Source: Actinomycetes bacterium
GTDB lineage: Bacteria > Actinomycetota > Acidimicrobiia > Acidimicrobiales > Acidimicrobiaceae
DNA: 64,000 nt
Assembly: GCA_021841935.1 (NCBI GenBank)
Contig: JAKCDL010000008.1
Span: forward strand, 1 to 64,000
Direction of reading: 5' to 3'
Shown here piece after piece: positions 1 to 64,000 of the stretch. How positions within the stretch are numbered: the first letter of the stretch is position 1; every line of letters starts with the position of its first letter. The translations under genes and the position numbers were made by a program. The notes beneath the pieces were generated by a model. That model ran no database searches and had not been told where the DNA came from. It was given only the letters and a program-made list of their open reading frames with translations.

Positions 1-252
1 CATAGAAGGTAGCATCACCGAATGAGAAGATTCCACCATCGGATGCGACTAGCCAATAGCCCTTTCCATCTGGGGTAGAGGCCATTCCTACTATTGGCTT
101 ATTCAGCGTAAGAGATCCAGTGGAGCCATAGAAGGTAGCATCACCGAATGAGAAGATTCCACCATCGGATGCGACTAGCCAATAGCCCTTTCCATCTGGG
201 GTAGAGGCCATTCCTACTATTGGCTTATTCAGCGTAAGAGATCCAGTGGAGC
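1..252. repeat. Two exact tandem copies of a 126-bp unit
   Basis: Positions 1-126 and 127-252 are identical base for base. 126 bp equals 42 codons, so the repeat is in frame inside the secreted protein gene. A third, diverged copy follows at about 253-330. Complete nucleotide identity, including third codon positions, suggests recent duplication or gene conversion. Further copies may continue past the window edge. Confidence 0.95.
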
Positions 253-523
253 CCTCATACGGAGATCCGCCGTAGTTGAATATTCCACCGTCTGCTGCGA
301 CCAAATCATATGAGTAGTTCGCAGCGTTAGAAGAAGCTAGAGATGTGTTGGATCCGAAATTGAAAAGGCTGCTAGTCGTATTTGCAAATGAAAAATAGTT
401 CAAAACAAAGAAGGAGATTGCCGAAATAGATAAACAAAATCTTACGAATCTATACAAAAATGAACGCAAAGTATCCCCGGTCTTAGCTTGAATTTTAAAC
501 CTAAGGACACTATACACGGACAC
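1..523 (-). CDS. Secreted repeat protein, N-terminal part (C-terminus beyond window)
   Basis: The reverse strand is open from about position 523 to the window edge. It encodes a basic start, a hydrophobic signal segment ([16 protein letters not shown]), a short Ser/Asn-rich stretch, then repeats of about 42 residues containing [18 protein letters not shown]. Repeats of this type are common in large exported proteins of Acidimicrobiia and probably form a beta-propeller-like or beta-rich fold; their function is unknown to me. The first repeat (KGxx-less variant with [16 protein letters not shown]) is divergent and the next two are identical. Start is uncertain: GTG 523, GTG 517 or TTG 469 all precede the signal segment, and none has a clear ribosome binding site. 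The gene lies just downstream of sdhD on the same strand but is not obviously related to it. Confidence 0.75.
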
Positions 524-534
524 ATTAATTCAAC

Positions 535-945
535 TTACAGTGTTCCTTTATACGTCACTATTGTTATTGTTCCAACGACAAAAAGTACCGTCGCAAGGCT
601 ATACATCAGCGCTTTAGCGAAGGCTCGTCTTCTAGGAGTCCGGATGTAGTCATCCATAATGAACCTAAGACCATTCGAGCCATGCAACAGACCGAGCGCA
701 AGTAGAAGCCAGTCGAAGACTCTCCACAGGGGATTGGCCCAGCGCTTCGCGACAAAAGCAACAGTAGTGGTTGTCACATCGTTGAAGATGTGAGTGATCG
801 AGAAGTGGATCAGCGCAAGAAAGAACAAGATCAGGCCACTGATTCTCATAAAGAACCAGGACCAAGTTTCGAAGTTCGCCTTACTCCGTTTCATTGTCGT
901 TGAATTACGACGCTGGCTTGTAAAAGATCGTTCGCGTAGTGCCAC
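535..945 (-). CDS. sdhD: Succinate dehydrogenase membrane anchor subunit
   Basis: A 136-residue protein with three hydrophobic segments (around residues 30-50, 70-90 and 110-130), typical in size for SdhD. It carries the motif HGSNGLRFIMDDY, matching the conserved HxxNGLR region near the quinone and heme sites of the anchor subunits. With SdhC it would hold the SdhAB catalytic dimer in the membrane and pass electrons to quinone. The GTG start at 945 lies four bases after the sdhC stop, with GGAAAGG nine bases upstream. Codon 18 (ATG, 894) is an alternative start but has no ribosome site. The next gene on this strand is not sdhA, so the catalytic subunits must be encoded elsewhere. Confidence 0.88.
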   Translation of the reverse strand: MALRERSFTSQRRNSTTMKRSKANFETWSWFFMRISGLILFFLALIHFSITHIFNDVTTTTVAFVAKRWANPLWRVFDWLLLALGLLHGSNGLRFIMDDYIRTPRRRAFAKALMYSLATVLFVVGTITIVTYKGTL

Positions 946-949
946 TTCG

Positions 950-1324
950 TTAAACCTTTCCAGTGAAGAATGGCTTCAGTATGATCACTCCACCGACGAC
1001 GGTCAGAAGAAGTGAGAGCGAGAGCATTGCAACAAATAGTCGCTTTTCGTTTTTAATTACGCCAGGAAAAAAATCGATCATGATTACTCGTAAACCATTT
1101 AGTGCATGGTAGGTAAGACCGAATAAAAGTCCGACCTCAAAAGTCCTCATTAGGACGTTTCCGTACAATCGATGTATTGACGCATATACAGATGGGAAAT
1201 TGATCGTCGAGATGTCGATGATATGAAGCAGGATGAACATCAGGATCAAAAACCCAGATATTCTGTGGAGAACGAAGGCCCACTGACCCGTCTTGCCCTT
1301 GTAAACGGTCGACCTGGTACTCAT
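950..1324 (-). CDS. sdhC: Succinate dehydrogenase cytochrome b556 subunit
   Basis: A 124-residue membrane protein with three predicted helices. It contains the SdhC signature HRISGFLILMFILLH near residues 20-35 and YHALNGLR near residue 78; the histidines are the expected heme b ligand and quinone-site residues. It forms the membrane anchor of complex II with the adjacent sdhD. The ATG start overlaps the TGA stop of a 44-codon upstream ORF as ATGA (1321-1324), so translation is probably coupled to that ORF. Length and motifs are normal for the family. Confidence 0.92.
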   Translation of the reverse strand: MSTRSTVYKGKTGQWAFVLHRISGFLILMFILLHIIDISTINFPSVYASIHRLYGNVLMRTFEVGLLFGLTYHALNGLRVIMIDFFPGVIKNEKRLFVAMLSLSLLLTVVGGVIILKPFFTGKV

Positions 1325-1455
1325 CGACCACCCCTTCTAACCCAACGATCTCCCCACATAGTGGTGGACACAACGAAAACCCCAAAGGAGATAACAGAAA
1401 GTGTCACCACACCGAGGCCAATTGCAAAAATAACCTGAGACGTGTTCACGATCAT
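1321..1455 (-). CDS. Small single-pass membrane protein coupled to sdhC
   Basis: A 44-codon ORF between serS and sdhC, read on the reverse strand. It starts MIVNTSQVIFAIGLGV, has one hydrophobic segment of about 25 residues, and ends with a basic tail (GDRWVRRGGR). Its TGA overlaps the sdhC ATG by four bases (ATGA), the usual sign of translational coupling. The hydrophobic core and positive C-terminus fit a real small membrane protein, perhaps an accessory of complex II, but I do not recognise a family. The ATG at 1455 lies three bases after a 9-bp hairpin and has no free Shine-Dalgarno; TTG 1458 is an alternative. It could instead be only a coupling leader peptide. Confidence 0.55.
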   Translation of the reverse strand: MIVNTSQVIFAIGLGVVTLSVISFGVFVVSTTMWGDRWVRRGGR

Positions 1456-1458
1456 CAA

Positions 1459-1484
1459 AGCTACCGCAAAAATGGGCGGTAGCT
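1459..1484 (-). promoter_or_regulatory. Hairpin directly before the small ORF/sdhC start
   Basis: Perfect 9-bp inverted repeat (AGCTACCGC at 1459-1467, GCGGTAGCT at 1476-1484) with an 8-base loop. In the reverse-strand transcript the stem ends three bases before the ATG at 1455, where the ribosome site should be, and begins 16 bases after the serS stop. No U-run follows, so it is a poor intrinsic terminator. It may attenuate readthrough from serS or control translation of the sdh genes. Confidence 0.5.
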
Positions 1485-1499
1485 CAAACCAGAATCGAT

Positions 1500-2807
1500 T
1501 TATCGTTGGATATTTTGTGCGCCACCCATATACGGCTGAAGCACTTTGGGGATGAGAACGCTACCGTCCTCTTGCCTATTCACCTCGATAAGTACTGCAA
1601 AGATACGAGCCCAGGCCAGTGCAGATCCATTCAGTGTATGGACACTGTGAATTTCGCCACTTATTTCATCTCTATACCTAATATTTGCGCGCCGTGCTTG
1701 ATAGTCACCACACCAAGAAACCGAAGATGCCTCCAACCATCGATCGACACCTGGTGAATAGACCTCCAAATCAAAAGTTCTTCTTGATGATTGGCCGATA
1801 TCACCGGTACAAAGATCGAGCACGCGATAGGTAAGACCCAAAGATCGAAGTATTCCTTCCGCACGCGAGAGCATGTCCGAGAAGACGTCTTGGACCTGTT
1901 CAGGCTTTGCGTAAACCATCAATTCGACCTTGTCGAACTCATGAAGCCTGAGAAGTCCGCGAGTATCGCGACCGGCTGAACCAGCCTCGCGACGAAAGCA
2001 AGGCGTCGAAGCTGTCATGCGTATGGGTAGCTCTACTCCATCGATGATCTCATCACGCGCCATTGAAGTTAATGGGACCTCGGCTGTAGGGATAGCCCAA
2101 AGATCGTCCTTTTCGATATGGTAAGCCTCCTCACCAAACTTTGGCAGATGTCCTGTCGATATCATCGTTTCAGTCTTTACGAAAGTTGGGGGATGAATCT
2201 CGAGGAATGCATCCGAATGTTGGTCGAGAGCAAAGGAGGTCAGAGCCCTAAGCATCCTAGAACCGAGGCCTTTGTACATCGGAAACATGCTTCCCGATAA
2301 TTTCGCTCCACGTTCGAGATCAAGGATGTCTAGCTCTTTTCCAATCTCCCAGTGAGGCTTCCGCGTATATTCCGGGAAAGAAAGCACGGGCAGAGATGAC
2401 GATTCTCCTTGGGAAGGGGTCCAATACCGCCTCACGACGTTCTCTTCTTCGGTCAGGCCTATAGGCGCCTCTGGATCAGGTAGGTTCGGAATCACCAACC
2501 ACAGCTCGCGCCGCTGGGCCTCTAGTTCCGCGGCCTCTGAAGTGAGGAGGTCTAGTCGTTCGCCTAGCCTTTTCGAACGAATTCGAAGTTCCTCTCCAAC
2601 TTCTCGATCGCCAGCTTTGAACGCCTCTCCCACTTGACGAGAGAGTTCGTTTACCTCTCCCCGTAGTTGGTCTCGTTCGGCAACCGCACTTCTAAGGTGC
2701 GCGTCGAGATCATATAGGTCCTTTATGAGGGTAGTATCTAAACCGCGGCGTGAGAGGAGTCCAACTGTCTCCTCGAAATTTTCCCTAAGAGCTCGAATAT
2801 CGATCAT
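1500..2807 (-). CDS. serS: Serine--tRNA ligase
   Basis: A 435-residue class II aminoacyl-tRNA synthetase that charges tRNA-Ser in the cytoplasm. The first ~110 residues form the long coiled-coil tRNA-binding arm (heptad-rich, REDQLRG-like charged pattern). The catalytic domain follows, with the motif 2 region CFRREAGSAGRDTRGLLRLH near residue 270 and the serine-binding TAEVPL segment near residue 240. The motif 3 region lies near residue 395 (LNGSALAWAR). Length is normal. ATG start at 2807; the gene is divergent from the ABC exporter, whose GTG is only 27 bases away, so the two share a very short promoter region. Confidence 0.96.
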   Translation of the reverse strand: MIDIRALRENFEETVGLLSRRGLDTTLIKDLYDLDAHLRSAVAERDQLRGEVNELSRQVGEAFKAGDREVGEELRIRSKRLGERLDLLTSEAAELEAQRRELWLVIPNLPDPEAPIGLTEEENVVRRYWTPSQGESSSLPVLSFPEYTRKPHWEIGKELDILDLERGAKLSGSMFPMYKGLGSRMLRALTSFALDQHSDAFLEIHPPTFVKTETMISTGHLPKFGEEAYHIEKDDLWAIPTAEVPLTSMARDEIIDGVELPIRMTASTPCFRREAGSAGRDTRGLLRLHEFDKVELMVYAKPEQVQDVFSDMLSRAEGILRSLGLTYRVLDLCTGDIGQSSRRTFDLEVYSPGVDRWLEASSVSWCGDYQARRANIRYRDEISGEIHSVHTLNGSALAWARIFAVLIEVNRQEDGSVLIPKVLQPYMGGAQNIQR

Positions 2808-2834
2808 CGTAAGTAAAGGTTAGCTTCAAATAAA

Positions 2835-3782
2835 GTGACAACAATCGAAGTCAAGGACCTTTGGGTCAACTATGGAAATAAAAGTGCGGTCAAAGGGCTG
2901 ACTATGCAAGCCAATGCCAAAGAGATTGTAGCTATTCTCGGCAGAAATGGCGCAGGAAAAAGCTCCACCATCGAAACGATTGAAGGTTACCGCAGTCCAT
3001 CAAAGGGTTCAATCAAAGTTCTTGGCTTTGACCCTATCACTGAGAGAAGAAAAGTTATCTCAAAGATGGGGGTTATGCTCCAGACTGGAGGAATCTACCC
3101 ACGTCTATCGCCAAACTTTGCTATCGGTCTCTATCAGGGATACTACGACAACCCGCTCGAACTTAACTATCTACTTGACCTTTGCGACCTCAATCGCGTC
3201 GCTAACACACCCTATAGATACCTCTCTGGCGGAGAAAAACAACGTCTTTCCCTAGCTTTAGCTATCGTAGGAAGACCATCCATTCTGTTCTTAGACGAGC
3301 CTACAGCTGGTGTTGACGCAGCGGGAAAGGCGATAATAAGGGATGCGATTACGCACTATGCCGCTGAAGGCGCGACGGTATTACTTACTACGCACGAATT
3401 GAATGAGGCAGAGAGATTAGCTAACCGTATCGTCGTAATCGACCAGGGTCAGGTCGTAGCCGAAGGATCTGCTGAGGAGCTTCGTAAGAACTTCGGAGGC
3501 AAAGAGATCGTCTTTACAACCAACGAGCAGATAGATCAAACAAAGGTTACAGAGGCTACTGGCTACTCGGTCGAACTTATTGAAGGGCGCAAATATCGGT
3601 TAGAGGGTGACTCGTCAGCCAATGCAATTTCGGCGCTAAATGCTGCGGTAACCGAACAAGGCAAATCGATCACAGAAATTGCTGCGGGAAATACTTCGCT
3701 AGAAGATGTATTTCTTGAGCTCACAGCTGTTGCGGACGAGCCACAGACAAATGAAACATCCAGGCGCCGAAGGCGACGCTAA
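2835..3782 (+). CDS. ABC exporter ATP-binding subunit (ABC-2 type)
   Basis: A 315-residue nucleotide-binding protein. Walker A (GRNGAGKSS, about residue 36), signature LSGGEKQRLSLALA (about residue 130), Walker B (ILFLDEPTAG) with a D-loop, and the switch histidine in TTHELNEAERLA are all present. A ~80-residue C-terminal extension ends in a basic tail (RRRRRR), as seen in drug or lipid exporter ATPases. GTG start at 2835, without a strong ribosome site. It pairs with the permease 48 bases downstream and sits before ctaA. In mycobacteria, as I recall, a similar pair (Rv1457c-Rv1458c) adjoins the CtaA homologue, so a role linked to heme or cytochrome oxidase assembly is possible but unproven. 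Confidence 0.9.
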   Translation: MTTIEVKDLWVNYGNKSAVKGLTMQANAKEIVAILGRNGAGKSSTIETIEGYRSPSKGSIKVLGFDPITERRKVISKMGVMLQTGGIYPRLSPNFAIGLYQGYYDNPLELNYLLDLCDLNRVANTPYRYLSGGEKQRLSLALAIVGRPSILFLDEPTAGVDAAGKAIIRDAITHYAAEGATVLLTTHELNEAERLANRIVVIDQGQVVAEGSAEELRKNFGGKEIVFTTNEQIDQTKVTEATGYSVELIEGRKYRLEGDSSANAISALNAAVTEQGKSITEIAAGNTSLEDVFLELTAVADEPQTNETSRRRRRR

Positions 3783-3830
3783 GCGATAACTAACTTTACG
3801 AGGACTTATTAGGAAGGTTATATAAACAAG

Positions 3831-4556
3831 ATGGCAAGTCCACTCAAGGCTCAGGCTAAAGCGGAGACCCGCCTAGCGCTCACACAATACGAATCACTGC
3901 TAGTTACCTTTTTCATACCAATTCTCGCTCTAATTGCATTCTCTAAGGTCATCAAATTGTCTTACCCCGGAGCATCACGAATCGGCTATCTTGTCCCGGG
4001 CACCATCGCACTTGCGACAATGGCAACGGGACTTGTATCTCTTGGAATTGCGACCGGAGTTGAGCGTAACTATGGGGTTATGAAAAGGCTCGGAACGACT
4101 CCACTAACTCGCGGCAATCTAGTTTCAGCCAAAATGGTTGCAGTCGTCGCAGTCGAAGTTATCCAGGTATCCCTAATAGTGGTGGTAGGGTTCCTCCTCG
4201 GTTGGTCACCATCATTCAACGCATTGGAGTTTCTTGGTGCGGAATTCTTGGCAACTGTAGCCTTCAGCGGTGCCGGCCTTCTAATGGCTGGCCGCCTGTC
4301 GTCCGAAGGTGTACTTGCCTCTGCCAACGGTATATTTCTGCTCCTCCTAATTTTCGGGGGCATGATCGTTCCGTTATCGTCGCTACCAGCGATCGTAGGC
4401 GATATCGCCAAGCTTCTACCGAGCTATGCCGCTGCTCATCTGCTCTTCACCTCAACAACAAACGGAACCGAAGCATCAGTTAGCAGTTGGATAACGTTGC
4501 TGGTATGGGCCGCCGCAATGCCGCTCCTAGCAACCAAAACCTTCAAGTTTGATTAA
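3831..4556 (+). CDS. ABC-2 type transporter permease
   Basis: A 241-residue membrane protein with about six hydrophobic segments. It matches the ABC-2 membrane family, including the conserved region around residue 75-100 (GVERNYGVMKRLGTTPLTRG), which links the helices to the ATPase. It is the membrane partner of the ATP-binding gene just upstream, and a homodimer would be expected. The substrate cannot be read from the sequence. An AGGAAGG ribosome site lies about 12-18 bases before ATG 3831. The following gene, ctaA, starts 56 bases later on the same strand and probably belongs to the same transcript. Confidence 0.87.
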   Translation: MASPLKAQAKAETRLALTQYESLLVTFFIPILALIAFSKVIKLSYPGASRIGYLVPGTIALATMATGLVSLGIATGVERNYGVMKRLGTTPLTRGNLVSAKMVAVVAVEVIQVSLIVVVGFLLGWSPSFNALEFLGAEFLATVAFSGAGLLMAGRLSSEGVLASANGIFLLLLIFGGMIVPLSSLPAIVGDIAKLLPSYAAAHLLFTSTTNGTEASVSSWITLLVWAAAMPLLATKTFKFD

Positions 4557-4612
4557 GCGCTGCTGATCTGGACGCCGACTATTTCGAGAACGGATGTAAT
4601 AGAATCATTTCC

Positions 4613-5566
4613 GTGATTAGATCGTCTATTAAGTGGCTAAAAGAGTGGGATGTCACCCCCAAGACCTACAAGAACATGGCACTATTTTCTTTGATAGGAC
4701 TTTCGCTCATAATAATTTCCGGGGGGGCGGTTCGACTAACGCAGTCAGGGTTAGGGTGCCCTACCTGGCCTAATTGTCAGGGAAACCACCTCGTTGCGAC
4801 TTTCAGCTTCCACCCGATGATTGAATTTACGAACAGAGTGATAACCATATTTCTGACAGTGGCCATAATGGTCGCCACCGCTGGAGCATTCTTTCGCAAG
4901 CCATTTCGGAGGGACCTAGCATGGCTATCAGCGGGTATGGTTTTGGGTCTCGTTGGTCAAATCGTTTTAGGCGGCATTACAGTTCTCGAAAAGTTAGCAC
5001 CACCCTTCGTAATGGCCCACTTCATTCTTTCGCTGATATGTGTGCTCGATGCCATAGTCCTCTACTACCGAGCGGGATCAGGCAATGGTCCGAGTCGTCC
5101 CATGGTTGGAAATGAAGTTATATGGCTCTCGAGACTCGTCCTTGCCGTACTAACATTTGTTCTCGTGGTCGGTACTGCAGTCACAGGCTCGGGACCTCAT
5201 TCGGGCAGTCCACTTGCCGTTCGACTCCCCTTCCCACTGCGTGACGTAGCGCAACTTCACGCTGATGGAGTTATGTTTCTCATTGGCTTAACTCTCGCTC
5301 TGCTATTTTTACTTCACCAGGGAGCAGTGACCGAATCGATATCGAAGCGAGGGAGATCACTCCTCTGGCTTATGCTGATACAGGGCTTCATCGGTTACAC
5401 CCAGTACTTTTCCAACTTACCAGCACTTCTAGTGGGCTTTCACATAGCAGGTGCAACTGCCCTTTGGATTGCGACGCTCTGGTTCAACTTGAACTTATTT
5501 GATCGCGGTAGTTTGGAGGCAAGTGTGGCAGAAACAGAGCCTGTCGAGTCTATCGTTGCACGTTAG
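4613..5566 (+). CDS. ctaA: Heme A synthase (COX15/CtaA family)
   Basis: A 317-residue protein with eight hydrophobic segments in two related halves, the size and shape of bacterial CtaA. It converts the methyl group of heme O to a formyl group, giving heme A for cytochrome c oxidase. Conserved features include GGAVRLTQSGLGCPTWPNC near residues 35-55, with the paired cysteines of the extracellular loop, EFTNRV with a conserved glutamate, and heme-ligand histidines in MAHFILS, QLHADGV and GFHIAG. GTG start at 4613, with no strong ribosome site. The upstream ABC exporter pair is a recurring actinobacterial neighbour. Neither ctaB nor oxidase genes are in the window. Confidence 0.93.
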   Translation: MIRSSIKWLKEWDVTPKTYKNMALFSLIGLSLIIISGGAVRLTQSGLGCPTWPNCQGNHLVATFSFHPMIEFTNRVITIFLTVAIMVATAGAFFRKPFRRDLAWLSAGMVLGLVGQIVLGGITVLEKLAPPFVMAHFILSLICVLDAIVLYYRAGSGNGPSRPMVGNEVIWLSRLVLAVLTFVLVVGTAVTGSGPHSGSPLAVRLPFPLRDVAQLHADGVMFLIGLTLALLFLLHQGAVTESISKRGRSLLWLMLIQGFIGYTQYFSNLPALLVGFHIAGATALWIATLWFNLNLFDRGSLEASVAETEPVESIVAR

Positions 5567-5642
5567 TCAAATTTGAGCTGGAAACGACTACCCGCCGCAA
5601 TGCAACAGCCTATTATTTTGAAATAAGTTGAGGTTGTTTCAA

Positions 5643-5948
5643 ATGTCAGGACTTGAATTGGGTTTAGATACGATCACAAAGCCAGATGTATCGACCTCCG
5701 ATGAGGTCGATCTAGATCGAGATTGGCGTGTTGTTGTATGGAATGACCCAATAAATCTGATCTCATACGTCATTTACGTTCTTCGACTTACATTTGGTTA
5801 CTCCCTCGCCAAGGCGACGGAACTTACAATGGAAGTGCACAACAACGGTAGGTCTATAGTGTCGTCAGGTCCCCGCGAAAAAGCAGAAGTAGAGGCACAC
5901 ACACTGCACGGATACGGACTTTGGGCAACTTTGGAAAGAGATACGTAA
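5643..5948 (+). CDS. clpS: ATP-dependent Clp protease adaptor ClpS
   Basis: A 101-residue adaptor that delivers N-end-rule substrates to ClpAP/ClpCP. The core WRVVVWNDPINLISYVIYVL is the ClpS signature, with the NDP motif that contacts the substrate N-terminal residue, and the C-terminal region (GPREKAEVEAHTLHGYGL) also fits. A ~25-residue flexible N-terminus precedes the core. I chose ATG 5643 because GAGG at 5630-5633 lies nine bases upstream; an in-frame TTG at 5628 would place the ribosome site inside the gene. The DUF2017 gene follows 22 bases later, a common actinobacterial pairing. Confidence 0.94.
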   Translation: MSGLELGLDTITKPDVSTSDEVDLDRDWRVVVWNDPINLISYVIYVLRLTFGYSLAKATELTMEVHNNGRSIVSSGPREKAEVEAHTLHGYGLWATLERDT

Positions 5949-5970
5949 TCTTAGGTGTTATAGGTTGTTG

Positions 5971-6450
5971 ATGAGCAGAAGACACGGACCAATCGGAAGG
6001 CTAGGGCCAAACCTATTCGAAAATCGTCTCGAAGAGGCCGAGGTTGAACTGTTGAGCATTCTTCCAGATGTTGTAAGCGAGGCGATGGAGATGAACTCTC
6101 CGTATGTCGCACGACTATTTCCTCCTACGTACCCATTCGAGCCAGAAAGCCAAAAAGAGTTTGACTCTCTAATAGGAGAATCTCTCATTGAACGCCATCG
6201 AGGTCTGCTGAGTGGGTTCACATCAACGTTAAGACAAAAGCACCTTAATCACAATGATCTTGCTACTTGGGTCGGGGCAATAAATGACATCCGATTAGTG
6301 CTCGGAAGCGCATTGGAAGTCTTCGAGGGCATGGAAGATCCAGACGAGTCGGATCCTCAATTTCAGGACTACATGATTTACAACTACCTATCATGGCTTC
6401 AGGGATCGATCCTGGACTTTTTATCGGAGCAATTTTCAGACCAACAATGA
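5971..6450 (+). CDS. DUF2017 family protein
   Basis: A protein of about 159 residues, acidic and mostly helical by composition, recognised as the DUF2017 family that often follows clpS in actinobacteria. The central region (RLFPPTYPFEPESQKEFDSL) and a C-terminal segment (YNYLSWLQGSILDFLS) look like its conserved parts. The function is unknown; the association with clpS suggests a role near Clp proteolysis, but that is inference. ATG 5971 is chosen; the in-frame TTG codons at 5965 and 5968 are alternatives with equally weak ribosome sites. The stop overlaps an out-of-frame ATG at 6447, and the next gene begins at 6457. Confidence 0.8.
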   Translation: MSRRHGPIGRLGPNLFENRLEEAEVELLSILPDVVSEAMEMNSPYVARLFPPTYPFEPESQKEFDSLIGESLIERHRGLLSGFTSTLRQKHLNHNDLATWVGAINDIRLVLGSALEVFEGMEDPDESDPQFQDYMIYNYLSWLQGSILDFLSEQFSDQQ

Positions 6451-6456
6451 TTCCCA

Positions 6457-8118
6457 ATGACGATCCAGTCAAAAGGACAAGCTTGGCAGCAGATTGCCAA
6501 TACGAAAGGAATTATTGACTTACCGATGCGCATCGATTCACTCAACGTAGGAATTATTTCAAACTCGAGCGATCGCTCCCTTTCATACTTTTGGCGGAGT
6601 CTCTTATCTGACGTGCAATCCATTACAACGGTCGAAAGATTTTCAAATTCACTCTCATTTGATCTTTTGATAGCCATTGACGCGCAAACCCTATCAGACG
6701 CAGAGATCGCCGAGATATCTAGTGCCAACATTCCTTCGGTCATCTTCCACTTCACCGAAGACGGCAGATTTACGGTAAACCAGAGAGAGTTAATACTCTG
6801 TGATCTAGGTAATGGAGAGTGGTTTTTAAAGGGACCTTCGAGTGAAACTCCGATCTTTTGTCGTCCGCTCTCTATAACCGGAGAAGTCCAATCAATCTTT
6901 ACGATTTCAAAGGGCCTAACGGATCTTACTATCGCAGGATCAATCGATGACCTCAAGTTCGTTGCATTTAGTAGCATTGACCTCAAAACGATTGATCGTC
7001 GAGCCCGAAACCTTCTGAGGGAGAATTTTCTCCCGTTCAGATCGAGAAGTTCGAACCCAGTCAGAGTAGCAATCGCGGGCTACGGCCCCTTCGGCGGAAT
7101 GGGACACTATCACGGCAGTGCAATTGAGGCGACGGATGGACTTGAATTAGTGGCAATCGCGGACCCCAGCGACGACCGTCAAAGATCAGCTAAGGTTCAA
7201 TTTCCTCAAGTTGCGACCTTCGCGACCGTTCAAAAGATGCTGACTGAAAGTGAATTCGAACTAATCATCATCGCTACTCCTCCTTCAACGCACTTCGAAC
7301 TAGCAAAAGCCTCTCTGGACGAGGGGAAGCACGTTGTCGTAGAAAAGCCAATGTGCCTTACGGTAGAAGAGGTGGATGAGCTTCAAGATATCGCGCTTTC
7401 AAAGGGCTTATCTTTAACTGTTCATCAAAATCGTAGATATGACCCGGACTTTTTGATGTTGCGCGAGATTATCGAAAGTGGTGAAGTTGGTGAAGTCTTT
7501 AATATAGAGACAACGGTGGGTACCTTCGAGCACCCATGTCGCGCATGGCACAGCGACGAGTCCATCTCAGGTGGAGCTGCTTACGATTGGGGCTCGCATC
7601 ACATCGACTGGATTCTGCAACTCTACGGGGAATCGCCAACCGAAATTTTTGCAACTTCCCACAAGAGAGTTTGGCACGATGTAACTAATGTAGACCAAAT
7701 GAAGATCGAAATGATCTTTGCAGATGGCCGAGAGGCAACGTTTATCCAAAGCGAGATATCTGCTCACCGCAAACCCAAATTTTATGTTCAAGGAACGAAA
7801 GGGACGATCGTTGGATGGTACCAACCGATCGTCGATAAGCAAATCTCCTTCCCCTTTGGCTACCAAGAATCTCATCATCACTTCGCCGAGGCTCCTGTGG
7901 ATCTCGAAGTAGCAAAGTACATTGGGGACAATCGAATCGTTACTCAAAAATATCGTCCAAAGTTCTCTGAGCCATTTGAATTTCACAGAAACATCGCAGC
8001 ACATCTACAATTTGGCGAAGAAATCGAAGTAAAGCTATCCCAGGTCCGCCGCGTTATTGGTGTTTTAGAGGAGTCGCAGCGAATCAGCACTTCCAAAGAA
8101 CACTTCTACAAGTTCTAA
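6457..8118 (+). CDS. Gfo/Idh/MocA oxidoreductase with ~200-residue N-terminal extension
   Basis: A 553-residue protein. Residues from about 203 onward form a standard Gfo/Idh/MocA dehydrogenase: a Rossmann nucleotide-binding motif (AIAGYGPFGGMGHYHG), the conserved EKP of VVVEKPMCL near residue 300, and a C-terminal domain with GGAAYDWGSHHIDW near residue 370, where the histidine is the likely catalytic or sugar-contacting residue. Members oxidise or reduce sugars, inositols or related carbonyls with NAD(P). The first ~200 residues are unusual for the family and I do not recognise them; they look globular (alternating strands and helices) rather than disordered. Starts are uncertain: ATG 6457 or ATG 6526, neither with a clear ribosome site. 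It is followed by a second family member 26 bases downstream. Confidence 0.82.
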   Translation: MTIQSKGQAWQQIANTKGIIDLPMRIDSLNVGIISNSSDRSLSYFWRSLLSDVQSITTVERFSNSLSFDLLIAIDAQTLSDAEIAEISSANIPSVIFHFTEDGRFTVNQRELILCDLGNGEWFLKGPSSETPIFCRPLSITGEVQSIFTISKGLTDLTIAGSIDDLKFVAFSSIDLKTIDRRARNLLRENFLPFRSRSSNPVRVAIAGYGPFGGMGHYHGSAIEATDGLELVAIADPSDDRQRSAKVQFPQVATFATVQKMLTESEFELIIIATPPSTHFELAKASLDEGKHVVVEKPMCLTVEEVDELQDIALSKGLSLTVHQNRRYDPDFLMLREIIESGEVGEVFNIETTVGTFEHPCRAWHSDESISGGAAYDWGSHHIDWILQLYGESPTEIFATSHKRVWHDVTNVDQMKIEMIFADGREATFIQSEISAHRKPKFYVQGTKGTIVGWYQPIVDKQISFPFGYQESHHHFAEAPVDLEVAKYIGDNRIVTQKYRPKFSEPFEFHRNIAAHLQFGEEIEVKLSQVRRVIGVLEESQRISTSKEHFYKF

Positions 8119-8144
8119 TTTCAACTTTAAGAAACGGATAACCA

Positions 8145-9101
8145 TTGAAACAAGTATCTTGGATAATTGCCGCAAGCGGATCTAGTATTGCAAATTCTGC
8201 CGTAATTCCAGCGATCCTTGCAACTGAAGGATCACAGATCATTGGCCACTGCTCACTGAGCCAGACACACGTCCCACTCGACGATTCCCCCGCAATCAGG
8301 TATCCAAGCTATGAAAAATTAATCAGAGAATCTGGAGCCGATGCACTCTATATTCCTTTGCCAAACAACTATCATCTCGATCTAATTCGACTTGCTGTGG
8401 AGTGTGGGGTCAATGTACTCTGCGAGAAGCCGCTCGCAATGAACGTCGAAGAGATCGATGAGATTATTAAGGTGGCGGAGGGGTCATCGGTCGTAGTTGA
8501 AGAAGCATACATGACTACACATTCGCTGCGTGACCAACGCCTTCGAGAGATAGCAAGACGCATTGGGTCGACTGAGGCCACGGCTCGTTTTACCTTCGAG
8601 AATCGCAACTTCGAAAATTATCGAATGGACCGCCGCTTCGGAGGTGGGGCCCTTCTAGACGTTGGAATTTACGTTCTCGATCCCATCATCGACCTCTTTG
8701 GCGAGCCTACAGGAATTGAGATAGTCAATTTCAAAGAAAGAAACGATACCGACATGGATCTAGAGGCGGTCTTAAAACACCCAGACGGTAAAACATCCCG
8801 AATTGTTACCTCATTTGTCCGCCCCGAAGAGCAGTTTCTTCAATTTTCGAATGGAAAAATGAAAATCTCGGCTGCGAGGCCATTCACACCATCCATCGAT
8901 GACGTGCAAATCGTGATCGAAGATAACGATGGATCTACCTCAACGGAGCTAGCCGAGGGTAACTACATATACCGTGCGATGGTAGAAGATTTCAACAGGG
9001 CGATCTCCACAGGAACTAGGCCGAGAAGGTCCTTGGAACAAAGCAGAAATGTTCAGCAGGTAATCGACGATATTTTCGAAGCCGCAAGGGCAATAAGTTA
9101 G
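8145..9101 (+). CDS. Gfo/Idh/MocA family oxidoreductase
   Basis: A 318-residue NAD(P)-dependent oxidoreductase of normal family length. The N-terminal fold begins IIAASGSSIANS, an atypical dinucleotide-binding loop (family members usually have GxGxxG, here ASGSSIAN). Then come YIPLPNNYH, the conserved EKP motif in VLCEKPLAMN, EEAYMTTH, and GGGALLDVGIY with the catalytic-region aspartate. It resembles the glucose-fructose oxidoreductase and trans-dihydrodiol dehydrogenase side of the family. TTG start at 8145. Its position directly after another family member and before a hydrolase suggests steps of one small-molecule pathway, whose substrate cannot be deduced. Confidence 0.84.
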   Translation: MKQVSWIIAASGSSIANSAVIPAILATEGSQIIGHCSLSQTHVPLDDSPAIRYPSYEKLIRESGADALYIPLPNNYHLDLIRLAVECGVNVLCEKPLAMNVEEIDEIIKVAEGSSVVVEEAYMTTHSLRDQRLREIARRIGSTEATARFTFENRNFENYRMDRRFGGGALLDVGIYVLDPIIDLFGEPTGIEIVNFKERNDTDMDLEAVLKHPDGKTSRIVTSFVRPEEQFLQFSNGKMKISAARPFTPSIDDVQIVIEDNDGSTSTELAEGNYIYRAMVEDFNRAISTGTRPRRSLEQSRNVQQVIDDIFEAARAIS

Positions 9102-9172
9102 ATTCCAAAGCAAAGGGGAAGCGGCTACGTGCTATGGGAATCTATATGGCGAAAACGGTGCTTTAACGACAT

Positions 9173-10024
9173 GTGAAAAATCATCTAGTAGAGGTCAGCG
9201 ACTCCGTTTCAATCGCAACCACCCGTCATGGTTCAAGCGAACCAGAAGTCGTTCTAGTCCATGGCTTAGCTTCCAATCGTCACATGTACGATCTTGTCGC
9301 TGAAGAACTCGAAGAGATGGGGATTTCGTCTCTTTCCTTAGACCAACGAGGCCACGGGGATAGTTCAAAACCAGATCAAGGCTATGACCACAAGACGCTA
9401 GCTAATGATGTAGCTACGGTAGTAAAAAGCTTCGGTAATTCACACCCAAAGGTAATGGTAGGTCAATCCTGGGGCGGGGCATTTGTTTCAGACTTTGCAA
9501 TCAACTTTCCCGACTTGGTAAGCGGGTTGGTACTTATCGATGGCGGCATCTTCGACCTAAAAGAACGCTTTGATTCATGGGATTCTGTTGCTAGGAATCT
9601 GGCCCCTCCGAAATTCAGTGGAGTGAAGTACGAAGATCTAGAGGAAAGAATTGCAAGTGGAGGTTGGACAGGTCGCCAACTCTCCTGCATTATGGAAAAC
9701 TTTGAAAACGTTGAAGGTGAAGCTCGTCCTCATCTCGTCTTCGAGAATCACATGAAGATCCTCAAGTCCCTCTACGAATATACGCCAAGTAGTACGCTTC
9801 CTTTTCTTTCTATTCCAAAATTAGCCTTGCTAGCGGACCGGGGAAATTCTCCCCTTGCGCAGTCGACCGACTTCGATGCGCAAATCGCAAAAATTTCTAG
9901 AGATCTATCGATTGAGATACGTGAAATCAACGGTGCACGCCACGATTTGCACCTGCAGTACCCAAAAATAACGGCCAATGCAATTCAAGAGATACTCCAA
10001 AGGATCAAGGGTAGCAATAAATGA
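9173..10024 (+). CDS. Alpha/beta-fold hydrolase
   Basis: A 283-residue hydrolase. Residues 28-33 (LVHGLA) give the oxyanion-hole HG motif, residues 57-63 contain DQRGHGDS, and the nucleophile elbow is GQSWGG with Ser99. The acid is probably the Asp of LIDGG or a later one, and the catalytic His lies in GARHDLH near the C-terminus. Such enzymes cleave esters, amides or C-C bonds of small molecules in the cytoplasm; there is no signal peptide. GTG start at 9173. Its TGA overlaps the ATG of the next gene as ATGA, so the two are translationally coupled and probably act together. Confidence 0.88.
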   Translation: MKNHLVEVSDSVSIATTRHGSSEPEVVLVHGLASNRHMYDLVAEELEEMGISSLSLDQRGHGDSSKPDQGYDHKTLANDVATVVKSFGNSHPKVMVGQSWGGAFVSDFAINFPDLVSGLVLIDGGIFDLKERFDSWDSVARNLAPPKFSGVKYEDLEERIASGGWTGRQLSCIMENFENVEGEARPHLVFENHMKILKSLYEYTPSSTLPFLSIPKLALLADRGNSPLAQSTDFDAQIAKISRDLSIEIREINGARHDLHLQYPKITANAIQEILQRIKGSNK

Positions 10025-11286
10025 CTAAAAAAATCGTCCTTCTCGGATCGGGTGAGACCGCACCCACGATGGTGAAAGTTCATAGGTCGATATTTAATGA
10101 GCTCATACAACCGCACAAAGCGATCATGCTTGATACTCCATTCGGGTTTCAAGCTAACGCCGAAGAAATATCTGCCAAGGCGGCTGACTACTTTCGTATT
10201 AGCATCAACGAAAAAATCGACACAGCATCGCTCAAGAACTTCGAAAAGGCTTCGGCATATGAAATCGAACGCTTCAGAGAGTTGGTAGCGTCATCAAATT
10301 ACATCTTCGCCGGACCAGGAAGTCCCACATATGCCCTTCGACAGTGGCTAAAGGTTGACCTAGCGTCTCTGCTTGCAAAGAAACTACAGAGTGATTTTGC
10401 TATAGTCTTTTCATCTGCTGCAGTCCTAACTCTAGGCAGATACACCATCCCGGTCTACGAAATATACAAGGTAGGGGAAGATCCTCGACTGCATGATGGC
10501 CTGGACTTCCTAGCGGCTATTGGCCTCAATGTACTTGTTATACCGCACTACAATAACCAAGAAGGCGGAAGCCACGACACGCGATACTGTTACATGGGGA
10601 AGGACCGACTCCCAATTCTTGAATCGCAGATGGAAGCTACGACTTCAATTCTCGGGATCGACGAGCACACCGGTTTGATAATTGACCTTGAGATTGATGA
10701 GGTGACCGTTGTCGGAATCGGAACAATAACAATTCGACGACACGGCAAAAGTTCCTCGTACCCGAGCGGCGAAACCTTCTCATTCAACGACTTTAAGGCG
10801 CTACTTTCCGGTGAAAACTCCTACGACTTCGCAGACATAGTTAGCTCCGACAAGAAAACGATCGTTACTAGCCATGACCAAGATGCGACAACGAGCCCGC
10901 TTCACACTTCTTTGGTCGAACTCGAAGAGGAATTCAACACCAGCTATTCAGAGAAAAACGCATCAAGGGCTCTCGATGCGATTCTCAAGATTGAAGATGT
11001 ACTTGAGCAATGGAGAGCCGATACCCTCCAATCCGACGACTTTGACTTCGGTAGATCTCTTCTTCGCAGTTGCATAGCACGCCTAGGAGAGTGGCTCGAA
11101 ATTGGCAGCGTCGACAAAAAATCAGTTATTGCTCCCTTTGTAGAGATTCTTATTGAGCTAAGAAAAACATTTCGGGACGAGCGTAGATTTTCAGATGCTG
11201 ACTTTTTGAGAGATAGCCTAACAAAGGCTGGTATTGAAGTACAAGATCAGTCTTCCGGTACATATTGGACACTTATCACAGGTTGA
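10021..11286 (+). CDS. S51/class I amidotransferase-like protein fused to a CysRS-like C-terminal domain
   Basis: A 421-residue protein with two parts. Residues 1-250 look like the peptidase S51/cyanophycinase-like branch of the glutamine amidotransferase fold: LLGSGE at the start, AGPGSP near residue 100, a nucleophile-type turn FSSAA (Ser131/132), HYNNQEGGSHDTRYC at 176-190, and IDEHTG at 213-218. Residues ~340-421 resemble the C-terminal anticodon-binding (DALR) domain of cysteinyl-tRNA synthetase: ELRKTFRDERRFSDADFLRD, then KAGIEVQD and GTYWTL, matching the typical R..kdF..AD.iRd.L...GI...D...GT.W pattern. The middle is acidic and probably a linker. The CysRS catalytic core is absent. The ATG overlaps the upstream hydrolase stop. 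Its function is unknown; a hydrolase acting on a tRNA- or thiol-linked substrate would be speculation. Confidence 0.75.
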   Translation: MTKKIVLLGSGETAPTMVKVHRSIFNELIQPHKAIMLDTPFGFQANAEEISAKAADYFRISINEKIDTASLKNFEKASAYEIERFRELVASSNYIFAGPGSPTYALRQWLKVDLASLLAKKLQSDFAIVFSSAAVLTLGRYTIPVYEIYKVGEDPRLHDGLDFLAAIGLNVLVIPHYNNQEGGSHDTRYCYMGKDRLPILESQMEATTSILGIDEHTGLIIDLEIDEVTVVGIGTITIRRHGKSSSYPSGETFSFNDFKALLSGENSYDFADIVSSDKKTIVTSHDQDATTSPLHTSLVELEEEFNTSYSEKNASRALDAILKIEDVLEQWRADTLQSDDFDFGRSLLRSCIARLGEWLEIGSVDKKSVIAPFVEILIELRKTFRDERRFSDADFLRDSLTKAGIEVQDQSSGTYWTLITG

Positions 11287-11345
11287 TTTTGTCCGTATCA
11301 GTGGCTGCTACTTACCCCTTCGCAGGCTAGAATATTGTGTTCCTA

Positions 11346-11418
11346 GCCCCCATCGTCTAGAGGCCTAGGACGTCGCCCTTTCACGGCGGTAACACGGGTT
11401 CGAATCCCGTTGGGGGTG
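11346..11418 (+). tRNA. tRNA-Glu (anticodon TTC)
   Basis: Cloverleaf of 73 bases: acceptor GCCCCCA pairs with TGGGGGT (one G-U at the end), D-arm TCTAGAGGCCTAGGA, anticodon loop CTTTCAC with anticodon TTC, and T-arm GTTCGAATC. CCA is not encoded (GCA follows). A TAGAAT sequence about 15-20 bases upstream could be the -10 element. Confidence 0.97.
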
Positions 11419-11420
11419 CA

Positions 11421-12073
11421 ATAATCTCAAAGCTCTGAAGATAAGGCTCGGATTGCTTCGACGCTTAAATCTTGTTTGCAAGTCTTCACAAATCAGCACG
11501 AGATACCTTTCGGGCAAGTTCCAATTGAGTCGATGAAGACATTCGATCAAATAAACCCCATTTAGGTACCACCTCCAAAAATTCAAGTTGCTGCTAGTTT
11601 CTTGAGGTGCGGTTGCAACGGTAAGCATCTATTGCAAAAGTGCGGAATAGCCCTAACTCATTTCACCTTCAAGCCACTGAGATTGAAATCTCATCGACTT
11701 TCATGCCCAACAAATCATCAATACGAGGAGTTACCAAAACCTATCGATAGACATGAATTCAACTATTAATGGGCTGCTCAACCGTTCCACATTCAAGTAA
11801 TTGATAGCAAAAAAATAAAAATCAAGTCGGCAACACTTATCTTGCAGTAATAACTGGCGGAACAATCGTTACCTCAATACCTTTTACGCACGTATCCAAC
11901 TTCGCACGTTGACTTACGGGAAAGACGCCATATCTACCTTCATCAGCTTGATGGACGTGCCCCTTAGATATAACTAAACCATGTGACCGAAAGGAATATC
12001 AAGTAAATTGCAGAGGTTCGATCGAGACTAGCTAAACTTAGAAGTCCCAAACGCACGATAGTGCTGAGGCCCT
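11421..12073. other. Intergenic stretch, no gene seen
   Basis: About 650 bases between tRNA-Glu and tRNA-Asp. One 87-codon reverse frame exists at its left end but runs through the tRNA gene and has no recognisable content. A reverse open frame of about 47 codons ending at 11837 has a protein-like look but no start codon. I see no terminator with a U-run and no repeat of note. It may be decayed sequence. Confidence 0.6.
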
Positions 12074-12151
12074 GGACCTGTGGTGCAGCTTGGAGTGCAC
12101 GCCGGCCTGTCAAGCCGGAGGCCGCGGGTTCAAATCCCGTCAGGTCCGCCA
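12074..12151 (+). tRNA. tRNA-Asp (anticodon GTC)
   Basis: Acceptor GGACCTG (12074-12080) pairs with CAGGTCC (12141-12147). The anticodon loop CTGTCAA gives GTC, and the T-arm is GTTCAAATC. Discriminator G at 12148 is followed by an encoded CCA at 12149-12151. It lies 15 bases before tRNA-Phe, so the two are probably co-transcribed. Confidence 0.97.
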
Positions 12152-12166
12152 GTGGTCTTCCACTCT

Positions 12167-12239
12167 GGTCGGGTAGCTCAGTTGGTAGAGCACACGCCTG
12201 AAAAGCGTGGGGTCACCGGATCGAAGCCGGTCCCGACCA
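12167..12239 (+). tRNA. tRNA-Phe (anticodon GAA)
   Basis: Acceptor GGTCGGG (12167-12173) pairs with CCCGACC (12232-12238). The D-arm is TAGCTCAGTTGGTAGAGCA, and the anticodon loop CTGAAAA gives GAA. CCA is not encoded, in contrast to the adjacent tRNA-Asp. A terminator hairpin follows directly. Confidence 0.97.
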
Positions 12240-12242
12240 CTC

Positions 12243-12272
12243 AACCCCTCAATACCGAGGGGTTTACTTTTT
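12243..12272 (+). terminator. Intrinsic terminator after tRNA-Asp/tRNA-Phe
   Basis: An 8-bp perfect stem (AACCCCTC / GAGGGGTT) with a 6-base loop, followed by TACTTTTT. The U-run is on the plus strand, so it ends the tRNA transcript. The convergent malic enzyme stop lies seven bases beyond. Confidence 0.85.
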
Positions 12273-12278
12273 AAAGCC

Positions 12279-13682
12279 CTAAATCTGTCGTGTTACACCC
12301 TCTTTTCGCGCAGCTTCAGCTACGCGATTTGCAACTTGAACCGCCACGCTCTTGTTGAAGACCGATGGAACAATATAGTAAGGAGAGATTTCTGCCTCAG
12401 AGACAGCAGAAGCAATAGCATCTGCAGCCGCAAGCTTCATGGACTCCGTAATCGTGGTAGCAGCCGCATCCAAGGCTCCCCTAAAGATGCCAGGGAAGCA
12501 CAGAACGTTGTTTATCTGATTTGGATAGTCGCTTCTACCCGTAGCAACTACAGCAGCGATGCCTTCGATTTGCTCTGGAAGAATCTCAGGTACTGGATTT
12601 GCTAATCCAAAGACGATTGGCTTTGATCCCATTCGAACAACATCTTCACGAGTCACCGTTCCAGGACCTGAAACGCCAATAAAGACATCGGCTCCCACCA
12701 TCACATCACCCGTAGATCCATGACGGCGGTCACGATTCGTATTTTCAGCTAGCCAATCCTTTGCTCCACCTAAATTTTGACGCCCGTCAAATATCGCTCC
12801 ATGCCGGTCGGTAACGATGATATTTGGAACTCCGGCATTCTTCAAAATTTTCGCGATAGCAACACCGGCTGCACCAGCGCCTGCGATGGTTATGGTCAGG
12901 TCAGTTAGTTTCTTATCCACCACCAACATTGCATTTCTCAAGGCCGCCAAAACCACAACCGCCGTGCCATGTTGATCATCGTGAAAAACTGGTATGTCAA
13001 GACGTCGCTTGAGCTCTTCCTCCACCTCAAAACAACGCGGAGCTGCAATATCTTCTAAATTAATCCCGCCAAATGTCGGCTCCAACATCTCTACCGCGTC
13101 AATCAACTCTTCAGTAGAGTTCACATTTAGGCAAATTGGAAAAGCATCGACGCCGCCAAACTCTTTGAACAGCTGGGCTTTGCCCTCCATTACTGGCATC
13201 GCTGCATAGGGACCTATGTTACCTAGCCCCAAAACAGCGGTACCGTCACTTACAACGGCCACGGTATTTGCCTTGATAGTGTAGTTATGGACCTCGACGG
13301 GCTTCTTTGCGATCTCTAGACAGACCCTTGCGACACCGGGCGTGTACGCCATAGAGAGGTCATCTCGATTTTGTATTGGAGTCTTGCCCACTACCTCGAT
13401 TTTGCCGTGGACATGCATTCGGAAAGTTCGATCTAAGACGCTCCTTACGTGGACACCTTCAACATTCTCAGCAACTCGACGAAGTTCAGCGGCGTGATCA
13501 GCATCAACAGCAAGAATGGTAATGTCGCGACAGATCGTGTCACCGTTAATTTCCACTAGATCAAGTCCAAGGATGTTTCCACCTGCATCACCGATTGCGG
13601 TGGTCAAGCGTCCGAGTACACCCGGCTTGTGGTTCAACTCGGCTCTGATAGTTACTGAATGAGAGACATTTGGCGTAGTCAT
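12279..13682 (-). CDS. NAD(P)-dependent malic enzyme with N-terminal ACT domain
   Basis: About 467 residues. Residues ~5-80 form an ACT domain (IRAELNHKPGVLGRLTTAIG), a likely amino-acid or ligand-sensing regulatory module. The rest is the bacterial malic enzyme: AYTPGVARVC, the catalytic Tyr/Lys regions, the metal-binding segment NLEDIAAPRCFEVE, FHDDQHGTAVV, and a dinucleotide-binding loop GAGAAGVAIAKIL. It decarboxylates malate to pyruvate, giving NAD(P)H. ATG 13682 is chosen over the in-frame GTG 13694 because the ACT domain begins soon after; neither has a clear ribosome site. It is convergent with the tRNA cluster and divergent from the E1 gene. Confidence 0.92.
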   Translation of the reverse strand: MTTPNVSHSVTIRAELNHKPGVLGRLTTAIGDAGGNILGLDLVEINGDTICRDITILAVDADHAAELRRVAENVEGVHVRSVLDRTFRMHVHGKIEVVGKTPIQNRDDLSMAYTPGVARVCLEIAKKPVEVHNYTIKANTVAVVSDGTAVLGLGNIGPYAAMPVMEGKAQLFKEFGGVDAFPICLNVNSTEELIDAVEMLEPTFGGINLEDIAAPRCFEVEEELKRRLDIPVFHDDQHGTAVVVLAALRNAMLVVDKKLTDLTITIAGAGAAGVAIAKILKNAGVPNIIVTDRHGAIFDGRQNLGGAKDWLAENTNRDRRHGSTGDVMVGADVFIGVSGPGTVTREDVVRMGSKPIVFGLANPVPEILPEQIEGIAAVVATGRSDYPNQINNVLCFPGIFRGALDAAATTITESMKLAAADAIASAVSEAEISPYYIVPSVFNKSVAVQVANRVAEAARKEGVTRQI

Positions 13683-13831
13683 ATTCGACCACACTAGCGT
13701 GAATAAAACGATTACTTGTGCCCTACCATCTCATTAGGATCAATAACTACCTTGGTATTTAGCTACACGTTCTGCGGTGGTCTATTGTAAAAGTTCAAGT
13801 CGTTGGATGTAGTTAGTGGAGTGGGGAGCCC

Positions 13832-16291
13832 GTGGGATTATTTAAGAAAAACAAGAACCCAGATGAAGTCAAAGTTGAAAACAAGAAAGAATCGAGCCTA
13901 GTCTCTGAGCTCCGACGCGAAATGCTCGATGAGTCTCCGTATAACCCAGCTACTTCGTCTTCGGTAAAGACAAGTGCATCAGCTGAAATCCAAGATTCCC
14001 ACAAAAGTGTCGATGAACCACAAAAAGCTTCTACCGAAGATCTTTTACCGAATACAGACGAGAATCCAATTTTCGATGGCAATAAAGAGGAATACGTTCT
14101 TTCATTCGACTCAGATCCCAAGCAATCGGTTTCACACAAGACCGACGCCAAGCCACACTTATCCAATCTAGAGGCCTTCTTTGCACCAAACACCGAGAAG
14201 ACTACACCACAAAACTCCGAACCAAATGATGATCAAAGTATTCAATTCCACAACATAGCTAGCGGCGTTACTTCCGGTCAATCAGAAAATCCAGACGACA
14301 TCAATCTCCCGCATCGCAAAGCTGGTCTTTCAAATAGAGACCTGCTTTGGATATATTCAAAGATGATCGAGTGTCGCCTCCTTGACGAAGAGATGTCTCG
14401 ACTTAGTCGTGCCAAAAAAGCACCCTTCACGATCTCTTCTCGGGGACAAGAGGCCTCTCAAGTAGCATTTGCCGCTGCGATAAACGTTGGTCATGACTTT
14501 ATAGTTCCGTACTATCGCGACCTCGGAATCGTCACCACGTTGGGCATGACACCGTTACAGGTACTCCTCGCTCTCCTCGGGAAGGGAGACGACCCTAACT
14601 CTGGTGGTCGTCAAATGCCAAATCACTGGAGCAGTCCAGAACTTCGGATTATCTCAAGTTCATCTCTCATTGCTAACCACATGACCCATGGAGTTGGGAT
14701 TGCACTCGGCTTAAAAAACGATCATAAAGAAGATGTTGTCTTTGTAACTTTCTCAAGTGCAGCAATTACCAAGGGAGAGTTCCATGAAGCACTCAACTTT
14801 ACCGCATTGAAGAAGCTTCCCATTGTCTTTCTATGCGAAGACAACGGTTCTAGCAACTTTGAGTTATTCCTTGGTGGTAATTTCGTCGCTGACATCACAA
14901 GACGATGTAACTCCTATGGTATCCATCTTGAAGTGGTCGATTCTCTCGATCCAATTTCAATGTACGCCGTAACCTCGAAGGCCAAAACGCGAGCGAAAAC
15001 AGGCGAAGGCGCAACAATAATTGTCACCTCTCCCAATCGCCTTCTTACATCGCGCACATCCATACCTTCCTCTATATCTAGCTCCAATCTTGACGATCCT
15101 TTGGAGGCACTAAGAAATTACCTGATCGAAAATGAGCTAATCAACGTCGACGTCGACAATGAGATGAAGGCATTTGCTACAAGACAGATCACAGATGCAG
15201 TGAGTTTGAGCGAAGTTGCATCCGACCCCGACCCCTCAACTATTTCTCATGGTCTCTTCTTGGAGGCAGAGCCGTCGACTTCAGTCAAGGCCAATCCAAG
15301 ACTTGGATCTGACGAAGAAATCATCCTAAGTTCAGCGATAAATGAAGCACTTTCAGATTCAATGGTGGACGACCAAAGTGTAGTGATCCTTGGAGAAGAG
15401 GTGGGATCAAAGGGTGGGGTATTTAGAGTTACCGCGGGACTTAGCGAACGTTTTGGGAGTTCGCGAGTTATAGATATGCCATTAGCAGAGTCATCGATGG
15501 TAGGAATCGGAATAGGGCTCGCACTCTTTGGCAAACGACCGATCGTAGAGATTCAATTTGCGGACTTTATGTACGCAGCTTTAGATCAAATAATCTCCGA
15601 GGCTTCAAAGATGGCTTATCGAACTGGTGGAACCGTTGGGTTACCGATGGTGATCAGGACTCCGTTTGGTCCGGGAGTAAGGGGTGGGCTATATCACTCT
15701 CAATCAATCGAAGCAATGCTCACACACGTTCCAGGGTTAAAGATCGTTGTACCTTCAACCGTACAAAACGCCTACGACTTAATGCGCGCCGCAATAGACG
15801 ATCCTAACCCAGTTATATTTCTGGAACCAAAGCGCGGATACCGCTCAATAAAAGGAGTCCGCTTTAGCGAGAGGCCAACCGCGAAGATTGGTAAGGCCGA
15901 GATTGCAAAGTCAGGGCGAGATCTAAGTGTCATTACATACGGCGAAATGACTCAAATAGCTGTCGAAGTCGCAGAAGAACTCAGTTCACTTGGTTCGATC
16001 GAAGTAGTTGACCTCATTAGCCTGGCACCCCTCGACAAAGATACGATTATTGACTCAGCGAAGCGCTGCGCCAAAGTGCTCATCGTCCATGAAGACAGCC
16101 GACCATTTGGGATCGGTAGTGAAATTTCTGCCATTATCTCCGAAGAGTGTTTGATGGACTTAGACGCTCCGGTAGTTCGTCTTGCAGGCCCACACATACC
16201 GATGATGCCATATGCTACATCACTCGAATCAGCTGCGACAATTGGCATGGATGAGATTCGCTCTGCAATGACAAAACTGCTTCAAAGCTGA
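13832..16291 (+). CDS. Fused E1alpha-E1beta 2-oxoacid dehydrogenase component
   Basis: An 819-residue fusion. Residues 1-155 are Ser/Asp/Lys-rich and probably disordered. Residues ~160-450 resemble branched-chain 2-oxoacid dehydrogenase E1alpha (SSRGQEASQVAFAAAI, YYRDLGIVTTLGMTP, GGRQMPNHW). Residues ~490-819 are E1beta, with GEEVGSKGGVFRVTAGL, the cofactor-activating Glu near 522, and the active-site His in LYHSQS near 624. In the alpha half, the thiamine-diphosphate/Mg motif G[DE]G...NN reads SSA (residues 308-310)...DN (337-338), so the metal-ligand acidic residue is missing while the flanking KGEFHEALNF and LPIVFLCEDNG are kept. No E2, E3 or lipoylation genes are adjacent. GTG start, with GGGGAG just upstream. 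Substrate class (branched-chain versus pyruvate) is inferred only from similarity. Confidence 0.85.
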   Translation: MGLFKKNKNPDEVKVENKKESSLVSELRREMLDESPYNPATSSSVKTSASAEIQDSHKSVDEPQKASTEDLLPNTDENPIFDGNKEEYVLSFDSDPKQSVSHKTDAKPHLSNLEAFFAPNTEKTTPQNSEPNDDQSIQFHNIASGVTSGQSENPDDINLPHRKAGLSNRDLLWIYSKMIECRLLDEEMSRLSRAKKAPFTISSRGQEASQVAFAAAINVGHDFIVPYYRDLGIVTTLGMTPLQVLLALLGKGDDPNSGGRQMPNHWSSPELRIISSSSLIANHMTHGVGIALGLKNDHKEDVVFVTFSSAAITKGEFHEALNFTALKKLPIVFLCEDNGSSNFELFLGGNFVADITRRCNSYGIHLEVVDSLDPISMYAVTSKAKTRAKTGEGATIIVTSPNRLLTSRTSIPSSISSSNLDDPLEALRNYLIENELINVDVDNEMKAFATRQITDAVSLSEVASDPDPSTISHGLFLEAEPSTSVKANPRLGSDEEIILSSAINEALSDSMVDDQSVVILGEEVGSKGGVFRVTAGLSERFGSSRVIDMPLAESSMVGIGIGLALFGKRPIVEIQFADFMYAALDQIISEASKMAYRTGGTVGLPMVIRTPFGPGVRGGLYHSQSIEAMLTHVPGLKIVVPSTVQNAYDLMRAAIDDPNPVIFLEPKRGYRSIKGVRFSERPTAKIGKAEIAKSGRDLSVITYGEMTQIAVEVAEELSSLGSIEVVDLISLAPLDKDTIIDSAKRCAKVLIVHEDSRPFGIGSEISAIISEECLMDLDAPVVRLAGPHIPMMPYATSLESAATIGMDEIRSAMTKLLQS

Positions 16292-16358
16292 TATGCCGCG
16301 ACTTCTGGGCACAGCTAATCAACAACTCCATGAGACAGCTATCCATAAGATATGGCGA

Positions 16359-16384
16359 GCCCTTTGCCATCTCCGGCGAAGGGC
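16359..16384. terminator. Strong hairpin downstream of the E1 gene; rest of 16292-16610 holds no clear gene
   Basis: GCCCTTTGCC (16359-16368) pairs with GGCGAAGGGC (16375-16384) through ten positions with one U-G pair and a 6-base loop. It lies 67 bases after the E1 stop, but no U-run follows on either strand, so it may be a factor-dependent terminator or a leader structure of the downstream arsB-type gene. The reverse frames over 16319-16551 give no recognisable protein. No ArsR-type operator was identified. Confidence 0.4.
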
Positions 16385-16610
16385 CGTAGAGTAATACCAG
16401 GATTGCTGCTTCGAAGATACTCGTGACGTCTCGATAGCGCGAAATTGCAAGATGCAGGGAGCACGTTCACCGATTTTGCCACCTCTTGTTGGCATGGAAG
16501 GAGACTTCGGTGAAAGCACGCCATTGTCACATTGAGAAGACAAATCGGCAAACTTACGAACTTTATTTCGCCACTAGCATGTAGGCCGACCAGAAAGCCT
16601 TTTCATTCTT

Positions 16611-17912
16611 ATGAACATAGTGGCGTTATTGATATTTGTCGGGACCATGACTCTAGTAGTGGCAAAACCCTTCAAAATTCCCATCGGTATAAGTGCACTT
16701 ATTGGAGCCGCGCTCTCTTTAGCTCTTGGATTAGTTCACCCAACTGACGTGGTAACTGTATGGCGCCTTATTTGGAATGCAACCTTGACCTTGATTGCTT
16801 TGGTGATCATATCGGTTGTTATGGCAGATGCTGGATTTTTTAAATATCTCGCAAGTAGAGTTGCTATCTTCTGTGGCCCATCGACGTTGAGGCTTTTTTT
16901 CACAATTCAATTGCTTACGGCATTGACAGCTGCCATCTTTGCGAACGACGGCGCGGCACTTATATTAACTCCGGTAGTTCTCGATCTTTTAGAGGTGACA
17001 GATATAGCTAAGAATGCACAAGGTGCGTTTGTCTTCGCTGTTGGTTTTGTGGCCGATGCTACGAGTCTTCCGTTCGTAATCTCTAATCTGACGAACATAA
17101 TTACGTCCGACTACTTTCACATATCATTCGATTCGTATGCAGCCAAGATGGTTTTGGTCGACCTCGCATCTCTCGTAGCAACGATTGCGATCACTGTACT
17201 GCTCTTTAGAAGAAGATTGCCTAAAAGCTACAGCCTTATCGACAGTTCGCATCCCCGAATTCATATTCGAGATCTCCTGCTATTTAGAGCTGGATATATC
17301 ATTTTATTTGTTACTTTTTTAGCCTACTTCGGCCTCGCGAATACTCCAGTTCCGGTCTCGATCGTCACATCGGCGGCAGCTCTAGTCTTGCTGGGAGTTG
17401 CATCGCGAGGCGGCGAATCTAACAACCGAATTAATCTTCGATATTCGAAGAGGATTTTGAGGGAGGCTCCATGGCAGATCATCGTCTTTTCTTTGGGTAT
17501 GTACCTTGTCGTATTTGCTCTCGTCCATACAGGATACTCAAAGTCACTAGGTCAACTTTTTTCCCACTTTGCCTCTTGGGGAAAATTTGGACTTTCTCTA
17601 GGAGTTGGTTCGACGATAGCTATCATCTCATCAATAGCCAACAACCTACCTACTGTGCTAATCGGATCAATATCAATTAGCCATGCCCACCTAAGTCACC
17701 ACTACACCACAGTCGCGGCTCTAGCCAACGTCGTTGGCACCGACCTCGGGCCAAAGATCACTCCCATTGGATCACTTGCGACATTGATCTGGCTGGAGAT
17801 CTTATCAAAAAGGTCGATCCACATAACATGGTGGGAGTACTTCAAATACGGCATAGTAATGACTACACCGGTTCTGCTAATTTCTATCCTGGCCCTAGCT
17901 CTCGTAAGTTAG
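16611..17912 (+). CDS. arsB: ArsB-type arsenite/anion efflux permease
   Basis: A 433-residue membrane protein with about 11-12 hydrophobic segments, matching the ArsB branch of the ion transporter superfamily. Typical motifs are AIFANDGAALILTPVV near residue 105, a second Asn-rich turn SSIANNLPTVLIGS near residue 345, and GTDLGPKITPIGSLATLIWL near residue 385. ArsB exports arsenite, driven by the membrane potential or with ArsA. There is no arsR, arsC or arsA in the window, so the gene stands alone and regulation is not visible; other anions are possible substrates. ATG 16611 has no Shine-Dalgarno and could be leaderless. It is convergent with pyrE, with which it abuts. Confidence 0.87.
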   Translation: MNIVALLIFVGTMTLVVAKPFKIPIGISALIGAALSLALGLVHPTDVVTVWRLIWNATLTLIALVIISVVMADAGFFKYLASRVAIFCGPSTLRLFFTIQLLTALTAAIFANDGAALILTPVVLDLLEVTDIAKNAQGAFVFAVGFVADATSLPFVISNLTNIITSDYFHISFDSYAAKMVLVDLASLVATIAITVLLFRRRLPKSYSLIDSSHPRIHIRDLLLFRAGYIILFVTFLAYFGLANTPVPVSIVTSAAALVLLGVASRGGESNNRINLRYSKRILREAPWQIIVFSLGMYLVVFALVHTGYSKSLGQLFSHFASWGKFGLSLGVGSTIAIISSIANNLPTVLIGSISISHAHLSHHYTTVAALANVVGTDLGPKITPIGSLATLIWLEILSKRSIHITWWEYFKYGIVMTTPVLLISILALALVS

Positions 17913-18530
17913 CTAGCTTCCCTCGTAAGCAAAGCCGAGATCAATAGCGGTAACTAATGGAGAGTAAGCTATCTCACGCGCCTCGCACATCGCACCAACA
18001 GTGCCGCCCCTATCTACTATCGCAGTGACGAATGCGACCTTCGCACCAGATGCCTCAGAGACGTCGACCGCTTCAAATATTGAGGTGCCTCTTGTAACCG
18101 TATCTTCGCAGATGCATACGTTCGCGCCAGCAGGCAAGAGACCAGCAATGCGACCGCCGCCGCCGTGATCTTTTTCAGTCTTGCGAACAGAAAATGTAAA
18201 GAGAGGTCTCCCGGAAACATTTGCGATGGCCCCAACAGAGAAGGCGACTGGGTCCGCTCCCATAGTCAGACCACCGATCCCTTCAACATCATCTGGAAGC
18301 CGCCTCTTTAGAAGTTCGCCAACTAACAGCATCCCTTGAGGATGGCATGCCGTTGCCTTGGAGTCGATAAACCAAGAACTCTTTCGTCCGGACTTCAATG
18401 TGAAGTCACCTCGCCTAAGAGAGTAACGATCTAGGTGAAGTATCAATAACGACTTAAGCTCGTCATCGCCCATTCTTAACACTTCATCGTATGCAACAGG
18501 AAAATCATCGTCCCGCATTGAAACCTTCAC
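17913..18530 (-). CDS. pyrE: Orotate phosphoribosyltransferase
   Basis: A 205-residue enzyme converting orotate and PRPP to OMP in pyrimidine synthesis. Recognised by FTLKSGRKSSWFIDSK (orotate and substrate loop), VRKTEKDHGGGGRI (flexible catalytic loop with the conserved Lys and His) and the PRPP-binding VCICEDTVTRGTS. The GTG start overlaps the purM stop as GTGA (18527-18530), so it is coupled to purM in a purF-purM-pyrE order. In-frame ATG at codon 5 is an alternative. A pyrimidine gene ending a purine operon would tie the two pathways together. Confidence 0.93.
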   Translation of the reverse strand: MKVSMRDDDFPVAYDEVLRMGDDELKSLLILHLDRYSLRRGDFTLKSGRKSSWFIDSKATACHPQGMLLVGELLKRRLPDDVEGIGGLTMGADPVAFSVGAIANVSGRPLFTFSVRKTEKDHGGGGRIAGLLPAGANVCICEDTVTRGTSIFEAVDVSEASGAKVAFVTAIVDRGGTVGAMCEAREIAYSPLVTAIDLGFAYEGS

Positions 18531-19615
18531 TTTATTTTCACCGTGCCATCGCCTGAATCAACAACACCAATTTCGTAAGCTTGATGACCTTGTTGGATTA
18601 AGTGCTCAATTGCCGTCGTCTTCTCAGCCTGATCAACGACGAGCACCATACCTATTCCCATATTAAAGACGCGAAACATTTCACTTGATTCAACTTCACC
18701 CTTCTCTTGTAAAAAAGAAAAGATCGGAGGCGGCGTCCAAGAAGAGGTCTCCACCTCCGCCGTTAAATTTTTCGGCAAAACGCGATTTAAGTTACCTGGT
18801 ATTCCACCGCCAGTGATGTGAGCTGCCGCACGAACGCTCACTCCGGCGTCGACCAACTTCGAAACGGCTGGATAGTAGAGAATGCTAGGTTCAAGCATCG
18901 TCTCTCCAATCGTTGAATTTTCAAATGGGCTCCTAGCCACGCTTTGAAACTCCTCAACCGAACTCGAATCAGACTCGTGCAGATTCGAGGTGCCAAAGAC
19001 GATCTTTCGTGCGAGAGAAAGGCCATTCGATCGAAGATTTGGGGAGCCAACTCCAATCAATGCGTCACCCAACCGGACCCTGTGGGAACCCCATATTGCA
19101 CCATCGTCAACTATTCCAACCACAAAACCTGCAAGATCAAAGTGGCCATCTGGCATGGAGCCGGGGTGTTCAGCCATTTCTCCCCCAAGCAATGCCGCCC
19201 CAACGTCTCGGCACCCATTTGCAACACCAGTAACGATCTCGGTTGCAACAACTGGATCCAACCTTCCGATCGATAAATAGTCGAGCATAAAAAGTGGCTT
19301 GGCTCCAAGAACTGTTATGTCATCAACACACATGGCGACAAGGTCATAACCGATGGTGTCATACTTTCTCAGCGACGACGCTAGATACGACTTGGTTCCC
19401 ACTCCGTCAGTCGACGAAACGAGGACCGAACCACTCGCTTGCGCTTTAGTGAGATCAAAGAGACCACCAAATCCGCCGATCCCGCCGATCACGCCTTCGA
19501 TTTTTGTCGACGCAACGACTTGCTTAATCGACTCCACCGCACGCTCTCCTGCATCGATTGATACACCAGCTTCTTCGTACGTACTTGACTTGGAAGTCTT
19601 CATTTCCCCGTTCAT
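18527..19615 (-). CDS. purM: Phosphoribosylformylglycinamidine cyclo-ligase (AIR synthase)
   Basis: A 362-residue enzyme that closes the imidazole ring in step 5 of purine synthesis, using ATP. It shows GVSIDAGERAVESIK at the start, GGFGGLFDL, the central DGVGTKSYLA and CVDDITVLGAKPLFMLDY segments, and GGEMAEHPG near residue 150. HITGGGIPGNLNRVLP lies near residue 268. Length is normal. It lies between purF (82 bases upstream) and pyrE (overlapping). Confidence 0.96.
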   Translation of the reverse strand: MNGEMKTSKSSTYEEAGVSIDAGERAVESIKQVVASTKIEGVIGGIGGFGGLFDLTKAQASGSVLVSSTDGVGTKSYLASSLRKYDTIGYDLVAMCVDDITVLGAKPLFMLDYLSIGRLDPVVATEIVTGVANGCRDVGAALLGGEMAEHPGSMPDGHFDLAGFVVGIVDDGAIWGSHRVRLGDALIGVGSPNLRSNGLSLARKIVFGTSNLHESDSSSVEEFQSVARSPFENSTIGETMLEPSILYYPAVSKLVDAGVSVRAAAHITGGGIPGNLNRVLPKNLTAEVETSSWTPPPIFSFLQEKGEVESSEMFRVFNMGIGMVLVVDQAEKTTAIEHLIQQGHQAYEIGVVDSGDGTVKIK

Positions 19616-19696
19616 TTGATCTCTTTCAACAATCTAGAAAATAACTACCCAGCTCCGCTCCATCAGGACAAGAAAGCTATCGAGGTCTCGCTCTGC

Positions 19697-21196
19697 TTAA
19701 AGGAGCGTCACCGGCACAGCGACAGGATAGTTTCCAGTCAAACATGCATCGCAAAAGCCATCTTCGTAACCGATAGCCGCTTTGAGGTCTTCGAGCTTGA
19801 GATAGGCAATCGAATCGACTCCTAAAAAACGCCGTATCTCGTCGATGTCTCGATTTGCAGCCAAGAGATCAGGGCGACTTGGGGTGTCAATACCGTAGAA
19901 ACAAGACCATCGATAAGGAGGGGATGAGATACGCAAATGCACCTCGGTAGCGCCCGCGTCTCGTAGAAGTCGGACCATCGACTTAGTAGTGGTTCCCCTT
20001 ACGATAGAGTCGTCAACCACCACTAGGCGCTTACCATCAATGTTGTCACGCAATACGTTTAGCTTACGGCGTACAGCGTCAACCCTTGAAGCTGGATCGG
20101 GCGAAATAAAGGTCCTTCCGATATATCGATTCTTGACCAATCCTTGGCCGTATGCTATCCCACTAGCTGCGGCATATCCAACGGCGGCAGGAACACCCGA
20201 ATCCGGAACACCAATCACCATATCAGCTTCGACCGGAAGCGACTTTGCTAAGTACTCGCCCATATGACGTCGTGTCGTGTAGACCTCTTGACCGAGCAGA
20301 CGGGAGTCTGGTCGGGCGAAGTAAACAAACTCGAAGATACATAACTTGGGGTCGATCGACTCTTCAGGGAACGGCCTGAATGACCGTACTCCAAGTTCAT
20401 CGATTATGATCATCTCACCTGGATCGACTTCACGAACAAACGACGCTCCAACAACGTCTAGAGCCGGACTCTCGGATGCAATAACCCAGCCTGTTTCGAG
20501 CCGACCAATGCATAACGGCCTAAATCCGTGGGGATCTCGGACGCCTATTAGGCGATCATGGTCCATAATGACTAAAGAAAAGGCACCTTCCAGTCGCGGA
20601 AGCACATCGTTCAAAGCGCTCAAAACTGCCTCAGGGTGGCTCTTGAAAGATTCGCGAACCGTACCAGGGCGCCCCCCAAGGTGCTTTGCGATTTCAATGG
20701 CAAGATAGTGAGCAACCAAATCAGAGTCAGAACCAAGATCCATAGGATCGATTCCAAGTTCACTAGACAGTTCAACTGTATTTGTAAGGTTTCCATTATG
20801 ACCTAAGGCAATACCTGAATCTCCAACCGCCCTAAAAACCGGTTGAGCGTTACCCCAAGTAGAGGAGCCAGTAGTTGAATATCGCGTATGTCCAATGGCC
20901 AAGTTTCCCGGCAAGGATTGAAGCATTCGGTCATCAAAGACGTTCGAAACCAACCCCATATTTTTCATAACAGTTATGCTCGTACCGTCAGAGACGGCCA
21001 TACCAGCTGACTCTTGTCCTCGATGCTGGAGCGCGTATAGTCCATCATAAGTAGCGTGTGAAACAGAACGAGAGTTCGGCTCAACACGAATTCCAAAAAC
21101 TCCGCAAGCCTCTTCAGGAGAGTCTGCAGTTGAGTAATTCAACTCACCTTCACTCGAAGTATGGTGCATTGAGATCTCCCGCTTATAGATTGGCAT
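19697..21196 (-). CDS. purF: Amidophosphoribosyltransferase
   Basis: About 499 residues, catalysing the first committed step of purine synthesis (PRPP plus glutamine to phosphoribosylamine). The N-terminal glutamine amidotransferase domain begins after a propeptide at EACGVFGI, where Cys is the nucleophile, with RGQESAG downstream. The C-terminal phosphoribosyltransferase domain carries the PRPP loop VVVDDSIVRGTTTKSMV near residue 360. The short propeptide fits the self-processing subtype. I start at ATG 21196, which has GGTGG about six bases upstream; the in-frame TTG at 21217 lacks this. Confidence 0.95.
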   Translation of the reverse strand: MPIYKREISMHHTSSEGELNYSTADSPEEACGVFGIRVEPNSRSVSHATYDGLYALQHRGQESAGMAVSDGTSITVMKNMGLVSNVFDDRMLQSLPGNLAIGHTRYSTTGSSTWGNAQPVFRAVGDSGIALGHNGNLTNTVELSSELGIDPMDLGSDSDLVAHYLAIEIAKHLGGRPGTVRESFKSHPEAVLSALNDVLPRLEGAFSLVIMDHDRLIGVRDPHGFRPLCIGRLETGWVIASESPALDVVGASFVREVDPGEMIIIDELGVRSFRPFPEESIDPKLCIFEFVYFARPDSRLLGQEVYTTRRHMGEYLAKSLPVEADMVIGVPDSGVPAAVGYAAASGIAYGQGLVKNRYIGRTFISPDPASRVDAVRRKLNVLRDNIDGKRLVVVDDSIVRGTTTKSMVRLLRDAGATEVHLRISSPPYRWSCFYGIDTPSRPDLLAANRDIDEIRRFLGVDSIAYLKLEDLKAAIGYEDGFCDACLTGNYPVAVPVTLL

Positions 21197-21374
21197 GTCA
21201 ATCCACCGCCAAATCAAATTTAGGCCAACTGATGTTAGGCAAGGCTACGCCATAGAAAGAATTCACTATTTCTCGAGACGAGTCTGAAACGCCAACTTTA
21301 GAATTGATTAACCCAAATTCACGACTGAACAACTTTTACCACTTGTTAAGGATACTTGCCCGAGGCACTGAACG

Positions 21375-22217
21375 ATGATAGACCTACATACACATTCGAG
21401 AATCTCAGACGGTTCAGAGACCCCATCGAGGGTTGTTGAACTCGCAGCTGAAGTTGGAGCAAGAGCGATTGCTCTCACTGACCACGACACCCTAGCTGGG
21501 CTAGATGAAGCAATCGAAGCAGGAAACAGGTTAGGTGTAGAGGTAATCCCCGGTGTTGAAGTATCGTGCCAGTACAAGACGGGAACGATGCACATGTTGA
21601 TATATTTCACATCATCTGAATCCGTTGCGCTCGTTAGGGCATTGAACGAACTCCAGGACTCTCGAGCAAACCGCAACCTAGCGATCTTGGAACTTATGCA
21701 GGCGGACGGATTGGACATAACCATGGAGGAGCTCGTAGCTGAGGGCGGTAAAACCGGGATCGGAAAGCCACACTTTGCAGCGCTGCTTCTCAGAAAGGGT
21801 GTAGTAAAGTCCATCCAAGAAGCATTCGATCGATTCCTGGAGAAGGGGCAGCGATACTACGTAGATAAAAAGACCTTTACCCCGGAGGAGATGATCGATC
21901 TCGCACTCTCATCGAAGGCCATACCCGTATTAGCTCACCCCCTTACCGTCGACAAAGATCCCGGTCAACTCCGAAAGATCATCAAAGGCTGGGCCAAGAT
22001 TGGACTTGCTGGAATTGAAGCGCAATACGGCCGCTACGCACCTGAAACAAGAAGCTTCTTAGACGAGACTGCAAAGATTTATGATCTTATACCAACTGGT
22101 GGCAGTGACTTTCATGGAAGCTACAAGCCCGATCTACAGGTAGGTATAGGTCGCGGAGACCTCATGGTTGACGATTCTGTAATTGATCGACTAAAAAATC
22201 TGCGAACGGCACTTTAG
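21375..22217 (+). CDS. PHP-domain metal-dependent phosphoesterase
   Basis: A 280-residue PHP-superfamily protein. The metal-binding motifs are in order: DLHTHSRISDG at the start, LTDHDT near residue 35, GVEVS near residue 57, AHPLT near residue 190 and GGSDFHG near residue 245. It resembles the nucleoside 3',5'-bisphosphate phosphatase/RNase AM group (YciV-like), which degrades pAp or short RNAs; the exact substrate is inferred. ATG 21375 has GAGG nine bases upstream. It sits between purF (divergent) and purL (convergent), but belongs to neither. Confidence 0.88.
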   Translation: MIDLHTHSRISDGSETPSRVVELAAEVGARAIALTDHDTLAGLDEAIEAGNRLGVEVIPGVEVSCQYKTGTMHMLIYFTSSESVALVRALNELQDSRANRNLAILELMQADGLDITMEELVAEGGKTGIGKPHFAALLLRKGVVKSIQEAFDRFLEKGQRYYVDKKTFTPEEMIDLALSSKAIPVLAHPLTVDKDPGQLRKIIKGWAKIGLAGIEAQYGRYAPETRSFLDETAKIYDLIPTGGSDFHGSYKPDLQVGIGRGDLMVDDSVIDRLKNLRTAL

Positions 22218-22234
22218 AAAGTTATTTGCCCTAC

Positions 22235-22263
22235 GGTGGCGCATCGAATGACGATGGGCCACC
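22235..22263. terminator. Stable hairpin between the PHP gene and purL (convergent)
   Basis: GGTGGC-G-CATCG (22235-22246) pairs with CGATG-G-GCCACC (22252-22263), 11 pairs with one internal mismatch and a 5-base loop. It sits 17 bases after the PHP stop. No U-run follows on either strand, so it is a probable bidirectional structure rather than a classic terminator. Confidence 0.5.
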
Positions 22264-22352
22264 AAGCGGTTCAAAACAAAACTATCGCTGCGAAAAAAAG
22301 TGCCGCAAATCCCTTCGAATTTCTGCCAGCAGACCTTATAGGCCGCAGAGCT

Positions 22353-24509
22353 CTATTTTTCCGTCGGGTAGGAGAAAGCTGAACCTGTCACTACTCCAAT
22401 TTCGTCCACTGAAAGGCCGGACTCGCGAATGTACCCTACCGCACCACTTGAAGAAGGTGCAGCGAATATCACTCTTGAAGGAGATTCGGCGAACAAATAG
22501 GCCGACGAAAGTGGTGAGGTTACGGTAAATCCCAAACCGCTTCCCTTCACGAGATCCCGAAGTGCTAGAGCTAGCCCACCATCGCTAATGTCTGTTATGG
22601 CTGTCATGCCCATCGAATTGGGTGCGCTAACTACACCGATGATGGTATCGATTAGTAGCCGATGAGTCTCAAAGTCGACCTCGACAAGATTGCCGGCCTT
22701 GACTCCTTTGACAGACCAAACCAATCTAGAGCCCCCAAGGGATACACTCTGACCAGCGTTGACCAAGAAGATCGAGTCGCCTACGTTAGGTCGATTTGTG
22801 GGCGGAATCTCAGTCACGGATTCGCGAATACCGATAGTAGTTAAGACAGGAGTTGGTTCGATATTTCGACCGTTGGCCTCGTTATACAGAGACACGTTCC
22901 CTCCAACAACTGGAATTCCAAGCTCCAACGAAGCTTTAGCAATTCCATCTATCGAATTAGAGAGTTGCCACATAACAGAGGGGTGTTCGGGGTTACCAAA
23001 GTTCAAACAGTCAACCATTGCGGTAGGTCGAGCGCCAACCAATGCAAGATTGAGAGCCGATTCAGCTACAATCCATTGAGATCCAATATACGGATCAATC
23101 TCACACCATCTGGAATTTCCGTCGCTAGAGAGGGCAATGGCCCTATTTGTAACTCCTACTTCTGGCGATGCAAGGCGCAGCAAAGTTGCGCCACTTCCTG
23201 GTCCCACAATCGTATTTAGAAATAGTTGATGGTCATATTGGCGATAGATAACACTTGGATCAAAAATCATCGATTCAACGTCACTATCCACATCTATAGA
23301 TAAGTCAAGTGAATCGACGTCTACGCTTCGATACTCGGCAATAGAGTTTGGCTCCTCTATAGGTCGATCGTAGATTGGCGCTCCATCCGCAAGAGACGCA
23401 GCCGGCATCTCCCCAACAACAGTACCGTTGGATATTATTCTTAGAATTCCAACCTTCTCGCCATTAGCATCCTCAACCGGTTTGGTTACGATACCAACTA
23501 CAGCTGCCCCAACCTCCCACTTGGTGGCGATGGCTAGAACCTCATCTACATTTTCATTTGAAACTATGGCGAGCATCCTCTCCTGCGACTCACTCGTCAT
23601 TACTTCAAATGGTTCCATATTCGGCTCACGTCTTGGAACATCATCTACAAAGACGTCCATTCCCAAACCAGCTTTGGCGGCCGTTTCACAAGTGGCACAA
23701 GTTAGACCAGCTCCGCCTAGATCTTGTATTCCTACTACAAGTTTCTTATCAAGCAATTCCAAACAAGCTTCGATAAGTCGCTTTTCCTCGTAGGGGTCCC
23801 CAACTTGAACGCTTGGCCTCTTAGATTGCTCTATTTCACCGCCAAAACCGGCTGAGGCCAAGACAGAAACCCCCCCGATGCCATCTCGTCCCGTAGAAGC
23901 GCCAAGGAGTATTGCCCGATTTCCTACACCATCAGCTCTTGCTAGAACCAGATTCTCCCTCTTCAGGACTCCAACGGCTGCTACGTTAACTAAGGGGTTT
24001 GAATTGTACGTAGGGTCGAAGACGATCTCTCCACCGACCGTCGGTACACCTACCGCGTTTCCGTATCCCGATATTCCTGATACGACACCATTGAAGATGA
24101 AGCGATTTCTAGGGTCGCTTTGATCTCCGATTCGCAAAGAATCAAGGAGGGCAATGGGGCGTGCGCCCATCGTGAATATATCACGCAAGATTCCACCTAC
24201 GCCGGTTGCTGCACCCTGGTATGGTTCAATAGCAGACGGATGATTATGCGATTCCATTCTGATAGCAACAGCAATTCCATCCCCAGCATCAATAACACCC
24301 GCATTTTCTCCAGGGCCGAGAATCACCTTCTCACCCTTCGAGGGCAATCTTCGAAGATGCAGACGCGAAGACTTGTAAGAGCAATGCTCTGACCACATGA
24401 CCGAATACATAGCTAACTCAAGATAATTCGGATCACGTCCGAGAATCGACCTTATCGAATCAAGTTCATCATCAGTTAGACCAAGGGCAGTGTGTACAGC
24501 AACATCCAT
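22353..24509 (-). CDS. purL: Phosphoribosylformylglycinamidine synthase subunit PurL
   Basis: A 718-residue protein, the small-type PurL that works in complex with PurQ and PurS to convert FGAR to FGAM with ATP and glutamine. Visible features are [12 protein letters not shown] near residue 40, [19 protein letters not shown] near residue 85, the glycine-rich ATP site [11 protein letters not shown], and SESQERML near residue 305. ATG 24509 has no strong ribosome site. Its partners purQ and purS lie about 1.5 kb upstream on the same strand, separated by a long gene-poor stretch and one gene of opposite strand, so purL must have its own promoter. Confidence 0.96.
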
Positions 24510-25468
24510 GGTGACGAGTTTAAAAGACTGATCGCAACTTTAACGCAATCTGGTGCGCTTGCGGCTAACAGAATTCGAAAGTTTACTGACACTAGGCACA
24601 GTGTCTCAACTCAGAAAAATCATCAGATGGCAGTTTCAAGTAAAAACTCTACAAAAACCAACTTGAAACTGTGAATTTCCTTAAAAAGACTTTGGCTTCA
24701 ATTCAGAAGAGGTCCAGATCTCCAAATTAGATTCCATAAAACCATAACCTTTAAGTAGGTTACGGATGGAAAATAATATCTTCGTCTTATTTGCACATCA
24801 ACGGTATATAGGGAAGTCAATCTGAGCACCTTAACGTCACAAGACACTTCCTTTCTGAACCCCTAGCATCAGGAGCCGAAACCACTCCCCCCAATACCAA
24901 AACCCTTCAAAAACTTAACTAACAATGCATGGGTAAATAAGTAAGCGCTCATTTACCCGCATGAGGAATGTCACCTTATTCAGCAGCGAAAGATATGGCG
25001 ACCCAACATCATGCGCAAGGACTTCAAAATACGTATCTTAAACGCTAAATACTTCTGAAAACTCATCAATCTTTTCAACCTCTGTAATAAAGGTCACGTT
25101 AAATCTCCACTTCAGGCCTCTATTTCGAAATTCCTTCTACAAAATTAAATTACGCGATCAACTTTCTGCTAGGTCATAATTTTCCCAATTCTCCGCTCAT
25201 CTAGAAAACCGCCACGACATTTATGCCGTCCCAAATCCAACTCTTCCCCGTGAACAACTAAACGGTTTGACGATAATCAACTAACACCTTGCGAGAAAGT
25301 CGATCCGATATTTGACTCTCGAAGATGCCATAGTGCAGCATCTCAGCAAATTCAAAGCTTTTTAGTGCAAGAATGAAATATCAGAATGGTTTATATAAAA
25401 TTACAAGCTAGATTTTCATAGATATTTTCAATAAGCATTTACAGATACAAAGGCAAAGGACTAACATT
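24510..25468. other. Long AT-rich intergenic stretch with three inverted repeats
   Basis: About 960 bases without a convincing gene. It contains GACACT/AGTGTC (24588-24593, 24600-24605, spacer 6), an 11-bp perfect inverted repeat CAGTTTCAAGT/ACTTGAAACTG (24631-24641, 24661-24671, loop 19), and GGGTAAAT/ATTTACCC (24931-24938, 24951-24958, loop 12, extended by partly paired ATGC/GCAT flanks). The first two lie 80-160 bases upstream of purL on its coding strand, where operator or leader structures could regulate it. The remainder shows nothing I can name. Confidence 0.6.
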
Positions 25469-25900
25469 GTGAGTGTGACAGATTCAGGAATTGATTTAGA
25501 TCTGCGAGATGCCTCAGCTCGCGCTCAATCTAAAGTAATCAAAGATTATCTTGAGGCGCTTGAAAGAAATAAGCCAAGACGCGGTAGGAAGAGAACTCGC
25601 GAAACGGTGGAAAAGCAGTTAGCTTTGGTGGAATCACAGCTGATCGATGCAGATCCGCTTGACCGACTTCATCTGATTCAAAAACGAATCGATCTTGAAA
25701 CAGAGCTTATCAATCTCAAGAATAAGGTCGATATCGGCGAACTCGAATCCCGCTTTATTACGGCTGCCAAAGAGTACTCAGAGCGAAAAGGCATATCGTA
25801 TGATGCTTGGCATGCTCTCGGAATTCCAAATGAGGTCCTTGAGAAAGCAGGGATAGAAGTACCTAAGGTTGCCGTTCGCAAAAAGCGACAGGGAGCTTAG
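25469..25900 (+). CDS. Conserved-looking basic protein, function unknown
   Basis: 143 residues, with GTG start at 25469 and an AAAGGA ribosome site eight bases upstream. Residues ~30-45 are very basic (RNKPRRGRKRTRET), followed by a helical, probably coiled-coil segment (EKQLALVESQL to ETELINLKNK), and a C-terminal part, YSERKGISYDAWHALGIPN to EKAGI, then a basic tail (RKKRQ). The last part resembles a small winged or helix-turn motif seen in actinobacterial hypothetical proteins, so a nucleic-acid-binding role is plausible. I do not recognise a named family. A good terminator follows. Confidence 0.75.
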   Translation: MSVTDSGIDLDLRDASARAQSKVIKDYLEALERNKPRRGRKRTRETVEKQLALVESQLIDADPLDRLHLIQKRIDLETELINLKNKVDIGELESRFITAAKEYSERKGISYDAWHALGIPNEVLEKAGIEVPKVAVRKKRQGA

Positions 25901-25925
25901 GGCGCAACGTTACCTAAATTACGAA

Positions 25926-25965
25926 CTCCTGGATACGTATAACGCATCCAGGAGCATTTCTTTTA
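25926..25965 (+). terminator. Intrinsic terminator after the 143-residue gene
   Basis: A 9-bp perfect stem CTCCTGGAT/ATCCAGGAG (25926-25934, 25946-25954), 11-base loop, followed by CATTTCTTTT. It lies between the plus-strand unknown gene and the end of purQ on the opposite strand. Confidence 0.85.
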
Positions 25966-25986
25966 ATGATGTACCCTTGCTAATGC

Positions 25987-26652
25987 TTAGGATATCTTGA
26001 ATTTGAGCGACTCAAAGACGGACAATCCATCTATTGAGCCGAGTAGCAGATCTGAAGCTCGCTCTGGATGAGGCATCATTCCAACTACATTTCCCGCAGT
26101 ATTGGATATGCCGGCAATTGACCCCATGGATCCGTTTGGGTTGTCAACGTACCGAAACACCACTTGATCATTTTCGATCAACTTTTCATAACCCTCTTGA
26201 GAAATTGTGTAATTTCCTTCAAAGTGATTAATTGGAAGTTCGATTATTTGAGCCTTTACAAGTGTCGACGAGACGATGGAGGAAGTACTCACAACCTCGA
26301 GCTTTTCTGGTCGACATAAAAATTTCAGGCCACTATTCTTTTGAAGCGCTCCGGGTAAAAGTCCCGCCTCCGTCAAAACCTGGAAACCATTACAAATGCC
26401 GAGGGTAGGGATACCCGCGTTAGCACTGTCTACGATGGCACTCATAACATTAGAAAAGCGAGCAATGGCTCCGGGACGAAGATAATCACCATGGGCAAAA
26501 CCTCCCGGGATCACAATTGCTTCATATCCTTCCAAGGAACCTTCGCCGTGCCATACGAGCTCTCCCTTCAGTCCAACTCGCTGAAGAGCTCGTAGAACGT
26601 CATACTCGCAATTTGTCCCTGGAAATACTACAACGGCAACTCTTCCGCTCAT
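25987..26652 (-). CDS. purQ: Phosphoribosylformylglycinamidine synthase subunit PurQ
   Basis: A 221-residue class I glutamine amidotransferase supplying ammonia to PurL. Catalytic residues are visible: the nucleophile Cys in LGICNGFQVL near residue 88 and the His/Glu pair in MMPHPERA near residue 195; PGGFAHGDYLRPGAIA is the oxyanion region. The ATG overlaps the purS stop as ATGA (26649-26652), so the pair is translationally coupled. Confidence 0.96.
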   Translation of the reverse strand: MSGRVAVVVFPGTNCEYDVLRALQRVGLKGELVWHGEGSLEGYEAIVIPGGFAHGDYLRPGAIARFSNVMSAIVDSANAGIPTLGICNGFQVLTEAGLLPGALQKNSGLKFLCRPEKLEVVSTSSIVSSTLVKAQIIELPINHFEGNYTISQEGYEKLIENDQVVFRYVDNPNGSMGSIAGISNTAGNVVGMMPHPERASDLLLGSIDGLSVFESLKFKIS

Positions 26653-26909
26653 GAACTTGCCGAGACAAGGTCTCTTACGCGAAAGTCTTCAAGTACCGGA
26701 TTAGAGAGAAGCCTTTCCGCAATCTCGGTCACCACATCTGCTGCAGAATGCTCATCTTCAGCGTGCAGCATCAATCTAAAAAACTTTCCAGATGCAACTT
26801 TAGACACCGATCCGTATCCCAACGAGACTACAGCATCGAGTATCGCGACACCTTCAGGATCAGAGACTCCCTCTTTTAGGAGAACCTCAACTACTGCTTC
26901 GTACTTCAA
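26649..26909 (-). CDS. purS: Phosphoribosylformylglycinamidine synthase subunit PurS
   Basis: The small bridging subunit of the PurLQS complex. The recognisable part begins KYEAVVEVLLKEGVSDPEGVAI and continues with LGYGSVSKVASGKFFRL, matching PurS. I place the start at TTG 26909, which gives 86 residues, near the family's usual ~80-85, and has CGGAG about ten bases upstream. The frame is open further upstream to 26999, with an ATG at 26957, but that would add a basic 15-30 residue extension not typical of PurS. Confidence 0.9.
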   Translation of the reverse strand: MKYEAVVEVLLKEGVSDPEGVAILDAVVSLGYGSVSKVASGKFFRLMLHAEDEHSAADVVTEIAERLLSNPVLEDFRVRDLVSASS

Positions 26910-27063
26910 CTTCGAAATACTCCGATTCAAACTTCCATGTCGCTGGAGCGCGACCATGAGGCGACAGTATCCTATTTTATTCCCAATTTCTCGAACCAAG
27001 GCCTCAAAAACTGATCATATGACATCTGACCAATTGTCTATGTTCAATGGCTCTGGACTTTGA

Positions 27064-27957
27064 TCATCTGCTATAGGCCTCTTTGCACTGGTCAAGCCAA
27101 CTATTGATATCCTCTCCGGTGATCTGTGAGTATGCATTTTGATATCGAGATGAAAGTCCCGAGAGTACTTCTGCTGGAACTTCTGGCGGAGGGGGCGTCT
27201 TATTCCAACCGGATCGTTCTAGGTAGTCACGAAGTGGCTGCTTATCGAATTGAACCGGTTCTACTCCTGCAACATAGGTAGAAGCATCCCAATATCTCGA
27301 TGAATCGGGCGTAAAGATCTCATCCGCGAGTACAAGTTCGCCTTCAATGATCCCGAATTCGAACTTTGTGTCAGCCAAAATCAGACCCGCACTCTCCGCA
27401 ATCTCAGAGCCAACTTCGAAAAGTGCGATTGAAAGGCGCTCTATTTCATTTACTAGCGACTTTCCATGGAGCTCAATGGCTCGATCAACCGAGACGTTCT
27501 CATCGTGGCCAACATTGTTCTTTACAGAGGGCGTAAACATTGGAGATGGGAGTCTTTCTGCAAGTCTTAAGCCATTTGGAACTTCCATATTGTGAATGGT
27601 CCCAAGTCGCTGATACTCCTTAAAGGCACTACCCGCTAGATATCCGCGCACAATTGCCTCAAGTTGAACCATTTCACAACGTCTAACTATCGACGAACGT
27701 CCTAGCATTTCGTTAGTAAAGTCCGAGTCGACTTCAGCCTTGGATGGACGCGCGGAGAGCAAATGATTAGGAATAATATCGCTAGTTTTGTCCATAAAAA
27801 ATGAGCTCAGGGCGTTCAGAATGACTCCCTTGTTTCGAACTTGCTCCCTCATGATTACATCAAAGGCAGAGACTCGATCAGAAGAAACCATCAATAATGA
27901 ATTACCATCAGCAAGTTCATAGACGTCCCGAACCTTACCCGAATATACCTTTTTCAC
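27064..27957 (-). CDS. purC: Phosphoribosylaminoimidazole-succinocarboxamide synthase
   Basis: A 297-residue enzyme joining CAIR and aspartate with ATP to form SAICAR. Recognised by KKVYSGKVRDVYEL at the start, VSSDRVSAFDVIM, EAIVRGYLAGSAFKEY near residue 105 and a DTKFEFG segment near residue 195. DEIFTPDSSRYW follows near residue 212. It is somewhat longer than the ~240-residue short form. It lies 15 bases after purB on the same strand and about 155 bases before my purS start. Confidence 0.95.
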   Translation of the reverse strand: MKKVYSGKVRDVYELADGNSLLMVSSDRVSAFDVIMREQVRNKGVILNALSSFFMDKTSDIIPNHLLSARPSKAEVDSDFTNEMLGRSSIVRRCEMVQLEAIVRGYLAGSAFKEYQRLGTIHNMEVPNGLRLAERLPSPMFTPSVKNNVGHDENVSVDRAIELHGKSLVNEIERLSIALFEVGSEIAESAGLILADTKFEFGIIEGELVLADEIFTPDSSRYWDASTYVAGVEPVQFDKQPLRDYLERSGWNKTPPPPEVPAEVLSGLSSRYQNAYSQITGEDINSWLDQCKEAYSR

Positions 27958-27971
27958 TTTCGAATCAATTC

Positions 27972-29297
27972 CTAATCCTTGGCACTTTGCACATAAACCA
28001 GCTTGCTAAGTTCGTCGATAGCCCGACCACAGTGGCGTGTCACTCTTTCAACGCTAAATGCACGATCAAGAAGGTCATCCGAGACATTAACGCTCTCATC
28101 TTCCTCAATAACAGTCCTCAAGTGCTTGCGCTGTTCATAGGCGACTCGCGCTGATCGTTGAACTATCCGGTACGCCTCATCGCGCGACATTCCTGCATCA
28201 ACTAGGGTCAACAGTAGCGACTGGGAAAATACAAATCCGAAAGAGTCGTCGAGGTTTTGCCTCATTCGATCAGGATACACCATTAGTCGTGATACGAGGG
28301 ACTTAGCCTTATTGACCATGTAGTAGGCCAAAATAGATGCATCTGAGAGCACGATGCGCTCCACTGAAGAGTGCGAAATGTCCCGTTCATGCCAGAGTGC
28401 GACGTCCTCGAGGCCTGATATAAGGTACCCGCGCATAACACGACTGAGGCCAACGAGTCGTTCCGAGAGTATTGGATTACGCTTGTGAGGCATCGCAGAG
28501 GACCCCTTCTGCCCTGGAGCAAAGTACTCTTCCGCCTCCCCTACTTCAGTTCTAGCCAAGTGTCGAACTTCTGTGGCGATCGTCTCTATAGTCGCAGCAA
28601 GCGAAGTCAAACTATACAAGTATTCGGCATGGCGATCACGCGCGATGACCTGGGTCGCAGGTACTGGTGTAATCCCCAATAGCTCACACACATAGGACTC
28701 AACTGCGGGATCAATGTTGGAGTAGGTACCCACTGCTCCTGATAACTTTCCTACCGAGACGGCGGCTATTGCGCGATCTAACCGCTCTAAATCACGCGAA
28801 AGCGATAGTCCAAACAGTGCAAGCTTGTTTCCAAAGGTGGTTGGCTCGGCGTGCATTCCATGGGTTCTGCCTGCCATAATAGTGGTCGAGTGCTCGACTG
28901 CTCGAGTATGAATCGCCTCTATCAAGGCCACCAACTCTTGACGAATTCTCTTTCCCGCCTCTTTTAGTGTGAGCGAAAGCGCAGTATCTACTACATCTGA
29001 TGAAGTCAAACCATAGTGGATCCAACTTGCTGACTTCGTAGCTATGGAAGTCTGAACCACATCCACGAATGCAGCGAGATCGTGGTTAGTAATAAGTTCG
29101 CGGTCATTTACCGCTTCAACGAATGCATCGTCCACATTTGGTGCAAGCGCCTTCAACTCATCGAAATCGCTACTCGGAACCACGCCAACCTTGGTCAAAG
29201 CTTCAACCGTTGCATATTCAACCGCTAGCCAATTCTTCATTCGCGCGCTATCGCTAAATAACGCTCCAATCGCCGGAAGGGTGTAGCGTTCGATCAT
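27972..29297 (-). CDS. purB: Adenylosuccinate lyase
   Basis: A 441-residue member of the fumarase/aspartase superfamily. It removes fumarate from SAICAR and from adenylosuccinate. The family signature GQKGSSAMPHKRNP lies near residue 265, and GRTHGMHAEPTTFG near residue 145 holds a catalytic His. ATG 29297 has GGAGAG about seven bases upstream. It forms part of the run purA-purD-purB-purC-purS-purQ, all on this strand with short gaps. Confidence 0.96.
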   Translation of the reverse strand: MIERYTLPAIGALFSDSARMKNWLAVEYATVEALTKVGVVPSSDFDELKALAPNVDDAFVEAVNDRELITNHDLAAFVDVVQTSIATKSASWIHYGLTSSDVVDTALSLTLKEAGKRIRQELVALIEAIHTRAVEHSTTIMAGRTHGMHAEPTTFGNKLALFGLSLSRDLERLDRAIAAVSVGKLSGAVGTYSNIDPAVESYVCELLGITPVPATQVIARDRHAEYLYSLTSLAATIETIATEVRHLARTEVGEAEEYFAPGQKGSSAMPHKRNPILSERLVGLSRVMRGYLISGLEDVALWHERDISHSSVERIVLSDASILAYYMVNKAKSLVSRLMVYPDRMRQNLDDSFGFVFSQSLLLTLVDAGMSRDEAYRIVQRSARVAYEQRKHLRTVIEEDESVNVSDDLLDRAFSVERVTRHCGRAIDELSKLVYVQSAKD

Positions 29298-29324
29298 CGT
29301 TACTCTCCAAAATCTAAATAAGTG

Positions 29325-30566
29325 TTATCTTCCTACGCCAATATCTCGCCGGAAGTGGGCTCCTTCGAATTCAATTCTTGAAACTGCTCGATAAGCACGT
29401 TCGATGGCCTCGTCTTTGTTGTCTCCAATCGCGGTGACGCCTAGTACTCGACCTCCCGATGTAACTACATTTCCTTCACCATCTAGAGACGTTCCGGAGT
29501 GATAAATACGAATATCTGGAACCTCTTCAACAGCAGAAAGCCCCACTATCTTGTCTCCCTTGCGTGGAGAGCTAGGGTAACCATAGGCACTCATAACAAT
29601 GACCGCACCTGCACCCCTTATCGACATCTTTACAGATCCGAGATTGCCGTCCGCAGCACCGAAGAGGATCTTTCCAAAATTTCCTTCTAGGAGTGGAATT
29701 ATTACTTGCGCCTCTGGGTCACCAAAGCGAACATTGAATTCAACAAGAGATGGACCATCGTCATTGACCATAAGCCCTGCATAAAGAACGCCTCGATAGT
29801 CGATACCTCGCATTTTGAGCTCGGCAATCACCGGTGAGATGATCTGGTCCATCGTTTGCCGTTGGAGAGACTCATCGAACCACTCAACCGGAGCAAATGC
29901 GCCCATACCGCCGGTATTTGGTCCGAGGTCACCGTCTTCCAAACGCTTATGGTCAGCAGCCGCCGGTAGTAAAATAGCTCGCTCTCCATCGACTACAGCA
30001 AGTACTGAAACTTCACGACCAGATAAAAAATCTTCAATTATGACCTTTGTGCCGGCATCACCGAAAGATGCGCCACTCAACTTGGCACGCACATCCTCTA
30101 TTGCAGCATCAAGATCACTCGTCACGAGAACTCCCTTGCCGGCTGCAAGACCATCTGTCTTGACTATGTAAGGTCCGTCTTTTTTAGAAAGATAGTCGAC
30201 GGCCGCTTCGATTTCGGTGAACGTCGCGTACTTAGCAGTCGGGACATTCGCTGCAGCAGCTACTTCCTTCATAAAGTCCTTCGACCCCTCAAGAAGCGCA
30301 CCACTTCGACCAGGACCAAACACTAACTTTGACTTGGCTCGAAGTTCGTCTGCTAACCCTTGAACCAACGGAGCTTCTGGACCAATTACAAAAAGTTCCG
30401 CGTCAATTTCTCTCGGGTCCAAATCAGTGCACTCTGCTATTTTGGCAATACCAACATTCCCGGGTGCTGCAATAACTCGGTAGCCTTCTCTGACCAATAC
30501 GTCGCAAATTGCGTGCTCACGGCCACCTGATCCAACTACGACGATACGGGTAGCGCTCTTATTCAC
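29325..30566 (-). CDS. purD: Phosphoribosylamine--glycine ligase (GAR synthetase)
   Basis: A 413-residue ATP-grasp enzyme for step 2 of purine synthesis. The start has VVVGSGGREHAICDVL, followed by an ATP-binding region with KTDGLAAGKGVLV near residue 135 and LPAAADHKRLEDGD near residue 200. The C-terminal domain contains FNVRFGDPEAQVI near residue 270. GTG start at 30566, six bases after the purA stop. Length is normal. Confidence 0.95.
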   Translation of the reverse strand: MNKSATRIVVVGSGGREHAICDVLVREGYRVIAAPGNVGIAKIAECTDLDPREIDAELFVIGPEAPLVQGLADELRAKSKLVFGPGRSGALLEGSKDFMKEVAAAANVPTAKYATFTEIEAAVDYLSKKDGPYIVKTDGLAAGKGVLVTSDLDAAIEDVRAKLSGASFGDAGTKVIIEDFLSGREVSVLAVVDGERAILLPAAADHKRLEDGDLGPNTGGMGAFAPVEWFDESLQRQTMDQIISPVIAELKMRGIDYRGVLYAGLMVNDDGPSLVEFNVRFGDPEAQVIIPLLEGNFGKILFGAADGNLGSVKMSIRGAGAVIVMSAYGYPSSPRKGDKIVGLSAVEEVPDIRIYHSGTSLDGEGNVVTSGGRVLGVTAIGDNKDEAIERAYRAVSRIEFEGAHFRRDIGVGR

Positions 30567-30572
30567 TTGAAC

Positions 30573-31886
<1,314 letters not shown>

Positions 31887-31931
31887 CTACTCGGCAAAAA
31901 AAGTCCCTATAAATGTTAGAGGGCAATTCAC

Positions 31932-34430
31932 CTAAGTGAGTACAACCACCTCGGGATTATCTAGATCTATGTCTGCTCTAATCCTTGAACCTTCGTGATA
32001 TTGGCCAGAAAGAATTGCTGTAGAGATTGGATCACCTAAATATCTTTGAACCACTCTCCTAAGAGGTCGTGCGCCAAAGTCCGGGTCGTACCCTCGGTCG
32101 GCAATCTCTCGAGTAAGCTCCTCTCCTACCTCTAAGGTCATACCGCGATTTAACAGTCTTTCTCTGAGCTCATCTATCTGAATCTCTACAATCCTGTTTA
32201 GATTATCCCTCGACAATGGCGAAAATCTGACGATTTCGTCGATCCTGTTCACAAACTCGGGCTTGAAAAAGTCACGAGGATCGACAGATAGGTTAGATGT
32301 CATAATCAAAACAGTATTTGTAAAGTTGACGGTCCTCCCCTGACCATCAGTCAATCTTCCATCATCGAGAACCTGCAGCAAGATGTTGAAGACGTCGCTA
32401 TGAGCCTTTTCAATCTCGTCTAGCAAAACGACGCTGTAGGGTCGCCTCCTCACTGCTTCAGATAGCTGACCTCCTTCGTCATATCCAACGTAGCCAGGGG
32501 GTGCTCCTACCAACCGCGAAACGCTATGTCGCTCTTGGTACTCACCCATATCAATTCGCACCATTGCCCGCTCATCATCGAAGAGAAATCCGGCCAAAGA
32601 CTTTGCAAGCTCCGTCTTTCCAACGCCGGTCGGTCCCATAAAGAGAAAACTTCCTATTGGCCGATTTGGATCCGAGAGACCCGCCCTTGAGCGTCGAATA
32701 GCATTTGAAACAACCTCGATTGCTCGGTCTTGTCCCACAACGTGCGAACCGAGTGCCTCCTCCATATGCAGGAGCTTTCCTACTTCACCTTCGAGCAACT
32801 TTCCAACTGGTATTGATGTAGCGCGAGAGACCACCTCTGCTATGTCCTCTTCCGAGACTTCCTCCCGAAGCATCCTGAGGTTACTTTGAAGTTCAGCTAA
32901 CTTTGCACTCTGGAACTTTATCTCTTCCTCGATTGAGGGAATACGCGAGTACAAAATCTCACTAGCACGATCTAAAGAACCCTCTCGAGAGAACTTCTCT
33001 GCCTGCGCTTTTGCCTCTTCCAACTCTTCTTTCTTGGATCTGATCAATTCGATCATTGCCTTTTCGAGCTGCCAATGGCCTACCATCGAATCACGTTCTT
33101 CTGCTAAGTTAGCGAGTTCTTCGTCGATCTTCGAAAGACGCTCCAACGACAGAGAATCATCCTCGCGAGCGAGAGATATCTTTTCTATCTCCAACTGTCG
33201 CATTCTCCTTTGGACGATATCGATCTCAGTGGGCATAGAGTCAATCTCGATCCGCAGGCGACTTGCAGCTTCGTCGACAAGATCAATAGCTTTATCTGGA
33301 AGAAAGCGGTCGGTGATATATCGATCGGATAATAAAGCGGCAGCTACAAGTGCGCTATCTTGAATCCGAACTCCGTGATATACCTCGTACCTCTCCTTCA
33401 AGCCACGTAGTATCGCTACAGTGGCCGCTACCGACGGTTGATCAACTTGTACACGTTGAAAGCGTCGCTCGAGAGCTGGATCCTTTTCAATGTACTTTCG
33501 AAATTCGTCGAGTGTTGTAGCTCCAATCATACGGAGTTCCCCACGCGCCAACATTGGCTTCAACATATTGGATGCGTCCATTGCCCCTTCAGCGGCGCCG
33601 GCACCCACAACCGTATGCATCTCGTCGATGAATGTAATGATCTCACCTTCAGATGCAGATATCTCGCCTAATACCGCTTTGAGGCGCTCCTCAAATTCGC
33701 CTCGATATTTAGCACCAGCGACCATTGAAGCGAGGTCTAAAGCGATGAGTCGCTTGGATTTCAGGCCCTCTGGAACGTCACCCTCAACAATTCTGAGAGC
33801 TAGCCCTTCCACAATTGCGGTCTTTCCCACTCCCGGCTCACCAATGAGAACGGGGTTATTCTTGGTTCTACGAGATAAGACCTGTATGACACGACGTATT
33901 TCATCGTCTCTACCAATTACCGGATCGATCTTTCCTCGCGAAGCTAAAGCCGTTAGATCCTTGCCGAACTTCTCGAGAGACTTGAAAGTCTCTTCAGGAT
34001 TTTGACTTGTTATCCTCTGATTACCCCGAATCTCTTTAAGGGCGCCGAGAACGGCTTTTCTATCGGTACCAAAATTTTGGGCAAGTTCGAGAAGAAGGTG
34101 ATCGACTGACAAGTAGTCATCTTTCATATCCGCTCTGTTATTTTCCGCCCTACGTAGTAGTTCGACGACTTCACGAGATATTACCGGTTCAGTCCCAAAT
34201 ACTTTGGGCATCTTTTCAATCTTCGCGTTTAGCCCATTACGTAACTCGAGAGGGACGAGGCCGAGTTTGCTAACTAACGGAAGTGTGATTCCGTCTACTT
34301 GATTTAGTAGAGCTAGCGCCAGGTGATCAGTTGTAACCTCACCGTTATTACGTCGGGTCGCGTCTTCAATCGCGCTAGCCAACGCCTCTTGACTCTTCTG
34401 AGTCCACTTCGAAGTGTCCAGCTGTGACAT
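31932..34430 (-). CDS. clpB: ATP-dependent disaggregase ClpB
   Basis: An 832-residue Hsp100 that solubilises aggregates together with DnaK. Domains in order: Clp N-domain (residues 5-145), AAA1 with Walker [16 protein letters not shown] near 195, a long middle coiled coil (~400-525), and AAA2 with [15 protein letters not shown] near 600. The ClpB C-terminal domain follows. The VDHLLLELA and [13 protein letters not shown] segments are typical. ATG 34430 has GAGGAG nine bases upstream. It is the last gene of the dnaK-grpE-dnaJ-hspR-clpB group and is probably under HspR. Confidence 0.96.
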
Positions 34431-34510
34431 TTTTAGTTCTCCTCGATATCTACTTCCGCTTGGAGAACAAAGCGCCTACTCAGACACGATCTCCATTTGC
34501 GTACGTCGTA

Positions 34511-34909
34511 TTACTGTTCATTAGAAAATCGATAGTAAAGTATCGGCCCAAACGCCTGATTGCGCGGCACAATATCTCTCCGATACTTGCGATGAGCCTC
34601 TTCTAATTCGACTTCTCGCAGATGTTTAATCTCGGCCAATTCATTGGAAAGACCCTCTACTTTGTCTTCAAGTTCCAAGATGCGTTTTACGCCCTCAATG
34701 TTGATACCTGCATCAGTAAGCTCTTGAATGTGACGAAGTCGCGCCAAATCCTTTTCAGAGTATCTCCTTGAACCTCCAGAGGTCCTCTGAGGATCAAGTA
34801 GTCCACGTCTTTCGTAAATGCGCAAAGTTTGGGGGTGAACACCAGCTAACTCCGCAGCAACCGAAATCACATAGACCGCTCGGAAAAATGTCTCATTACT
34901 CTGTTCCAT
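34511..34909 (-). CDS. hspR: MerR-family heat-shock repressor HspR
   Basis: About 132 residues. An N-terminal MerR-type winged helix (VISVAAELAGVHPQTLRIYE, then RRGLLDPQRTSGGSRRY) is followed by a helical C-terminus. In Streptomyces and mycobacteria HspR, with DnaK as co-repressor, represses the dnaK operon and clpB by binding HAIR operators. I start at ATG 34909, with a purine-rich GGGGAGAGG directly upstream; GTG 34912 is one codon earlier. Its position between dnaJ and clpB is diagnostic. Confidence 0.95.
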   Translation of the reverse strand: MEQSNETFFRAVYVISVAAELAGVHPQTLRIYERRGLLDPQRTSGGSRRYSEKDLARLRHIQELTDAGINIEGVKRILELEDKVEGLSNELAEIKHLREVELEEAHRKYRRDIVPRNQAFGPILYYRFSNEQ

Positions 34910-34954
34910 CACCTCTCCCCTCGAACATAAATTCCCTCAACTATTTTTATCCAA

Positions 34955-36034
34955 CTACTGTTGCTTACTTAGAATCTTTGCGAGATCCTCTACAGCCTTC
35001 TTCTGTTCGGGAGTCAAATCTTTAGGGACAACTATCTCAACAGTCACTAGAAGATCGCCGACCTCGCCACGTTTGCCGGTAACTCCGTAGCTCTTCGCCC
35101 GTAAGATCTGACCAGATTTTGTACCTGGTGGCACTCGCAATTTAATGGACGAGTTGAGGGTCGGAACGACTATCTCGCTACCAAGAGTTGCCTCTGGGAA
35201 CGAAACCTTAGCTACAGTTAGAAGGTCAAGTCCTCTTCGGCTAAAACTAGGATCAGACCCGACTTTGATCTTTATATAAACGTCACCAGCCGGTCCACCA
35301 TTTGTACCGAGAGATCCGCGCCCTTTCAAACGAATCTTTTGTCCATCTTCGACCCCGGCTGGAATCTTTACATTTATCTTTCGATTCATCAAGCTTTTGC
35401 CGGTTCCATGGCAGTTACCACAAGGAAGATCGACTCTAACGCCTTGTCCGCCACAGGCTGGACAAGGCTGAGAGAACGAAAAGAACCCTTGACTCTCATT
35501 TACCGATCCCGTACCATTACATCGAGCACATGCCACAGGCTTAGAACCAGGGGCCGCTCCCGACCCAGAACAGACGGCACATCGAGTATCAATCGGAACA
35601 TTAACAGCTGTAGTTACGCCATCGATAGATTCTTTGAAGCTGATGGTGAGGGTGACCTCTTTATCCGGACCTTTGGTCGCTGCATTATTGGTAGTGGATC
35701 GGCGTCGGTTAAAGATACCGCCGAGGAGGTCACTGAAGTCATCTACTTTGAAGTTCGGGTTTCCCTGAGTAAATGGACCCTGTCCACCTCCTCTGCCCAT
35801 GAATGGGACCTGACTACGGATTTGATCATATTCAGCGCGCTTTGTCGCATCTCCTAGGACCTCGTATGCAACCGAGATCTCCTTAAACTTCTCCTCAGAT
35901 CCAGGATTTGCGTCGGGGTGGTACTCCTTCGCCAACTTGCGATATGACTTTTGAATCTCTTTCTCGGACGCAGTCTTATCAACTCCAAGAACCTTGTAAT
36001 AGTCCTTCTCATACCATTCGCTGTTGGCTGCCAT
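34955..36034 (-). CDS. dnaJ: Chaperone DnaJ
   Basis: A 359-residue type I J-protein. The J-domain lies at residues ~9-75, with the HPD motif in [10 protein letters not shown] Gly/Phe-rich linker follows, then the zinc-finger region with CxxCxGxG repeats ([32 protein letters not shown]) and a C-terminal substrate-binding domain. It stimulates DnaK ATPase. ATG 36034 lies five bases after the grpE stop. In actinobacterial terms this is the operon's dnaJ1 position. Confidence 0.96.
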
Positions 36035-36039
36035 GGCAC

Positions 36040-36597
36040 CTACCCTACAACTTTTACCATCGCGGGTCTAAGTACTCGACCCTTCCATCTATAACCTGGC
36101 CTCAGAACCTCAGAGACCAAAGGTCCACCGTCGCCCTCTTCATGCACTACAGCTAGGTGAATCTCTGGGTCGAACGCCACCTCTACAGAGTCGATCACCT
36201 CAAGACCCTCGTTTGTCAGCATTGCAAACATCGGACGAATCGTCTTTTCGGCAATTTCTCCACTATCCGAATTCGCTACGTGTGCTAGAAGCATCGAAAG
36301 ATCATCGAGTACTGGAATGAGCTTCTCAATGAGAGCTAAAACCCTCTTCTCGCTACTTTCTTCTTCAAGACGCGCAACTCGTCGTCGATAGTTATCGAAG
36401 TCCGCCTTTGTCCTCTGTAGAGATTCGAGATACTCGTCACGTTCTCGCCGCAGCTCTTGGACGAATGGGTCCTCGTTGTCTTCGTCGGCATTAGCAACAA
36501 TCTCTTCTGCCTCGATAACAATCTCATTTAGTTCTTCGTCATTGGGTTCGTTCGACTCATCGAAGTTACCCTGCTCTTCAGATACCAATCTTCTCAC
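36040..36597 (-). CDS. grpE: Nucleotide exchange factor GrpE
   Basis: 185 residues. A very acidic N-terminal ~45 residues is followed by a long coiled coil ([25 protein letters not shown]) and a beta-rich C-terminus ([20 protein letters not shown]). It releases ADP from DnaK. GTG 36597 is taken as start; the ribosome site is weak, so initiation may depend on coupling to dnaK, which ends 74 bases upstream. Confidence 0.94.
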
Positions 36598-36670
36598 CTT
36601 TCAAGCGACAATCACACCGCCTTGGATCGGAAGGAGCAGTCCTATCCGATCCAAGGTTCGTTGCACTCGT

Positions 36671-38521
36671 TTACTTGTTTGTTTCGTCAACTATTTCGGC
36701 TTCGACGATGTCCTCTTCATTAGAGTCAGAGCCCGATTGCCCAGATGCGGCAGAATCACTACCCGCTGTTGACTGAGCCGCCTTCGAGGCCTCTTCGTAA
36801 AGACGCTGAGAGAAGGCTTGTGAAGTGGTCATTAGCTTCTCGGTTTCCGTCTTTATCGCCTCTATGTCAGTCCCAGCCAGAGCAGATTTCAAAGCTTCTA
36901 GAGCAGATTCAACGGCGGTCTTCTCGTCTCCGTTGAACTTCTCTCCCTGCTCTTTTAGCAACTTTTCGGTCTGGTAGACCAAGGTATCGCCGTTATTGCG
37001 AACTTCAGCCTCTTCACGTCTACGCTTATCATCAGCGACGTGAGCCTCGGCATCTTTCACCATTCGATCGATATCGTCTTTTGAAAGCGAGCTCTGACCA
37101 GTTATTGTGATTGACTGCTCTTGGTTAGTAGCGCGATCCTTCGCAGAGACGTGCACAATACCGTTTGCATCAATATCAAATGTGACTTCGATCTGTGGTA
37201 TGCCACGGGGTGCTGGTGGCAGTCCGACTAGCTGAAACTTTCCTAGGGTCTTGTTGTACATCGCCATCTCGCGCTCTCCTTGAAGAACGTGGATCTCGAC
37301 CGAAGGCTGGTTGTCATCCGCAGTTGTAAATACCTCAGTCCTCTTGGTTGGAATGGTGGTGTTGCGCTCAATAAGCTTTGTCATTACGCCACCTTTTGTC
37401 TCTATACCCAAGCTAAGAGGCGTAACGTCTAGAAGAAGAACATCCTTTACTTCGCCCTTTAGAACGCCAGCCTGAATGGCTGCACCGACCGCGACTACTT
37501 CATCAGGGTTCACTCCCTTGTGGGGCTCGCGACCAGTTATACCTTGAACGAGATCCTGAATCGCTGGCATACGGGTTGAACCACCGACCATTACTACGTG
37601 GTCGATCTGATCCTTTGTTAGTCCAGCATCTTTGATAGCCTGCTCGAAGGGTTGACGACACGCTTGGACTAAATCCTCAGTCAGCTCCTGGAACTTAGCT
37701 CGCGTCAATTTAACGTCTAGGTGCTTAGGGCCTTCAGCATTAGCCGTGATGAACGGAAGATTTATCGTCGTCTCTTGAACGTTCGAGAGCTCGATCTTAG
37801 CCTTCTCTGATGCCTCTTTGAGTCTCTGCATGGCCATCTTGTCACCAGATAGATCGATTCCCTCGGTATCCTTGAAGGTCTTGACGAGCCAGTCGATTAC
37901 CCGCTGATCCCAGTCGTCACCGCCCAAATTCGTATTACCCGAGGTCGACTTTACTTCAAAGACGCCATCGCCAATCTCAAGAACCGAAACGTCAAAGGTG
38001 CCGCCACCTAGGTCGAACACCAACACAGTCTGATCGGTGTTTTCTTTATCGAGACCATAGGCCAGCGCTGCCGCTGTTGGCTCGTTGATTATGCGTAGCA
38101 CTTCGAGACCCGCAATTTGACCAGCTTCCTTTGTAGCTGTTCTTTGCGCATCATCGAAGTAAGCGGGGACAGTAATAACCGCTTGTGTTACGGTGTCACC
38201 AAGGTATGCCTCCGCATCGCGCTTTAACTTCGAGAGGGTTCGAGCGGAAATCTCCTGCGACGTATAAGCCTTACCATCGATGTCAATGGTCCAATTGGTT
38301 CCCATATGACGCTTTACTGATCTGATGGTACGATCTGCATTCGTTACAGCCTGCCGTTTCGCAACTTCCCCAACTAGTACCTCACCAGATTTGGAGAACG
38401 CGACTACGGACGGAGTAGTTCTTCCACCCTCCGAGTTTGGAATTACGATTGGGTCTCCACCTTCGAGAACACTTACCACCGAGTTAGTCGTACCAAGGTC
38501 AATACCTACTGCTTTTGGCAC
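36671..38521 (-). CDS. dnaK: Chaperone DnaK (Hsp70)
   Basis: 616 residues. The nucleotide-binding domain has the three Hsp70 signatures: [27 protein letters not shown] and [17 protein letters not shown]. The substrate-binding domain follows ([19 protein letters not shown]), with a helical lid and a C-terminal acidic tail ending near [15 protein letters not shown] start at 38521 is supported by AGGAGGT nine bases upstream. It is the first gene of the heat-shock operon, with an HspR-type operator about 50 bases upstream. Confidence 0.97.
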
Positions 38522-38569
38522 TTTTAGTTACCTCCTATGAAGTTCATTGTTAACTATATCGTCATAAAA

Positions 38570-38590
38570 CTTGAGTCACTTCATATCAAC
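38570..38590. promoter_or_regulatory. HAIR-like HspR operator upstream of dnaK
   Basis: The known HspR operator is CTTGAGT-N7-ACTCAAG. Here CTTGAGT (38570-38576) matches fully, and the other arm after seven bases is TATCAAC (38584-38590), which keeps only the central TCAA. The site sits about 50 bases upstream of the dnaK GTG, in the region divergent with gpmA. One good and one weak arm make this a candidate only. Confidence 0.5.
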
Positions 38591-38660
38591 TTTAAATTTG
38601 ATGAATTTCTTCCAACAAAAGGTGGGTTTTCAATTTGCGGAAGCTACTTTCAATTGTGAT

Positions 38661-39359
38661 ATGGGACAGCTAACACTTTTACGTCACGGACAAAGCACTT
38701 GGAATCTTGAAGATCGATTCACCGGATGGATCGACGTCGACCTCACTAAAAAGGGCGAAGATGAAGCTAGAAATGCTGGCAGAGCACTTCTAGAGGCAGA
38801 AATCATTCCCGATATTCTTCATACCTCTGTCTTGAAGCGAGCAATTAAAACGGGGGAGATCGCCTTAGACGAAATGGGACTGAACTACATCGACGTTCAG
38901 CGCCATTGGCGGTTGAATGAACGTCACTATGGATCGCTGCAGGGCAAGAACAAGGAAGAGACCAAGGAGCGCTTTTCGAGAGAGCAAGTTCGACTTTGGC
39001 GTCGAAGCTTCGACACTCCACCTCCAGCACTAGAAGTTGACGACCCATCGCATCCACGACACGATCGTCGTTACAAAAACGTGGCATCTGAACTTCTGCC
39101 AAACACAGAATGTCTAAAAGACGTCCTAGAAAGGATGCTCCCTTACTACTTTGACGTCATGGTTCCCCAACTCAAAGCGGGGCGATCACTTTTAGTAGCA
39201 GCTCACGGAAATTCACTAAGAGCCCTTGTCATGCACCTTGAGTCTCTCAACAGTGAGGAGATTTTAAACTTCGAGATTCCGAATGGACAACCGATTGTCT
39301 ACTCGATTGACGAAAATCTAAACGCAACCAGAACCCACTGGTTAGGTAGACAGGAGTAA
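38661..39359 (+). CDS. gpmA: 2,3-bisphosphoglycerate-dependent phosphoglycerate mutase
   Basis: About 232 residues, interconverting 3- and 2-phosphoglycerate in glycolysis and gluconeogenesis. LLRHGQSTWN carries the catalytic phospho-histidine, NERHYGSLQGKNK is the substrate loop, and AAHGNSLRAL holds the second active-site His. I choose ATG 38661 because family members begin right there (MGQLTLLRHG); the frame is open 30 codons further upstream to a TTG, with no matching family sequence. There is no Shine-Dalgarno, so it could be leaderless. It is divergent from the dnaK operon. Confidence 0.94.
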   Translation: MGQLTLLRHGQSTWNLEDRFTGWIDVDLTKKGEDEARNAGRALLEAEIIPDILHTSVLKRAIKTGEIALDEMGLNYIDVQRHWRLNERHYGSLQGKNKEETKERFSREQVRLWRRSFDTPPPALEVDDPSHPRHDRRYKNVASELLPNTECLKDVLERMLPYYFDVMVPQLKAGRSLLVAAHGNSLRALVMHLESLNSEEILNFEIPNGQPIVYSIDENLNATRTHWLGRQE

Positions 39360-39464
39360 ACTAAGCCAATCTCGCAATACCTTGACTGAAAAACGCCAAT
39401 CATCATTGCAGCTCGCAGTCCCAACTGAATAACTATCTCTCAAAGTTGGCCTAGAATTAATGTC

Positions 39465-40085
39465 GTGAAAAAATCGTTGCGTAAATCCGGTGTTCTAATA
39501 GCTATCGCACTTACTGCTGCTGCGTGCAACCACACTAAGGCTTTAGCGCCAGAGGGAGGGAGCCTCGGACTATCTCCTTCTGCGGGAGCCGGAGGAACGA
39601 ATGCTCCTTCCCTAAATGGTTCAAGTACCGCGAACGCATCATCCTTCAACGGGGCAGGCTATCAAACGCCTGTTTTCCCATCGACCACAGTTCCCAACTC
39701 CTACAACGGCGTACCCCTTGGACCTACAACCATAAAGGTAGAAAATACGAAGTATGGCCAAGTGTTAGCATCACCAAGTGGGCAAACGCTCTATATGCGT
39801 ATAGGTGATTCGCCAACTTATGCCGGCTGTAAATCTACTTGCGCTCTAGCATTTCCTCCCATGCTCACAAATGGAGCCCCACAGGCAACGGGCGGAATTT
39901 TAGCTGCGTATCTAGGTGTCTTGGCTGCGTCAACAAAAGGCGAGCAAATTGCATACGCTGGCCACCCGCTCTATACCTACTCGGGCGATACTGCACCTGG
40001 AATGATCTCGGCAGAGGGCGCGGGCGGAATTTGGTTTGCTATGACGCCTACTGGTGCGCCGCTTCGAGTAAAGACTGCCGGATAA
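39465..40085 (+). CDS. Lipoprotein with secreted-repeat (Lipoprotein_15-type) domains
   Basis: 206 residues, with GTG start at 39465. A basic N-terminus and hydrophobic segment end in the lipobox LTAAAC, so Cys21 should be lipidated and the protein anchored outside the membrane. A ~60-residue Ser/Asn/Gly-rich linker follows, then two units resembling the secreted repeat of PF03640: SGQTLYMRIGDSP with CKSTCA, and GHPLYTYSGDTAPG. Proteins of this type are found in actinobacteria and proteobacteria, but their role is not known; electron transfer or metal contact has been suggested for some. No obvious functional link to neighbours. Confidence 0.85.
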   Translation: MKKSLRKSGVLIAIALTAAACNHTKALAPEGGSLGLSPSAGAGGTNAPSLNGSSTANASSFNGAGYQTPVFPSTTVPNSYNGVPLGPTTIKVENTKYGQVLASPSGQTLYMRIGDSPTYAGCKSTCALAFPPMLTNGAPQATGGILAAYLGVLAASTKGEQIAYAGHPLYTYSGDTAPGMISAEGAGGIWFAMTPTGAPLRVKTAG

Positions 40086-40153
40086 CCTGACCCGCCACAA
40101 CTGAGACACCTTTAACTAAAAAAGGCGCCATTTATCCTGATAGCTTTATAGAT

Positions 40154-40585
40154 ATGTCAGATAACTCATTGCCATCAAAGATCGAGCGACTTCGCTCAAT
40201 TTGGCTATTTGCCGAATGTTCGAAGAAAGAGCTTCAACTCCTAGAACGTGCTTGCGACGAAGCTACGGCGTCCGCTGGAACGATAATCTGCGAAGAAGGA
40301 CACTTCGGTCGCGACTTTTACATGATTACGAGTGGAAGTGCAAAGGTGACCAAGAGTGGAAATGAAGTTGCTCGACTCGAAGCATCGGATCACTTTGGCG
40401 AATTAGCCCTGCTAGATCACCAACCACGCTCAGCTACAGTTACAGCAGTCACCGACGTTGAACTTCTCGTTCTACCCGCAAGAGAGTTTACATCTGTACT
40501 TGAAGAGATTCCTACGATGGCTATCCGTCTTCTAGCAACCATGGCGGCCCAACTTCGACGCGCAGACGAAGCAGCTTACGAGTAG
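40154..40585 (+). CDS. Stand-alone cyclic-nucleotide-binding domain protein
   Basis: 143 residues forming one Crp-type sensor domain (residues ~15-130): IWLFAECSKKELQLLER, GTIICEEGHFGRDFYMI, the phosphate-binding cassette region FGELALLDHQPRSATV with the conserved Glu and Arg that contact cAMP in the family, and a C-terminal helix. There is no helix-turn-helix, so it is not a complete Crp regulator. It may bind cAMP or cGMP and act through a protein partner. A very strong terminator follows. Confidence 0.85.
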   Translation: MSDNSLPSKIERLRSIWLFAECSKKELQLLERACDEATASAGTIICEEGHFGRDFYMITSGSAKVTKSGNEVARLEASDHFGELALLDHQPRSATVTAVTDVELLVLPAREFTSVLEEIPTMAIRLLATMAAQLRRADEAAYE

Positions 40586-40622
40586 CTCCCTTCGCGCCGA
40601 TAGTGGCCGAAAGTCTTTCCCA

Positions 40623-40661
40623 ATATAAGTGGCCTCTTAGCTTTGAAGAGGCCACTTATAT
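40623..40661. terminator. Bidirectional terminator, 16-bp perfect stem
   Basis: Positions 40623-40638 and 40646-40661 are perfectly complementary (core AAGTGGCCTCTT / AAGAGGCCACTT) with a 7-base loop AGCTTTG. ATCATTTATTCTTT follows on the plus strand. It separates the cyclic-nucleotide domain gene from the convergent etfD-like gene. Confidence 0.9.
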
Positions 40662-40693
40662 ATCATTTATTCTTTGCAAACTATCCAAAAGGA

Positions 40694-42745
40694 CTATTTA
40701 GACTCTAAAGAGTTCTCCAGGATCTGTGCGACATCTAGCACTTCAACGCTTTCGCGAGCCCCACCCTCGGCCTTTTTAGCCTTTACTGCATCGTCTAGCA
40801 TGATCATACAGTATGGACACGCTGTCGACACGACGTCTGGATCGACTTCTAGGGCCTGATCGACACGTTCTACGTTGACACGCTTTCCGATCTTTTCCTC
40901 TAGCCACATCCGAGCACCACCAGCTCCACAGCAAAAACCACGCTCACGATGTCTATGCATCTCTACACTCGTCACTCCTGGAACCGACTCAATAACCGAT
41001 CGTGGCGCATCGTAAACACCATTGTGACGACCAAGGTAACATGGGTCGTGGTAGGTAACTTTTCCCTGCTCCAACTTATTTACTGGAACAAGCGATCCTG
41101 CACTTACCAGCTCCTTGAGAAGTTGGGTGTGGTGAACAACCTCATAGTTTCCACCCAAGGAGGCATACTCATTAGCTATTGAGTTAAAGCAGTGAGGACA
41201 TGAAGCAATGATCTTTCTTGCCTTCACTTCATTTAGGGTTTCGATGTTCATCATTGATTGCATTTGGTAAAGGTACTCATTGCCTAGACGTCTCGCCGGG
41301 TCACCGGTACAGCTTTCACGACCTCCGAGGATACCGAACTTTACGCCAGCCCTATCGAGAAGTCGAGCGATCGATTGCGTGACCTTTCTAGCTCGCTCGT
41401 CAAGCGCACCTGCACATCCAACCCAAAATAGATATTCGACATCAGCAGGAATCTCTCCGTCGATCACGGGGATATCGATGTCAATAGAGTCGACCCAATC
41501 GAGGCGATGTGTAGATCCAAGGCCCCATGGGTCGCCCTGATTCTCGATGTTTCTCAGCATCGTACCTGCCTCAGTAGGAAATTCGCTCTCCATGAGAACC
41601 TGATATCTTCTCATATCTACAATCGCATCAATGTGTTCAATGTCGACAGGACAAGCTTCAACGCATGCACCACAAGTCGTACACGACCAAAGAACATCTG
41701 GATCTATGACATTTGGAACAAGCATTATCGGTTCAATAGTCGCAGTTTCAGCACTTGCAACTCGTGGCCCGAGAAGTTGCCCTGAGGTTGCAAATAAATG
41801 GTCGCGAAGCGACATCACAAGCAACTTAGGTGAAAGAGGCTTCTCGGTATTCCACGCGGGACATTGCTCCTGACATCTTCCGCACTCGGTGCAAGTGACA
41901 AGATCAAGAAGCTGTTTCCAAGAGAAGTCATTTATTTTTCCGACGCCAAAGACGGAGTCTTCGGTCAGTAACTCTGGATCCATATTGGGCGTCTTGTCGA
42001 GAGCGCCAAGTGCTCGGGGCTTACGCGAAAATGCAACGTTGACGGGAGCTGCAAAGATGTGTAGGTGCTTCGAATATGTAACGAAGACCAAAAATCCCAT
42101 GATTACACCTACGTTCGCCACGACGAATATCGACTCAAGAGCAGAGTTTGCGCTGTGGCCAAGTGGTTTGAGGAGCACAGCCAACCCGTGGCTTGCAAAG
42201 GCAAAATTAGAGTAAGCAAAGTCGCCGGTATTGACCTGAGCAGCTCGATAGACGAGCAGCGTAATGATCACTAGAGCAATCCCTAGTAAAACCAACCAAG
42301 CAGCGTCATTATGAGAACCGTAAAAGCGCGATTGACGCTCTTTCTTGGAAGGAGCATTCTTGATTCGAATAACGGAAAAGACTACCAGAGACACTAAGAC
42401 TGCCACCGAGAAGAAGTCTTCAGTAAATCCCAACCACGAGTCGTGGCCTATCAAGGGAATTGCAAAATTCGATTGAAAGAGTGCACCGAAGGCCTCAATA
42501 ATGGTCGCGGTGAGAATTGTGAATCCCCAAAATGTAAAAAAGTGAGCGATTCCTGGAACCGTTTTCTTTAGAAGTCGCTTCTGCCCGAGTACCTCTTGCA
42601 CCTCAAGGTTAATCTGTTCCGGGATATTGCGACGACGATTAGGCGCCTCAACCCCGCTCTTTACCAACTTGAAGATAAATAGCCCTCGTCTAGCTGCGAA
42701 AAAAAGCGCGACGACGGTTATCAAAAGCCCAATAGCTGCCCGCAT
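40694..42745 (-). CDS. EtfD-like membrane iron-sulfur reductase
   Basis: About 683 residues. The N-terminal third has six or so hydrophobic segments (nitrate-reductase gamma-like cytochrome b). Two 4Fe-4S ferredoxin motifs follow near residues 285-385 (CTECGRCQEQCP and CTTCGACVEACP), then two CCG-type domains (CTGDPARRLG and CPHCFN; HDPCYLGRH, CCGAGGARMW and CPYCMIML) like HdrB/GlpC. This matches mycobacterial EtfD (Rv0338c type), thought to pass electrons from ETF to the membrane quinone pool during fatty-acid oxidation. I start at ATG 42745, with GGTGGAG five bases upstream; GTG 42751 is an alternative. No etfAB genes are in the window. Confidence 0.88.
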   Translation of the reverse strand: MRAAIGLLITVVALFFAARRGLFIFKLVKSGVEAPNRRRNIPEQINLEVQEVLGQKRLLKKTVPGIAHFFTFWGFTILTATIIEAFGALFQSNFAIPLIGHDSWLGFTEDFFSVAVLVSLVVFSVIRIKNAPSKKERQSRFYGSHNDAAWLVLLGIALVIITLLVYRAAQVNTGDFAYSNFAFASHGLAVLLKPLGHSANSALESIFVVANVGVIMGFLVFVTYSKHLHIFAAPVNVAFSRKPRALGALDKTPNMDPELLTEDSVFGVGKINDFSWKQLLDLVTCTECGRCQEQCPAWNTEKPLSPKLLVMSLRDHLFATSGQLLGPRVASAETATIEPIMLVPNVIDPDVLWSCTTCGACVEACPVDIEHIDAIVDMRRYQVLMESEFPTEAGTMLRNIENQGDPWGLGSTHRLDWVDSIDIDIPVIDGEIPADVEYLFWVGCAGALDERARKVTQSIARLLDRAGVKFGILGGRESCTGDPARRLGNEYLYQMQSMMNIETLNEVKARKIIASCPHCFNSIANEYASLGGNYEVVHHTQLLKELVSAGSLVPVNKLEQGKVTYHDPCYLGRHNGVYDAPRSVIESVPGVTSVEMHRHRERGFCCGAGGARMWLEEKIGKRVNVERVDQALEVDPDVVSTACPYCMIMLDDAVKAKKAEGGARESVEVLDVAQILENSLESK

Positions 42746-42885
42746 TAACACTCCACCCTAACCAAACCATGACGTAAGAAATTAAATTCGCTGTTCGCGT
42801 CTATTGCCTAAGCGATACTACTCGAATCTACTACCTAGATAAAGCTATTTTCTAAGGTCACCTGTTTTATTACCAATCAGTAACC

Positions 42886-43455
42886 TTATTGTTCACCAAA
42901 GTTTTTATAGCTCTGCGAAGGTGTCGGTCCACGTTGATTTTGATACTTCGAACCAAGCTCTGGACTGCCGTAGGGCACTTCGGCTTCGGTAGTCATCATC
43001 AGAAATGAAATTTGACCGATCTTCATTCCTGGGTACACCGTTATTGGCAGGTTAGCGACGTTAGATAGTTCAAGGGTGATATTTCCATCAAATCCTGGAT
43101 CAATAAAACCCGCCGTAGAATGAATCAACAAGCCAAGCCTACCTAATGATGATTTTCCCTCGAGTCGTCCAACTAGGTTTGAGCTCAACGAGACACGTTC
43201 TAACGTCGAGCCAAGAACAAACTCGCCAGGGTGCAGAATAAAAACTCCATCATTATCGACCTCTACCAGTTCAGTCATCGAACTTTGGTCTTCACGGACA
43301 TCAATAATGCTCGCGGTATGGTTACGGAAAATCCTAAAAAAACGATCAACTCTGAGATCCACCGATGATGGCTGAACTGCATTATCACCAAGCGGATCTA
43401 TAACTATCCGACCTTGGGCCATCTCTTCACGAATTGTACGATCTGAAAGTATCAT
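42886..43455 (-). CDS. dcd: dCTP deaminase, probably dUMP-forming (bifunctional)
   Basis: 189 residues from ATG 43455 ([12 protein letters not shown]). The frame is open 13 codons further upstream, without family resemblance. The core [20 protein letters not shown] closely matches the mycobacterial bifunctional dCTP deaminase/dUTPase, whereas E. coli-type monofunctional enzymes read HVTAHRIDPG here. [20 protein letters not shown] and the C-terminal [15 protein letters not shown] also fit. It converts dCTP straight to dUMP for thymidylate synthesis. The gene is divergent from tRNA-Gly. Confidence 0.93.
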
Positions 43456-43527
43456 GCCGTTAAAAGTAGTAGAAGAGCTACAGGCACCCGACAAGGATTG
43501 ACGTCGTGGTAGTATCTACAGAGAATT

Positions 43528-43601
43528 GCGGGTGTGGTTCAATGGCAGAATATCAGCTTCCCAAGCTGAGGACGCGGGTTCGATTCCCGTCACCCGCTCC
43601 A
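43528..43601 (+). tRNA. tRNA-Gly (anticodon CCC)
   Basis: Acceptor GCGGGTG (43528-43534) pairs with CACCCGC (43591-43597). The anticodon loop TTCCCAA gives CCC, and the T-arm is GTTCGATTC. Discriminator T at 43598 is followed by an encoded CCA at 43599-43601. Confidence 0.95.
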
Positions 43602-44019
43602 AGTACGATGCACATCAGTTACGCTACAAATTACTGTTACCATACAGAGCAACTGCGAAATAACGTAAAGAGCCCGTCACCTTGCAAAGCCCATTACCCA
43701 CATCACCACAATATCGCCGTGGTCAATCGCAAAAATGTTCAACAAGTAAGCTGTCTCGCCCTTACCGGTAGTTCCTAATTCGAACAAATTACAGTTCAAA
43801 AGTAATACCGTTCGATACCCATTTCGACAGATCAGCAGCTAGTCAACACTATAAGTGCTCAGTGAAGATGCCAAGAATGATCTCTAGAAGCATTTTGGTC
43901 TCAAAATTCCGGAGATCTTTTAATCCTTCGAGAACGAATAACCAATCCTTAACATTTTGAAGTCAATCTAAAAATATCTCGCCACCGTACGAGAATCAAA
44001 GATTACTAAGGAGCTAAAA
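43602..44019. other. Intergenic stretch, no gene seen
   Basis: About 420 bases between tRNA-Gly and the secreted protein gene. Short frames are present but none shows protein-like sequence, and I see no strong hairpin or repeat. The last 20 bases hold the ribosome site of the next gene. Confidence 0.6.
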
Positions 44020-44529
44020 ATGAAGACTCTAACTAAGAAGATAACAACTGCAGGATTAGGTATCGCCATCGTCGCAACTGGCGCTCTATTCGTTGACCAC
44101 AGCATCTCGAATACTGCAGTGAATCTACCATCCGCCCAAGTCGTAGGATCAACAACTCCCTTAGGTCCAACCCAAAACCAAGGAGGAACGAATAGACAAG
44201 GCGCTAATGGCCATAAAGGAATGCTTCAACGCGCCGAGCACGCAACTGTCGACCTCTACTCCAAGAAGAACGGAGTGGTAACTGTGACAATCGATCGAGG
44301 AACGGTACAGACGATCTCCTCAGCCTCAGTTACCATAACACATCCGGATGGAACGACCGTCTCGGTACCCGTCTCATCAGCCACACTATTTCCAAAGTTG
44401 AGCGAGACCACCATCTCCAGTGACATCGCATCAAACACACCGATTCGCGCGGTAGTTATACAAAAGGGCGGCGTTGCTACCCGCGTAATTGCATCGGCAG
44501 GACCATCGACCACCAAAACAACTGCCTAA
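44020..44529 (+). CDS. Secreted or membrane-anchored protein, unknown function
   Basis: 169 residues. A basic start (MKTLTKKITT) and hydrophobic segment (AGLGIAIVATGALFV) form a signal peptide or anchor. A Gln/Asn/Gly-rich stretch follows, then a ~90-residue Thr/Ser/Val-rich domain (KKNGVVTVTIDRGTVQ, VTITHPDGTTVSVPV) that looks like a small all-beta fold and recalls export proteins with DUF5666-like repeats. ATG 44020 has AAGGAG eight bases upstream. A strong hairpin follows. No known family is assigned. Confidence 0.8.
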   Translation: MKTLTKKITTAGLGIAIVATGALFVDHSISNTAVNLPSAQVVGSTTPLGPTQNQGGTNRQGANGHKGMLQRAEHATVDLYSKKNGVVTVTIDRGTVQTISSASVTITHPDGTTVSVPVSSATLFPKLSETTISSDIASNTPIRAVVIQKGGVATRVIASAGPSTTKTTA

Positions 44530-44562
44530 AGGGACAAGTTACCTAGGTCACCCAAGAACATC

Positions 44563-44595
44563 AAGGGCGTAAGGACTTTGTATCCTTACGCCCTT
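44563..44595. terminator. 13-bp perfect hairpin between convergent genes
   Basis: AAGGGCGTAAGGA (44563-44575) pairs with TCCTTACGCCCTT (44583-44595), 7-base loop. It is followed by AGGTTATT on the plus strand, a weak U-tract. It ends the secreted protein gene and lies just past the convergent Crp/Fnr-type regulator. Confidence 0.75.
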
Positions 44596-44632
44596 AGGTT
44601 ATTGTGAAGTGAGAAAAAAGCCAACAGTTCCG

Positions 44633-45379
44633 CTAAAGATCTGCGACGCTTTGAAGCATTTCGGGATTTGAGATCTTTATCGACCGGTATTCAACCTCTA
44701 AAATCCCGCGTCTTTGAAACTCTTTGAGAGCGCGATTCACCGAACTCCTCTGTGCCCCAACCATGGCAGCGAGCGCACCCTGGCTGATCGAAATGTAGTT
44801 ATTAGAGTTTTCGCTAAGAAGAAGTCGAGCCAATTGAACTTCAATATTTGAACCTAGAAGGGCCACAACTCGAGATTGAGAACTCACTAATCGCTTTGCC
44901 ACTGAGGTCATCCAAAGTCGGGCGATATCAGGTTCGTTATCAAGAAGGTCAATAAAGTCCGTTGGTTCGATATAGTAAAACTTGCAATCCTCAACTGTCC
45001 AAGCGCTGTAGGCCGTAGGCATCGACAGGATTGTAGCAATATCTCCATCAACACCCCCACTTCTTATCGAACCAACTATTTCTGTGTCCTTGGCACTTCC
45101 AATCTGGAGGTGGACAATTCCTTCCCTTAAGATCCAAACGCCGGGGTTGTTTTGCCCCTCACCGAATACCAAGGTCCCCCGGTCCATAGTTTTAATCTTG
45201 AGAACTTTACCCAGCCTCGGCAGGTCTTCCTTTATAGATCCCAGCGAGTCAACGTTGCCAACACATCGCGCGATCCAAGCCGCGGCCGCAATCCTACTTG
45301 ATCGAGCACCCCCGACTTCGCCCCTACTTCTGCTCAAAGTTTCTCTGAGTAGATCTCCAAAGAAATTTTTCTCTTCCAC
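44633..45379 (-). CDS. Crp/Fnr-family transcription regulator
   Basis: 248 residues. Residues ~55-165 form a cyclic-nucleotide-type sensor (RGTLVFGEGQNNPGVWILREG), but the phosphate cassette is not the canonical FGE..L.....R.A; it reads GDIATILSMPTAYSAW, so cAMP binding is unlikely. A dimerisation helix is followed by a winged helix-turn-helix (ISQGALAAMVGAQRSSVNRAL) near residues 195-220. There are no Cys residues arranged for an Fnr cluster. GTG start at 45379. A perfect 28-bp palindrome 20 bases upstream is the natural candidate for its own operator. Confidence 0.9.
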   Translation of the reverse strand: MEEKNFFGDLLRETLSRSRGEVGGARSSRIAAAAWIARCVGNVDSLGSIKEDLPRLGKVLKIKTMDRGTLVFGEGQNNPGVWILREGIVHLQIGSAKDTEIVGSIRSGGVDGDIATILSMPTAYSAWTVEDCKFYYIEPTDFIDLLDNEPDIARLWMTSVAKRLVSSQSRVVALLGSNIEVQLARLLLSENSNNYISISQGALAAMVGAQRSSVNRALKEFQRRGILEVEYRSIKISNPEMLQSVADL

Positions 45380-45398
45380 CAGCTCGCCTCGAAATGAA

Positions 45399-45426
45399 GT
45401 CAGAGGTAACGATCGTTACCTCTGAC
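45399..45426. promoter_or_regulatory. Perfect 28-bp palindrome upstream of the Crp/Fnr-type gene
   Basis: Positions 45399-45412 (GTCAGAGGTAACGA) are the exact reverse complement of 45413-45426, with no spacer. It lies 19 bases before the GTG of the regulator and 35 bases past the stop of the next upstream gene on the same strand. It could be an autoregulatory operator; a terminator is less likely because no U-run follows. It does not match the usual TGTGA-N6-TCACA Crp consensus. Confidence 0.7.
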
Positions 45427-45461
45427 GAAATATAGCGGATTGCAATAACTCAAAACCTACT

Positions 45462-45950
45462 TTAGGCAGATACCAACTTCTGCTGTTTGACCGAAGATCT
45501 CACAATAACGGTTCCGACAATTACGCCAAAGACGACGTGGCCGAGGAGAAATGCAGCTGGGCGCAGCATCGAGGTTGCGGCTTTATCAATTGAGGCCCAA
45601 ATTACGAATTCGTTCAAAATACCTATGGCTAAAGCTATCAAAACACTCAGCGACAACTGAGTCATTGACTTCGATTCGTGACTTTTCAGAACTCCCAATA
45701 TTAGAGCAAGTGCTGCACCAATCATCATCGACATAACCATGTGAATAGCCAGACCCTCGATTATCAAAGTCGAAGAATTATGCATTAGCGAAACACCTTG
45801 GTTCACTATGTGACCAATTACATCTAGAGGTGCAAAAAAGGACATTCCCTGAAAAAGCCCGACGATCATTTCAAAGACACCCATTGCCATCCCGGCTATA
45901 GCTCCGGCACCGAAACCTCTTGCAACTACGACCTTTAGTTCTCTATTCAT
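45462..45950 (-). CDS. Small integral membrane protein, unknown
   Basis: About 162 residues with four hydrophobic segments (around residues 17-37, 65-85, 98-118 and 135-155) and short polar loops. It starts at ATG 45950, where a GGGGAGG ribosome site lies ten bases upstream; the frame is open 11 codons further but that would include the ribosome site. Met- and Gly-rich helices (GAIAGMAMGVFEMIVG) are notable. I recognise no family. A 7-bp inverted repeat at 45976-45991 lies in its promoter region. The Crp-type regulator lies downstream on the same strand. Confidence 0.75.
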   Translation of the reverse strand: MNRELKVVVARGFGAGAIAGMAMGVFEMIVGLFQGMSFFAPLDVIGHIVNQGVSLMHNSSTLIIEGLAIHMVMSMMIGAALALILGVLKSHESKSMTQLSLSVLIALAIGILNEFVIWASIDKAATSMLRPAAFLLGHVVFGVIVGTVIVRSSVKQQKLVSA

Positions 45951-45975
45951 CTTTCGAATTCCTCCCCTACTCGCG

Positions 45976-45991
45976 GGTATCATTTGATACC
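45976..45991. promoter_or_regulatory. Inverted repeat GGTATCA-TT-TGATACC before the small membrane gene
   Basis: Perfect 7-bp arms with a 2-base spacer, centred about 33 bases upstream of the ATG of the four-helix membrane protein. Size and position fit an operator for a dimeric repressor or activator. Confidence 0.5.
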
Positions 45992-46104
45992 TTCACGGGT
46001 AGGTTAAGCATTTGGAGAGCTTGGGTATCGAGCAAATGTCTCAAATCAGCCCATCGTAATTTTGGAACTGTGCGCCTTTACACACTTTGAAGATCCAAAT
46101 CGAA

Positions 46105-47226
46105 TCAATTCACACAGCTAAGAAAGGCCTCCTTCACTTGCGAATCGAGCTTCAAAACCGAAGATCGTCTAAGCAGGACCTCACCTATCGCCGCCGCATC
46201 CACCAAAAATCCATCATGACCTACATCAGATTTAATCAAATCCATTGTGGCATTTTTGCCGATTCCAAGGGCAAGTTCATACTGAAGATGTGGATGAAAG
46301 AGCTCATCTCCGTCGACACCGATGACAATGGTCCTAGAGGTTATCTTTGAAAGAGCAGCCTCAACGCCACCTCTTCCCCTGCCTATATCGAAGTTCGACA
46401 TCGCACGAACCAACTTGATATAGGTATTAGCGTCAAAGCGCTGGTTCAACTTATCACCGTGATGGCGAAGGTACGAATCAACTTCATACATCTGCTCCGA
46501 TGACCCCTCTCTCTGAAGGGAAGGCTTATTTGAAAACCTATCATCGAGCTCGGAGGAGTTGCGATACGACAGATGAGCCACTCCACGCGCTAATGAAAGC
46601 CCCGCCTCTGGAGCTACGCCATATTCGTAGTAGCGTCCACCGCGATAGTTCGGATCCAATTCAATCGATCTAATTTGCAGCGATGAAAGTCCGATTTGAA
46701 ATGCAGTTGCTCTAGCACAAGTTGCAACGAGAGCTAGTTCATCAACCATATATCCGAAGCGATAACCCCATTCGAGAGCTCTCATCCCACCCATGGATCC
46801 ACCTATTACTAAGGCTAGGTGATCAATGCCAAGATGATCTATTAGAGCCTTTTCAACGGAAACCTGGTCACCAATGGTTATCTCCGGGAAATCAGCCCCA
46901 AAAACTGCTCCATTACCTCTTATTGAAGTTGGTCCAGTCGTTCCATAGCAACTACCAAAAACGTTAGGGGCTATTACGAAAAATTTGCTAGTGTCAATTG
47001 CTTTCGACGGACCAATTAGACCCTCCCACCAACCGAATGAATCACCTTCATGATGACTTGCGGCGTGTGAATCCCCCGTTAGGGCGTGAAGAACTAGAAC
47101 GGCGTTGTTCCTAGCGCTATTCAATTCTCCCCAGGTTTCATAGGCAACCTTTACATTACCGAGGGAAACTAATCCCTCGGTAATAAATGGAGAATCGTTA
47201 AAGAGTATTGCTTCTTTTCGATCCAC
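46105..47226 (-). CDS. metX: Homoserine O-acetyltransferase
   Basis: 373 residues, an alpha/beta-hydrolase-fold enzyme that acetylates homoserine for methionine synthesis. The nucleophile elbow is GGSMGGMRALEW; LHALTGDSHAA and NVFGSCYGTTGPTS are MetX hallmarks, and the catalytic His lies in DVGHDGFLVD near the end. I start at GTG 47226, which has GAGGAG six bases upstream and lies ten bases after the metY stop; the open frame extends 25 codons further into metY. It is co-transcribed with metY behind the SAM riboswitch. Acetyl- versus succinyl-specificity is not provable by eye. Confidence 0.94.
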   Translation of the reverse strand: MDRKEAILFNDSPFITEGLVSLGNVKVAYETWGELNSARNNAVLVLHALTGDSHAASHHEGDSFGWWEGLIGPSKAIDTSKFFVIAPNVFGSCYGTTGPTSIRGNGAVFGADFPEITIGDQVSVEKALIDHLGIDHLALVIGGSMGGMRALEWGYRFGYMVDELALVATCARATAFQIGLSSLQIRSIELDPNYRGGRYYEYGVAPEAGLSLARGVAHLSYRNSSELDDRFSNKPSLQREGSSEQMYEVDSYLRHHGDKLNQRFDANTYIKLVRAMSNFDIGRGRGGVEAALSKITSRTIVIGVDGDELFHPHLQYELALGIGKNATMDLIKSDVGHDGFLVDAAAIGEVLLRRSSVLKLDSQVKEAFLSCVN

Positions 47227-47236
47227 CGAATTCTCC

Positions 47237-48538
47237 TCAGTCAACCTTTGCTGACCTAAACCCAGCTTCAAGGTCGGCCAGGATGTCGGTGATGCTCTCA
47301 AGACCGATACATAGACGAACTAGGTCTGGCGTAACTCCTGAGGCTAATTTCTCTTCCTCTGACAGCTGAGAGTGCGTAGTTGAAGCTGGATGAATAGCAA
47401 GACTTCGAACATCTCCTACATTCGCCAGGTGTGAAAAGAGCTCTAAACCTTCAATAAACCTACTTCCGGCCTCAGCTCCACCCTTAATTCCAAATCCGAT
47501 AATCGCTCCCGCTCCACGGGGAAGATACTTCTTTTGAGCCGCAGTCCACGGGCTACTATCGAGGCCAGCATAGGAAACCCACTCAACCTCATCTCGCCCC
47601 TCTAGCCACTTTGCAACAGTAGTGGCATTCTGAACGTGACGCTCTATTCGAAGGCTAAGTGTCTCTAACCCCTGCAAGAATAAAAATGCATTGAAAGGCG
47701 AGACTGCCGCTCCAACGTCACGAAGGTACTGAAGACGAGCCTTTAATATGTATCGCGCTGCGAATAAAGGTTCGGGAAGTTGGCTAAATACAAGGCCGTG
47801 ATAGCTGGGGTCAGGTTCCGTAAAATTGCTAAACCTACCGCTAGCCTCGTAGTCAAAGTTTCCACCATCAACAATGATTCCACCTATTGACGTACCATGG
47901 CCACCAATAAATTTTGTGGCGGAGTGAATAACGATATTTGCACCGTGAGCAAGCGGTTGGCAAAGGAATGGAGTTGCGAGGGTGTTGTCAATAACCAGGG
48001 GAATACCAAACTCTTTGGCTACAGGAACCACACCTTCGAAGTTGAAGATATCACCCCTGGGGTTGCCGATTGTTTCACCGTAGAAAGCTCTGGTGTTATC
48101 GCGAACGGCACTACGCCACTCTGCCGGATCATCCGGATTTGCGATGAATGTTACTTCCACTCCAAGCTTTGCGAATGTATGTCGAAGAAGGTTGTAGCTA
48201 CCACCGTAAAGCGATGAGGAGGCTACAATATGACCGCCGCCTTCTGCTAGGTTCAGTAGAGCAATCGTCTCAGCAGCTTGCCCGCTAGCAGTTGCTAAGG
48301 CGCCAACTCCGCCCTCTAGCGCTGCTAGACGATCTTCAAAGACTGCCTGAGTTGGATTTTGAATCCTGGTGTAGATATTACCAAGTTCACTTAAGCCAAA
48401 AAGAGCTGCAGCGTGTTCAGTGTCACGAAATACGTAACTCGACGTTTGGTATATCGGAACAGCTCGTGCACCCGTAGTTGGATCGGCGACTGCGCCCGAA
48501 TGGATTTGCCTAGTTTCAAAGCCCCACGATGATGACAT
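47237..48538 (-). CDS. metY: O-acetylhomoserine (thiol)-lyase
   Basis: A 433-residue PLP enzyme of the Cys/Met metabolism family, turning O-acetylhomoserine and sulfide into homocysteine. It begins GFETRQIHSGAV, has YTRIQNPTQAVFEDRLAAL near residue 55, and the PLP lysine in IVIHSATKFIGGHG near residue 210. ATG 48538 has a weak AAGGGAAA upstream. It leads the metY-metX transcript and is preceded by a ~290-base leader with a SAM-IV-type element. Confidence 0.95.
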   Translation of the reverse strand: MSSSWGFETRQIHSGAVADPTTGARAVPIYQTSSYVFRDTEHAAALFGLSELGNIYTRIQNPTQAVFEDRLAALEGGVGALATASGQAAETIALLNLAEGGGHIVASSSLYGGSYNLLRHTFAKLGVEVTFIANPDDPAEWRSAVRDNTRAFYGETIGNPRGDIFNFEGVVPVAKEFGIPLVIDNTLATPFLCQPLAHGANIVIHSATKFIGGHGTSIGGIIVDGGNFDYEASGRFSNFTEPDPSYHGLVFSQLPEPLFAARYILKARLQYLRDVGAAVSPFNAFLFLQGLETLSLRIERHVQNATTVAKWLEGRDEVEWVSYAGLDSSPWTAAQKKYLPRGAGAIIGFGIKGGAEAGSRFIEGLELFSHLANVGDVRSLAIHPASTTHSQLSEEEKLASGVTPDLVRLCIGLESITDILADLEAGFRSAKVD

Positions 48539-48714
48539 AAAAGTAATTTCCCTTCAATAGTAAAAAGAAGATGGTTTGGCGCCAATGACCCTACGCATCG
48601 CAGGGGTATGGACTAGTGCATGTAGAAAAGTCGACTACGACTTAGGTTCGCTAGATCAAACGCATTCGCATGTGCACCGAAACTCATCTCCTAGAAACAG
48701 GGATGGCCCGGAAA

Positions 48715-48812
48715 GGACACCCCGCCTTGTAGCTTACGCAACTACCAGCTCTTCCTTCAGGGGCACCGTTCTGCGGGAGCGGTTGCCAGTTTGCCAGCTG
48801 AAGGACTTTGGC
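48715..48812 (-). ncRNA. SAM-binding riboswitch, SAM-IV or SAM-I/IV-variant type
   Basis: On the reverse strand a 7-bp P1 helix (CCUUCAG at 48804-48798, CUGAAGG at 48760-48754) encloses the SAM core UGGCAACC...GGUGCCCC. P3 is ACCG/CGGU with a loop containing CCCGC (48777-48773). Its complement GCGGG (48725-48721) lies beyond a small hairpin (GUAG...CUAC, 48745-48729), giving the 3' pseudoknot expected of SAM-IV-like elements. It sits between a promoter (48837-48864) and metY, about 180-270 bases before its start. A possible competing hairpin (GGGGUG...CAUCCC) overlaps the pseudoknot strand and may be the switch. Confidence 0.8.
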
Positions 48813-48836
48813 AAACAATCTTGAGCTAAGACCAAT

Positions 48837-48864
48837 ATAATATCTCGACCAAGTTTTCGTTCAA
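48837..48864 (-). promoter_or_regulatory. Promoter of the metY-metX leader
   Basis: On the reverse strand TTGAAC (48864-48859) and TATTAT (48842-48837) are separated by 16 bases. Transcription would start near 48830, just before the P1 helix of the SAM element. Confidence 0.6.
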
Positions 48865-48865
48865 C

Positions 48866-49264
48866 TGATACAAAAATTTAATTGATCGAGATTTGACTAC
48901 CAATTGACCCCCTATCGGAGGCGATGGATCCATCTATTGTGATTTTATAATTACTTTTCGCCCTAATAATCTTGAAGATTTAAAACTTTTAATTATTACT
49001 CATTATCAATTAAATATCTAACGAATGAAAAATTACGTCCAATAAAGTAGTTGATTCATAATGTTATCAACGAACTTATTCGATACAAAGATTCGACGAA
49101 TTTAACCTTCAAATTCACTAATTCATACCGTTACGACTCTATAATCGTCTGAATTGATCGTCTCTCCGATTGGATATTCACGATCCATATTTGATGAACT
49201 CATCACTTACTTCTGAATATCACCTGATAAGTAAAGAGCACATTCCCTACTAGAAGTAGTTATC
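48866..49264. other. Very AT-rich intergenic stretch
   Basis: About 400 bases with markedly higher A+T than its surroundings, between the divergent metY promoter and the DUF805 region. It includes ATTATTACTCATTATCAATTA near 49000, which loosely recalls a Fur box but matches poorly in one half. No gene was seen. Confidence 0.5.
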
Positions 49265-49465
49265 GTGATCGATGAAGAGCAGGCAGGCAGTCAACTCAAA
49301 CTTAAAGATACGATTAATGACAACTTGTTTCAAATATTGGCACATTACAAAAGTTATGGTTTGGTAAAAGTTATGGCAAAACTCCAAAGTAAGCCAATAA
49401 AAATGAGCCCTGATTGCCTAATTCGAGATAGATTATCGTCATATGATTATGATTTCAGCTCTTAA
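49265..49465 (+). CDS. Possible small ORF upstream of the DUF805 gene
   Basis: A 66-codon frame with GTG start whose end overlaps the DUF805 start by 23 bases. The product (start MIDEEQAGSQLKLKD) is polar, with no recognisable motif, and there is no good ribosome site. The overlap suggests possible translational coupling, but the frame may be chance in an AT-rich region. Confidence 0.25.
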   Translation: MIDEEQAGSQLKLKDTINDNLFQILAHYKSYGLVKVMAKLQSKPIKMSPDCLIRDRLSSYDYDFSS

Positions 49466-49805
49466 AAATGCATTCAGAAACTACATCAACTTCCAAGGAC
49501 GCGCGGGTAAGGGTGAATACTGGTGGTTTGTGCTAAGCGTCATAGTGCTCGAAGTAATTATCGCTGCACTTACCAAAGCATCCAGCATCTTTGGAATTAT
49601 AGGAGTACTCGTTTATCTCGCACTACTTCTTCCTGGACTCGCGGTAGCAGTGAGGCGGTTACACGACACCGACCGTTCAGGTGCATGGATTTTGATAACT
49701 TTCATTCCACTAATCGGATCAATCTGGCTACTAATCCTCTTGCTCCAAAAAGGAAACGTAGAAGCCAACCGATATGGAATGCCTGCTCATCAGCTCACTC
49801 GCTAA
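49443..49805 (+). CDS. DUF805 family membrane protein
   Basis: 120 residues with three to four hydrophobic segments. The start NYINFQGRAGKGEYWWFVL and the motif VRRLHDTDRSGAW are the DUF805 (YhaH-like) signatures. The role of the family is unknown; members are often found near stress or mobile functions. ATG 49443 or ATG 49449 is the start; neither has a clear ribosome site. A hairpin follows at 49854. Confidence 0.88.
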   Translation: MIMISALKNAFRNYINFQGRAGKGEYWWFVLSVIVLEVIIAALTKASSIFGIIGVLVYLALLLPGLAVAVRRLHDTDRSGAWILITFIPLIGSIWLLILLLQKGNVEANRYGMPAHQLTR

Positions 49806-49853
49806 AAATACGCACCCGTCGCTAAATAGGTTTATACCTACAACGCCCTACAG

Positions 49854-49889
49854 AGAGACCGCTATCAACGCAAGCTGGTGGCGGTCTCT
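49854..49889. terminator. Hairpin between DUF805 gene and PfkB kinase (convergent)
   Basis: AGAGACCGC (49854-49862) pairs with GCGGTCTCT (49881-49889), with further pairing outside if two bases bulge, and an 18-base loop. TGTAATTAAA follows. It probably ends transcripts from both sides, though the U-tract is poor. Confidence 0.55.
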
Positions 49890-49909
49890 GTAATTAAATG
49901 TGTCAGTAG

Positions 49910-50866
49910 CTAAAACGAGGGTCTATTCCATTCACTCACAGAAGATAATTCCTCCCTCAGTGGAGGTTCAGCACCTTCTCTCTCACAGGTAATCGAAGAG
50001 ACCTCCATCGCCGCAATCACAGCTCTTCGAACCAGCTCATAGTTGCTCAAATCTTTCTTTGAATATCCCTTGGAGAGCCAGTATGCAAGAAATCCTCCAA
50101 CAAATGAATCCCCAGCTCCAACTGTATCGACCACATCGACCTTTGGAACTTCGAATGTCTCAAATTTGCCTGAATGGTATAGCTCCAGGGGCAATCCACC
50201 ATTTGTAACAAAGACTATTCCTGCACCCGCTTCCTGAATCTTGCGAACCGACTCTTCGTGGGGTACGTCACCGAAAAGGTAATAAAGATCTTCGGTACTT
50301 ACTTTTACTAGGTCACTTCGAGCAAATATTCGATGCACTCGATCTAGATAATTTTGACGATCGCGAACAGCGGCTGGCCTGCAATTTGGATCTATCAACA
50401 CAATCAAATCATCTGCACAATTACGAATCAGCATCTCACCGGCGGTAGCCATGGGCTCGACGAATAGCGCAAGGGTACCGATGTAGAGCGCAGCCAGTTC
50501 TGAAGAAAACTCTTCCGTAACTTGAACAAGCGACTCAATGTCAATTTGAAATGCTGCGGTGTCGTGGAGGTGAAAGTGATAATTTGCCACACCATCTTCC
50601 ACTTCGGCGATTGCAATTGTGGTTGGCAGTACCAGTGCGTCCGGATAACCAAGAACCACACCATCTTCGAGCAGCTTTGCTCTAATTCTTCTACCAAAGA
50701 TATCCTCGGAGATACCCATTAGGGCAAGAGAACGTGCTCCGAGTCGAGCGACGGTTCTAGCAACGTTGAATGGGCCTCCTCCTTCAACTATCACAGGTGG
50801 CTTGTCATTTGTAACGATAAGGTCGACGAGATTTTCGCCAATCACACCTACCAAATCACGCAACAT
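49910..50866 (-). CDS. PfkB-family carbohydrate kinase
   Basis: 318 residues of the ribokinase/fructokinase family. GVIGENLVDLIV is the first strand, GGGPFNVARTVARLG near residue 30 is signature 1, and DTVGAGDSFVGGFLAYW near residue 245 is signature 2 with the catalytic Asp. It phosphorylates a sugar or nucleoside; fructokinase-like by overall similarity, but the substrate cannot be fixed. ATG 50866 has GCGGTAGG just upstream. No transporter or regulator of a sugar pathway is adjacent. Confidence 0.9.
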   Translation of the reverse strand: MLRDLVGVIGENLVDLIVTNDKPPVIVEGGGPFNVARTVARLGARSLALMGISEDIFGRRIRAKLLEDGVVLGYPDALVLPTTIAIAEVEDGVANYHFHLHDTAAFQIDIESLVQVTEEFSSELAALYIGTLALFVEPMATAGEMLIRNCADDLIVLIDPNCRPAAVRDRQNYLDRVHRIFARSDLVKVSTEDLYYLFGDVPHEESVRKIQEAGAGIVFVTNGGLPLELYHSGKFETFEVPKVDVVDTVGAGDSFVGGFLAYWLSKGYSKKDLSNYELVRRAVIAAMEVSSITCEREGAEPPLREELSSVSEWNRPSF

Positions 50867-51312
50867 TGCCTACCGCCTAACCTGCGAAGTAAGGTTCACA
50901 ACTTCACTCAAAAGGAAAAATCTACACGACGAATTAGTAGGCAGCGTAGCAAATAAGCATCATCGCTTGAGAGAATTGCCCCTCAATGCGCGAAGGAGAA
51001 GTTGGACCCGACATTGAAGCAACAGCATCAGGGTCTCTTTAACTTGTCTACGTCAACGATCCAGAAATTTAAGTCGCTCTCGCCGTTGCATCAATGCTTC
51101 ATGGATGAATGCTCAGTAGGTGAACCAAAACAGCAGCTTCGATCAAAATTCGTAGTTTGGCCGCAACGACCGCAGAAGTCCACATGTGGAATTTGCTCCA
51201 ATAGTAAAACGAATGATACAAAATATGGCCGGCCGACGTTGGTATACTTTAGGGGGTCATAATCGGTACAGTAACCTTTTGTGTTGAACTATGGATTGGG
51301 AAGGTACTTCGG
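50867..51312. other. Intergenic stretch between kinase and TetR gene
   Basis: About 445 bases. It holds a possible 36-codon Cys-rich reverse ORF (listed separately), and a TATACT near 51242 that may be the -10 of the TetR gene. A GGTACAGTAACC sequence near 51267 partly matches the palindrome before the carboxylase gene. Confidence 0.5.
51091..51201 (-). CDS. Possible Cys-rich mini-protein (zinc-ribbon-like)
   Basis: A reverse-strand frame starting at TTG 51201, encoding 36 residues with CGRCG and a CC pair among HVDF and HSSMKH ends; four Cys in 15 residues is a zinc-knuckle-like pattern. The frame is open further upstream, without a better start. There is no ribosome site, and the opposite strand is also open here, so this is a weak call. 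Confidence 0.25.
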   Translation of the reverse strand: MEQIPHVDFCGRCGQTTNFDRSCCFGSPTEHSSMKH

Positions 51313-51912
51313 TTGACGAAAGAGAGAAAGCCAGCCGAGCTACGTCGAAAAGAAATTATCGAGGTCGCTGTCGCCCACTTTGCGACTATGGGCTTCAACG
51401 CAACTTCAACGGCAAGTATCGCTACTGACGCAGGGATATCTCAAGCCTACCTTTTCAGGATCTTTCCATCGAAGTCACAACTGATCTCCGCCTGCATTGA
51501 CTATGCCTTCGATCGTGTGGAGGAGTTGCTTAGCGCGGCATCTCAAGGTCTAAGCGGCGGAGATGCACTACTGGCAATTGGAAACGCATACCTAAACTAC
51601 CTTTCCGACAAAGACCTACTACGGGCTCAGCTTCAGTGCTATGCAGCAGCGTCAGATCCCGAAATCGGATCGTTAGTACGTCAAAGGTACAAGAAACTTT
51701 GGGCACAGGTCGCCGAGATCGACGGAATCGCAAAGGAAGAAGTCCGCGACCTCTTCGCAAAGGGAATGCTCATAACGGTCTTGGCCGGCATCGAAATCAT
51801 AGACGTCGACCCAAAATGGGTTATCGAGGCCGAGGTATTCCCACCTTGTCCAGTATGTGGAGAATCACCTTCCTACGACGATAATATGACGATACTTCCT
51901 CATACACATTGA
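51313..51912 (+). CDS. TetR-family transcription regulator
   Basis: 199 residues. The N-terminal helix-turn-helix (RRKEIIEVAVAHFATMGF, then TSTASIATDAGISQAYLFRI) is typical; the ligand-binding helical domain follows. A C-terminal CPVCGESP with a final HTH adds a Cys pair near residue 178, unusual for TetR and possibly metal-binding. TTG start at 51313, with GGAAGG nine bases upstream. It lies 80 bases before the carboxylase-fusion gene on the same strand and probably controls it. Confidence 0.9.
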   Translation: MTKERKPAELRRKEIIEVAVAHFATMGFNATSTASIATDAGISQAYLFRIFPSKSQLISACIDYAFDRVEELLSAASQGLSGGDALLAIGNAYLNYLSDKDLLRAQLQCYAAASDPEIGSLVRQRYKKLWAQVAEIDGIAKEEVRDLFAKGMLITVLAGIEIIDVDPKWVIEAEVFPPCPVCGESPSYDDNMTILPHTH

Positions 51913-51935
51913 TGATTTACAAATTCCGCCTCCTA

Positions 51936-51950
51936 AAAGGTACTACCTTT
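51936..51950. promoter_or_regulatory. Palindrome AAAGGTA-C-TACCTTT before the carboxylase gene
   Basis: Perfect 7-bp arms with one central base, 43 bases upstream of the ATG at 51993 and 24 bases after the TetR gene. A similar GGTAC...ACCTTT pattern lies before the TetR gene near 51267-51281. Both could be operators of this regulator. Confidence 0.5.
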
Positions 51951-51992
51951 ATTAGTTTCTAACTAAACATTGCAGACGCAGGAGATGGATAG

Positions 51993-53750
51993 ATGACATA
52001 TAACGTCGTCGCTGAAGTATCTGGAACAATTAGCGAACTTCGCGTCGTACCTAGCTCTGTAGTTACCGAAGCGGCCATTATTTGTTACATCGAATCCATG
52101 AAGATGGAGTACGAGGTAAGAAGCGACGCTTCGGGACTAATTGTCAATATCAATGTCAAATTGGGCAGTCAAGTTTCAGTTGGCGACACCATATGTACTA
52201 TCGAGACGAACGATGCAACCGTACCTAGCGATCAGCAGAGTCAAGAAGAGAATCATTTGCCCAGATTCGAGGATCTTGACAAACGAAACGAACTTTACTT
52301 CTCGCAGTCAAAACGCCTGCGCCAAGATCGGCGATCTGGCGAGCCAACTGCTCTCGAAAGAATCGGCTTACTATTTGATGAAGGCAGCTTCGAAGAGTAC
52401 GGAAGATTTGCAATCGCAGCCCAAAGAAGACGACGAAACTACAACGACCTCGTAGCAAGAACTCAAAACGACGGCGTCATCACGGGAATCGGTACAATAG
52501 GAGGAGCCCCAGCTGCAACAATTTGCTATGACTATGATGTCCTCGCCGGAACCCAAGGCATACAAAACCACCGAAAACTCGACCGAATCCTTGAAATCAT
52601 AGCCCGTCGCAGGTTGCCTCTAATTACATTTGCTGATGGCGGGGGAGGAAGACCGGGCGACACCGACGGATTTGTACCTACGGGGCTCGAAGTGAGCTCA
52701 TTTGCCGAAATAGCCAAGCTATCCCAGAATATTCCCCACATAGCGATCGCGAGCGGCTACACCTTTGCCGGAAATGCAGCACTTGCCGCAGTAGCTGACG
52801 TAATAATCGGAGTCGACGGACTCTCGATGGGCATGGGCGGTCCGGCCATGATAGAAGGTGCCGGACTGGGGAGCTTTCATCCGAGCGAAGTGGGCCCCAT
52901 TGACGTTCATGAGGAGTCTGGGACGATCGACATTAGAGTTCCCGACATCGACAGCGCAATAAAGCTTTGCAAAACGATCCTCGATCTAGCTTCCAATAAT
53001 GTGAAACCTTCTTCTGAACCAATAGCTAACGTTGACCTCGATCTCATCGTGCCTCAAAAGAGGGGGCGCACCTTCGATCTCGATTCGGTGATTAACGGGG
53101 TCTCGGACGGCAAAACAACGATTGAACTAAAACCCAAATATGGAAAAAATCTCCGTGTCTTTATGGCACGTATCGAGGGATTTAGTGCCATTATTATTGC
53201 AAATGATTCTCGACATTTCGCGGGTGCTATCGATAAAGACGCCTCTGAAAAGGCGATCTTCGCTTACAAACTTGCAGATAAATTCAATTTGCCAATAGTT
53301 TCACTAATTGACACGCCTGGGTTTGTCGTTGGACCGCATGAAGAATCACGAGGTGGCGTTCGAAGCTTTGGACAACTCTTCATCGAGGGATCCCGTTGTA
53401 AATCCGAGACGATCGCTATAGTTCTCCGTAGAGGCTACGGCCTTGGCGCTATGGCAATGACCAAAGGGTCCTTCAAAGAAACATTCAAAACTATCTCGTG
53501 GCCAACTGGCGAGTTTGGAGGGATGGGACCGGAGGGCGCTATCCGCCTCGGGAACAGAAAAGAGCTCGAAGCCATCGCGGATCTAGCACAGAGAGAGGAA
53601 AGGTACAACCAACTACTGCAAGCGCTTTTGAACTCCACTAGCGCCCTTTCATTGGCAGATGCCTTCGAAATCGACGAAGTCATTAAACCTAATGACACCC
53701 GCTCTTGCCTCAAGCGGCTATTCGAACAAATCTCTTTGAGCAATCAATAA
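51993..53750 (+). CDS. Biotin-carrier domain fused to acyl-CoA carboxylase carboxyltransferase
   Basis: 585 residues. Residues 1-75 form a biotinyl domain with the attachment motif ESMKME (Lys37), followed by a ~30-residue linker. Residues ~105-585 are a complete carboxyltransferase of the AccD/PccB type: a first half with a QGGAP-like IGGAPAATICYDYDVLAGTQG, and a second half with LIDTPGFVVGPHEE and RRGYGLGAMAM. It would move carboxyl from biotin to an acyl-CoA. The usual order puts the carrier on the biotin carboxylase; here it is N-terminal to the transferase, and no biotin carboxylase gene is in the window. It is probably regulated by the adjacent TetR gene. AGGAGAT lies about 9-15 bases before the ATG. 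Confidence 0.88.
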   Translation: MTYNVVAEVSGTISELRVVPSSVVTEAAIICYIESMKMEYEVRSDASGLIVNINVKLGSQVSVGDTICTIETNDATVPSDQQSQEENHLPRFEDLDKRNELYFSQSKRLRQDRRSGEPTALERIGLLFDEGSFEEYGRFAIAAQRRRRNYNDLVARTQNDGVITGIGTIGGAPAATICYDYDVLAGTQGIQNHRKLDRILEIIARRRLPLITFADGGGGRPGDTDGFVPTGLEVSSFAEIAKLSQNIPHIAIASGYTFAGNAALAAVADVIIGVDGLSMGMGGPAMIEGAGLGSFHPSEVGPIDVHEESGTIDIRVPDIDSAIKLCKTILDLASNNVKPSSEPIANVDLDLIVPQKRGRTFDLDSVINGVSDGKTTIELKPKYGKNLRVFMARIEGFSAIIIANDSRHFAGAIDKDASEKAIFAYKLADKFNLPIVSLIDTPGFVVGPHEESRGGVRSFGQLFIEGSRCKSETIAIVLRRGYGLGAMAMTKGSFKETFKTISWPTGEFGGMGPEGAIRLGNRKELEAIADLAQREERYNQLLQALLNSTSALSLADAFEIDEVIKPNDTRSCLKRLFEQISLSNQ

Positions 53751-53759
53751 AGTGATCGG

Positions 53760-54479
53760 CTAAAGGCCACTATGACCGAATAGAGCTCCAACTCCTGCCG
53801 TTACTGCCATAGCAAGTGATCCACCGATCATGACGCGTATCGTTGCACGTATAGGTTTCGCGCCACCAACTTTGGCTCCGATCCATCCAATTACTGCAAG
53901 GGAGGCAATTGCGACCGCAACAATAACTGGTATCTTTATCGACGAAGGTGAAAGTAAAAGTGCCACTATTGGAAAGATGGCACCGAAGGTAAACGCGGCT
54001 GCAGATGCAAGAGCGGCTTGAACCGGATTAGCGCGATTCATATCGGCAATACCAAGCTCCTCACGAGCGTGAGACCCTAAGGCATCATGAGCTGTCAATG
54101 CTTCAGCTACTTCAAGAGCCAACTCTTTAGAAAGTCCTCGCTCCTGGTAAAAGCCTGCGAGTTCACGAAGCTCTGCTTCAGGATAATGCTCCAACTCAAG
54201 CGCTTCACGAGCTAGATCTGCCTCTTCGGTATCGCTTTGCGACGAGACGGATACGTACTCACCAGCTGCCATTGCCATGGCGCCCGCCGCAAGAGCAGCG
54301 AGTCCAGTCGCAAGAATACCAGAGCGGGACGCAGAGGTCGCGGCAACGCCAATCATGATTGAAGAAGTTGAAACAATACCGTCATCCGCTCCTAATACGG
54401 CCGCCCTTAGCCAACCTGCACGGTGAAGCTTATGGGACTCGATTTTCGGATGCGGTTTCTTATTTTCGACGGAGGTCAT
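53760..54479 (-). CDS. VIT/CCC1-family iron or manganese transporter
   Basis: 239 residues. LGADDGIVSTSSIMIGVAAT and MAAGEYVSVSSQSDTEEADL are the two VIT1 signatures; a Glu-rich cytoplasmic insert (residues ~85-145) with helices holds the metal-binding part, and the C-terminal part has three further helices. In plants and yeast such proteins move Fe or Mn into vacuoles; bacterial ones probably export or sequester these ions. That would suit life in iron-rich acidic water, but that link is inference. It ends nine bases after the convergent carboxylase gene. Confidence 0.92.
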   Translation of the reverse strand: MTSVENKKPHPKIESHKLHRAGWLRAAVLGADDGIVSTSSIMIGVAATSASRSGILATGLAALAAGAMAMAAGEYVSVSSQSDTEEADLAREALELEHYPEAELRELAGFYQERGLSKELALEVAEALTAHDALGSHAREELGIADMNRANPVQAALASAAAFTFGAIFPIVALLLSPSSIKIPVIVAVAIASLAVIGWIGAKVGGAKPIRATIRVMIGGSLAMAVTAGVGALFGHSGL

Positions 54480-54631
54480 GTGGCTATTCTAACTTCATGT
54501 CGTGTGAATTGAAACTTAGGTTACCGAGAGTTAAGGAAGGCTTTACCAAAATGGAACTAACGGCCTCGATTAGTAAGTCAAAGCTTCAATTTAGTAACAT
54601 TGAAGAAAATCGGATCTTATAAGGAGAATCA

Positions 54632-57289
54632 ATGGCCGACACCTTCGGAACTCGACGTTCACTTACCGTCGGTGACAAAACATATTCGATCTATTCACTC
54701 GCGGACGAAACGAAACTAGGTGAAGTAAGTAAGCTTCCCTATTCGTTGAAGATCCTCCTCGAGAATCTTCTTCGAAAAGAAGATGGTCTATCCGTAACAC
54801 CGGAGGACATCACAGCATTGATTTCGTCACGAAACGAAGAGCGCGAAATTGCATTTTCACCAGCGCGAATTCTCATGCAGGACTTTACAGGGGTACCCGC
54901 CGTCGTTGACTTGGCGACGATGCGCGATGCAATTACTGGACTAGGAGGAGATCCTTCAAACGTCAACCCGCTCATTCCTGCCGAACTCGTCATCGATCAC
55001 TCGGTGATAGCCGATGACTTTGGAACATCTAACTCTTTCTCAATTAATGCTGCACTCGAGGCGCAGAGGAACAAGGAGCGATACCAGTTTCTAAGGTGGG
55101 GCCAACAAGCGTTTAATAACTTTGTAGTAGTTCCACCGGACACCGGCATCTGCCACCAAGTCAATCTCGAGTATCTTGCCCGTGTCGTTTTCGTTGACGA
55201 TGAAGGCGTTGCCTATCCAGATACTCTCGTTGGAACCGACTCTCACACAACGATGATAAATGGCCTTGGTGTCGTCGGATGGGGAGTCGGCGGGATCGAG
55301 GCTGAGGCCGCGATGTTGGGCCAGCCGATATCGATGCTCATACCAAAGGTTGTAGGAATCAAATTAACAGGAGAACTTCCAGCTGGAACTACAGCGACCG
55401 ACCTAGTCCTAGTCGTTACAGAGATGTTACGCAAGCATGGTGTGGTCGGAAAGTTCGTTGAGTTCTATGGTCCCGGCTGCGTAAACGTACCCCTTGAAAA
55501 TCGCGCAACAATCGGAAATATGTCGCCGGAATATGGATCAACGATCACCGTTTTCCCGATCGACAACGAGGTCATCCGTTATCTTGAACTGACGGGTAGA
55601 TCGAAAGATCAAATCGCCCTCGTGGAAGCATATGCAAAGGCTCAAGGACTTTGGCTCGACCCGGCCGTGGAACCCGAATATGACGAGAAGCTCGAACTTG
55701 ATCTATCAACAGTAGTTCCGTCAATATCGGGGCCATCGAGACCACAGGACCGTGTTTCGCTTTCTTCAGTAAAAGAGAGCTTTGAAGCAGCCCTAACGAA
55801 GCAGATCGCCATTTCAAATGGAGACCGTGGAGCTAAAGGTCAAGTGACCTTAGAGGACAACACTACCTTTGAAATTGAACACGGTGCAGTAGTAATAGCT
55901 GCGATCACTTCTTGCACAAATACCTCCAATCCTTCGGTAATGGTTGCCGCCGGCCTTGTTGCGAAGAAAGCGGTGGAGCGAGGCATTACAAGAAAGCCAT
56001 GGGTGAAGACCACTCTTGCACCAGGCTCAAAGGTGGTAATGGAATACTACGATCGCTCGAATTTGACTCCTTACCTCGAAAAAATGGGGTTCTTCCTAGT
56101 CGGATACGGATGCACAACTTGCATCGGAAACTCTGGCCCTATTCTTCCCGAAGTTTCACAGGCGATTAATTCAAACAACATCGCAGCAGTATCAGTGCTA
56201 TCTGGAAACCGAAACTTCGAGGGACGCATCAATCCTGATGTTCGCATGAACTATCTAGCTTCACCTCCTCTGGTAATCGCATATGCGATAGCTGGAACAA
56301 TGAATATTGACATCATGTCAGAACCTATTGCTACAGATGCTGAGGGCAAAGATGTATACCTGAAGGATATCTGGCCAACTGAAGCAGAAATTGCTGAGGT
56401 AATCCGAGAGGCGATTGGGACTGAAATGTTTGCGTCGTCTTACCGTGGAGCATTCGAGGGTGACGAAAGGTGGAGGTCCCTTAGCATACCAACTGGAGAC
56501 CACTTCGCCTGGGATAACGAGACTTCCACATACGTAAGACAAGCGCCGTTCTTCGATGGATTAACTAAAGAGCCAAAACCGGTAGCCGCAATATCCGGCG
56601 CAAAAGTACTTGGAATCTTCGGAGACTCTGTAACCACAGACCATATCTCTCCGGCTGGAAATATCCGACCAACTTCGCCCGCCGGCACATGGCTTACGGA
56701 AAATGGCGTGAACAGCGATGACTTCAACTCTTACGGTGCACGAAGAGGAAATCACGAAGTGATGCTAAGGGGCACCTTTGCAAACATTAGAATCCGAAAC
56801 CGCCTAGCCGATGGAAAAGAGGGGGGATACACAAAGTTGCTTCCCGATGGCGAGATCACCACGATCTACGATGCCGCTATGAAGTACAAGGAACGTTCTA
56901 TTCCCCTAGTCATTCTCGCTGGCAAGGAGTACGGCTCCGGTTCATCTCGTGACTGGGCCGCAAAGGGTACTAACCTCCTTGGAGTAAAGGCAGTTATCGC
57001 TGAAAGTTTCGAGCGAATCCACCGATCAAACTTGGTCGGAATGGGTATATTGCCGCTCCAATTCCTCGAAGGACAAAACGTAGATTCTTTAGAACTCACA
57101 GGTTACGAGGACTTCTCGATCTTAGGCGTTGAGGCATTGAATAGTGGGGTAAAGCCATCAACTTTGAAGGTCCTCGCAGATGATAAAGAGTTTTCCGTTC
57201 GACTTCGAATCGACACACCAGGAGAACTAGAGTACTACCGCCACGGGGGCATACTTCAATATGTTCTAAGAAATCTTGCGGCCAAATAA
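54632..57289 (+). CDS. acnA: Aconitate hydratase (AcnA type)
   Basis: 885 residues of the aconitase A/IRP family, isomerising citrate to isocitrate in the TCA cycle. The 4Fe-4S ligands are visible: the first in [14 protein letters not shown] near residue 425, the other two in [13 protein letters not shown] near residue 490. [22 protein letters not shown] lies near residue 200, and the swivel domain has [17 protein letters not shown] near residue 770. ATG 54632 follows AAGGAGAA at normal spacing. It is divergent from the VIT-family gene. Confidence 0.96.
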
Positions 57290-57297
57290 AAGGCCTC

Positions 57298-57335
57298 TTG
57301 ACTCAGATGGACACGATAGTGTCCATCTGAGTCAA
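57298..57335. terminator. 17-bp perfect hairpin with GATA loop between acnA and the EamA gene
   Basis: Positions 57298-57314 (TTGACTCAGATGGACAC) and 57319-57335 are perfectly complementary with a 4-base loop. It starts nine bases after the acnA stop and overlaps the TGA (57332-57334) of the convergent EamA gene. No U-run follows on either side, so termination may need a factor. Confidence 0.7.
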
Positions 57336-58222
57336 CCAAGACTTGAATTTACAACACTTCCAATCACCAAGACCAAACTCAGGATGGTCAAAAGCGTTAC
57401 CGGCTGATGCAATAAAACGGACGAGAGGAAGACGGTAGCTATGGGTTGCAGGTAAAGATAGAGTGCCGCAAGGTTCGCTCCCCCACTAGCCACACCTTTA
57501 ATCCAAAAAATCATCGCGATAAGATTTGAACCAAGACTTACGACTATTATCTCGCCAAAATTAGCAAGTAAAATACTCTTCGGATGAGTACCGTTGAATA
57601 TTAGTGGTGCTATAAGCGCGACAGGAGCAGAGTAAATTGCCATCTGTGCGCTCTTATCAAACGCCGGGATCCGCCACCGATCAGAAAAAGCGGTAAACAG
57701 TGCCCAAGAAATTGCTGCAAAAGTCGCAAATGCAATTCCGATTACTGTTACAACATGCCCCTTGACGGCCACACCGCCAAAAAGTGGAATGGTACTAGCT
57801 AATATTGCAACGACGAGCGACACAATCAACCTCTTAGATGGCATCGCTTTTTTAGACCAAGCGAAAATAAGAACTATCCATACCGGCTCGGTCGTCAATA
57901 CAATTCCAACCGACGAAGCTGATGTCGAGGCCAGAGCAAGAGAGATAAACAGGTTGTAACCTACTCCGCCAAAGATCGAATATGCGGCAGTTCTCACCCA
58001 ACCAACGTCACCTCGAGCGGGCGTCACAATTCGACCTTGAAGAATTGAACGAAATATATAGAGGAGTACAAAGGCCGAAGCGGTAGGAACTAACCTCCAA
58101 AAAAAGAGCCAGCTGCTAGAAAAAGAGGAGCTCAAGGCAGACGTTGCGACCGGCGCTGAGCCCCATATTACTACGGCAGCAAGGAGGTATAGCTGTTCGG
58201 TTAGCTGCCTAGTTGTCTTCAC
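57332..58222 (-). CDS. EamA/DMT-family transporter
   Basis: 296 residues with ten hydrophobic segments in two EamA repeats, typical of the drug/metabolite transporter superfamily. The first repeat has VVIWGSAPVATSAL, and the segment LTTEPVWIVLIFAW ends it; the second ends LYLYLQPIATVFLSSVLL. Members export amino acids, nucleobases or other metabolites; the substrate here is unknown. The GTG start at 58222 lies inside the end of dnaB, overlapping by 14 bases in another frame, so the gene is coupled to dnaB. Confidence 0.9.
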   Translation of the reverse strand: MKTTRQLTEQLYLLAAVVIWGSAPVATSALSSSFSSSWLFFWRLVPTASAFVLLYIFRSILQGRIVTPARGDVGWVRTAAYSIFGGVGYNLFISLALASTSASSVGIVLTTEPVWIVLIFAWSKKAMPSKRLIVSLVVAILASTIPLFGGVAVKGHVVTVIGIAFATFAAISWALFTAFSDRWRIPAFDKSAQMAIYSAPVALIAPLIFNGTHPKSILLANFGEIIVVSLGSNLIAMIFWIKGVASGGANLAALYLYLQPIATVFLSSVLLHQPVTLLTILSLVLVIGSVVNSSLG

Positions 58223-60068
58223 TTTGATACTGGTTCTTTGGACGCTTACGATTCGCGAACTTGGTGAACGAGGGAATATATGTCAAATTGACAGATCCAA
58301 TCGGACCACTACGGTGTTTAGCGATGATAATCTCTGCGCTATTTTTATCTTGAAACTCATCTTCGGGGCCGCCGGCATCTCTCGATATGAACATAACCAC
58401 GTCGGCGTCTTGCTCCAAAGAATTATGCACAACAACTCCATTGGCAATAAAGTTATGGTAATTTTCAACCTCAAGGTCATAAACCGCATCAAATCCAACT
58501 GGATGTATATCTACGAATTTGAGGAACTTTGTTGTAAGGCTCAATTGGGCTACCGCACCGTGGTCATGAGATCGATTACGACGGCTTTCATCAGCTTCCG
58601 TAACTGCGATCTCTTCTCCCTCGTTTATCTGCCAAAGCATCTTCCAGCCGCTACGCGTCAAAAACCGATGGTTGAGAGTACTGATAATTTCCGGTCCACC
58701 GTCAATTTCAACCCGAAAGATAGGACGATATCCACTTAGAAACACTCTTTTCACAGTCGCCGGAAAATAAGACTTAGATCCTTCGTCATATGCGACAACC
58801 TGAACAAAGGAGTCGCTCGCCAATCGCTCGAGTGTTGCTATGGAGACATCTTCCCCGTTGGCAAGACGCACCTTCGTTGATCCATCTAGACATCCCGATT
58901 CACGTAGATCAGCTAAGGTAGGGCGCTTGTCCTGCCGACTCTCCACACCTCTCGAGAGCTGGGAGAGGGCAACCACCGGTACTTCTAATTCTCTCGCCAG
59001 AAGTTTAAGACCCCTAGATATCTCTGACACTTGAACTTGGCGCGATTCAGCCCGCATTCCCCCTGACATCAATTGGAGATAATCAACAACTATCAGTCCG
59101 AGTTCTCCTAAATTTGCCTTTAATTTTCTTGCTCGGGTTCGAATATCAAGTACCGAAACATTGGGTGAATCGTCAATGTAAAGGGGCGCACTTCCGAGGG
59201 TAGAGAGTGTCTTTGAGATTCTTTGCCACTCATCATTACTCAAGTCCCCATTCTTGAGGCGTTTTGAGTCAACTCGCGCCTCAGAGGCAAGTATTCGTTG
59301 GGTAAGTTCGATATGGCTCATTTCAAGAGAAAATATCAGGACCGGTAACTGCTGTCGGGCTGAAACGTGACTCGCGATACCAAGTGCAAAGGCCGTCTTT
59401 CCCATTGCTGGACGAGCTCCCACTATGATCATCGCCGACTTTTGAAGGCCCGACAAGATCTCGTCCAAATCGTCTAATCCTGTTGAAATGCCACTTATAT
59501 GATCGCTGCTGCTACTCCGGGCCTCAAGATCATCTAAGGTTCGATTAAGTGCATCCCTTAGCGCCACTAAAGTATTGGAACTCTTCTTGCTTGAAATCTC
59601 GAAAATTAGAGATTCTGCTTTATCAAGCACTTCATTTACATCTTCTGGCACCGAGTAGCTCATCTCAGCGACCTTTGTAGCGGCGGCGATGAGCTTTCTT
59701 AGAAGAGAGTACTCCTCCACAATCGTTGCATATCGTGCGGCACTTCCCATGGTCGGTGTGGAGGCCAACAATTCAATCAAGTATCCAGTGCCGCCAATAG
59801 CCTCTAATTTACCCATCCTACGAAGCTCATCAGAGACACTCACGGTATCGCAAACAGCCAACTTGCTATTCAACTTTTGAATTGCTTCGAAAACAATTTG
59901 ATGGCTTGGCTTGTAGAAATCTTCCTTAGAAACCCTCTCAAGAGCCTCACCGATGGCGTCCTTCGAGAGCAACATGGCGCCTAAAAGAGACTCTTCGGCC
60001 TCTAAGTTATGTGGTATCGATCGTTCAGTTGACGCGCCGATGAAGTCGCCATCACCACTTCTCGCCAT
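58209..60068 (-). CDS. dnaB: Replicative DNA helicase DnaB containing a mini-intein
   Basis: A 619-residue precursor. The N-terminal primase-interacting domain covers residues ~10-180 (PHNLEAEESLLGAMLL). The RecA-like helicase domain has Walker A GARPAMGKTAFALGIA near 220, IFSLEMSH and VDYLQLMSG. The helicase is interrupted after DLRESG (residue 392) by a 157-residue intein (393-549) and resumes SLEQDADVVMFISRD. The mature helicase would be 462 residues, normal for DnaB, ending NRKRPKNQYQSEDN. It unwinds DNA at the replication fork. It follows rplI in the typical rpsF-ssb-rpsR-rplI-dnaB order, with a terminator between rplI and dnaB. Confidence 0.95.
   Translation of the reverse strand: MARSGDGDFIGASTERSIPHNLEAEESLLGAMLLSKDAIGEALERVSKEDFYKPSHQIVFEAIQKLNSKLAVCDTVSVSDELRRMGKLEAIGGTGYLIELLASTPTMGSAARYATIVEEYSLLRKLIAAATKVAEMSYSVPEDVNEVLDKAESLIFEISSKKSSNTLVALRDALNRTLDDLEARSSSSDHISGISTGLDDLDEILSGLQKSAMIIVGARPAMGKTAFALGIASHVSARQQLPVLIFSLEMSHIELTQRILASEARVDSKRLKNGDLSNDEWQRISKTLSTLGSAPLYIDDSPNVSVLDIRTRARKLKANLGELGLIVVDYLQLMSGGMRAESRQVQVSEISRGLKLLARELEVPVVALSQLSRGVESRQDKRPTLADLRESGCLDGSTKVRLANGEDVSIATLERLASDSFVQVVAYDEGSKSYFPATVKRVFLSGYRPIFRVEIDGGPEIISTLNHRFLTRSGWKMLWQINEGEEIAVTEADESRRNRSHDHGAVAQLSLTTKFLKFVDIHPVGFDAVYDLEVENYHNFIANGVVVHNSLEQDADVVMFISRDAGGPEDEFQDKNSAEIIIAKHRSGPIGSVNLTYIPSFTKFANRKRPKNQYQSEDN
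58422..58892 (-). other. DnaB mini-intein (157 residues, no homing endonuclease)
   Basis: Begins at Cys in CLDGSTKVRLANGEDV (block A). Block B is STLNHRFLTR with the TxxH motif, block F is VYDLEVENYHNFIANG and block G ends VVVHN, followed by Ser as the first C-extein residue. All the residues needed for splicing (Cys1, TxxH, penultimate His, terminal Asn, +1 Ser) are present. The length and the absence of a DOD or HNH motif make it a mini-intein. It is inserted in the conserved RESG/S(L/I)EQDAD site of the DnaB helicase core. Confidence 0.95.
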
Positions 60069-60088
60069 AACTTTCCTATCTTTAGATC

Positions 60089-60121
60089 AAAAAAAGGCCC
60101 GCGTTCCAAAGAACACGGGCC
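60089..60121 (-). terminator. Intrinsic terminator after rplI
   Basis: On the reverse strand an 11-bp stem (GGCCCGTGTTC with GAACGCGGGCC, one G-U) and 4-base loop, followed by seven Us. It lies between rplI and dnaB, so dnaB needs readthrough or its own promoter in the ~70 bases before 60068. Confidence 0.9.
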
Positions 60122-60141
60122 CTCCTTACAAGGAATTAATA

Positions 60142-60585
60142 CTACTCTGTCACGTCGACTGTTATAGTTACCTTGACATCAGGATGAAGCACAACCAAAA
60201 CGTCGTGTTTACCCAGCTTCTTAATGTGATTATCAAGGTGAACCGCCCTACGATCCAAAGTGACCGAGAAGGCCGCTTCGATCGCTTCGGTAATTTCATG
60301 TTGAGTCACCGAACCGTAGAGAATACCTTCGTGCGCCGCATTGCCTGCAAGGGTGACACGACCACCGGCCAAGACTCTCGCCACTGCCTCCGCACCTTCA
60401 CGGTTTTTACGATCCCTAAGGTCGCGTGCTCTTCTCATGGCATCAGCTTGAGCCTGGATGCCAGCTGTGGCAACAATCGCATGACCTTGAGGAATAAGGA
60501 AGTTACGGGCATAGCCATCAGCAACATTTACTATGTCGCCTCTCTTACCCAAATTTGAGAGGTCGCTACGTAAAACTACTCGCAT
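60142..60585 (-). CDS. rplI: 50S ribosomal protein L9
   Basis: 147 residues. N-terminal RNA-binding domain ([25 protein letters not shown]-like, with ARNFLIPQG), a central helix, and a C-terminal domain. Length is normal. Its ATG overlaps the rpsR stop by one base (TAATG), so the two are coupled. Confidence 0.96.
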
Positions 60586-60971
60586 TAGTTCGCATCCTCC
60601 AACTCGACATCTTCAACCAAATCTTCGATAACTTGGTCATTCGCTGGCGCTTCGAACTGCGCATTACGATCGGGCTTTGGTCCACGAAGTGAGGTTCTCT
60701 CTGCCACCATACGCTGAGTGTACGGAAGAAGCGCCATTTCACGGGCATTTTTGATTGCATTAGCGATAGCTCGCTGATGCTGATCACAGTTGCCCGAGAC
60801 TCTTCGTGCTCTGATCTTCCCGCGCTCACTCATAAATTTCTTCAACGGATCAACGTCTTTGTAATCGATGTAGTCGATTTTTTTGATGCAGTAAAGACAT
60901 ACTTTTTTCTTTATCTTCTTCGTCGTCTCTTTAGGAGCTCGACGAGAAGAACTTTTGTCACCTTTAGCCAT
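60585..60971 (-). CDS. rpsR: 30S ribosomal protein S18, zinc-type, with acidic C-terminal tail
   Basis: 128 residues. The S18 core spans residues ~22-88 ([20 protein letters not shown], then [12 protein letters not shown]). Cys25, Cys28, Cys62 and His65 form a zinc-binding set, so this is the C+ form, expected when zinc is ample. After residue 88, about 40 acidic residues follow, ending EDVELEDAN, much longer than usual (~75-90). ATG 60971 shares one base with the ssb stop. S18 pairs with S6 (rpsF upstream) in the 30S platform. Confidence 0.94.
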
Positions 60972-61465
60972 TAGAAAGGCTCCTCTCCTTCGTCACTGTA
61001 ACTAGCTGGGTTGATCTCTTGAAATGAGGGGCCTCTGCTCGCAGTTTGTGCAGGTGCACCATAAGACTGCTGCGGTGCAAAAGAATCCCCTCCTCGCTGC
61101 CTGCGCTCAGCTCGGTTTAGCTGAGCTGAAGCATAACGAAGACTCGGACCAACTTCTTCAGCCAAAATTTCGTTCTTTGTTCTCTTCTGACCATCTTGGT
61201 CTTCCCAAGTTCGCTGCTGTAGCTGTCCATAGACAATTACACGCGAACCTCTCTCTAGAGACTGTGAGGCGTGCTCGGCAAGCTCTCTCCAGCACACTAC
61301 ATCAAAGTAAGAGGTGGATTCTTCCCATTCATTAGTCTGACGGTTTTGCCACCTTCGATTGACGGCGATACTAAAGGTCACGCTCGGTAAACCGGATTGG
61401 GTATACCGAAGTTCGAGGTCACGTGTGACATTACCTATGAGAGTTACCGAATTTCCGTTCGACAC
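60971..61465 (-). CDS. ssb: Single-stranded DNA-binding protein
   Basis: 164 residues: an OB-fold ([19 protein letters not shown] to [13 protein letters not shown]) and a Gln/Gly-rich tail ending in DEGEEPF, the acidic tip that binds partner proteins. I start at GTG 61465, which gives the normal beginning [12 protein letters not shown] and has GGAGA five bases upstream. The frame is open much further upstream through rpsF, which is clearly false. A small hairpin (CGCGAG/CTCGCG at 61490-61507) lies between rpsF and ssb. Confidence 0.95.
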
Positions 61466-61511
61466 AGCTTTCTCCAGATTCGCAAGTGTCGCGAGTTTAA
61501 GCTCGCGTAAT

Positions 61512-61838
61512 TTATGCAGTTGCCTCTTTGGCGGGAGCGCTACCCGCGACACGTTCAGGAAGCCGAATGATTTTGTGGCGAAGTACACCATCAGTAATAG
61601 AGAGAACTCGAGCGATTTCAGCGACTGTTTGAGGCGTCGAACCAAACTCGATTACCGAATAGTTGCCCTCTTGCACCTTATTAATTTCGTATGCAAGCTT
61701 GCGACGACCCCATCGGTCGATCTTTCCTACACTACCATCTTGACGCGCAAGATCTGTAACACGATTGATAATAGCATCCGCATCTCCGTCACTTAGACGC
61801 GAGTCGAGGATGACCATTAGCTCGTATGGTCGTACCAT
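61512..61838 (-). CDS. rpsF: 30S ribosomal protein S6
   Basis: 108 residues from ATG 61838 (MVRPYELMVILDSR), with a strong GGAGGAGGAG upstream; the open frame starts 24 codons earlier in non-family sequence. The core KIDRWGRRKLAYEINKVQEG is the S6 signature. It leads the rpsF-ssb-rpsR-rplI group. A CCG-loop hairpin lies in its leader. Confidence 0.96.
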   Translation of the reverse strand: MVRPYELMVILDSRLSDGDADAIINRVTDLARQDGSVGKIDRWGRRKLAYEINKVQEGNYSVIEFGSTPQTVAEIARVLSITDGVLRHKIIRLPERVAGSAPAKEATA

Positions 61839-61873
61839 CTTTTCTCCTCCTCCGGACCCTACTTGACATAGGG

Positions 61874-61892
61874 GCTCTGCACGGTGCAGAGC
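61874..61892 (-). promoter_or_regulatory. Hairpin with CCG loop in the rpsF leader
   Basis: On the reverse strand GCUCUGCA-CCG-UGCAGAGC: 8-bp perfect stem and a CCG triloop, about 35 bases upstream of the rpsF ATG. S6:S18 autoregulation in many bacteria uses a leader hairpin that presents a CCG trinucleotide to S18, so this is a candidate autoregulatory site. The rest of that motif was not verified. Confidence 0.5.
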
Positions 61893-61981
61893 AGGGGTGG
61901 GGTTTCCCACAATATCAAGCCTTTAACAATACCCGATGAGTACTTCAGTTACGATCAGTCGGAGGAGAATAAGGGTGGAGA

Positions 61982-62821
61982 TCAGTAGATCTTTCCTACC
62001 GAACTTTCTGCGGAATGGTAAGTGTGCGACTCCGTTGGAAATTGGGAAGTGCGAACTTCTTTTACAAACTTCGAAAGTGCGTCAACAGAAACTTGCTCAA
62101 CGTCAGCGTAGGCTTTCACAAACTTTGGACGGCGCCCAACTCCGTAACCGAGAACGTCGTGGTAGACAAGAACTTGACCATCGCAATTCAACCCAGCTCC
62201 GATTCCTATCGTAGGAATGCTAAGTGACGAAGTAATCTCAGTCGCTAGATCATTAGGAATCGCTTCGAGCACTATTGCGAAAGCACCGGCAGCCTCAATA
62301 GCCTTTGCATCTTCGATAATTCCTCTTGCAGCCTCTAAGTCCTTACCTTGGACCTTGAAACCGCCAAAGGAGTTGACTGATTGTGGTGTCAGACCAATAT
62401 GCCCCACCACTGGAATTTCGGCATCCACAAGGGACTTAACTACATCTGCGCGCTTCTTCCCACCTTCAACCTTCACCCCTTGGGCGCCAGCGCGAATTAG
62501 CTTTGCAGCCGCCTTCTTTGCATCTGACTTTGAGGTATGGTAACTCATCCACGGCATATCGGTCACGACCATCGCACGCGTGTCTGCCGCTTTGACAGCT
62601 TTCGTGTGGTAGGCCATATCACTTACAGTCACCGACAGAGTATCGCTGTGGCCAAGAACGACCATTGCAAGAGAATCTCCCACAAGAATCATCTCGGCTC
62701 CAGATAAATCAACGTGACGAGCACTGTGGAAGTCGTATGCGGTGATCATGGTCAGCGGTTCGAATCCGCGCGATACTTTGATTGACCTTACCTTGGGTAC
62801 GGTAATACGCTCAGATGACAT
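61982..62821 (-). CDS. panB: 3-methyl-2-oxobutanoate hydroxymethyltransferase
   Basis: 279 residues, first enzyme of pantothenate (CoA) synthesis. MITAYDFHSARHVD near residue 25, MILVGDSLAMVVLGH near residue 43, MVVTDMPWMSY near residue 83 and GHIGLTPQ near residue 138 are the family motifs, with metal-binding Asp residues and the catalytic Glu in IVLEAIP. I start at ATG 62821, with AGGAGGT five bases upstream; the frame is open 13 codons further but that would include this site. A divergent transcript does not overlap. Confidence 0.95.
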   Translation of the reverse strand: MSSERITVPKVRSIKVSRGFEPLTMITAYDFHSARHVDLSGAEMILVGDSLAMVVLGHSDTLSVTVSDMAYHTKAVKAADTRAMVVTDMPWMSYHTSKSDAKKAAAKLIRAGAQGVKVEGGKKRADVVKSLVDAEIPVVGHIGLTPQSVNSFGGFKVQGKDLEAARGIIEDAKAIEAAGAFAIVLEAIPNDLATEITSSLSIPTIGIGAGLNCDGQVLVYHDVLGYGVGRRPKFVKAYADVEQVSVDALSKFVKEVRTSQFPTESHTYHSAESSVGKIY

Positions 62822-62931
62822 TTCTACCTCCTGTGTCCCGCGCATGAAAGCTGCAGGCACTCACGTAGTTTATAAACAATATCTGGACAATTTATTCCAG
62901 AAGTAGCCCCAGGTCAATGGTCAATTCAAAT

Positions 62932-63336
62932 TTAGGCACTTTCAACTTCTAAGACGAACGGCGCCAATATACGTATCAAGTGATTGAAGTGACAATATAG
63001 ACACACCTCTACCTCGTACACTTTTACTTCAAGGTCAGAAAGAAGATACCTTTCCACCTCGCCACTTCTATTCTCGAGGCACCTACCGTGCGCCGGAAGC
63101 TTAGGGCCAAACGCATAGTAAACATTTACAACTTTACCTTCAGCGCAGATTGGACACTCGCTATCCTGCTCTACTCCTAGATTCGAAGCTGCCCGAATCA
63201 AGTCCGGATGGGCGTCACAAATCTCATCCTTAGTTAACTCACCACGGTTGTACGCACGAACAAGCGCCCTCCGCGCAAGCACGAAGTCTATCGACCTCTC
63301 CCTGACTCCCTTGAGACTCTCTTTCTCAAACATCAC
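62932..63336 (-). CDS. DUF5318 family protein
   Basis: 134 residues. A helical N-terminus (LARRALVRAYNRGELTKDEI) is followed by two Cys pairs (CPICAEG near residue 61 and CLYCHFNH near residue 112), consistent with a split zinc ribbon. I recognise it as the DUF5318 family, found in actinobacteria; its function is unknown. In mycobacteria, from memory, the DUF5318 gene also lies close to a padR gene (Rv0047c-Rv0049 region), and here the padR gene is divergent, 170 bases away. Start at ATG 63336 or one codon later. Confidence 0.78.
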   Translation of the reverse strand: MMFEKESLKGVRERSIDFVLARRALVRAYNRGELTKDEICDAHPDLIRAASNLGVEQDSECPICAEGKVVNVYYAFGPKLPAHGRCLENRSGEVERYLLSDLEVKVYEVEVCLYCHFNHLIRILAPFVLEVESA

Positions 63337-63452
63337 TGCTTTAAATGCTACCGATCTTTGACAAACTACTCATCGTTATCGACAAATCGAGAGGGTCTCA
63401 ATAGGAGACTGGAGTTCGAATTGCAGAAATATTATTAAATTGGAATAAAGTA

Positions 63453-63476
63453 TTGATATATCAGTTTGATATATCA
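63453..63476. promoter_or_regulatory. Two TTGATATATCA copies in the padR promoter region
   Basis: Copies at 63453-63463 and 63466-63476, 13 bases apart centre to centre. Each contains the palindrome TGATATATCA, and the pair lies 31-55 bases upstream of the PadR start, between it and the divergent DUF5318 gene. Likely operator of PadR on both genes. Confidence 0.55.
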
Positions 63477-63507
63477 ATCAAAGTACTGCGAAGGAGGTAG
63501 CAAGCAA

Positions 63508-64000
63508 TTGGGACGTGGATCATCAACATTCCTTGAGCTGGCTATTCTTTCCGTACTCAAAGATGAAACTCCGCAGAATGGGTACCAGATACGTAAAACG
63601 CTCTCTGGCCTCTGTGGCTCACTTCTCCAATTCTCCTTCGGTTCGTTATATCCTGCCCTCGGAAGACTCGAAGAAAGAGCAGCGATCGTAACGCTCGGCA
63701 CCGGAACTGGAGATAGTGACTTCATTTCTACCGGCTCAATAACTGGCGACTCAGCGTCAAAAAGAGATTGGCTGAGAGATCTGGTTCCCCAACGCGCTCT
63801 AGAGCGAAGTGGACGTAACACAAAATCCTATGTCATTACCGACATTGGACAAAAGCTCTACTCAGAACTCGTAGAGCATGTGCCATTGGAGAGCGAACGA
63901 GATGTTCTTACGTGGCTATCACTACTCGATGAAAATTCGTACGCCACAGCTATCGAACGTATAAACGATCGCATCGCGACCATAGCTGGCACACAGCGAG
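63508..64000 (+). CDS. PadR-family transcription regulator (C-terminus beyond window)
   Basis: At least 164 residues, cut by the right edge. TTG start at 63508 with AGGAGGT nine bases upstream. The winged helix is clear: FLELAILSVLKDETPQNGYQ, then QFSFGSLYPALGRLEE, a PadR signature. After it comes an unusual insert of about 55 residues (GTGTGDSDFISTGSITGDS to ERSGRNTKSY) between the wing strands, then YVITDIGQKLYSEL, where the usual wing ends. The C-terminal helical domain begins LSLLDENSYATAIERIND. Divergent from DUF5318. Confidence 0.88.
   Translation, partial: MGRGSSTFLELAILSVLKDETPQNGYQIRKTLSGLCGSLLQFSFGSLYPALGRLEERAAIVTLGTGTGDSDFISTGSITGDSASKRDWLRDLVPQRALERSGRNTKSYVITDIGQKLYSELVEHVPLESERDVLTWLSLLDENSYATAIERINDRIATIAGTQR

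Follow-up and report, generated by a model that had tools for sequence, protein, structure and literature searches.

The window analysed here is a 64,000-nucleotide stretch of DNA from a member of the Acidimicrobiaceae. The genes and other features considered, between positions 5628 and 11419, are as follows.

5628-5948, + strand: ClpS (Pfam), a lineage-level neighbour
5965-6450, + strand: DUF2017 (Pfam), a lineage-level neighbour
6457-8118, + strand: Gfo1 ORF, 553 aa, Gfo/Idh/MocA dehydrogenase (residues about 200-553)
8145-9101, + strand: Gfo2 ORF, 318 aa, second Gfo/Idh/MocA dehydrogenase
9173-10024, + strand: ABH ORF, 283 aa, alpha/beta hydrolase
10021-11286, + strand: putative S51-CysRS fusion ORF, 421 aa, assigned from profile and structure evidence
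10021-10806, + strand: fusion residues about 1-262, a serine-hydrolase domain of the S51 type (cyanophycinase/PepE-like)
10894-11286, + strand: fusion residues ~292-421, matching the C-terminal region of CysRS (helix bundle and anticodon-binding domain)
11346-11419, + strand: tRNA-Glu(ttc), 60 bases 3' of the fusion

All four ORFs of 6457-11286 are on the + strand, and the ABH and fusion genes overlap by four bases (10021-10024), as an initial annotation of this DNA had stated. That annotation had also proposed two Gfo/Idh/MocA enzymes and an alpha/beta hydrolase. These assignments hold: both Gfo1 and Gfo2 have Pfam domains above cut-off and the EKP motif, and the third gene has an Abhydrolase_1 domain above the Pfam cut-off. 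The EKP at 296-298, D377 and H381 of Gfo1 are present in 19 of 19 aligned sequences (alignment A2, the window plus 18 of 20 others; L026 and L050, both truncated, were left out), and a structure search with the model of residues ~195-553 matched YvaA (Z 34.1, 317 residues aligned, 2.3 A). The N-terminal extension of ~195 residues is poorly conserved, and gives by eye the impression of a ThuA-like origin. The match list of the Gfo1 structure search was filled by the dehydrogenase domain. For Gfo2, the nearest solved relatives are of the sugar 3-ketoreductase and glucose-fructose oxidoreductase types (3rbv, a sugar 3-ketoreductase, E 2.1e-61 in a PDB profile search), and EKP 94-96, D172 and Y176 are found in all 18 sequences of alignment A5 (the window plus 17 of 20, without L022, L027 and L040). 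S99, D123 and H257 of ABH are likewise invariant (27/27; alignment A4, the window plus 26 of 30, without L027, L043, L049 and L051).

The S51 resemblance claimed for the fourth gene was borne out. Its N-terminal domain matches the "cyanophycinase-like exopeptidase" 6nqc in a profile search (E 5.8e-12), and structure comparison gave a VIA-align Z of 24.3 over 231 aligned residues at 2.9 A; for 3en0 the comparison gave Z 22.9 (233 residues, 3.1 A). S132 aligns with the Ser of CSAGA and H176 with the His of IPHFNK in 6nqc, so that these are likely to be the S51 nucleophilic Ser and catalytic His. Together with E147, H185, D186 and C190, they are present in 44 of 44 aligned members (alignment A3, the window plus 43 of 47 fusion copies; L027 is a near-duplicate, L040 and L043 are cut by contig ends and L088 has an in-frame stop). 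The fusion thus shares its fold and its Ser and His positions with Peptidase S51 (cyanophycinase, PepE, 6nqc), but it scores under the curated S51 and cyanophycinase models tried (no match to Pfam S51 at E<=1; 13.4 bits against a cut-off of 126.6 for the NCBIfam cyanophycinase model), has a conserved HYNNxEGGxHDTRxCYxG insert around the active-site His, and carries a CysRS tail.

This tail is where the description of the segment as a metabolic set with a merely S51-like last member falls short: the protein's C-terminal third corresponds to the complete C-terminal part with which cysteinyl-tRNA synthetase binds tRNA, and the residues that read the anticodon are invariant in it. The only Pfam match of the fusion is the CysRS C-terminal domain PF23493, at E 0.0014 and under cut-off. 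In the profile search, a single fusion profile matched 6nqc with its S51 part and CysRS with its C-terminal region; E. coli CysRS (1li5/1u0b) was found at E 5.4e-12, and CysRS of several species, five distinct sequences, at E 4.9e-12 to 8.1e-6. Only the C-terminal positions of the CysRS model are covered, and the class I synthetase domain is absent. The domain order of the fusion follows that of CysRS. By alignment, R381, R385, D394 and F390 of the fusion correspond to R423, R427, D436 and W432 of E. coli CysRS. According to a published account, Arg427, Asp436 and Trp432 of E. coli CysRS read G34 of tRNA-Cys, and Arg423 sits in the water network of this reading (PMC12684709). At R423, R427 and D436 the fusion members have R, R and D, each in 44/44, and the position of Trp432 is aromatic in 44/44. 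These positions are conserved in the fusion as much as in 20 of the full-length CysRS found in the window's order, which have R427 in 18/20, D436 in 20/20, an aromatic in 20/20 and R423 in 19/20. In a tree with the same 20 CysRS, the fusion tails form one clade (SH-aLRT 99), and the fused domain has a single origin.

A CysRS-derived tail might have lost tRNA-Cys binding and serve as a dimerisation, regulatory or other nucleic-acid domain, leaving an ordinary S51 peptidase that works with ABH on a Cys- or Asp-containing peptide. Characterised S51 members are peptidases, the S51 domain here matches peptidases, and in structure comparison the helix bundle resembles other helical bundles too. We nevertheless consider this reading unlikely. 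Only six positions are invariant in residues 300-417 (R381, R385, D394, R397, D409 and W416), and they include G34-reading residues rather than residues of the core. A fold kept for structure only should not retain the G34-reading residues in 44/44.

In the window genome, the fusion is the sole match to the CysRS C-terminal domain, and the only CysRS-like protein beside it is 375 aa long and lacks this domain, which hinted at a two-piece CysRS. This idea was ruled out, because most carriers of the fusion encode a full-length CysRS as well, among them the sister genome G001; that none was seen in the window genome (G000) fits its 86.6% completeness. Nearly every member of the order that was searched has a short CysRS paralogue, whether it carries the fusion or not, and a link to the mycothiol ligase MshC was rejected since this paralogue is not specific to fusion carriers. 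MshC and the short paralogues are, like the fusion, CysRS-derived and additional to CysRS, but their make-up is the opposite one: the synthetase domain is retained and the C-terminal domain is missing.

At least 547 relatives of the fusion are encoded in GTDB contigs; one homologue (L182) is from a cultured carrier, Rhizocola hellebori. Conservation of the neighbourhood had been set beforehand as the point on which the gene set could fall; the set withstood this check, for gene order is kept in most of the window's family. Because of this, and because the four-base overlap of ABH and fusion recurs, the linkage of the set exceeds chance. Neighbours were counted in three locus sets that overlap in some genomes (L103 and L021, for example, are both from G001): of 73 testable named loci, 64 have ABH immediately upstream of the fusion, with a gap of -4 in 15 of the 26 measured, and clpS/DUF2017 are upstream in 19 of 21. 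ABH is adjacent over most of the tree and is the most constant partner, so that ABH and fusion form the more constant core. Within the window's family the Gfo pair accompanies the fusion, and other lineages have these genes together as a cassette, but the pair is not obligatory. In an outlying 8-row tree group and in the f51 genomes, the fusion has neither ABH nor Gfo neighbours, and the partners are therefore dispensable. The earlier suggestion of an undescribed set consequently stands insofar as the genes are conserved, linked and without a pathway that we can name; it does not stand for the Gfo pair as obligatory members.

The four genes could also be kept together by lineage synteny, with clpS-DUF2017 upstream and tRNA-Glu downstream, and form no functional set. 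The tRNA-Glu gene is directly downstream in 24 of 27 loci of the order; because its position is conserved there, it is a genomic anchor and not evidence on the substrate. A ZnuABC-type metal importer is linked in 26 of 45 testable named loci, but in none of 17 among the closest relatives of the window; as the tree confines this linkage to one clade, it is a lead only, and it too is of the kind that synteny would give. However, other families, and one genome from outside the class of the window, have the four-gene cassette without clpS. It lies away from both clpS and tRNA-Glu in G140, G194 and, in another class, G253, whose fusion copy groups with that of G194 rather than with its own family. 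We thus find synteny alone improbable as an explanation, while the clpS/DUF2017 neighbourhood looks incidental, as had been supposed, and is lineage synteny.

At gathering threshold, the window and four further loci showed no T-box, metal- or Cys-responsive or other regulatory RNA near the operon. Upstream of ABH, Gfo1 and ZnuA in loci of the wider family, matches to an actinobacterial Zur consensus did not rise above those in random stretches; a zinc or thiol link of the gene set is something we infer. Among the loci examined for neighbouring tRNA genes, which included 60 of the 100 loci L083-L182, tRNA-Cys was never beside the fusion, and tRNA-Glu, tRNA-Asp and tRNA-Phe were found instead.

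From its sequence, we read the fusion as a CysRS whose synthetase domain has been swapped for a serine hydrolase. It shares with CysRS a homologous helix bundle, the anticodon-binding domain and the same G34-reading residues, and is likely to bind tRNA-Cys; action at the acyl end of this tRNA is plausible. The C-terminal domain would grip tRNA-Cys through its GCA anticodon in the manner of CysRS, and a flexible linker (about 263-292) would give the S51 domain access to the acceptor end. There Ser132, assisted by His176, would attack an acyl group on the tRNA 3' end, resulting in hydrolysis or transfer. ABH may act in the same process, and the Gfo pair, in lineages that have it, may provide or alter a partner molecule resembling a sugar or cyclitol, although these partner roles are put forward weakly. 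Against the proposal speak the lineages whose fusion lacks ABH and Gfo neighbours, the tRNA genes found next to it and the negative regulatory-RNA search. In addition, S51 enzymes are known as peptidases and not as aminoacyl-ester hydrolases, and CysRS is not known to need editing. To the proposal as a whole, a tRNA-Cys-directed serine hydrolase with ABH and Gfo partners, we give about an even chance.

A precedent for this design is ThrRS-ed, the archaeal trans-editing paralogue of ThrRS, described in two papers as a hydrolytic plus an anticodon-binding domain without a synthetase domain (PMC9976931, PMC11295145). The fusion is alike in this architecture and in its occurrence beside a normal synthetase. 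It differs in that its hydrolase is S51 by sequence profile, unrelated to aaRS editing domains, its predicted tRNA is that for Cys, and its deacylation is putative. The likeness also speaks for another possibility, in which the fusion is a trans-editing or housekeeping factor that clears tRNA-Cys of wrong, oxidised or blocked aminoacyl groups, and the genes for ABH and the dehydrogenases just happen to lie beside it. The full-length CysRS of most carriers would make the fusion an extra tRNA-Cys protein, and several lineages have it without Gfo or ABH. However, the ABH adjacency with its recurring overlap and the behaviour of Gfo1-Gfo2-ABH-fusion as a cassette argue for a shared pathway, and CysRS is not known to mischarge enough to require editing. 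An editing factor of this kind seems to us a minority prospect.

A further and rather doubtful reading of the cassette is tRNA-dependent biosynthesis: the fusion would take cysteine off Cys-tRNA-Cys as an acyl-serine intermediate and, together with ABH, pass it on to a sugar or cyclitol that the Gfo enzymes make. The product would be a cysteine-containing thiol that binds zinc or a similar metal and is connected with ZnuABC-type uptake. If so, it would be a metallophore or metal buffer fed by translation tRNA. We found no paper on an S51-CysRS fusion in the open-licence PubMed Central literature, the only literature searched, and this is weak evidence of absence. The fusion is widespread yet falls under every curated model tried. 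A tRNA-Cys-binding chassis on which a serine hydrolase stands in for the synthetase domain would represent a novel means of addressing chemistry to one tRNA, whether it serves tRNA-Cys as a factor of the editing type or puts Cys-tRNA-Cys to a new use outside translation.

The initial annotation described four co-directional genes at 6457-11286, the last two overlapping by four bases, and both points held: all four ORFs of this segment lie on the plus strand, and the last two share 4 bases. Pfam confirmed the families of the first three.

6457-8118, plus strand: Gfo1, Gfo/Idh/MocA dehydrogenase, 553 aa
8145-9101, plus strand: Gfo2, Gfo/Idh/MocA dehydrogenase, 318 aa
9173-10024, plus strand: ABH, alpha/beta hydrolase, 283 aa
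10021-11286, plus strand: S51-like fusion, last of the four genes, 421 aa

An ABC ATPase and permease (a pair identified by eye), CtaA, ClpS and DUF2017 are encoded 5' to the set on the same strand. A tRNA-Glu(ttc) gene begins 60 bases 3' of the fusion gene and is followed by tRNA-Asp and then tRNA-Phe (window 11346-12240); in the order, 24 of 27 loci have tRNA-Glu directly 3' of the fusion, lineages without ABH and the dehydrogenases included. A SAM-IV riboswitch (Rfam) lies at 48718-48826 on the minus strand, distant from the gene set.

The window fusion protein was not recognized by any curated S51 model tried, and its cysteinyl-tRNA synthetase (CysRS) tail is faint in the single sequence (PF23493 in Pfam, E 0.0014; NCBIfam CysRS models, 3e-6 and 2.3e-5). 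With a 44-member profile, residues 4-255 matched the cyanophycinase-like exopeptidase 6nqc (5.5e-10) and residues ~300-421 the C-terminal part of CysRS (8qhp, 4.9e-12; E. coli 1li5/1u0b, 5.4e-12). In the AlphaFold model (mean pLDDT 87.9, pTM 0.74) the S51 domain is followed by a low-confidence linker (~268-289), then by a helix bundle and lastly by a small C-terminal domain. The domain order is that of CysRS, with the S51 domain in place of the synthetase domain. In VIA-align the model matched 6nqc (Z 24.3, 231 aligned, 2.9 A) and cyanophycinase 3en0 (Z 22.9, 233 aligned, 3.1 A); the match of the tail to CysRS 1u0b was modest (Z 8.3, 115 aligned, 15.8 A rmsd spanning two domains), and the homology of the tail stands on the sequence profile. 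S132 aligns with the Ser of the 6nqc CSAGA motif and H176 with the His of IPHFNK. Both are invariant in all 44 fusion members, as are E147, H185, D186 and C190, the last three being in a family-specific insert that adjoins the active site and is partly of low confidence in the model (181-185).

In E. coli CysRS, G34 of tRNA-Cys is hydrogen-bonded by Arg427 and Asp436 and stacked by Trp432, and Arg423 is part of the water network (PMC12684709). By profile alignment, Arg427, Asp436, Trp432 and Arg423 correspond to R385, D394, F390 and R381 of the fusion. R385, D394 and R381 are each present in 44/44 members, and position 390 is always aromatic (F in 19, W in 13, Y in 12). Among 20 authentic CysRS from the window's order, the position of R427 is R in 18 and K in 2, D436 is found in 20, the Trp432 position is aromatic in 20 and the R423 position is R in 19. 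By these counts, the residues predicted to read G34 are at least as well conserved in the fusion as in the working synthetase. Just six positions within residues 300-417 are invariant in the 44 members: R381, R385, D394, R397, D409 and W416, the last being W in only 3/20 authentic CysRS. The fused tails form a single clade against CysRS (SH-aLRT 99), which is compatible with one fusion event.

A search of the window genome's assembly found no full-length CysRS. The fusion as half of a split synthetase was ruled out, as sister genomes with the fusion also encode full-length CysRS; for the same reason the absence is most likely an assembly gap. The window genome does encode an MshC-like CysRS paralogue of 375 aa, in which the synthetase part is retained and the tail is missing, the reverse of the fusion. 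Its gene, on another contig (locus L185, 4866-5993), is flanked by F420-type NADPH reductase-like and HIT protein-like genes (by eye); the protein scores above the cysS cut-off and under that for MshC, and its type is present in nearly all members of the order searched.

The fusion was found in 28 of the 41 closest genomes (30 matched at first, G036 and G040 through their CysRS alone) and in 23 of 296 genomes sampled across the phylum, where 107 matched, the other 84 through CysRS-type tails only. GTDB contigs encode at least 547 relatives. Neighborhoods were counted only at loci with enough flank, in three sets that share some genomes: the relatives, the phylum sample and the named loci nearest the window. 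The genomes are mostly metagenome-assembled, and neighborhoods at contig ends were set aside. ABH is directly upstream of the fusion on the same strand in 19/24, 7/20 and 64/73 loci of these sets, respectively; both dehydrogenases are within 6.5 kb in 14/21, 3/18 and 15/55; ClpS or DUF2017 is upstream in 19/21, 1/17 and 18/51; and at least two ZnuABC components are within 8.5 kb in 0/17, 4/18 and 26/45. Of the 26 loci at which the spacing between ABH and the fusion was measured, 15 have a gap of -4, and none has a gap of more than 32 bases.

In a phylogeny of 119 fusion proteins, midpoint-rooted solely for display, adjacency to ABH extends across most of the tree and is absent in an outlying 8-row group and the three genomes of the family-level group f51. 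The gene just 5' of the fusion in f51 genomes resembles, by eye, a COG1579-type zinc-ribbon protein (locus L094, about 8333-9085; L095, 10263-12172), and at L095 a Nif3-like gene, also identified by eye, comes before it. The ClpS context is seen in the family of the window, together with part of another group, and the ZnuABC-linked rows all fall inside one 58-row clade (SH-aLRT 93). From this distribution, the clpS neighborhood looks incidental, as had been suspected, the metal-importer link is suggestive but not independent evidence, and the core of the set is ABH and the fusion.

Within the 58-row clade the dehydrogenase pair varies in placement (5' of ABH, beyond ZnuA, or divergent from ZnuA in L152); where it lies beyond ZnuA, at L123, L129, L140 and L173, Gfo1-Gfo2-ZnuA-ZnuC-ZnuB form an apparent single operon. 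The importer flanks the fusion at L107, L123, L129, L152 and others of L083-L182. Gfo1 of L123 and L129 is without the N-terminal extension and retains the family signature residues (by eye). The linked importer is PF01297/PF00950/ABC_tran; the models nearest its binding protein, zinc AztC and manganese MntC, were all below cut-off. Away from the set, the window genome has a znuA-type gene in one run with ABC parts and a Fur-family regulator, and in L160 a Fur-family regulator gene (2783-3238, minus strand) is divergent from the fusion gene. A Zur consensus showed no enrichment, and zinc regulation of the set is not claimed. The four-gene cassette of G253, a genome from a class other than the window's, clusters with that of G194, which belongs to the window's order, and not with other genomes of family-level group f36, a placement suggestive of cassette transfer.

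The most economical reading is that the fusion would be a serine hydrolase or acyl transferase directed to tRNA-Cys. The tail, holding the anticodon, would supply tRNA specificity, and the linker would allow the S51 domain to reach the acceptor end. Anticodon domains confer specificity in several editing systems (PMC11295145). ThrRS-ed, the archaeal trans-editing paralogue of threonyl-tRNA synthetase, has the same architecture, but the hydrolase of the fusion is unrelated. The job of the fusion may be clearance (editing or rescue) or synthesis: the dehydrogenase pair and ABH, where present, favor synthesis, whereas their absence in other lineages favors clearance.

Follow-up and report, generated by a model that had tools for sequence, protein, structure and literature searches.

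Background

The S51-type serine hydrolases include peptidase E (PepE), cyanophycinase (CphB), and the microcin C immunity protein MccG. In the report on MccG (PMC9239234), the catalytic triad is given as Ser-His-Glu in PepE and Ser-His-Asp in MccG, and MccG is described as cleaving an isoaspartyl-nucleotide.

Cysteinyl-tRNA synthetase (CysRS) reads position G34 of the GCA anticodon with a small set of residues. For the E. coli enzyme, PMC12684709 (citing Hauenstein 2004) describes hydrogen bonds to G34 from Arg427 and Asp436, stacking of Trp432, and a water-network contact made by Arg423 together with Asp436. A review of synthetase duplications lists two CysRS paralogues, MshC and CysRS* (PMC9437257). 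Both keep the catalytic domain and have lost the anticodon domain. The trans-editing factors YbaK, AlaX, and ProXp are free-standing proteins that hydrolyze aminoacyl-tRNAs, and YbaK has no tRNA specificity of its own (PMC11415595, PMC11295145).

We describe an actinobacterial protein in which an S51-type hydrolase is joined to the anticodon-binding region of CysRS. Like MshC and CysRS*, it is CysRS-derived, but it shows the reverse arrangement: the anticodon domain is kept and the catalytic domain (HIGH/KMSKS) is absent. The role that we propose for it is that of the trans-editing factors; unlike YbaK, it carries its own anticodon reader, and the hydrolase folds of YbaK, AlaX, and ProXp are to our knowledge unrelated to that of the fusion. 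The S51 fold and the CysRS anticodon domain are each already known, and the novelty is their combination. A literature search, which most subscription journals lay outside, found no publication describing such a fusion.

Architecture of the fusion protein

The fusion gene lies in the window, by which we mean the whole 64,000-nucleotide stretch analyzed. Its features and those of its neighbors are as follows.

6457..8118, + strand: Gfo/Idh/MocA oxidoreductase with an N-terminal extension of ~200 aa, putatively in the same operon (domain match; locus comparison)
8145..9101, + strand: Gfo/Idh/MocA oxidoreductase, putatively in the same operon (domain match; locus comparison)
9173..10024, + strand: alpha/beta hydrolase, translationally coupled to the fusion gene (Pfam Abhydrolase_1, 3.8e-19)
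10021..11286, + strand: fusion gene, ATG start, 421 aa, 4 bp overlap (ATGA) with the upstream stop
10021..10806, + strand: residues 1-262, N-terminal S51-type serine hydrolase domain, cyanophycinase/peptidase E fold (AlphaFold2, VIA, Foldseek)
10414..10416, + strand: Ser132, predicted nucleophile (FSSAAV), invariant in 77/77
10546..10548, + strand: His176, predicted triad histidine (IPH), invariant in 77/77
10663..10665, + strand: Glu215, predicted third triad residue (GIDE), invariant in 77/77
10807..10896, + strand: residues 263-292, flexible linker (low pLDDT; homologue lengths)
10897..11115, + strand: residues 293-365, helical bundle, counterpart of the helices in the C-terminal region of CysRS (profile comparison with the E. 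coli enzyme)
11116..11277, + strand: residues 366-419, CysS_C anticodon-reading domain by homology (Pfam, profile, joint alignment)
11161..11175, + strand: Arg381 and Arg385, equivalents of the G34-contacting Arg423 and Arg427 of E. coli CysRS (77/77)
11188..11202, + strand: Phe390 and Asp394, matching Trp432 (stacking on G34) and Asp436 (hydrogen bond to G34) of E. coli CysRS; aromatic in 77/77, Asp in 76/76
11346..11419, + strand: tRNA-Glu just downstream of the fusion, followed by tRNA-Asp and tRNA-Phe; a syntenic neighbor, not part of the system

We are practically certain that this two-domain architecture is genuine. The initial annotation had read the protein as an S51/amidotransferase-like domain fused to the CysRS anticodon-binding domain, and both sequence profiles and structure comparison uphold that reading. 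It had further stated that the catalytic core of CysRS was replaced. In agreement, domain, profile, and structure searches of residues 1-292 found no class I synthetase catalytic domain. In Foldseek, the S51 domain is matched at E 5.5e-14, and the C-terminal domain, modeled by itself, retrieves 1u0b, CysRS bound to tRNA-Cys, as its top match at E 2.3e-3.

The AlphaFold2 model, built from an alignment of 59 homologues, has a mean pLDDT of 90, mostly above 90 across residues 1-262. A disordered stretch at residues 271-289, with pLDDT below 50 at 271-273 and 275-289, falls between the two domains. Among homologues, the interdomain linker varies from 6 to 71 residues, with a median of 31.

The N-terminal domain is an S51-type hydrolase

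The structural evidence for the S51 assignment is strong. In VIA comparisons, the domain aligns to 6nqc (Z 25.0), the cyanophycinase 7uqw (Z 23.0), and the aspartyl dipeptidase PepE 1fy2 (Z 20.3). Eleven S51-type structures are found at Z 16-25, and the next rows are below 10. The sequence evidence is weaker than the structural evidence, yet real: 6nqc, an actinobacterial cyanophycinase-like exopeptidase, matches the fusion-family profile at E 3.4e-8, and PF03575 (Peptidase_S51) matches 19 of 59 homologues, with E values no higher than 0.01 and 1e-5 at best; the fusion protein of the window is not among them.

The Ser132-His176-Glu215 triad is unchanged across all 77 fusion homologues in the alignment. 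Its order and spacing, together with the fold (Z 20-25), are common to PepE, CphB, and 6nqc, although identity to these proteins is 10-21% and only the fusion carries an appended tRNA-type domain. The motifs GSGE, GPGSP, and SAA are likewise invariant among the 77, as are Y-E-Y-K of PVYEIYK. GSGE, GPGSP, PVYEIYK, and HDTR.C are putative family-specific motifs, which would set the fusions apart from PepE, CphB, and 6nqc. The Ser-type nucleophile turn (SSAAVLTLG, with S132) and the GSHDTRYC motif noted earlier from the window sequence are found at the implied positions and are conserved among homologues. The fusion protein is very likely an active hydrolase, as predicted from its alignment and model.

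MccG, also an S51 serine hydrolase, offers a further comparison. In PMC9239234, the third triad residue of clade V MccG is Asp196, whereas it is Glu215 in 77/77 fusions, and the passages on MccG mention no anticodon domain.

The C-terminal region derives from CysRS

The C-terminal region is homologous to the CysS_C domain (PF23493) plus the preceding helical part of CysRS over about 125 residues, and the residues that read G34 are kept. With the C-terminal part of the window protein alone, CysS_C is matched at E 1.4e-4, a score slightly below the Pfam cut-off. Of the homologues, 51/59 match, the best at E 8.5e-13. The same region matches the CysRS model PRK14536 (E 5.6e-7), and a single fusion sequence used as query retrieves the CysRS structure 8qhp at E 4.3e-6. 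A 37-sequence profile finds four solved CysRS structures at E 3.5e-14 to 9e-12, which argues against the C-terminus being generic helical sequence without a CysRS match. Profile alignment pairs residues ~293-419 with residues 334-459 of E. coli CysRS. Thus, the homology to the end of CysRS that had been assigned to the last ~80 residues holds, but the stretch is longer, beginning at about residue 293.

Fold comparison is less specific for this region. A VIA search with the C-terminal domain alone returned many unrelated helical bundles (Z ~10), with CysRS not among them. Because of this result, and because the Foldseek match to 1u0b stands at E 2.3e-3, sequence profiles are the main basis for assigning the region to CysRS. 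The rmsd to 1u0b is ~17 A because the two subdomains are differently oriented. In one genus (g74), the domain is trimmed to 67-102 residues; here the helical bundle is shortened and the anticodon reader is retained.

Anticodon-contact residues are conserved

The residues that contact G34 in CysRS are kept throughout the fusion family. A joint alignment, along with the profile alignment, gives the equivalences R381=R423, R385=R427, F390=W432, and D394=D436. Among the fusions, the R423 and R427 positions are Arg in 77/77 each, the W432 position is aromatic in 77/77, and the D436 position is Asp in 76/76. The R427 equivalent is stricter in the fusions (Arg in 59/59) than in the CysRS sequences of the order, where it is Arg in 24 and Lys in 5 of 29. 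About 50 positions make up the subdomain and six of them are near-invariant; all three charged G34-contact sites are among these six, with a chance probability of ~0.001. The equivalents of R439 and D451 are also kept in the joint alignment. D431 and E450, nearly invariant in CysRS, have drifted in the fusions, often to Arg.

Selection for anticodon reading would be expected to produce such a pattern. Judged from these alignments, the CysS_C module probably still binds tRNA-Cys, and we infer a preference for tRNA-Cys over other G34 tRNAs.

The fusion is widespread and may have arisen once

In the window's order, 124 of 298 genomes have a match. Four of these matches are C-terminal domains of ordinary CysRS, leaving ~120 genomes with the fusion. 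Most of the ~120 share 40-50% identity over the full length, a breadth of conservation that indicates that the fusion is not a chance product. When 396 genomes of the phylum were searched with a profile, 13 more full-length fusions appeared outside the order. Among plasmid records, tblastn detected the complete fusion in three Streptomycetaceae as well as in Nonomuraea gerenzanensis; the only two annotated copies are labeled "hypothetical protein". The fusion is also present, in a gene order common to both, on two MAG contigs labeled Rokubacteria and Chloroflexi, where it could possibly reflect misbinning or transfer.

In a tree of the C-terminal domain, a single branch (support 100/99, length 2.1 changes per site) separates the fusions from CysRS, that of E. 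coli included. The fusion domains thus form their own clade on a long branch. This suggests a single capture, either ancient or followed by fast evolution, and not several fusions in which each lineage used its own CysRS; for so short a domain, the tree does not prove that the fusion arose once.

Gene neighborhood

The alpha/beta hydrolase and Gfo/Idh/MocA genes upstream of the fusion are metabolic. In a first set of 46 loci, the alpha/beta hydrolase lies directly 5' of the fusion in 18, eight of them with a 4-bp overlap. It also adjoins the fusion upstream in two loci from outside the order (L133 and L140). Both in the window's family and in L133, which comes from another part of the phylum, the alpha/beta hydrolase-fusion pair is preceded by two Gfo/Idh/MocA oxidoreductases. 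The ~200-residue N-terminal extension of the protein at 6457-8118 has no Pfam match.

Farther upstream, CtaA is found in 22/46 loci, ClpS in 16/46, and DUF2017 in 24/46. The tRNA-Glu/tRNA-Asp/tRNA-Phe trio (11346-12240) that follows the fusion is kept in several families of the order, with varying gaps between the tRNAs. We read CtaA, ClpS, DUF2017, and the tRNA trio as a syntenic block reflecting ancestral position, not function. On two Streptomycetaceae plasmids, the context differs from that in the window's order: genes for DUF4331, TPR, nickel-transporter, and class F sortase proteins lie near the fusion.

A separate feature of the window is an 819-aa protein (13832-16291) in which the E1 alpha (E1_dh) and E1 beta (transketolase-type) parts of a 2-oxoacid dehydrogenase form a single chain. 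Its N-terminus is extended by ~170 residues that look disordered.

Function of the fusion protein

We show above that the key contacts of the anticodon reader are kept in 77 relatives. Because of this, the hydrolase probably either acts on tRNA-Cys or is controlled by it. The presence of the reader residues, intact across much of the phylum, predicts a cysteine-tRNA-specific step outside charging. Cys-tRNA was among the substrates proposed initially, and the retention of residues that read the tRNA anticodon supports it. A thiol or a peptide, also proposed, is disfavored since neither would need those residues.

Our leading interpretation, held tentatively, is a tRNA-Cys-directed serine hydrolase that may be a trans-acting deacylase for quality control or recycling. 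The CysS_C module would dock on the anticodon loop of tRNA-Cys and read G34 as CysRS does, and the flexible linker and helical bundle would let the S51 domain reach the acceptor end. The target of Ser132 might be an acyl ester or the first peptide bond on the bound tRNA. The likeliest bond would be the acyl ester at the 3' end of a Cys-tRNA-Cys that is mischarged, modified, or N-blocked (peptidyl). That the substrate bond lies at the acyl end is a guess of similarly tentative standing. Still more doubtful is the wider proposal of a new family of tRNA-Cys-specific acyl hydrolases, with an S51 fold and a captured reader, acting in trans-editing or peptidyl-tRNA-Cys rescue as the first aminoacyl-tRNA hydrolase of this fold. 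If aminoacyl- or peptidyl-tRNA-Cys is indeed hydrolyzed, these bacteria would have a dedicated quality-control enzyme for cysteine codons.

Several lines of evidence favor a tRNA-Cys-directed hydrolase. The fusion is maintained over wide distances, with a triad unchanged in 77/77 and an S51 fold at Z 25. The equivalents of the G34 contacts are conserved, shortened C-terminal domains retain the reader, and a CysRS-tRNA-Cys complex (1u0b) is the best solved match of that domain alone. By analogy, the action of MccG on an aminoacyl-nucleotide makes acyl-end chemistry plausible for the S51 fold. Other evidence points the opposite way. The alpha/beta hydrolase and the Gfo/Idh pair are metabolic rather than translational neighbors, and the C-terminal domain superposes on 1u0b with the large rmsd noted above. 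The known S51 substrates are peptides, cyanophycin, and isoaspartyl-nucleotides. We know of no S51 aminoacyl-tRNA deacylase, and we are not aware that CysRS needs editing. The invariant residues of the C-terminal domain could be partly structural. Furthermore, G34 alone is insufficient to specify Cys, and the mapped contacts are those to G34, although the D451 and R439 equivalents are kept.

The same conservation would be expected if tRNA-Cys were a regulator. Here, CysS_C would sense (uncharged) tRNA-Cys and thereby switch an S51 peptidase or amidase whose substrate is a small peptide or amide, for instance to free amino acids when cysteine is short. If true, this would be a new sensor of cysteine supply. 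Such control suits the metabolic operon neighbors, two Gfo/Idh/MocA dehydrogenases and an alpha/beta hydrolase, as well as the mainly peptidase activity of known S51 enzymes (PMC9239234). However, we found no second metabolite-binding or regulatory feature in the fusion protein, and the long disordered linker argues against tight allostery. Taken alone, this reading is rather unlikely; given the metabolic neighbors, a tRNA-Cys-switched peptidase is nearly as likely as acyl-end hydrolysis. A distinctly unlikely alternative is that CysS_C has lost tRNA-Cys selection and tethers an ordinary S51 exopeptidase to RNA or ribosomes in general, or acts as a protein-protein module for it. This would fit the long branch (2.1 changes per site) to all sampled CysRS and the change of the CysRS-invariant D431 and E450, often to Arg, but it would not require Arg, Arg, an aromatic residue, and Asp at the exact G34 sites, which are kept in all homologues amid variable neighbors.

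Detoxification akin to that by MccG is improbable, more so than a general tether. The S51 domain would destroy an aminoacyl-nucleotide or another CysRS inhibitor, and the anticodon domain would hold it by the synthetase/tRNA complex. The MccG precedent on an isoaspartyl-nucleotide and the patchy distribution outside the order, including Streptomyces plasmids, favor this. Conversely, the third triad residue is Asp in clade V MccG (PMC9239234) and Glu in the fusion family, and the locus in the order is syntenic and outside biosynthetic clusters. PADLOC returned no match, and a defense system was rejected on that ground.

Other readings were tried and rejected

A split synthetase, in which a truncated CysRS would obtain its anticodon domain in trans from the fusion, is almost certainly wrong. 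It was raised by the window's genome, where the fusion is the only CysS_C match and the only strong cysS match is 375 aa long. This 375-aa protein stops before the anticodon-binding domain and scores higher as MshC (398 bits) than as cysS (362). Three genomes of the same genus carry both the fusion and a full-length CysRS. We did not find a full-length CysRS in the window's assembly, which is 86.6% complete, and its absence is probably an assembly gap.

The initial annotation had also suggested a link to mycothiol or thiol metabolism, which did not hold. MshC lacks an anticodon domain, and full-length CysRS is present beside the fusion in same-genus relatives. Nearly every genome of the order, whether it has the fusion or not, contains at least two CysRS-family genes, which thus do not track the fusion. 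We found no mycothiol gene in the fusion neighborhood.

Replacement of YbaK was considered because YbaK is rarer in fusion genomes (14/120 vs 43/178, p 0.007), but that test ignores kinship and is too confounded. Editing of Sec-tRNA-Cys was rejected as well. SelD shows no enrichment in fusion genomes (64/120 vs 115/178; p 0.05, for the reverse trend), and the order-wide search found none in the window's genus. The SelD result is still compatible with free selenocysteine as a substrate. As a separate observation, most of the strongest SelD matches in the order have an in-frame TGA, as for selenoprotein SelD. Selenocysteine decoding thus seems common in the order.
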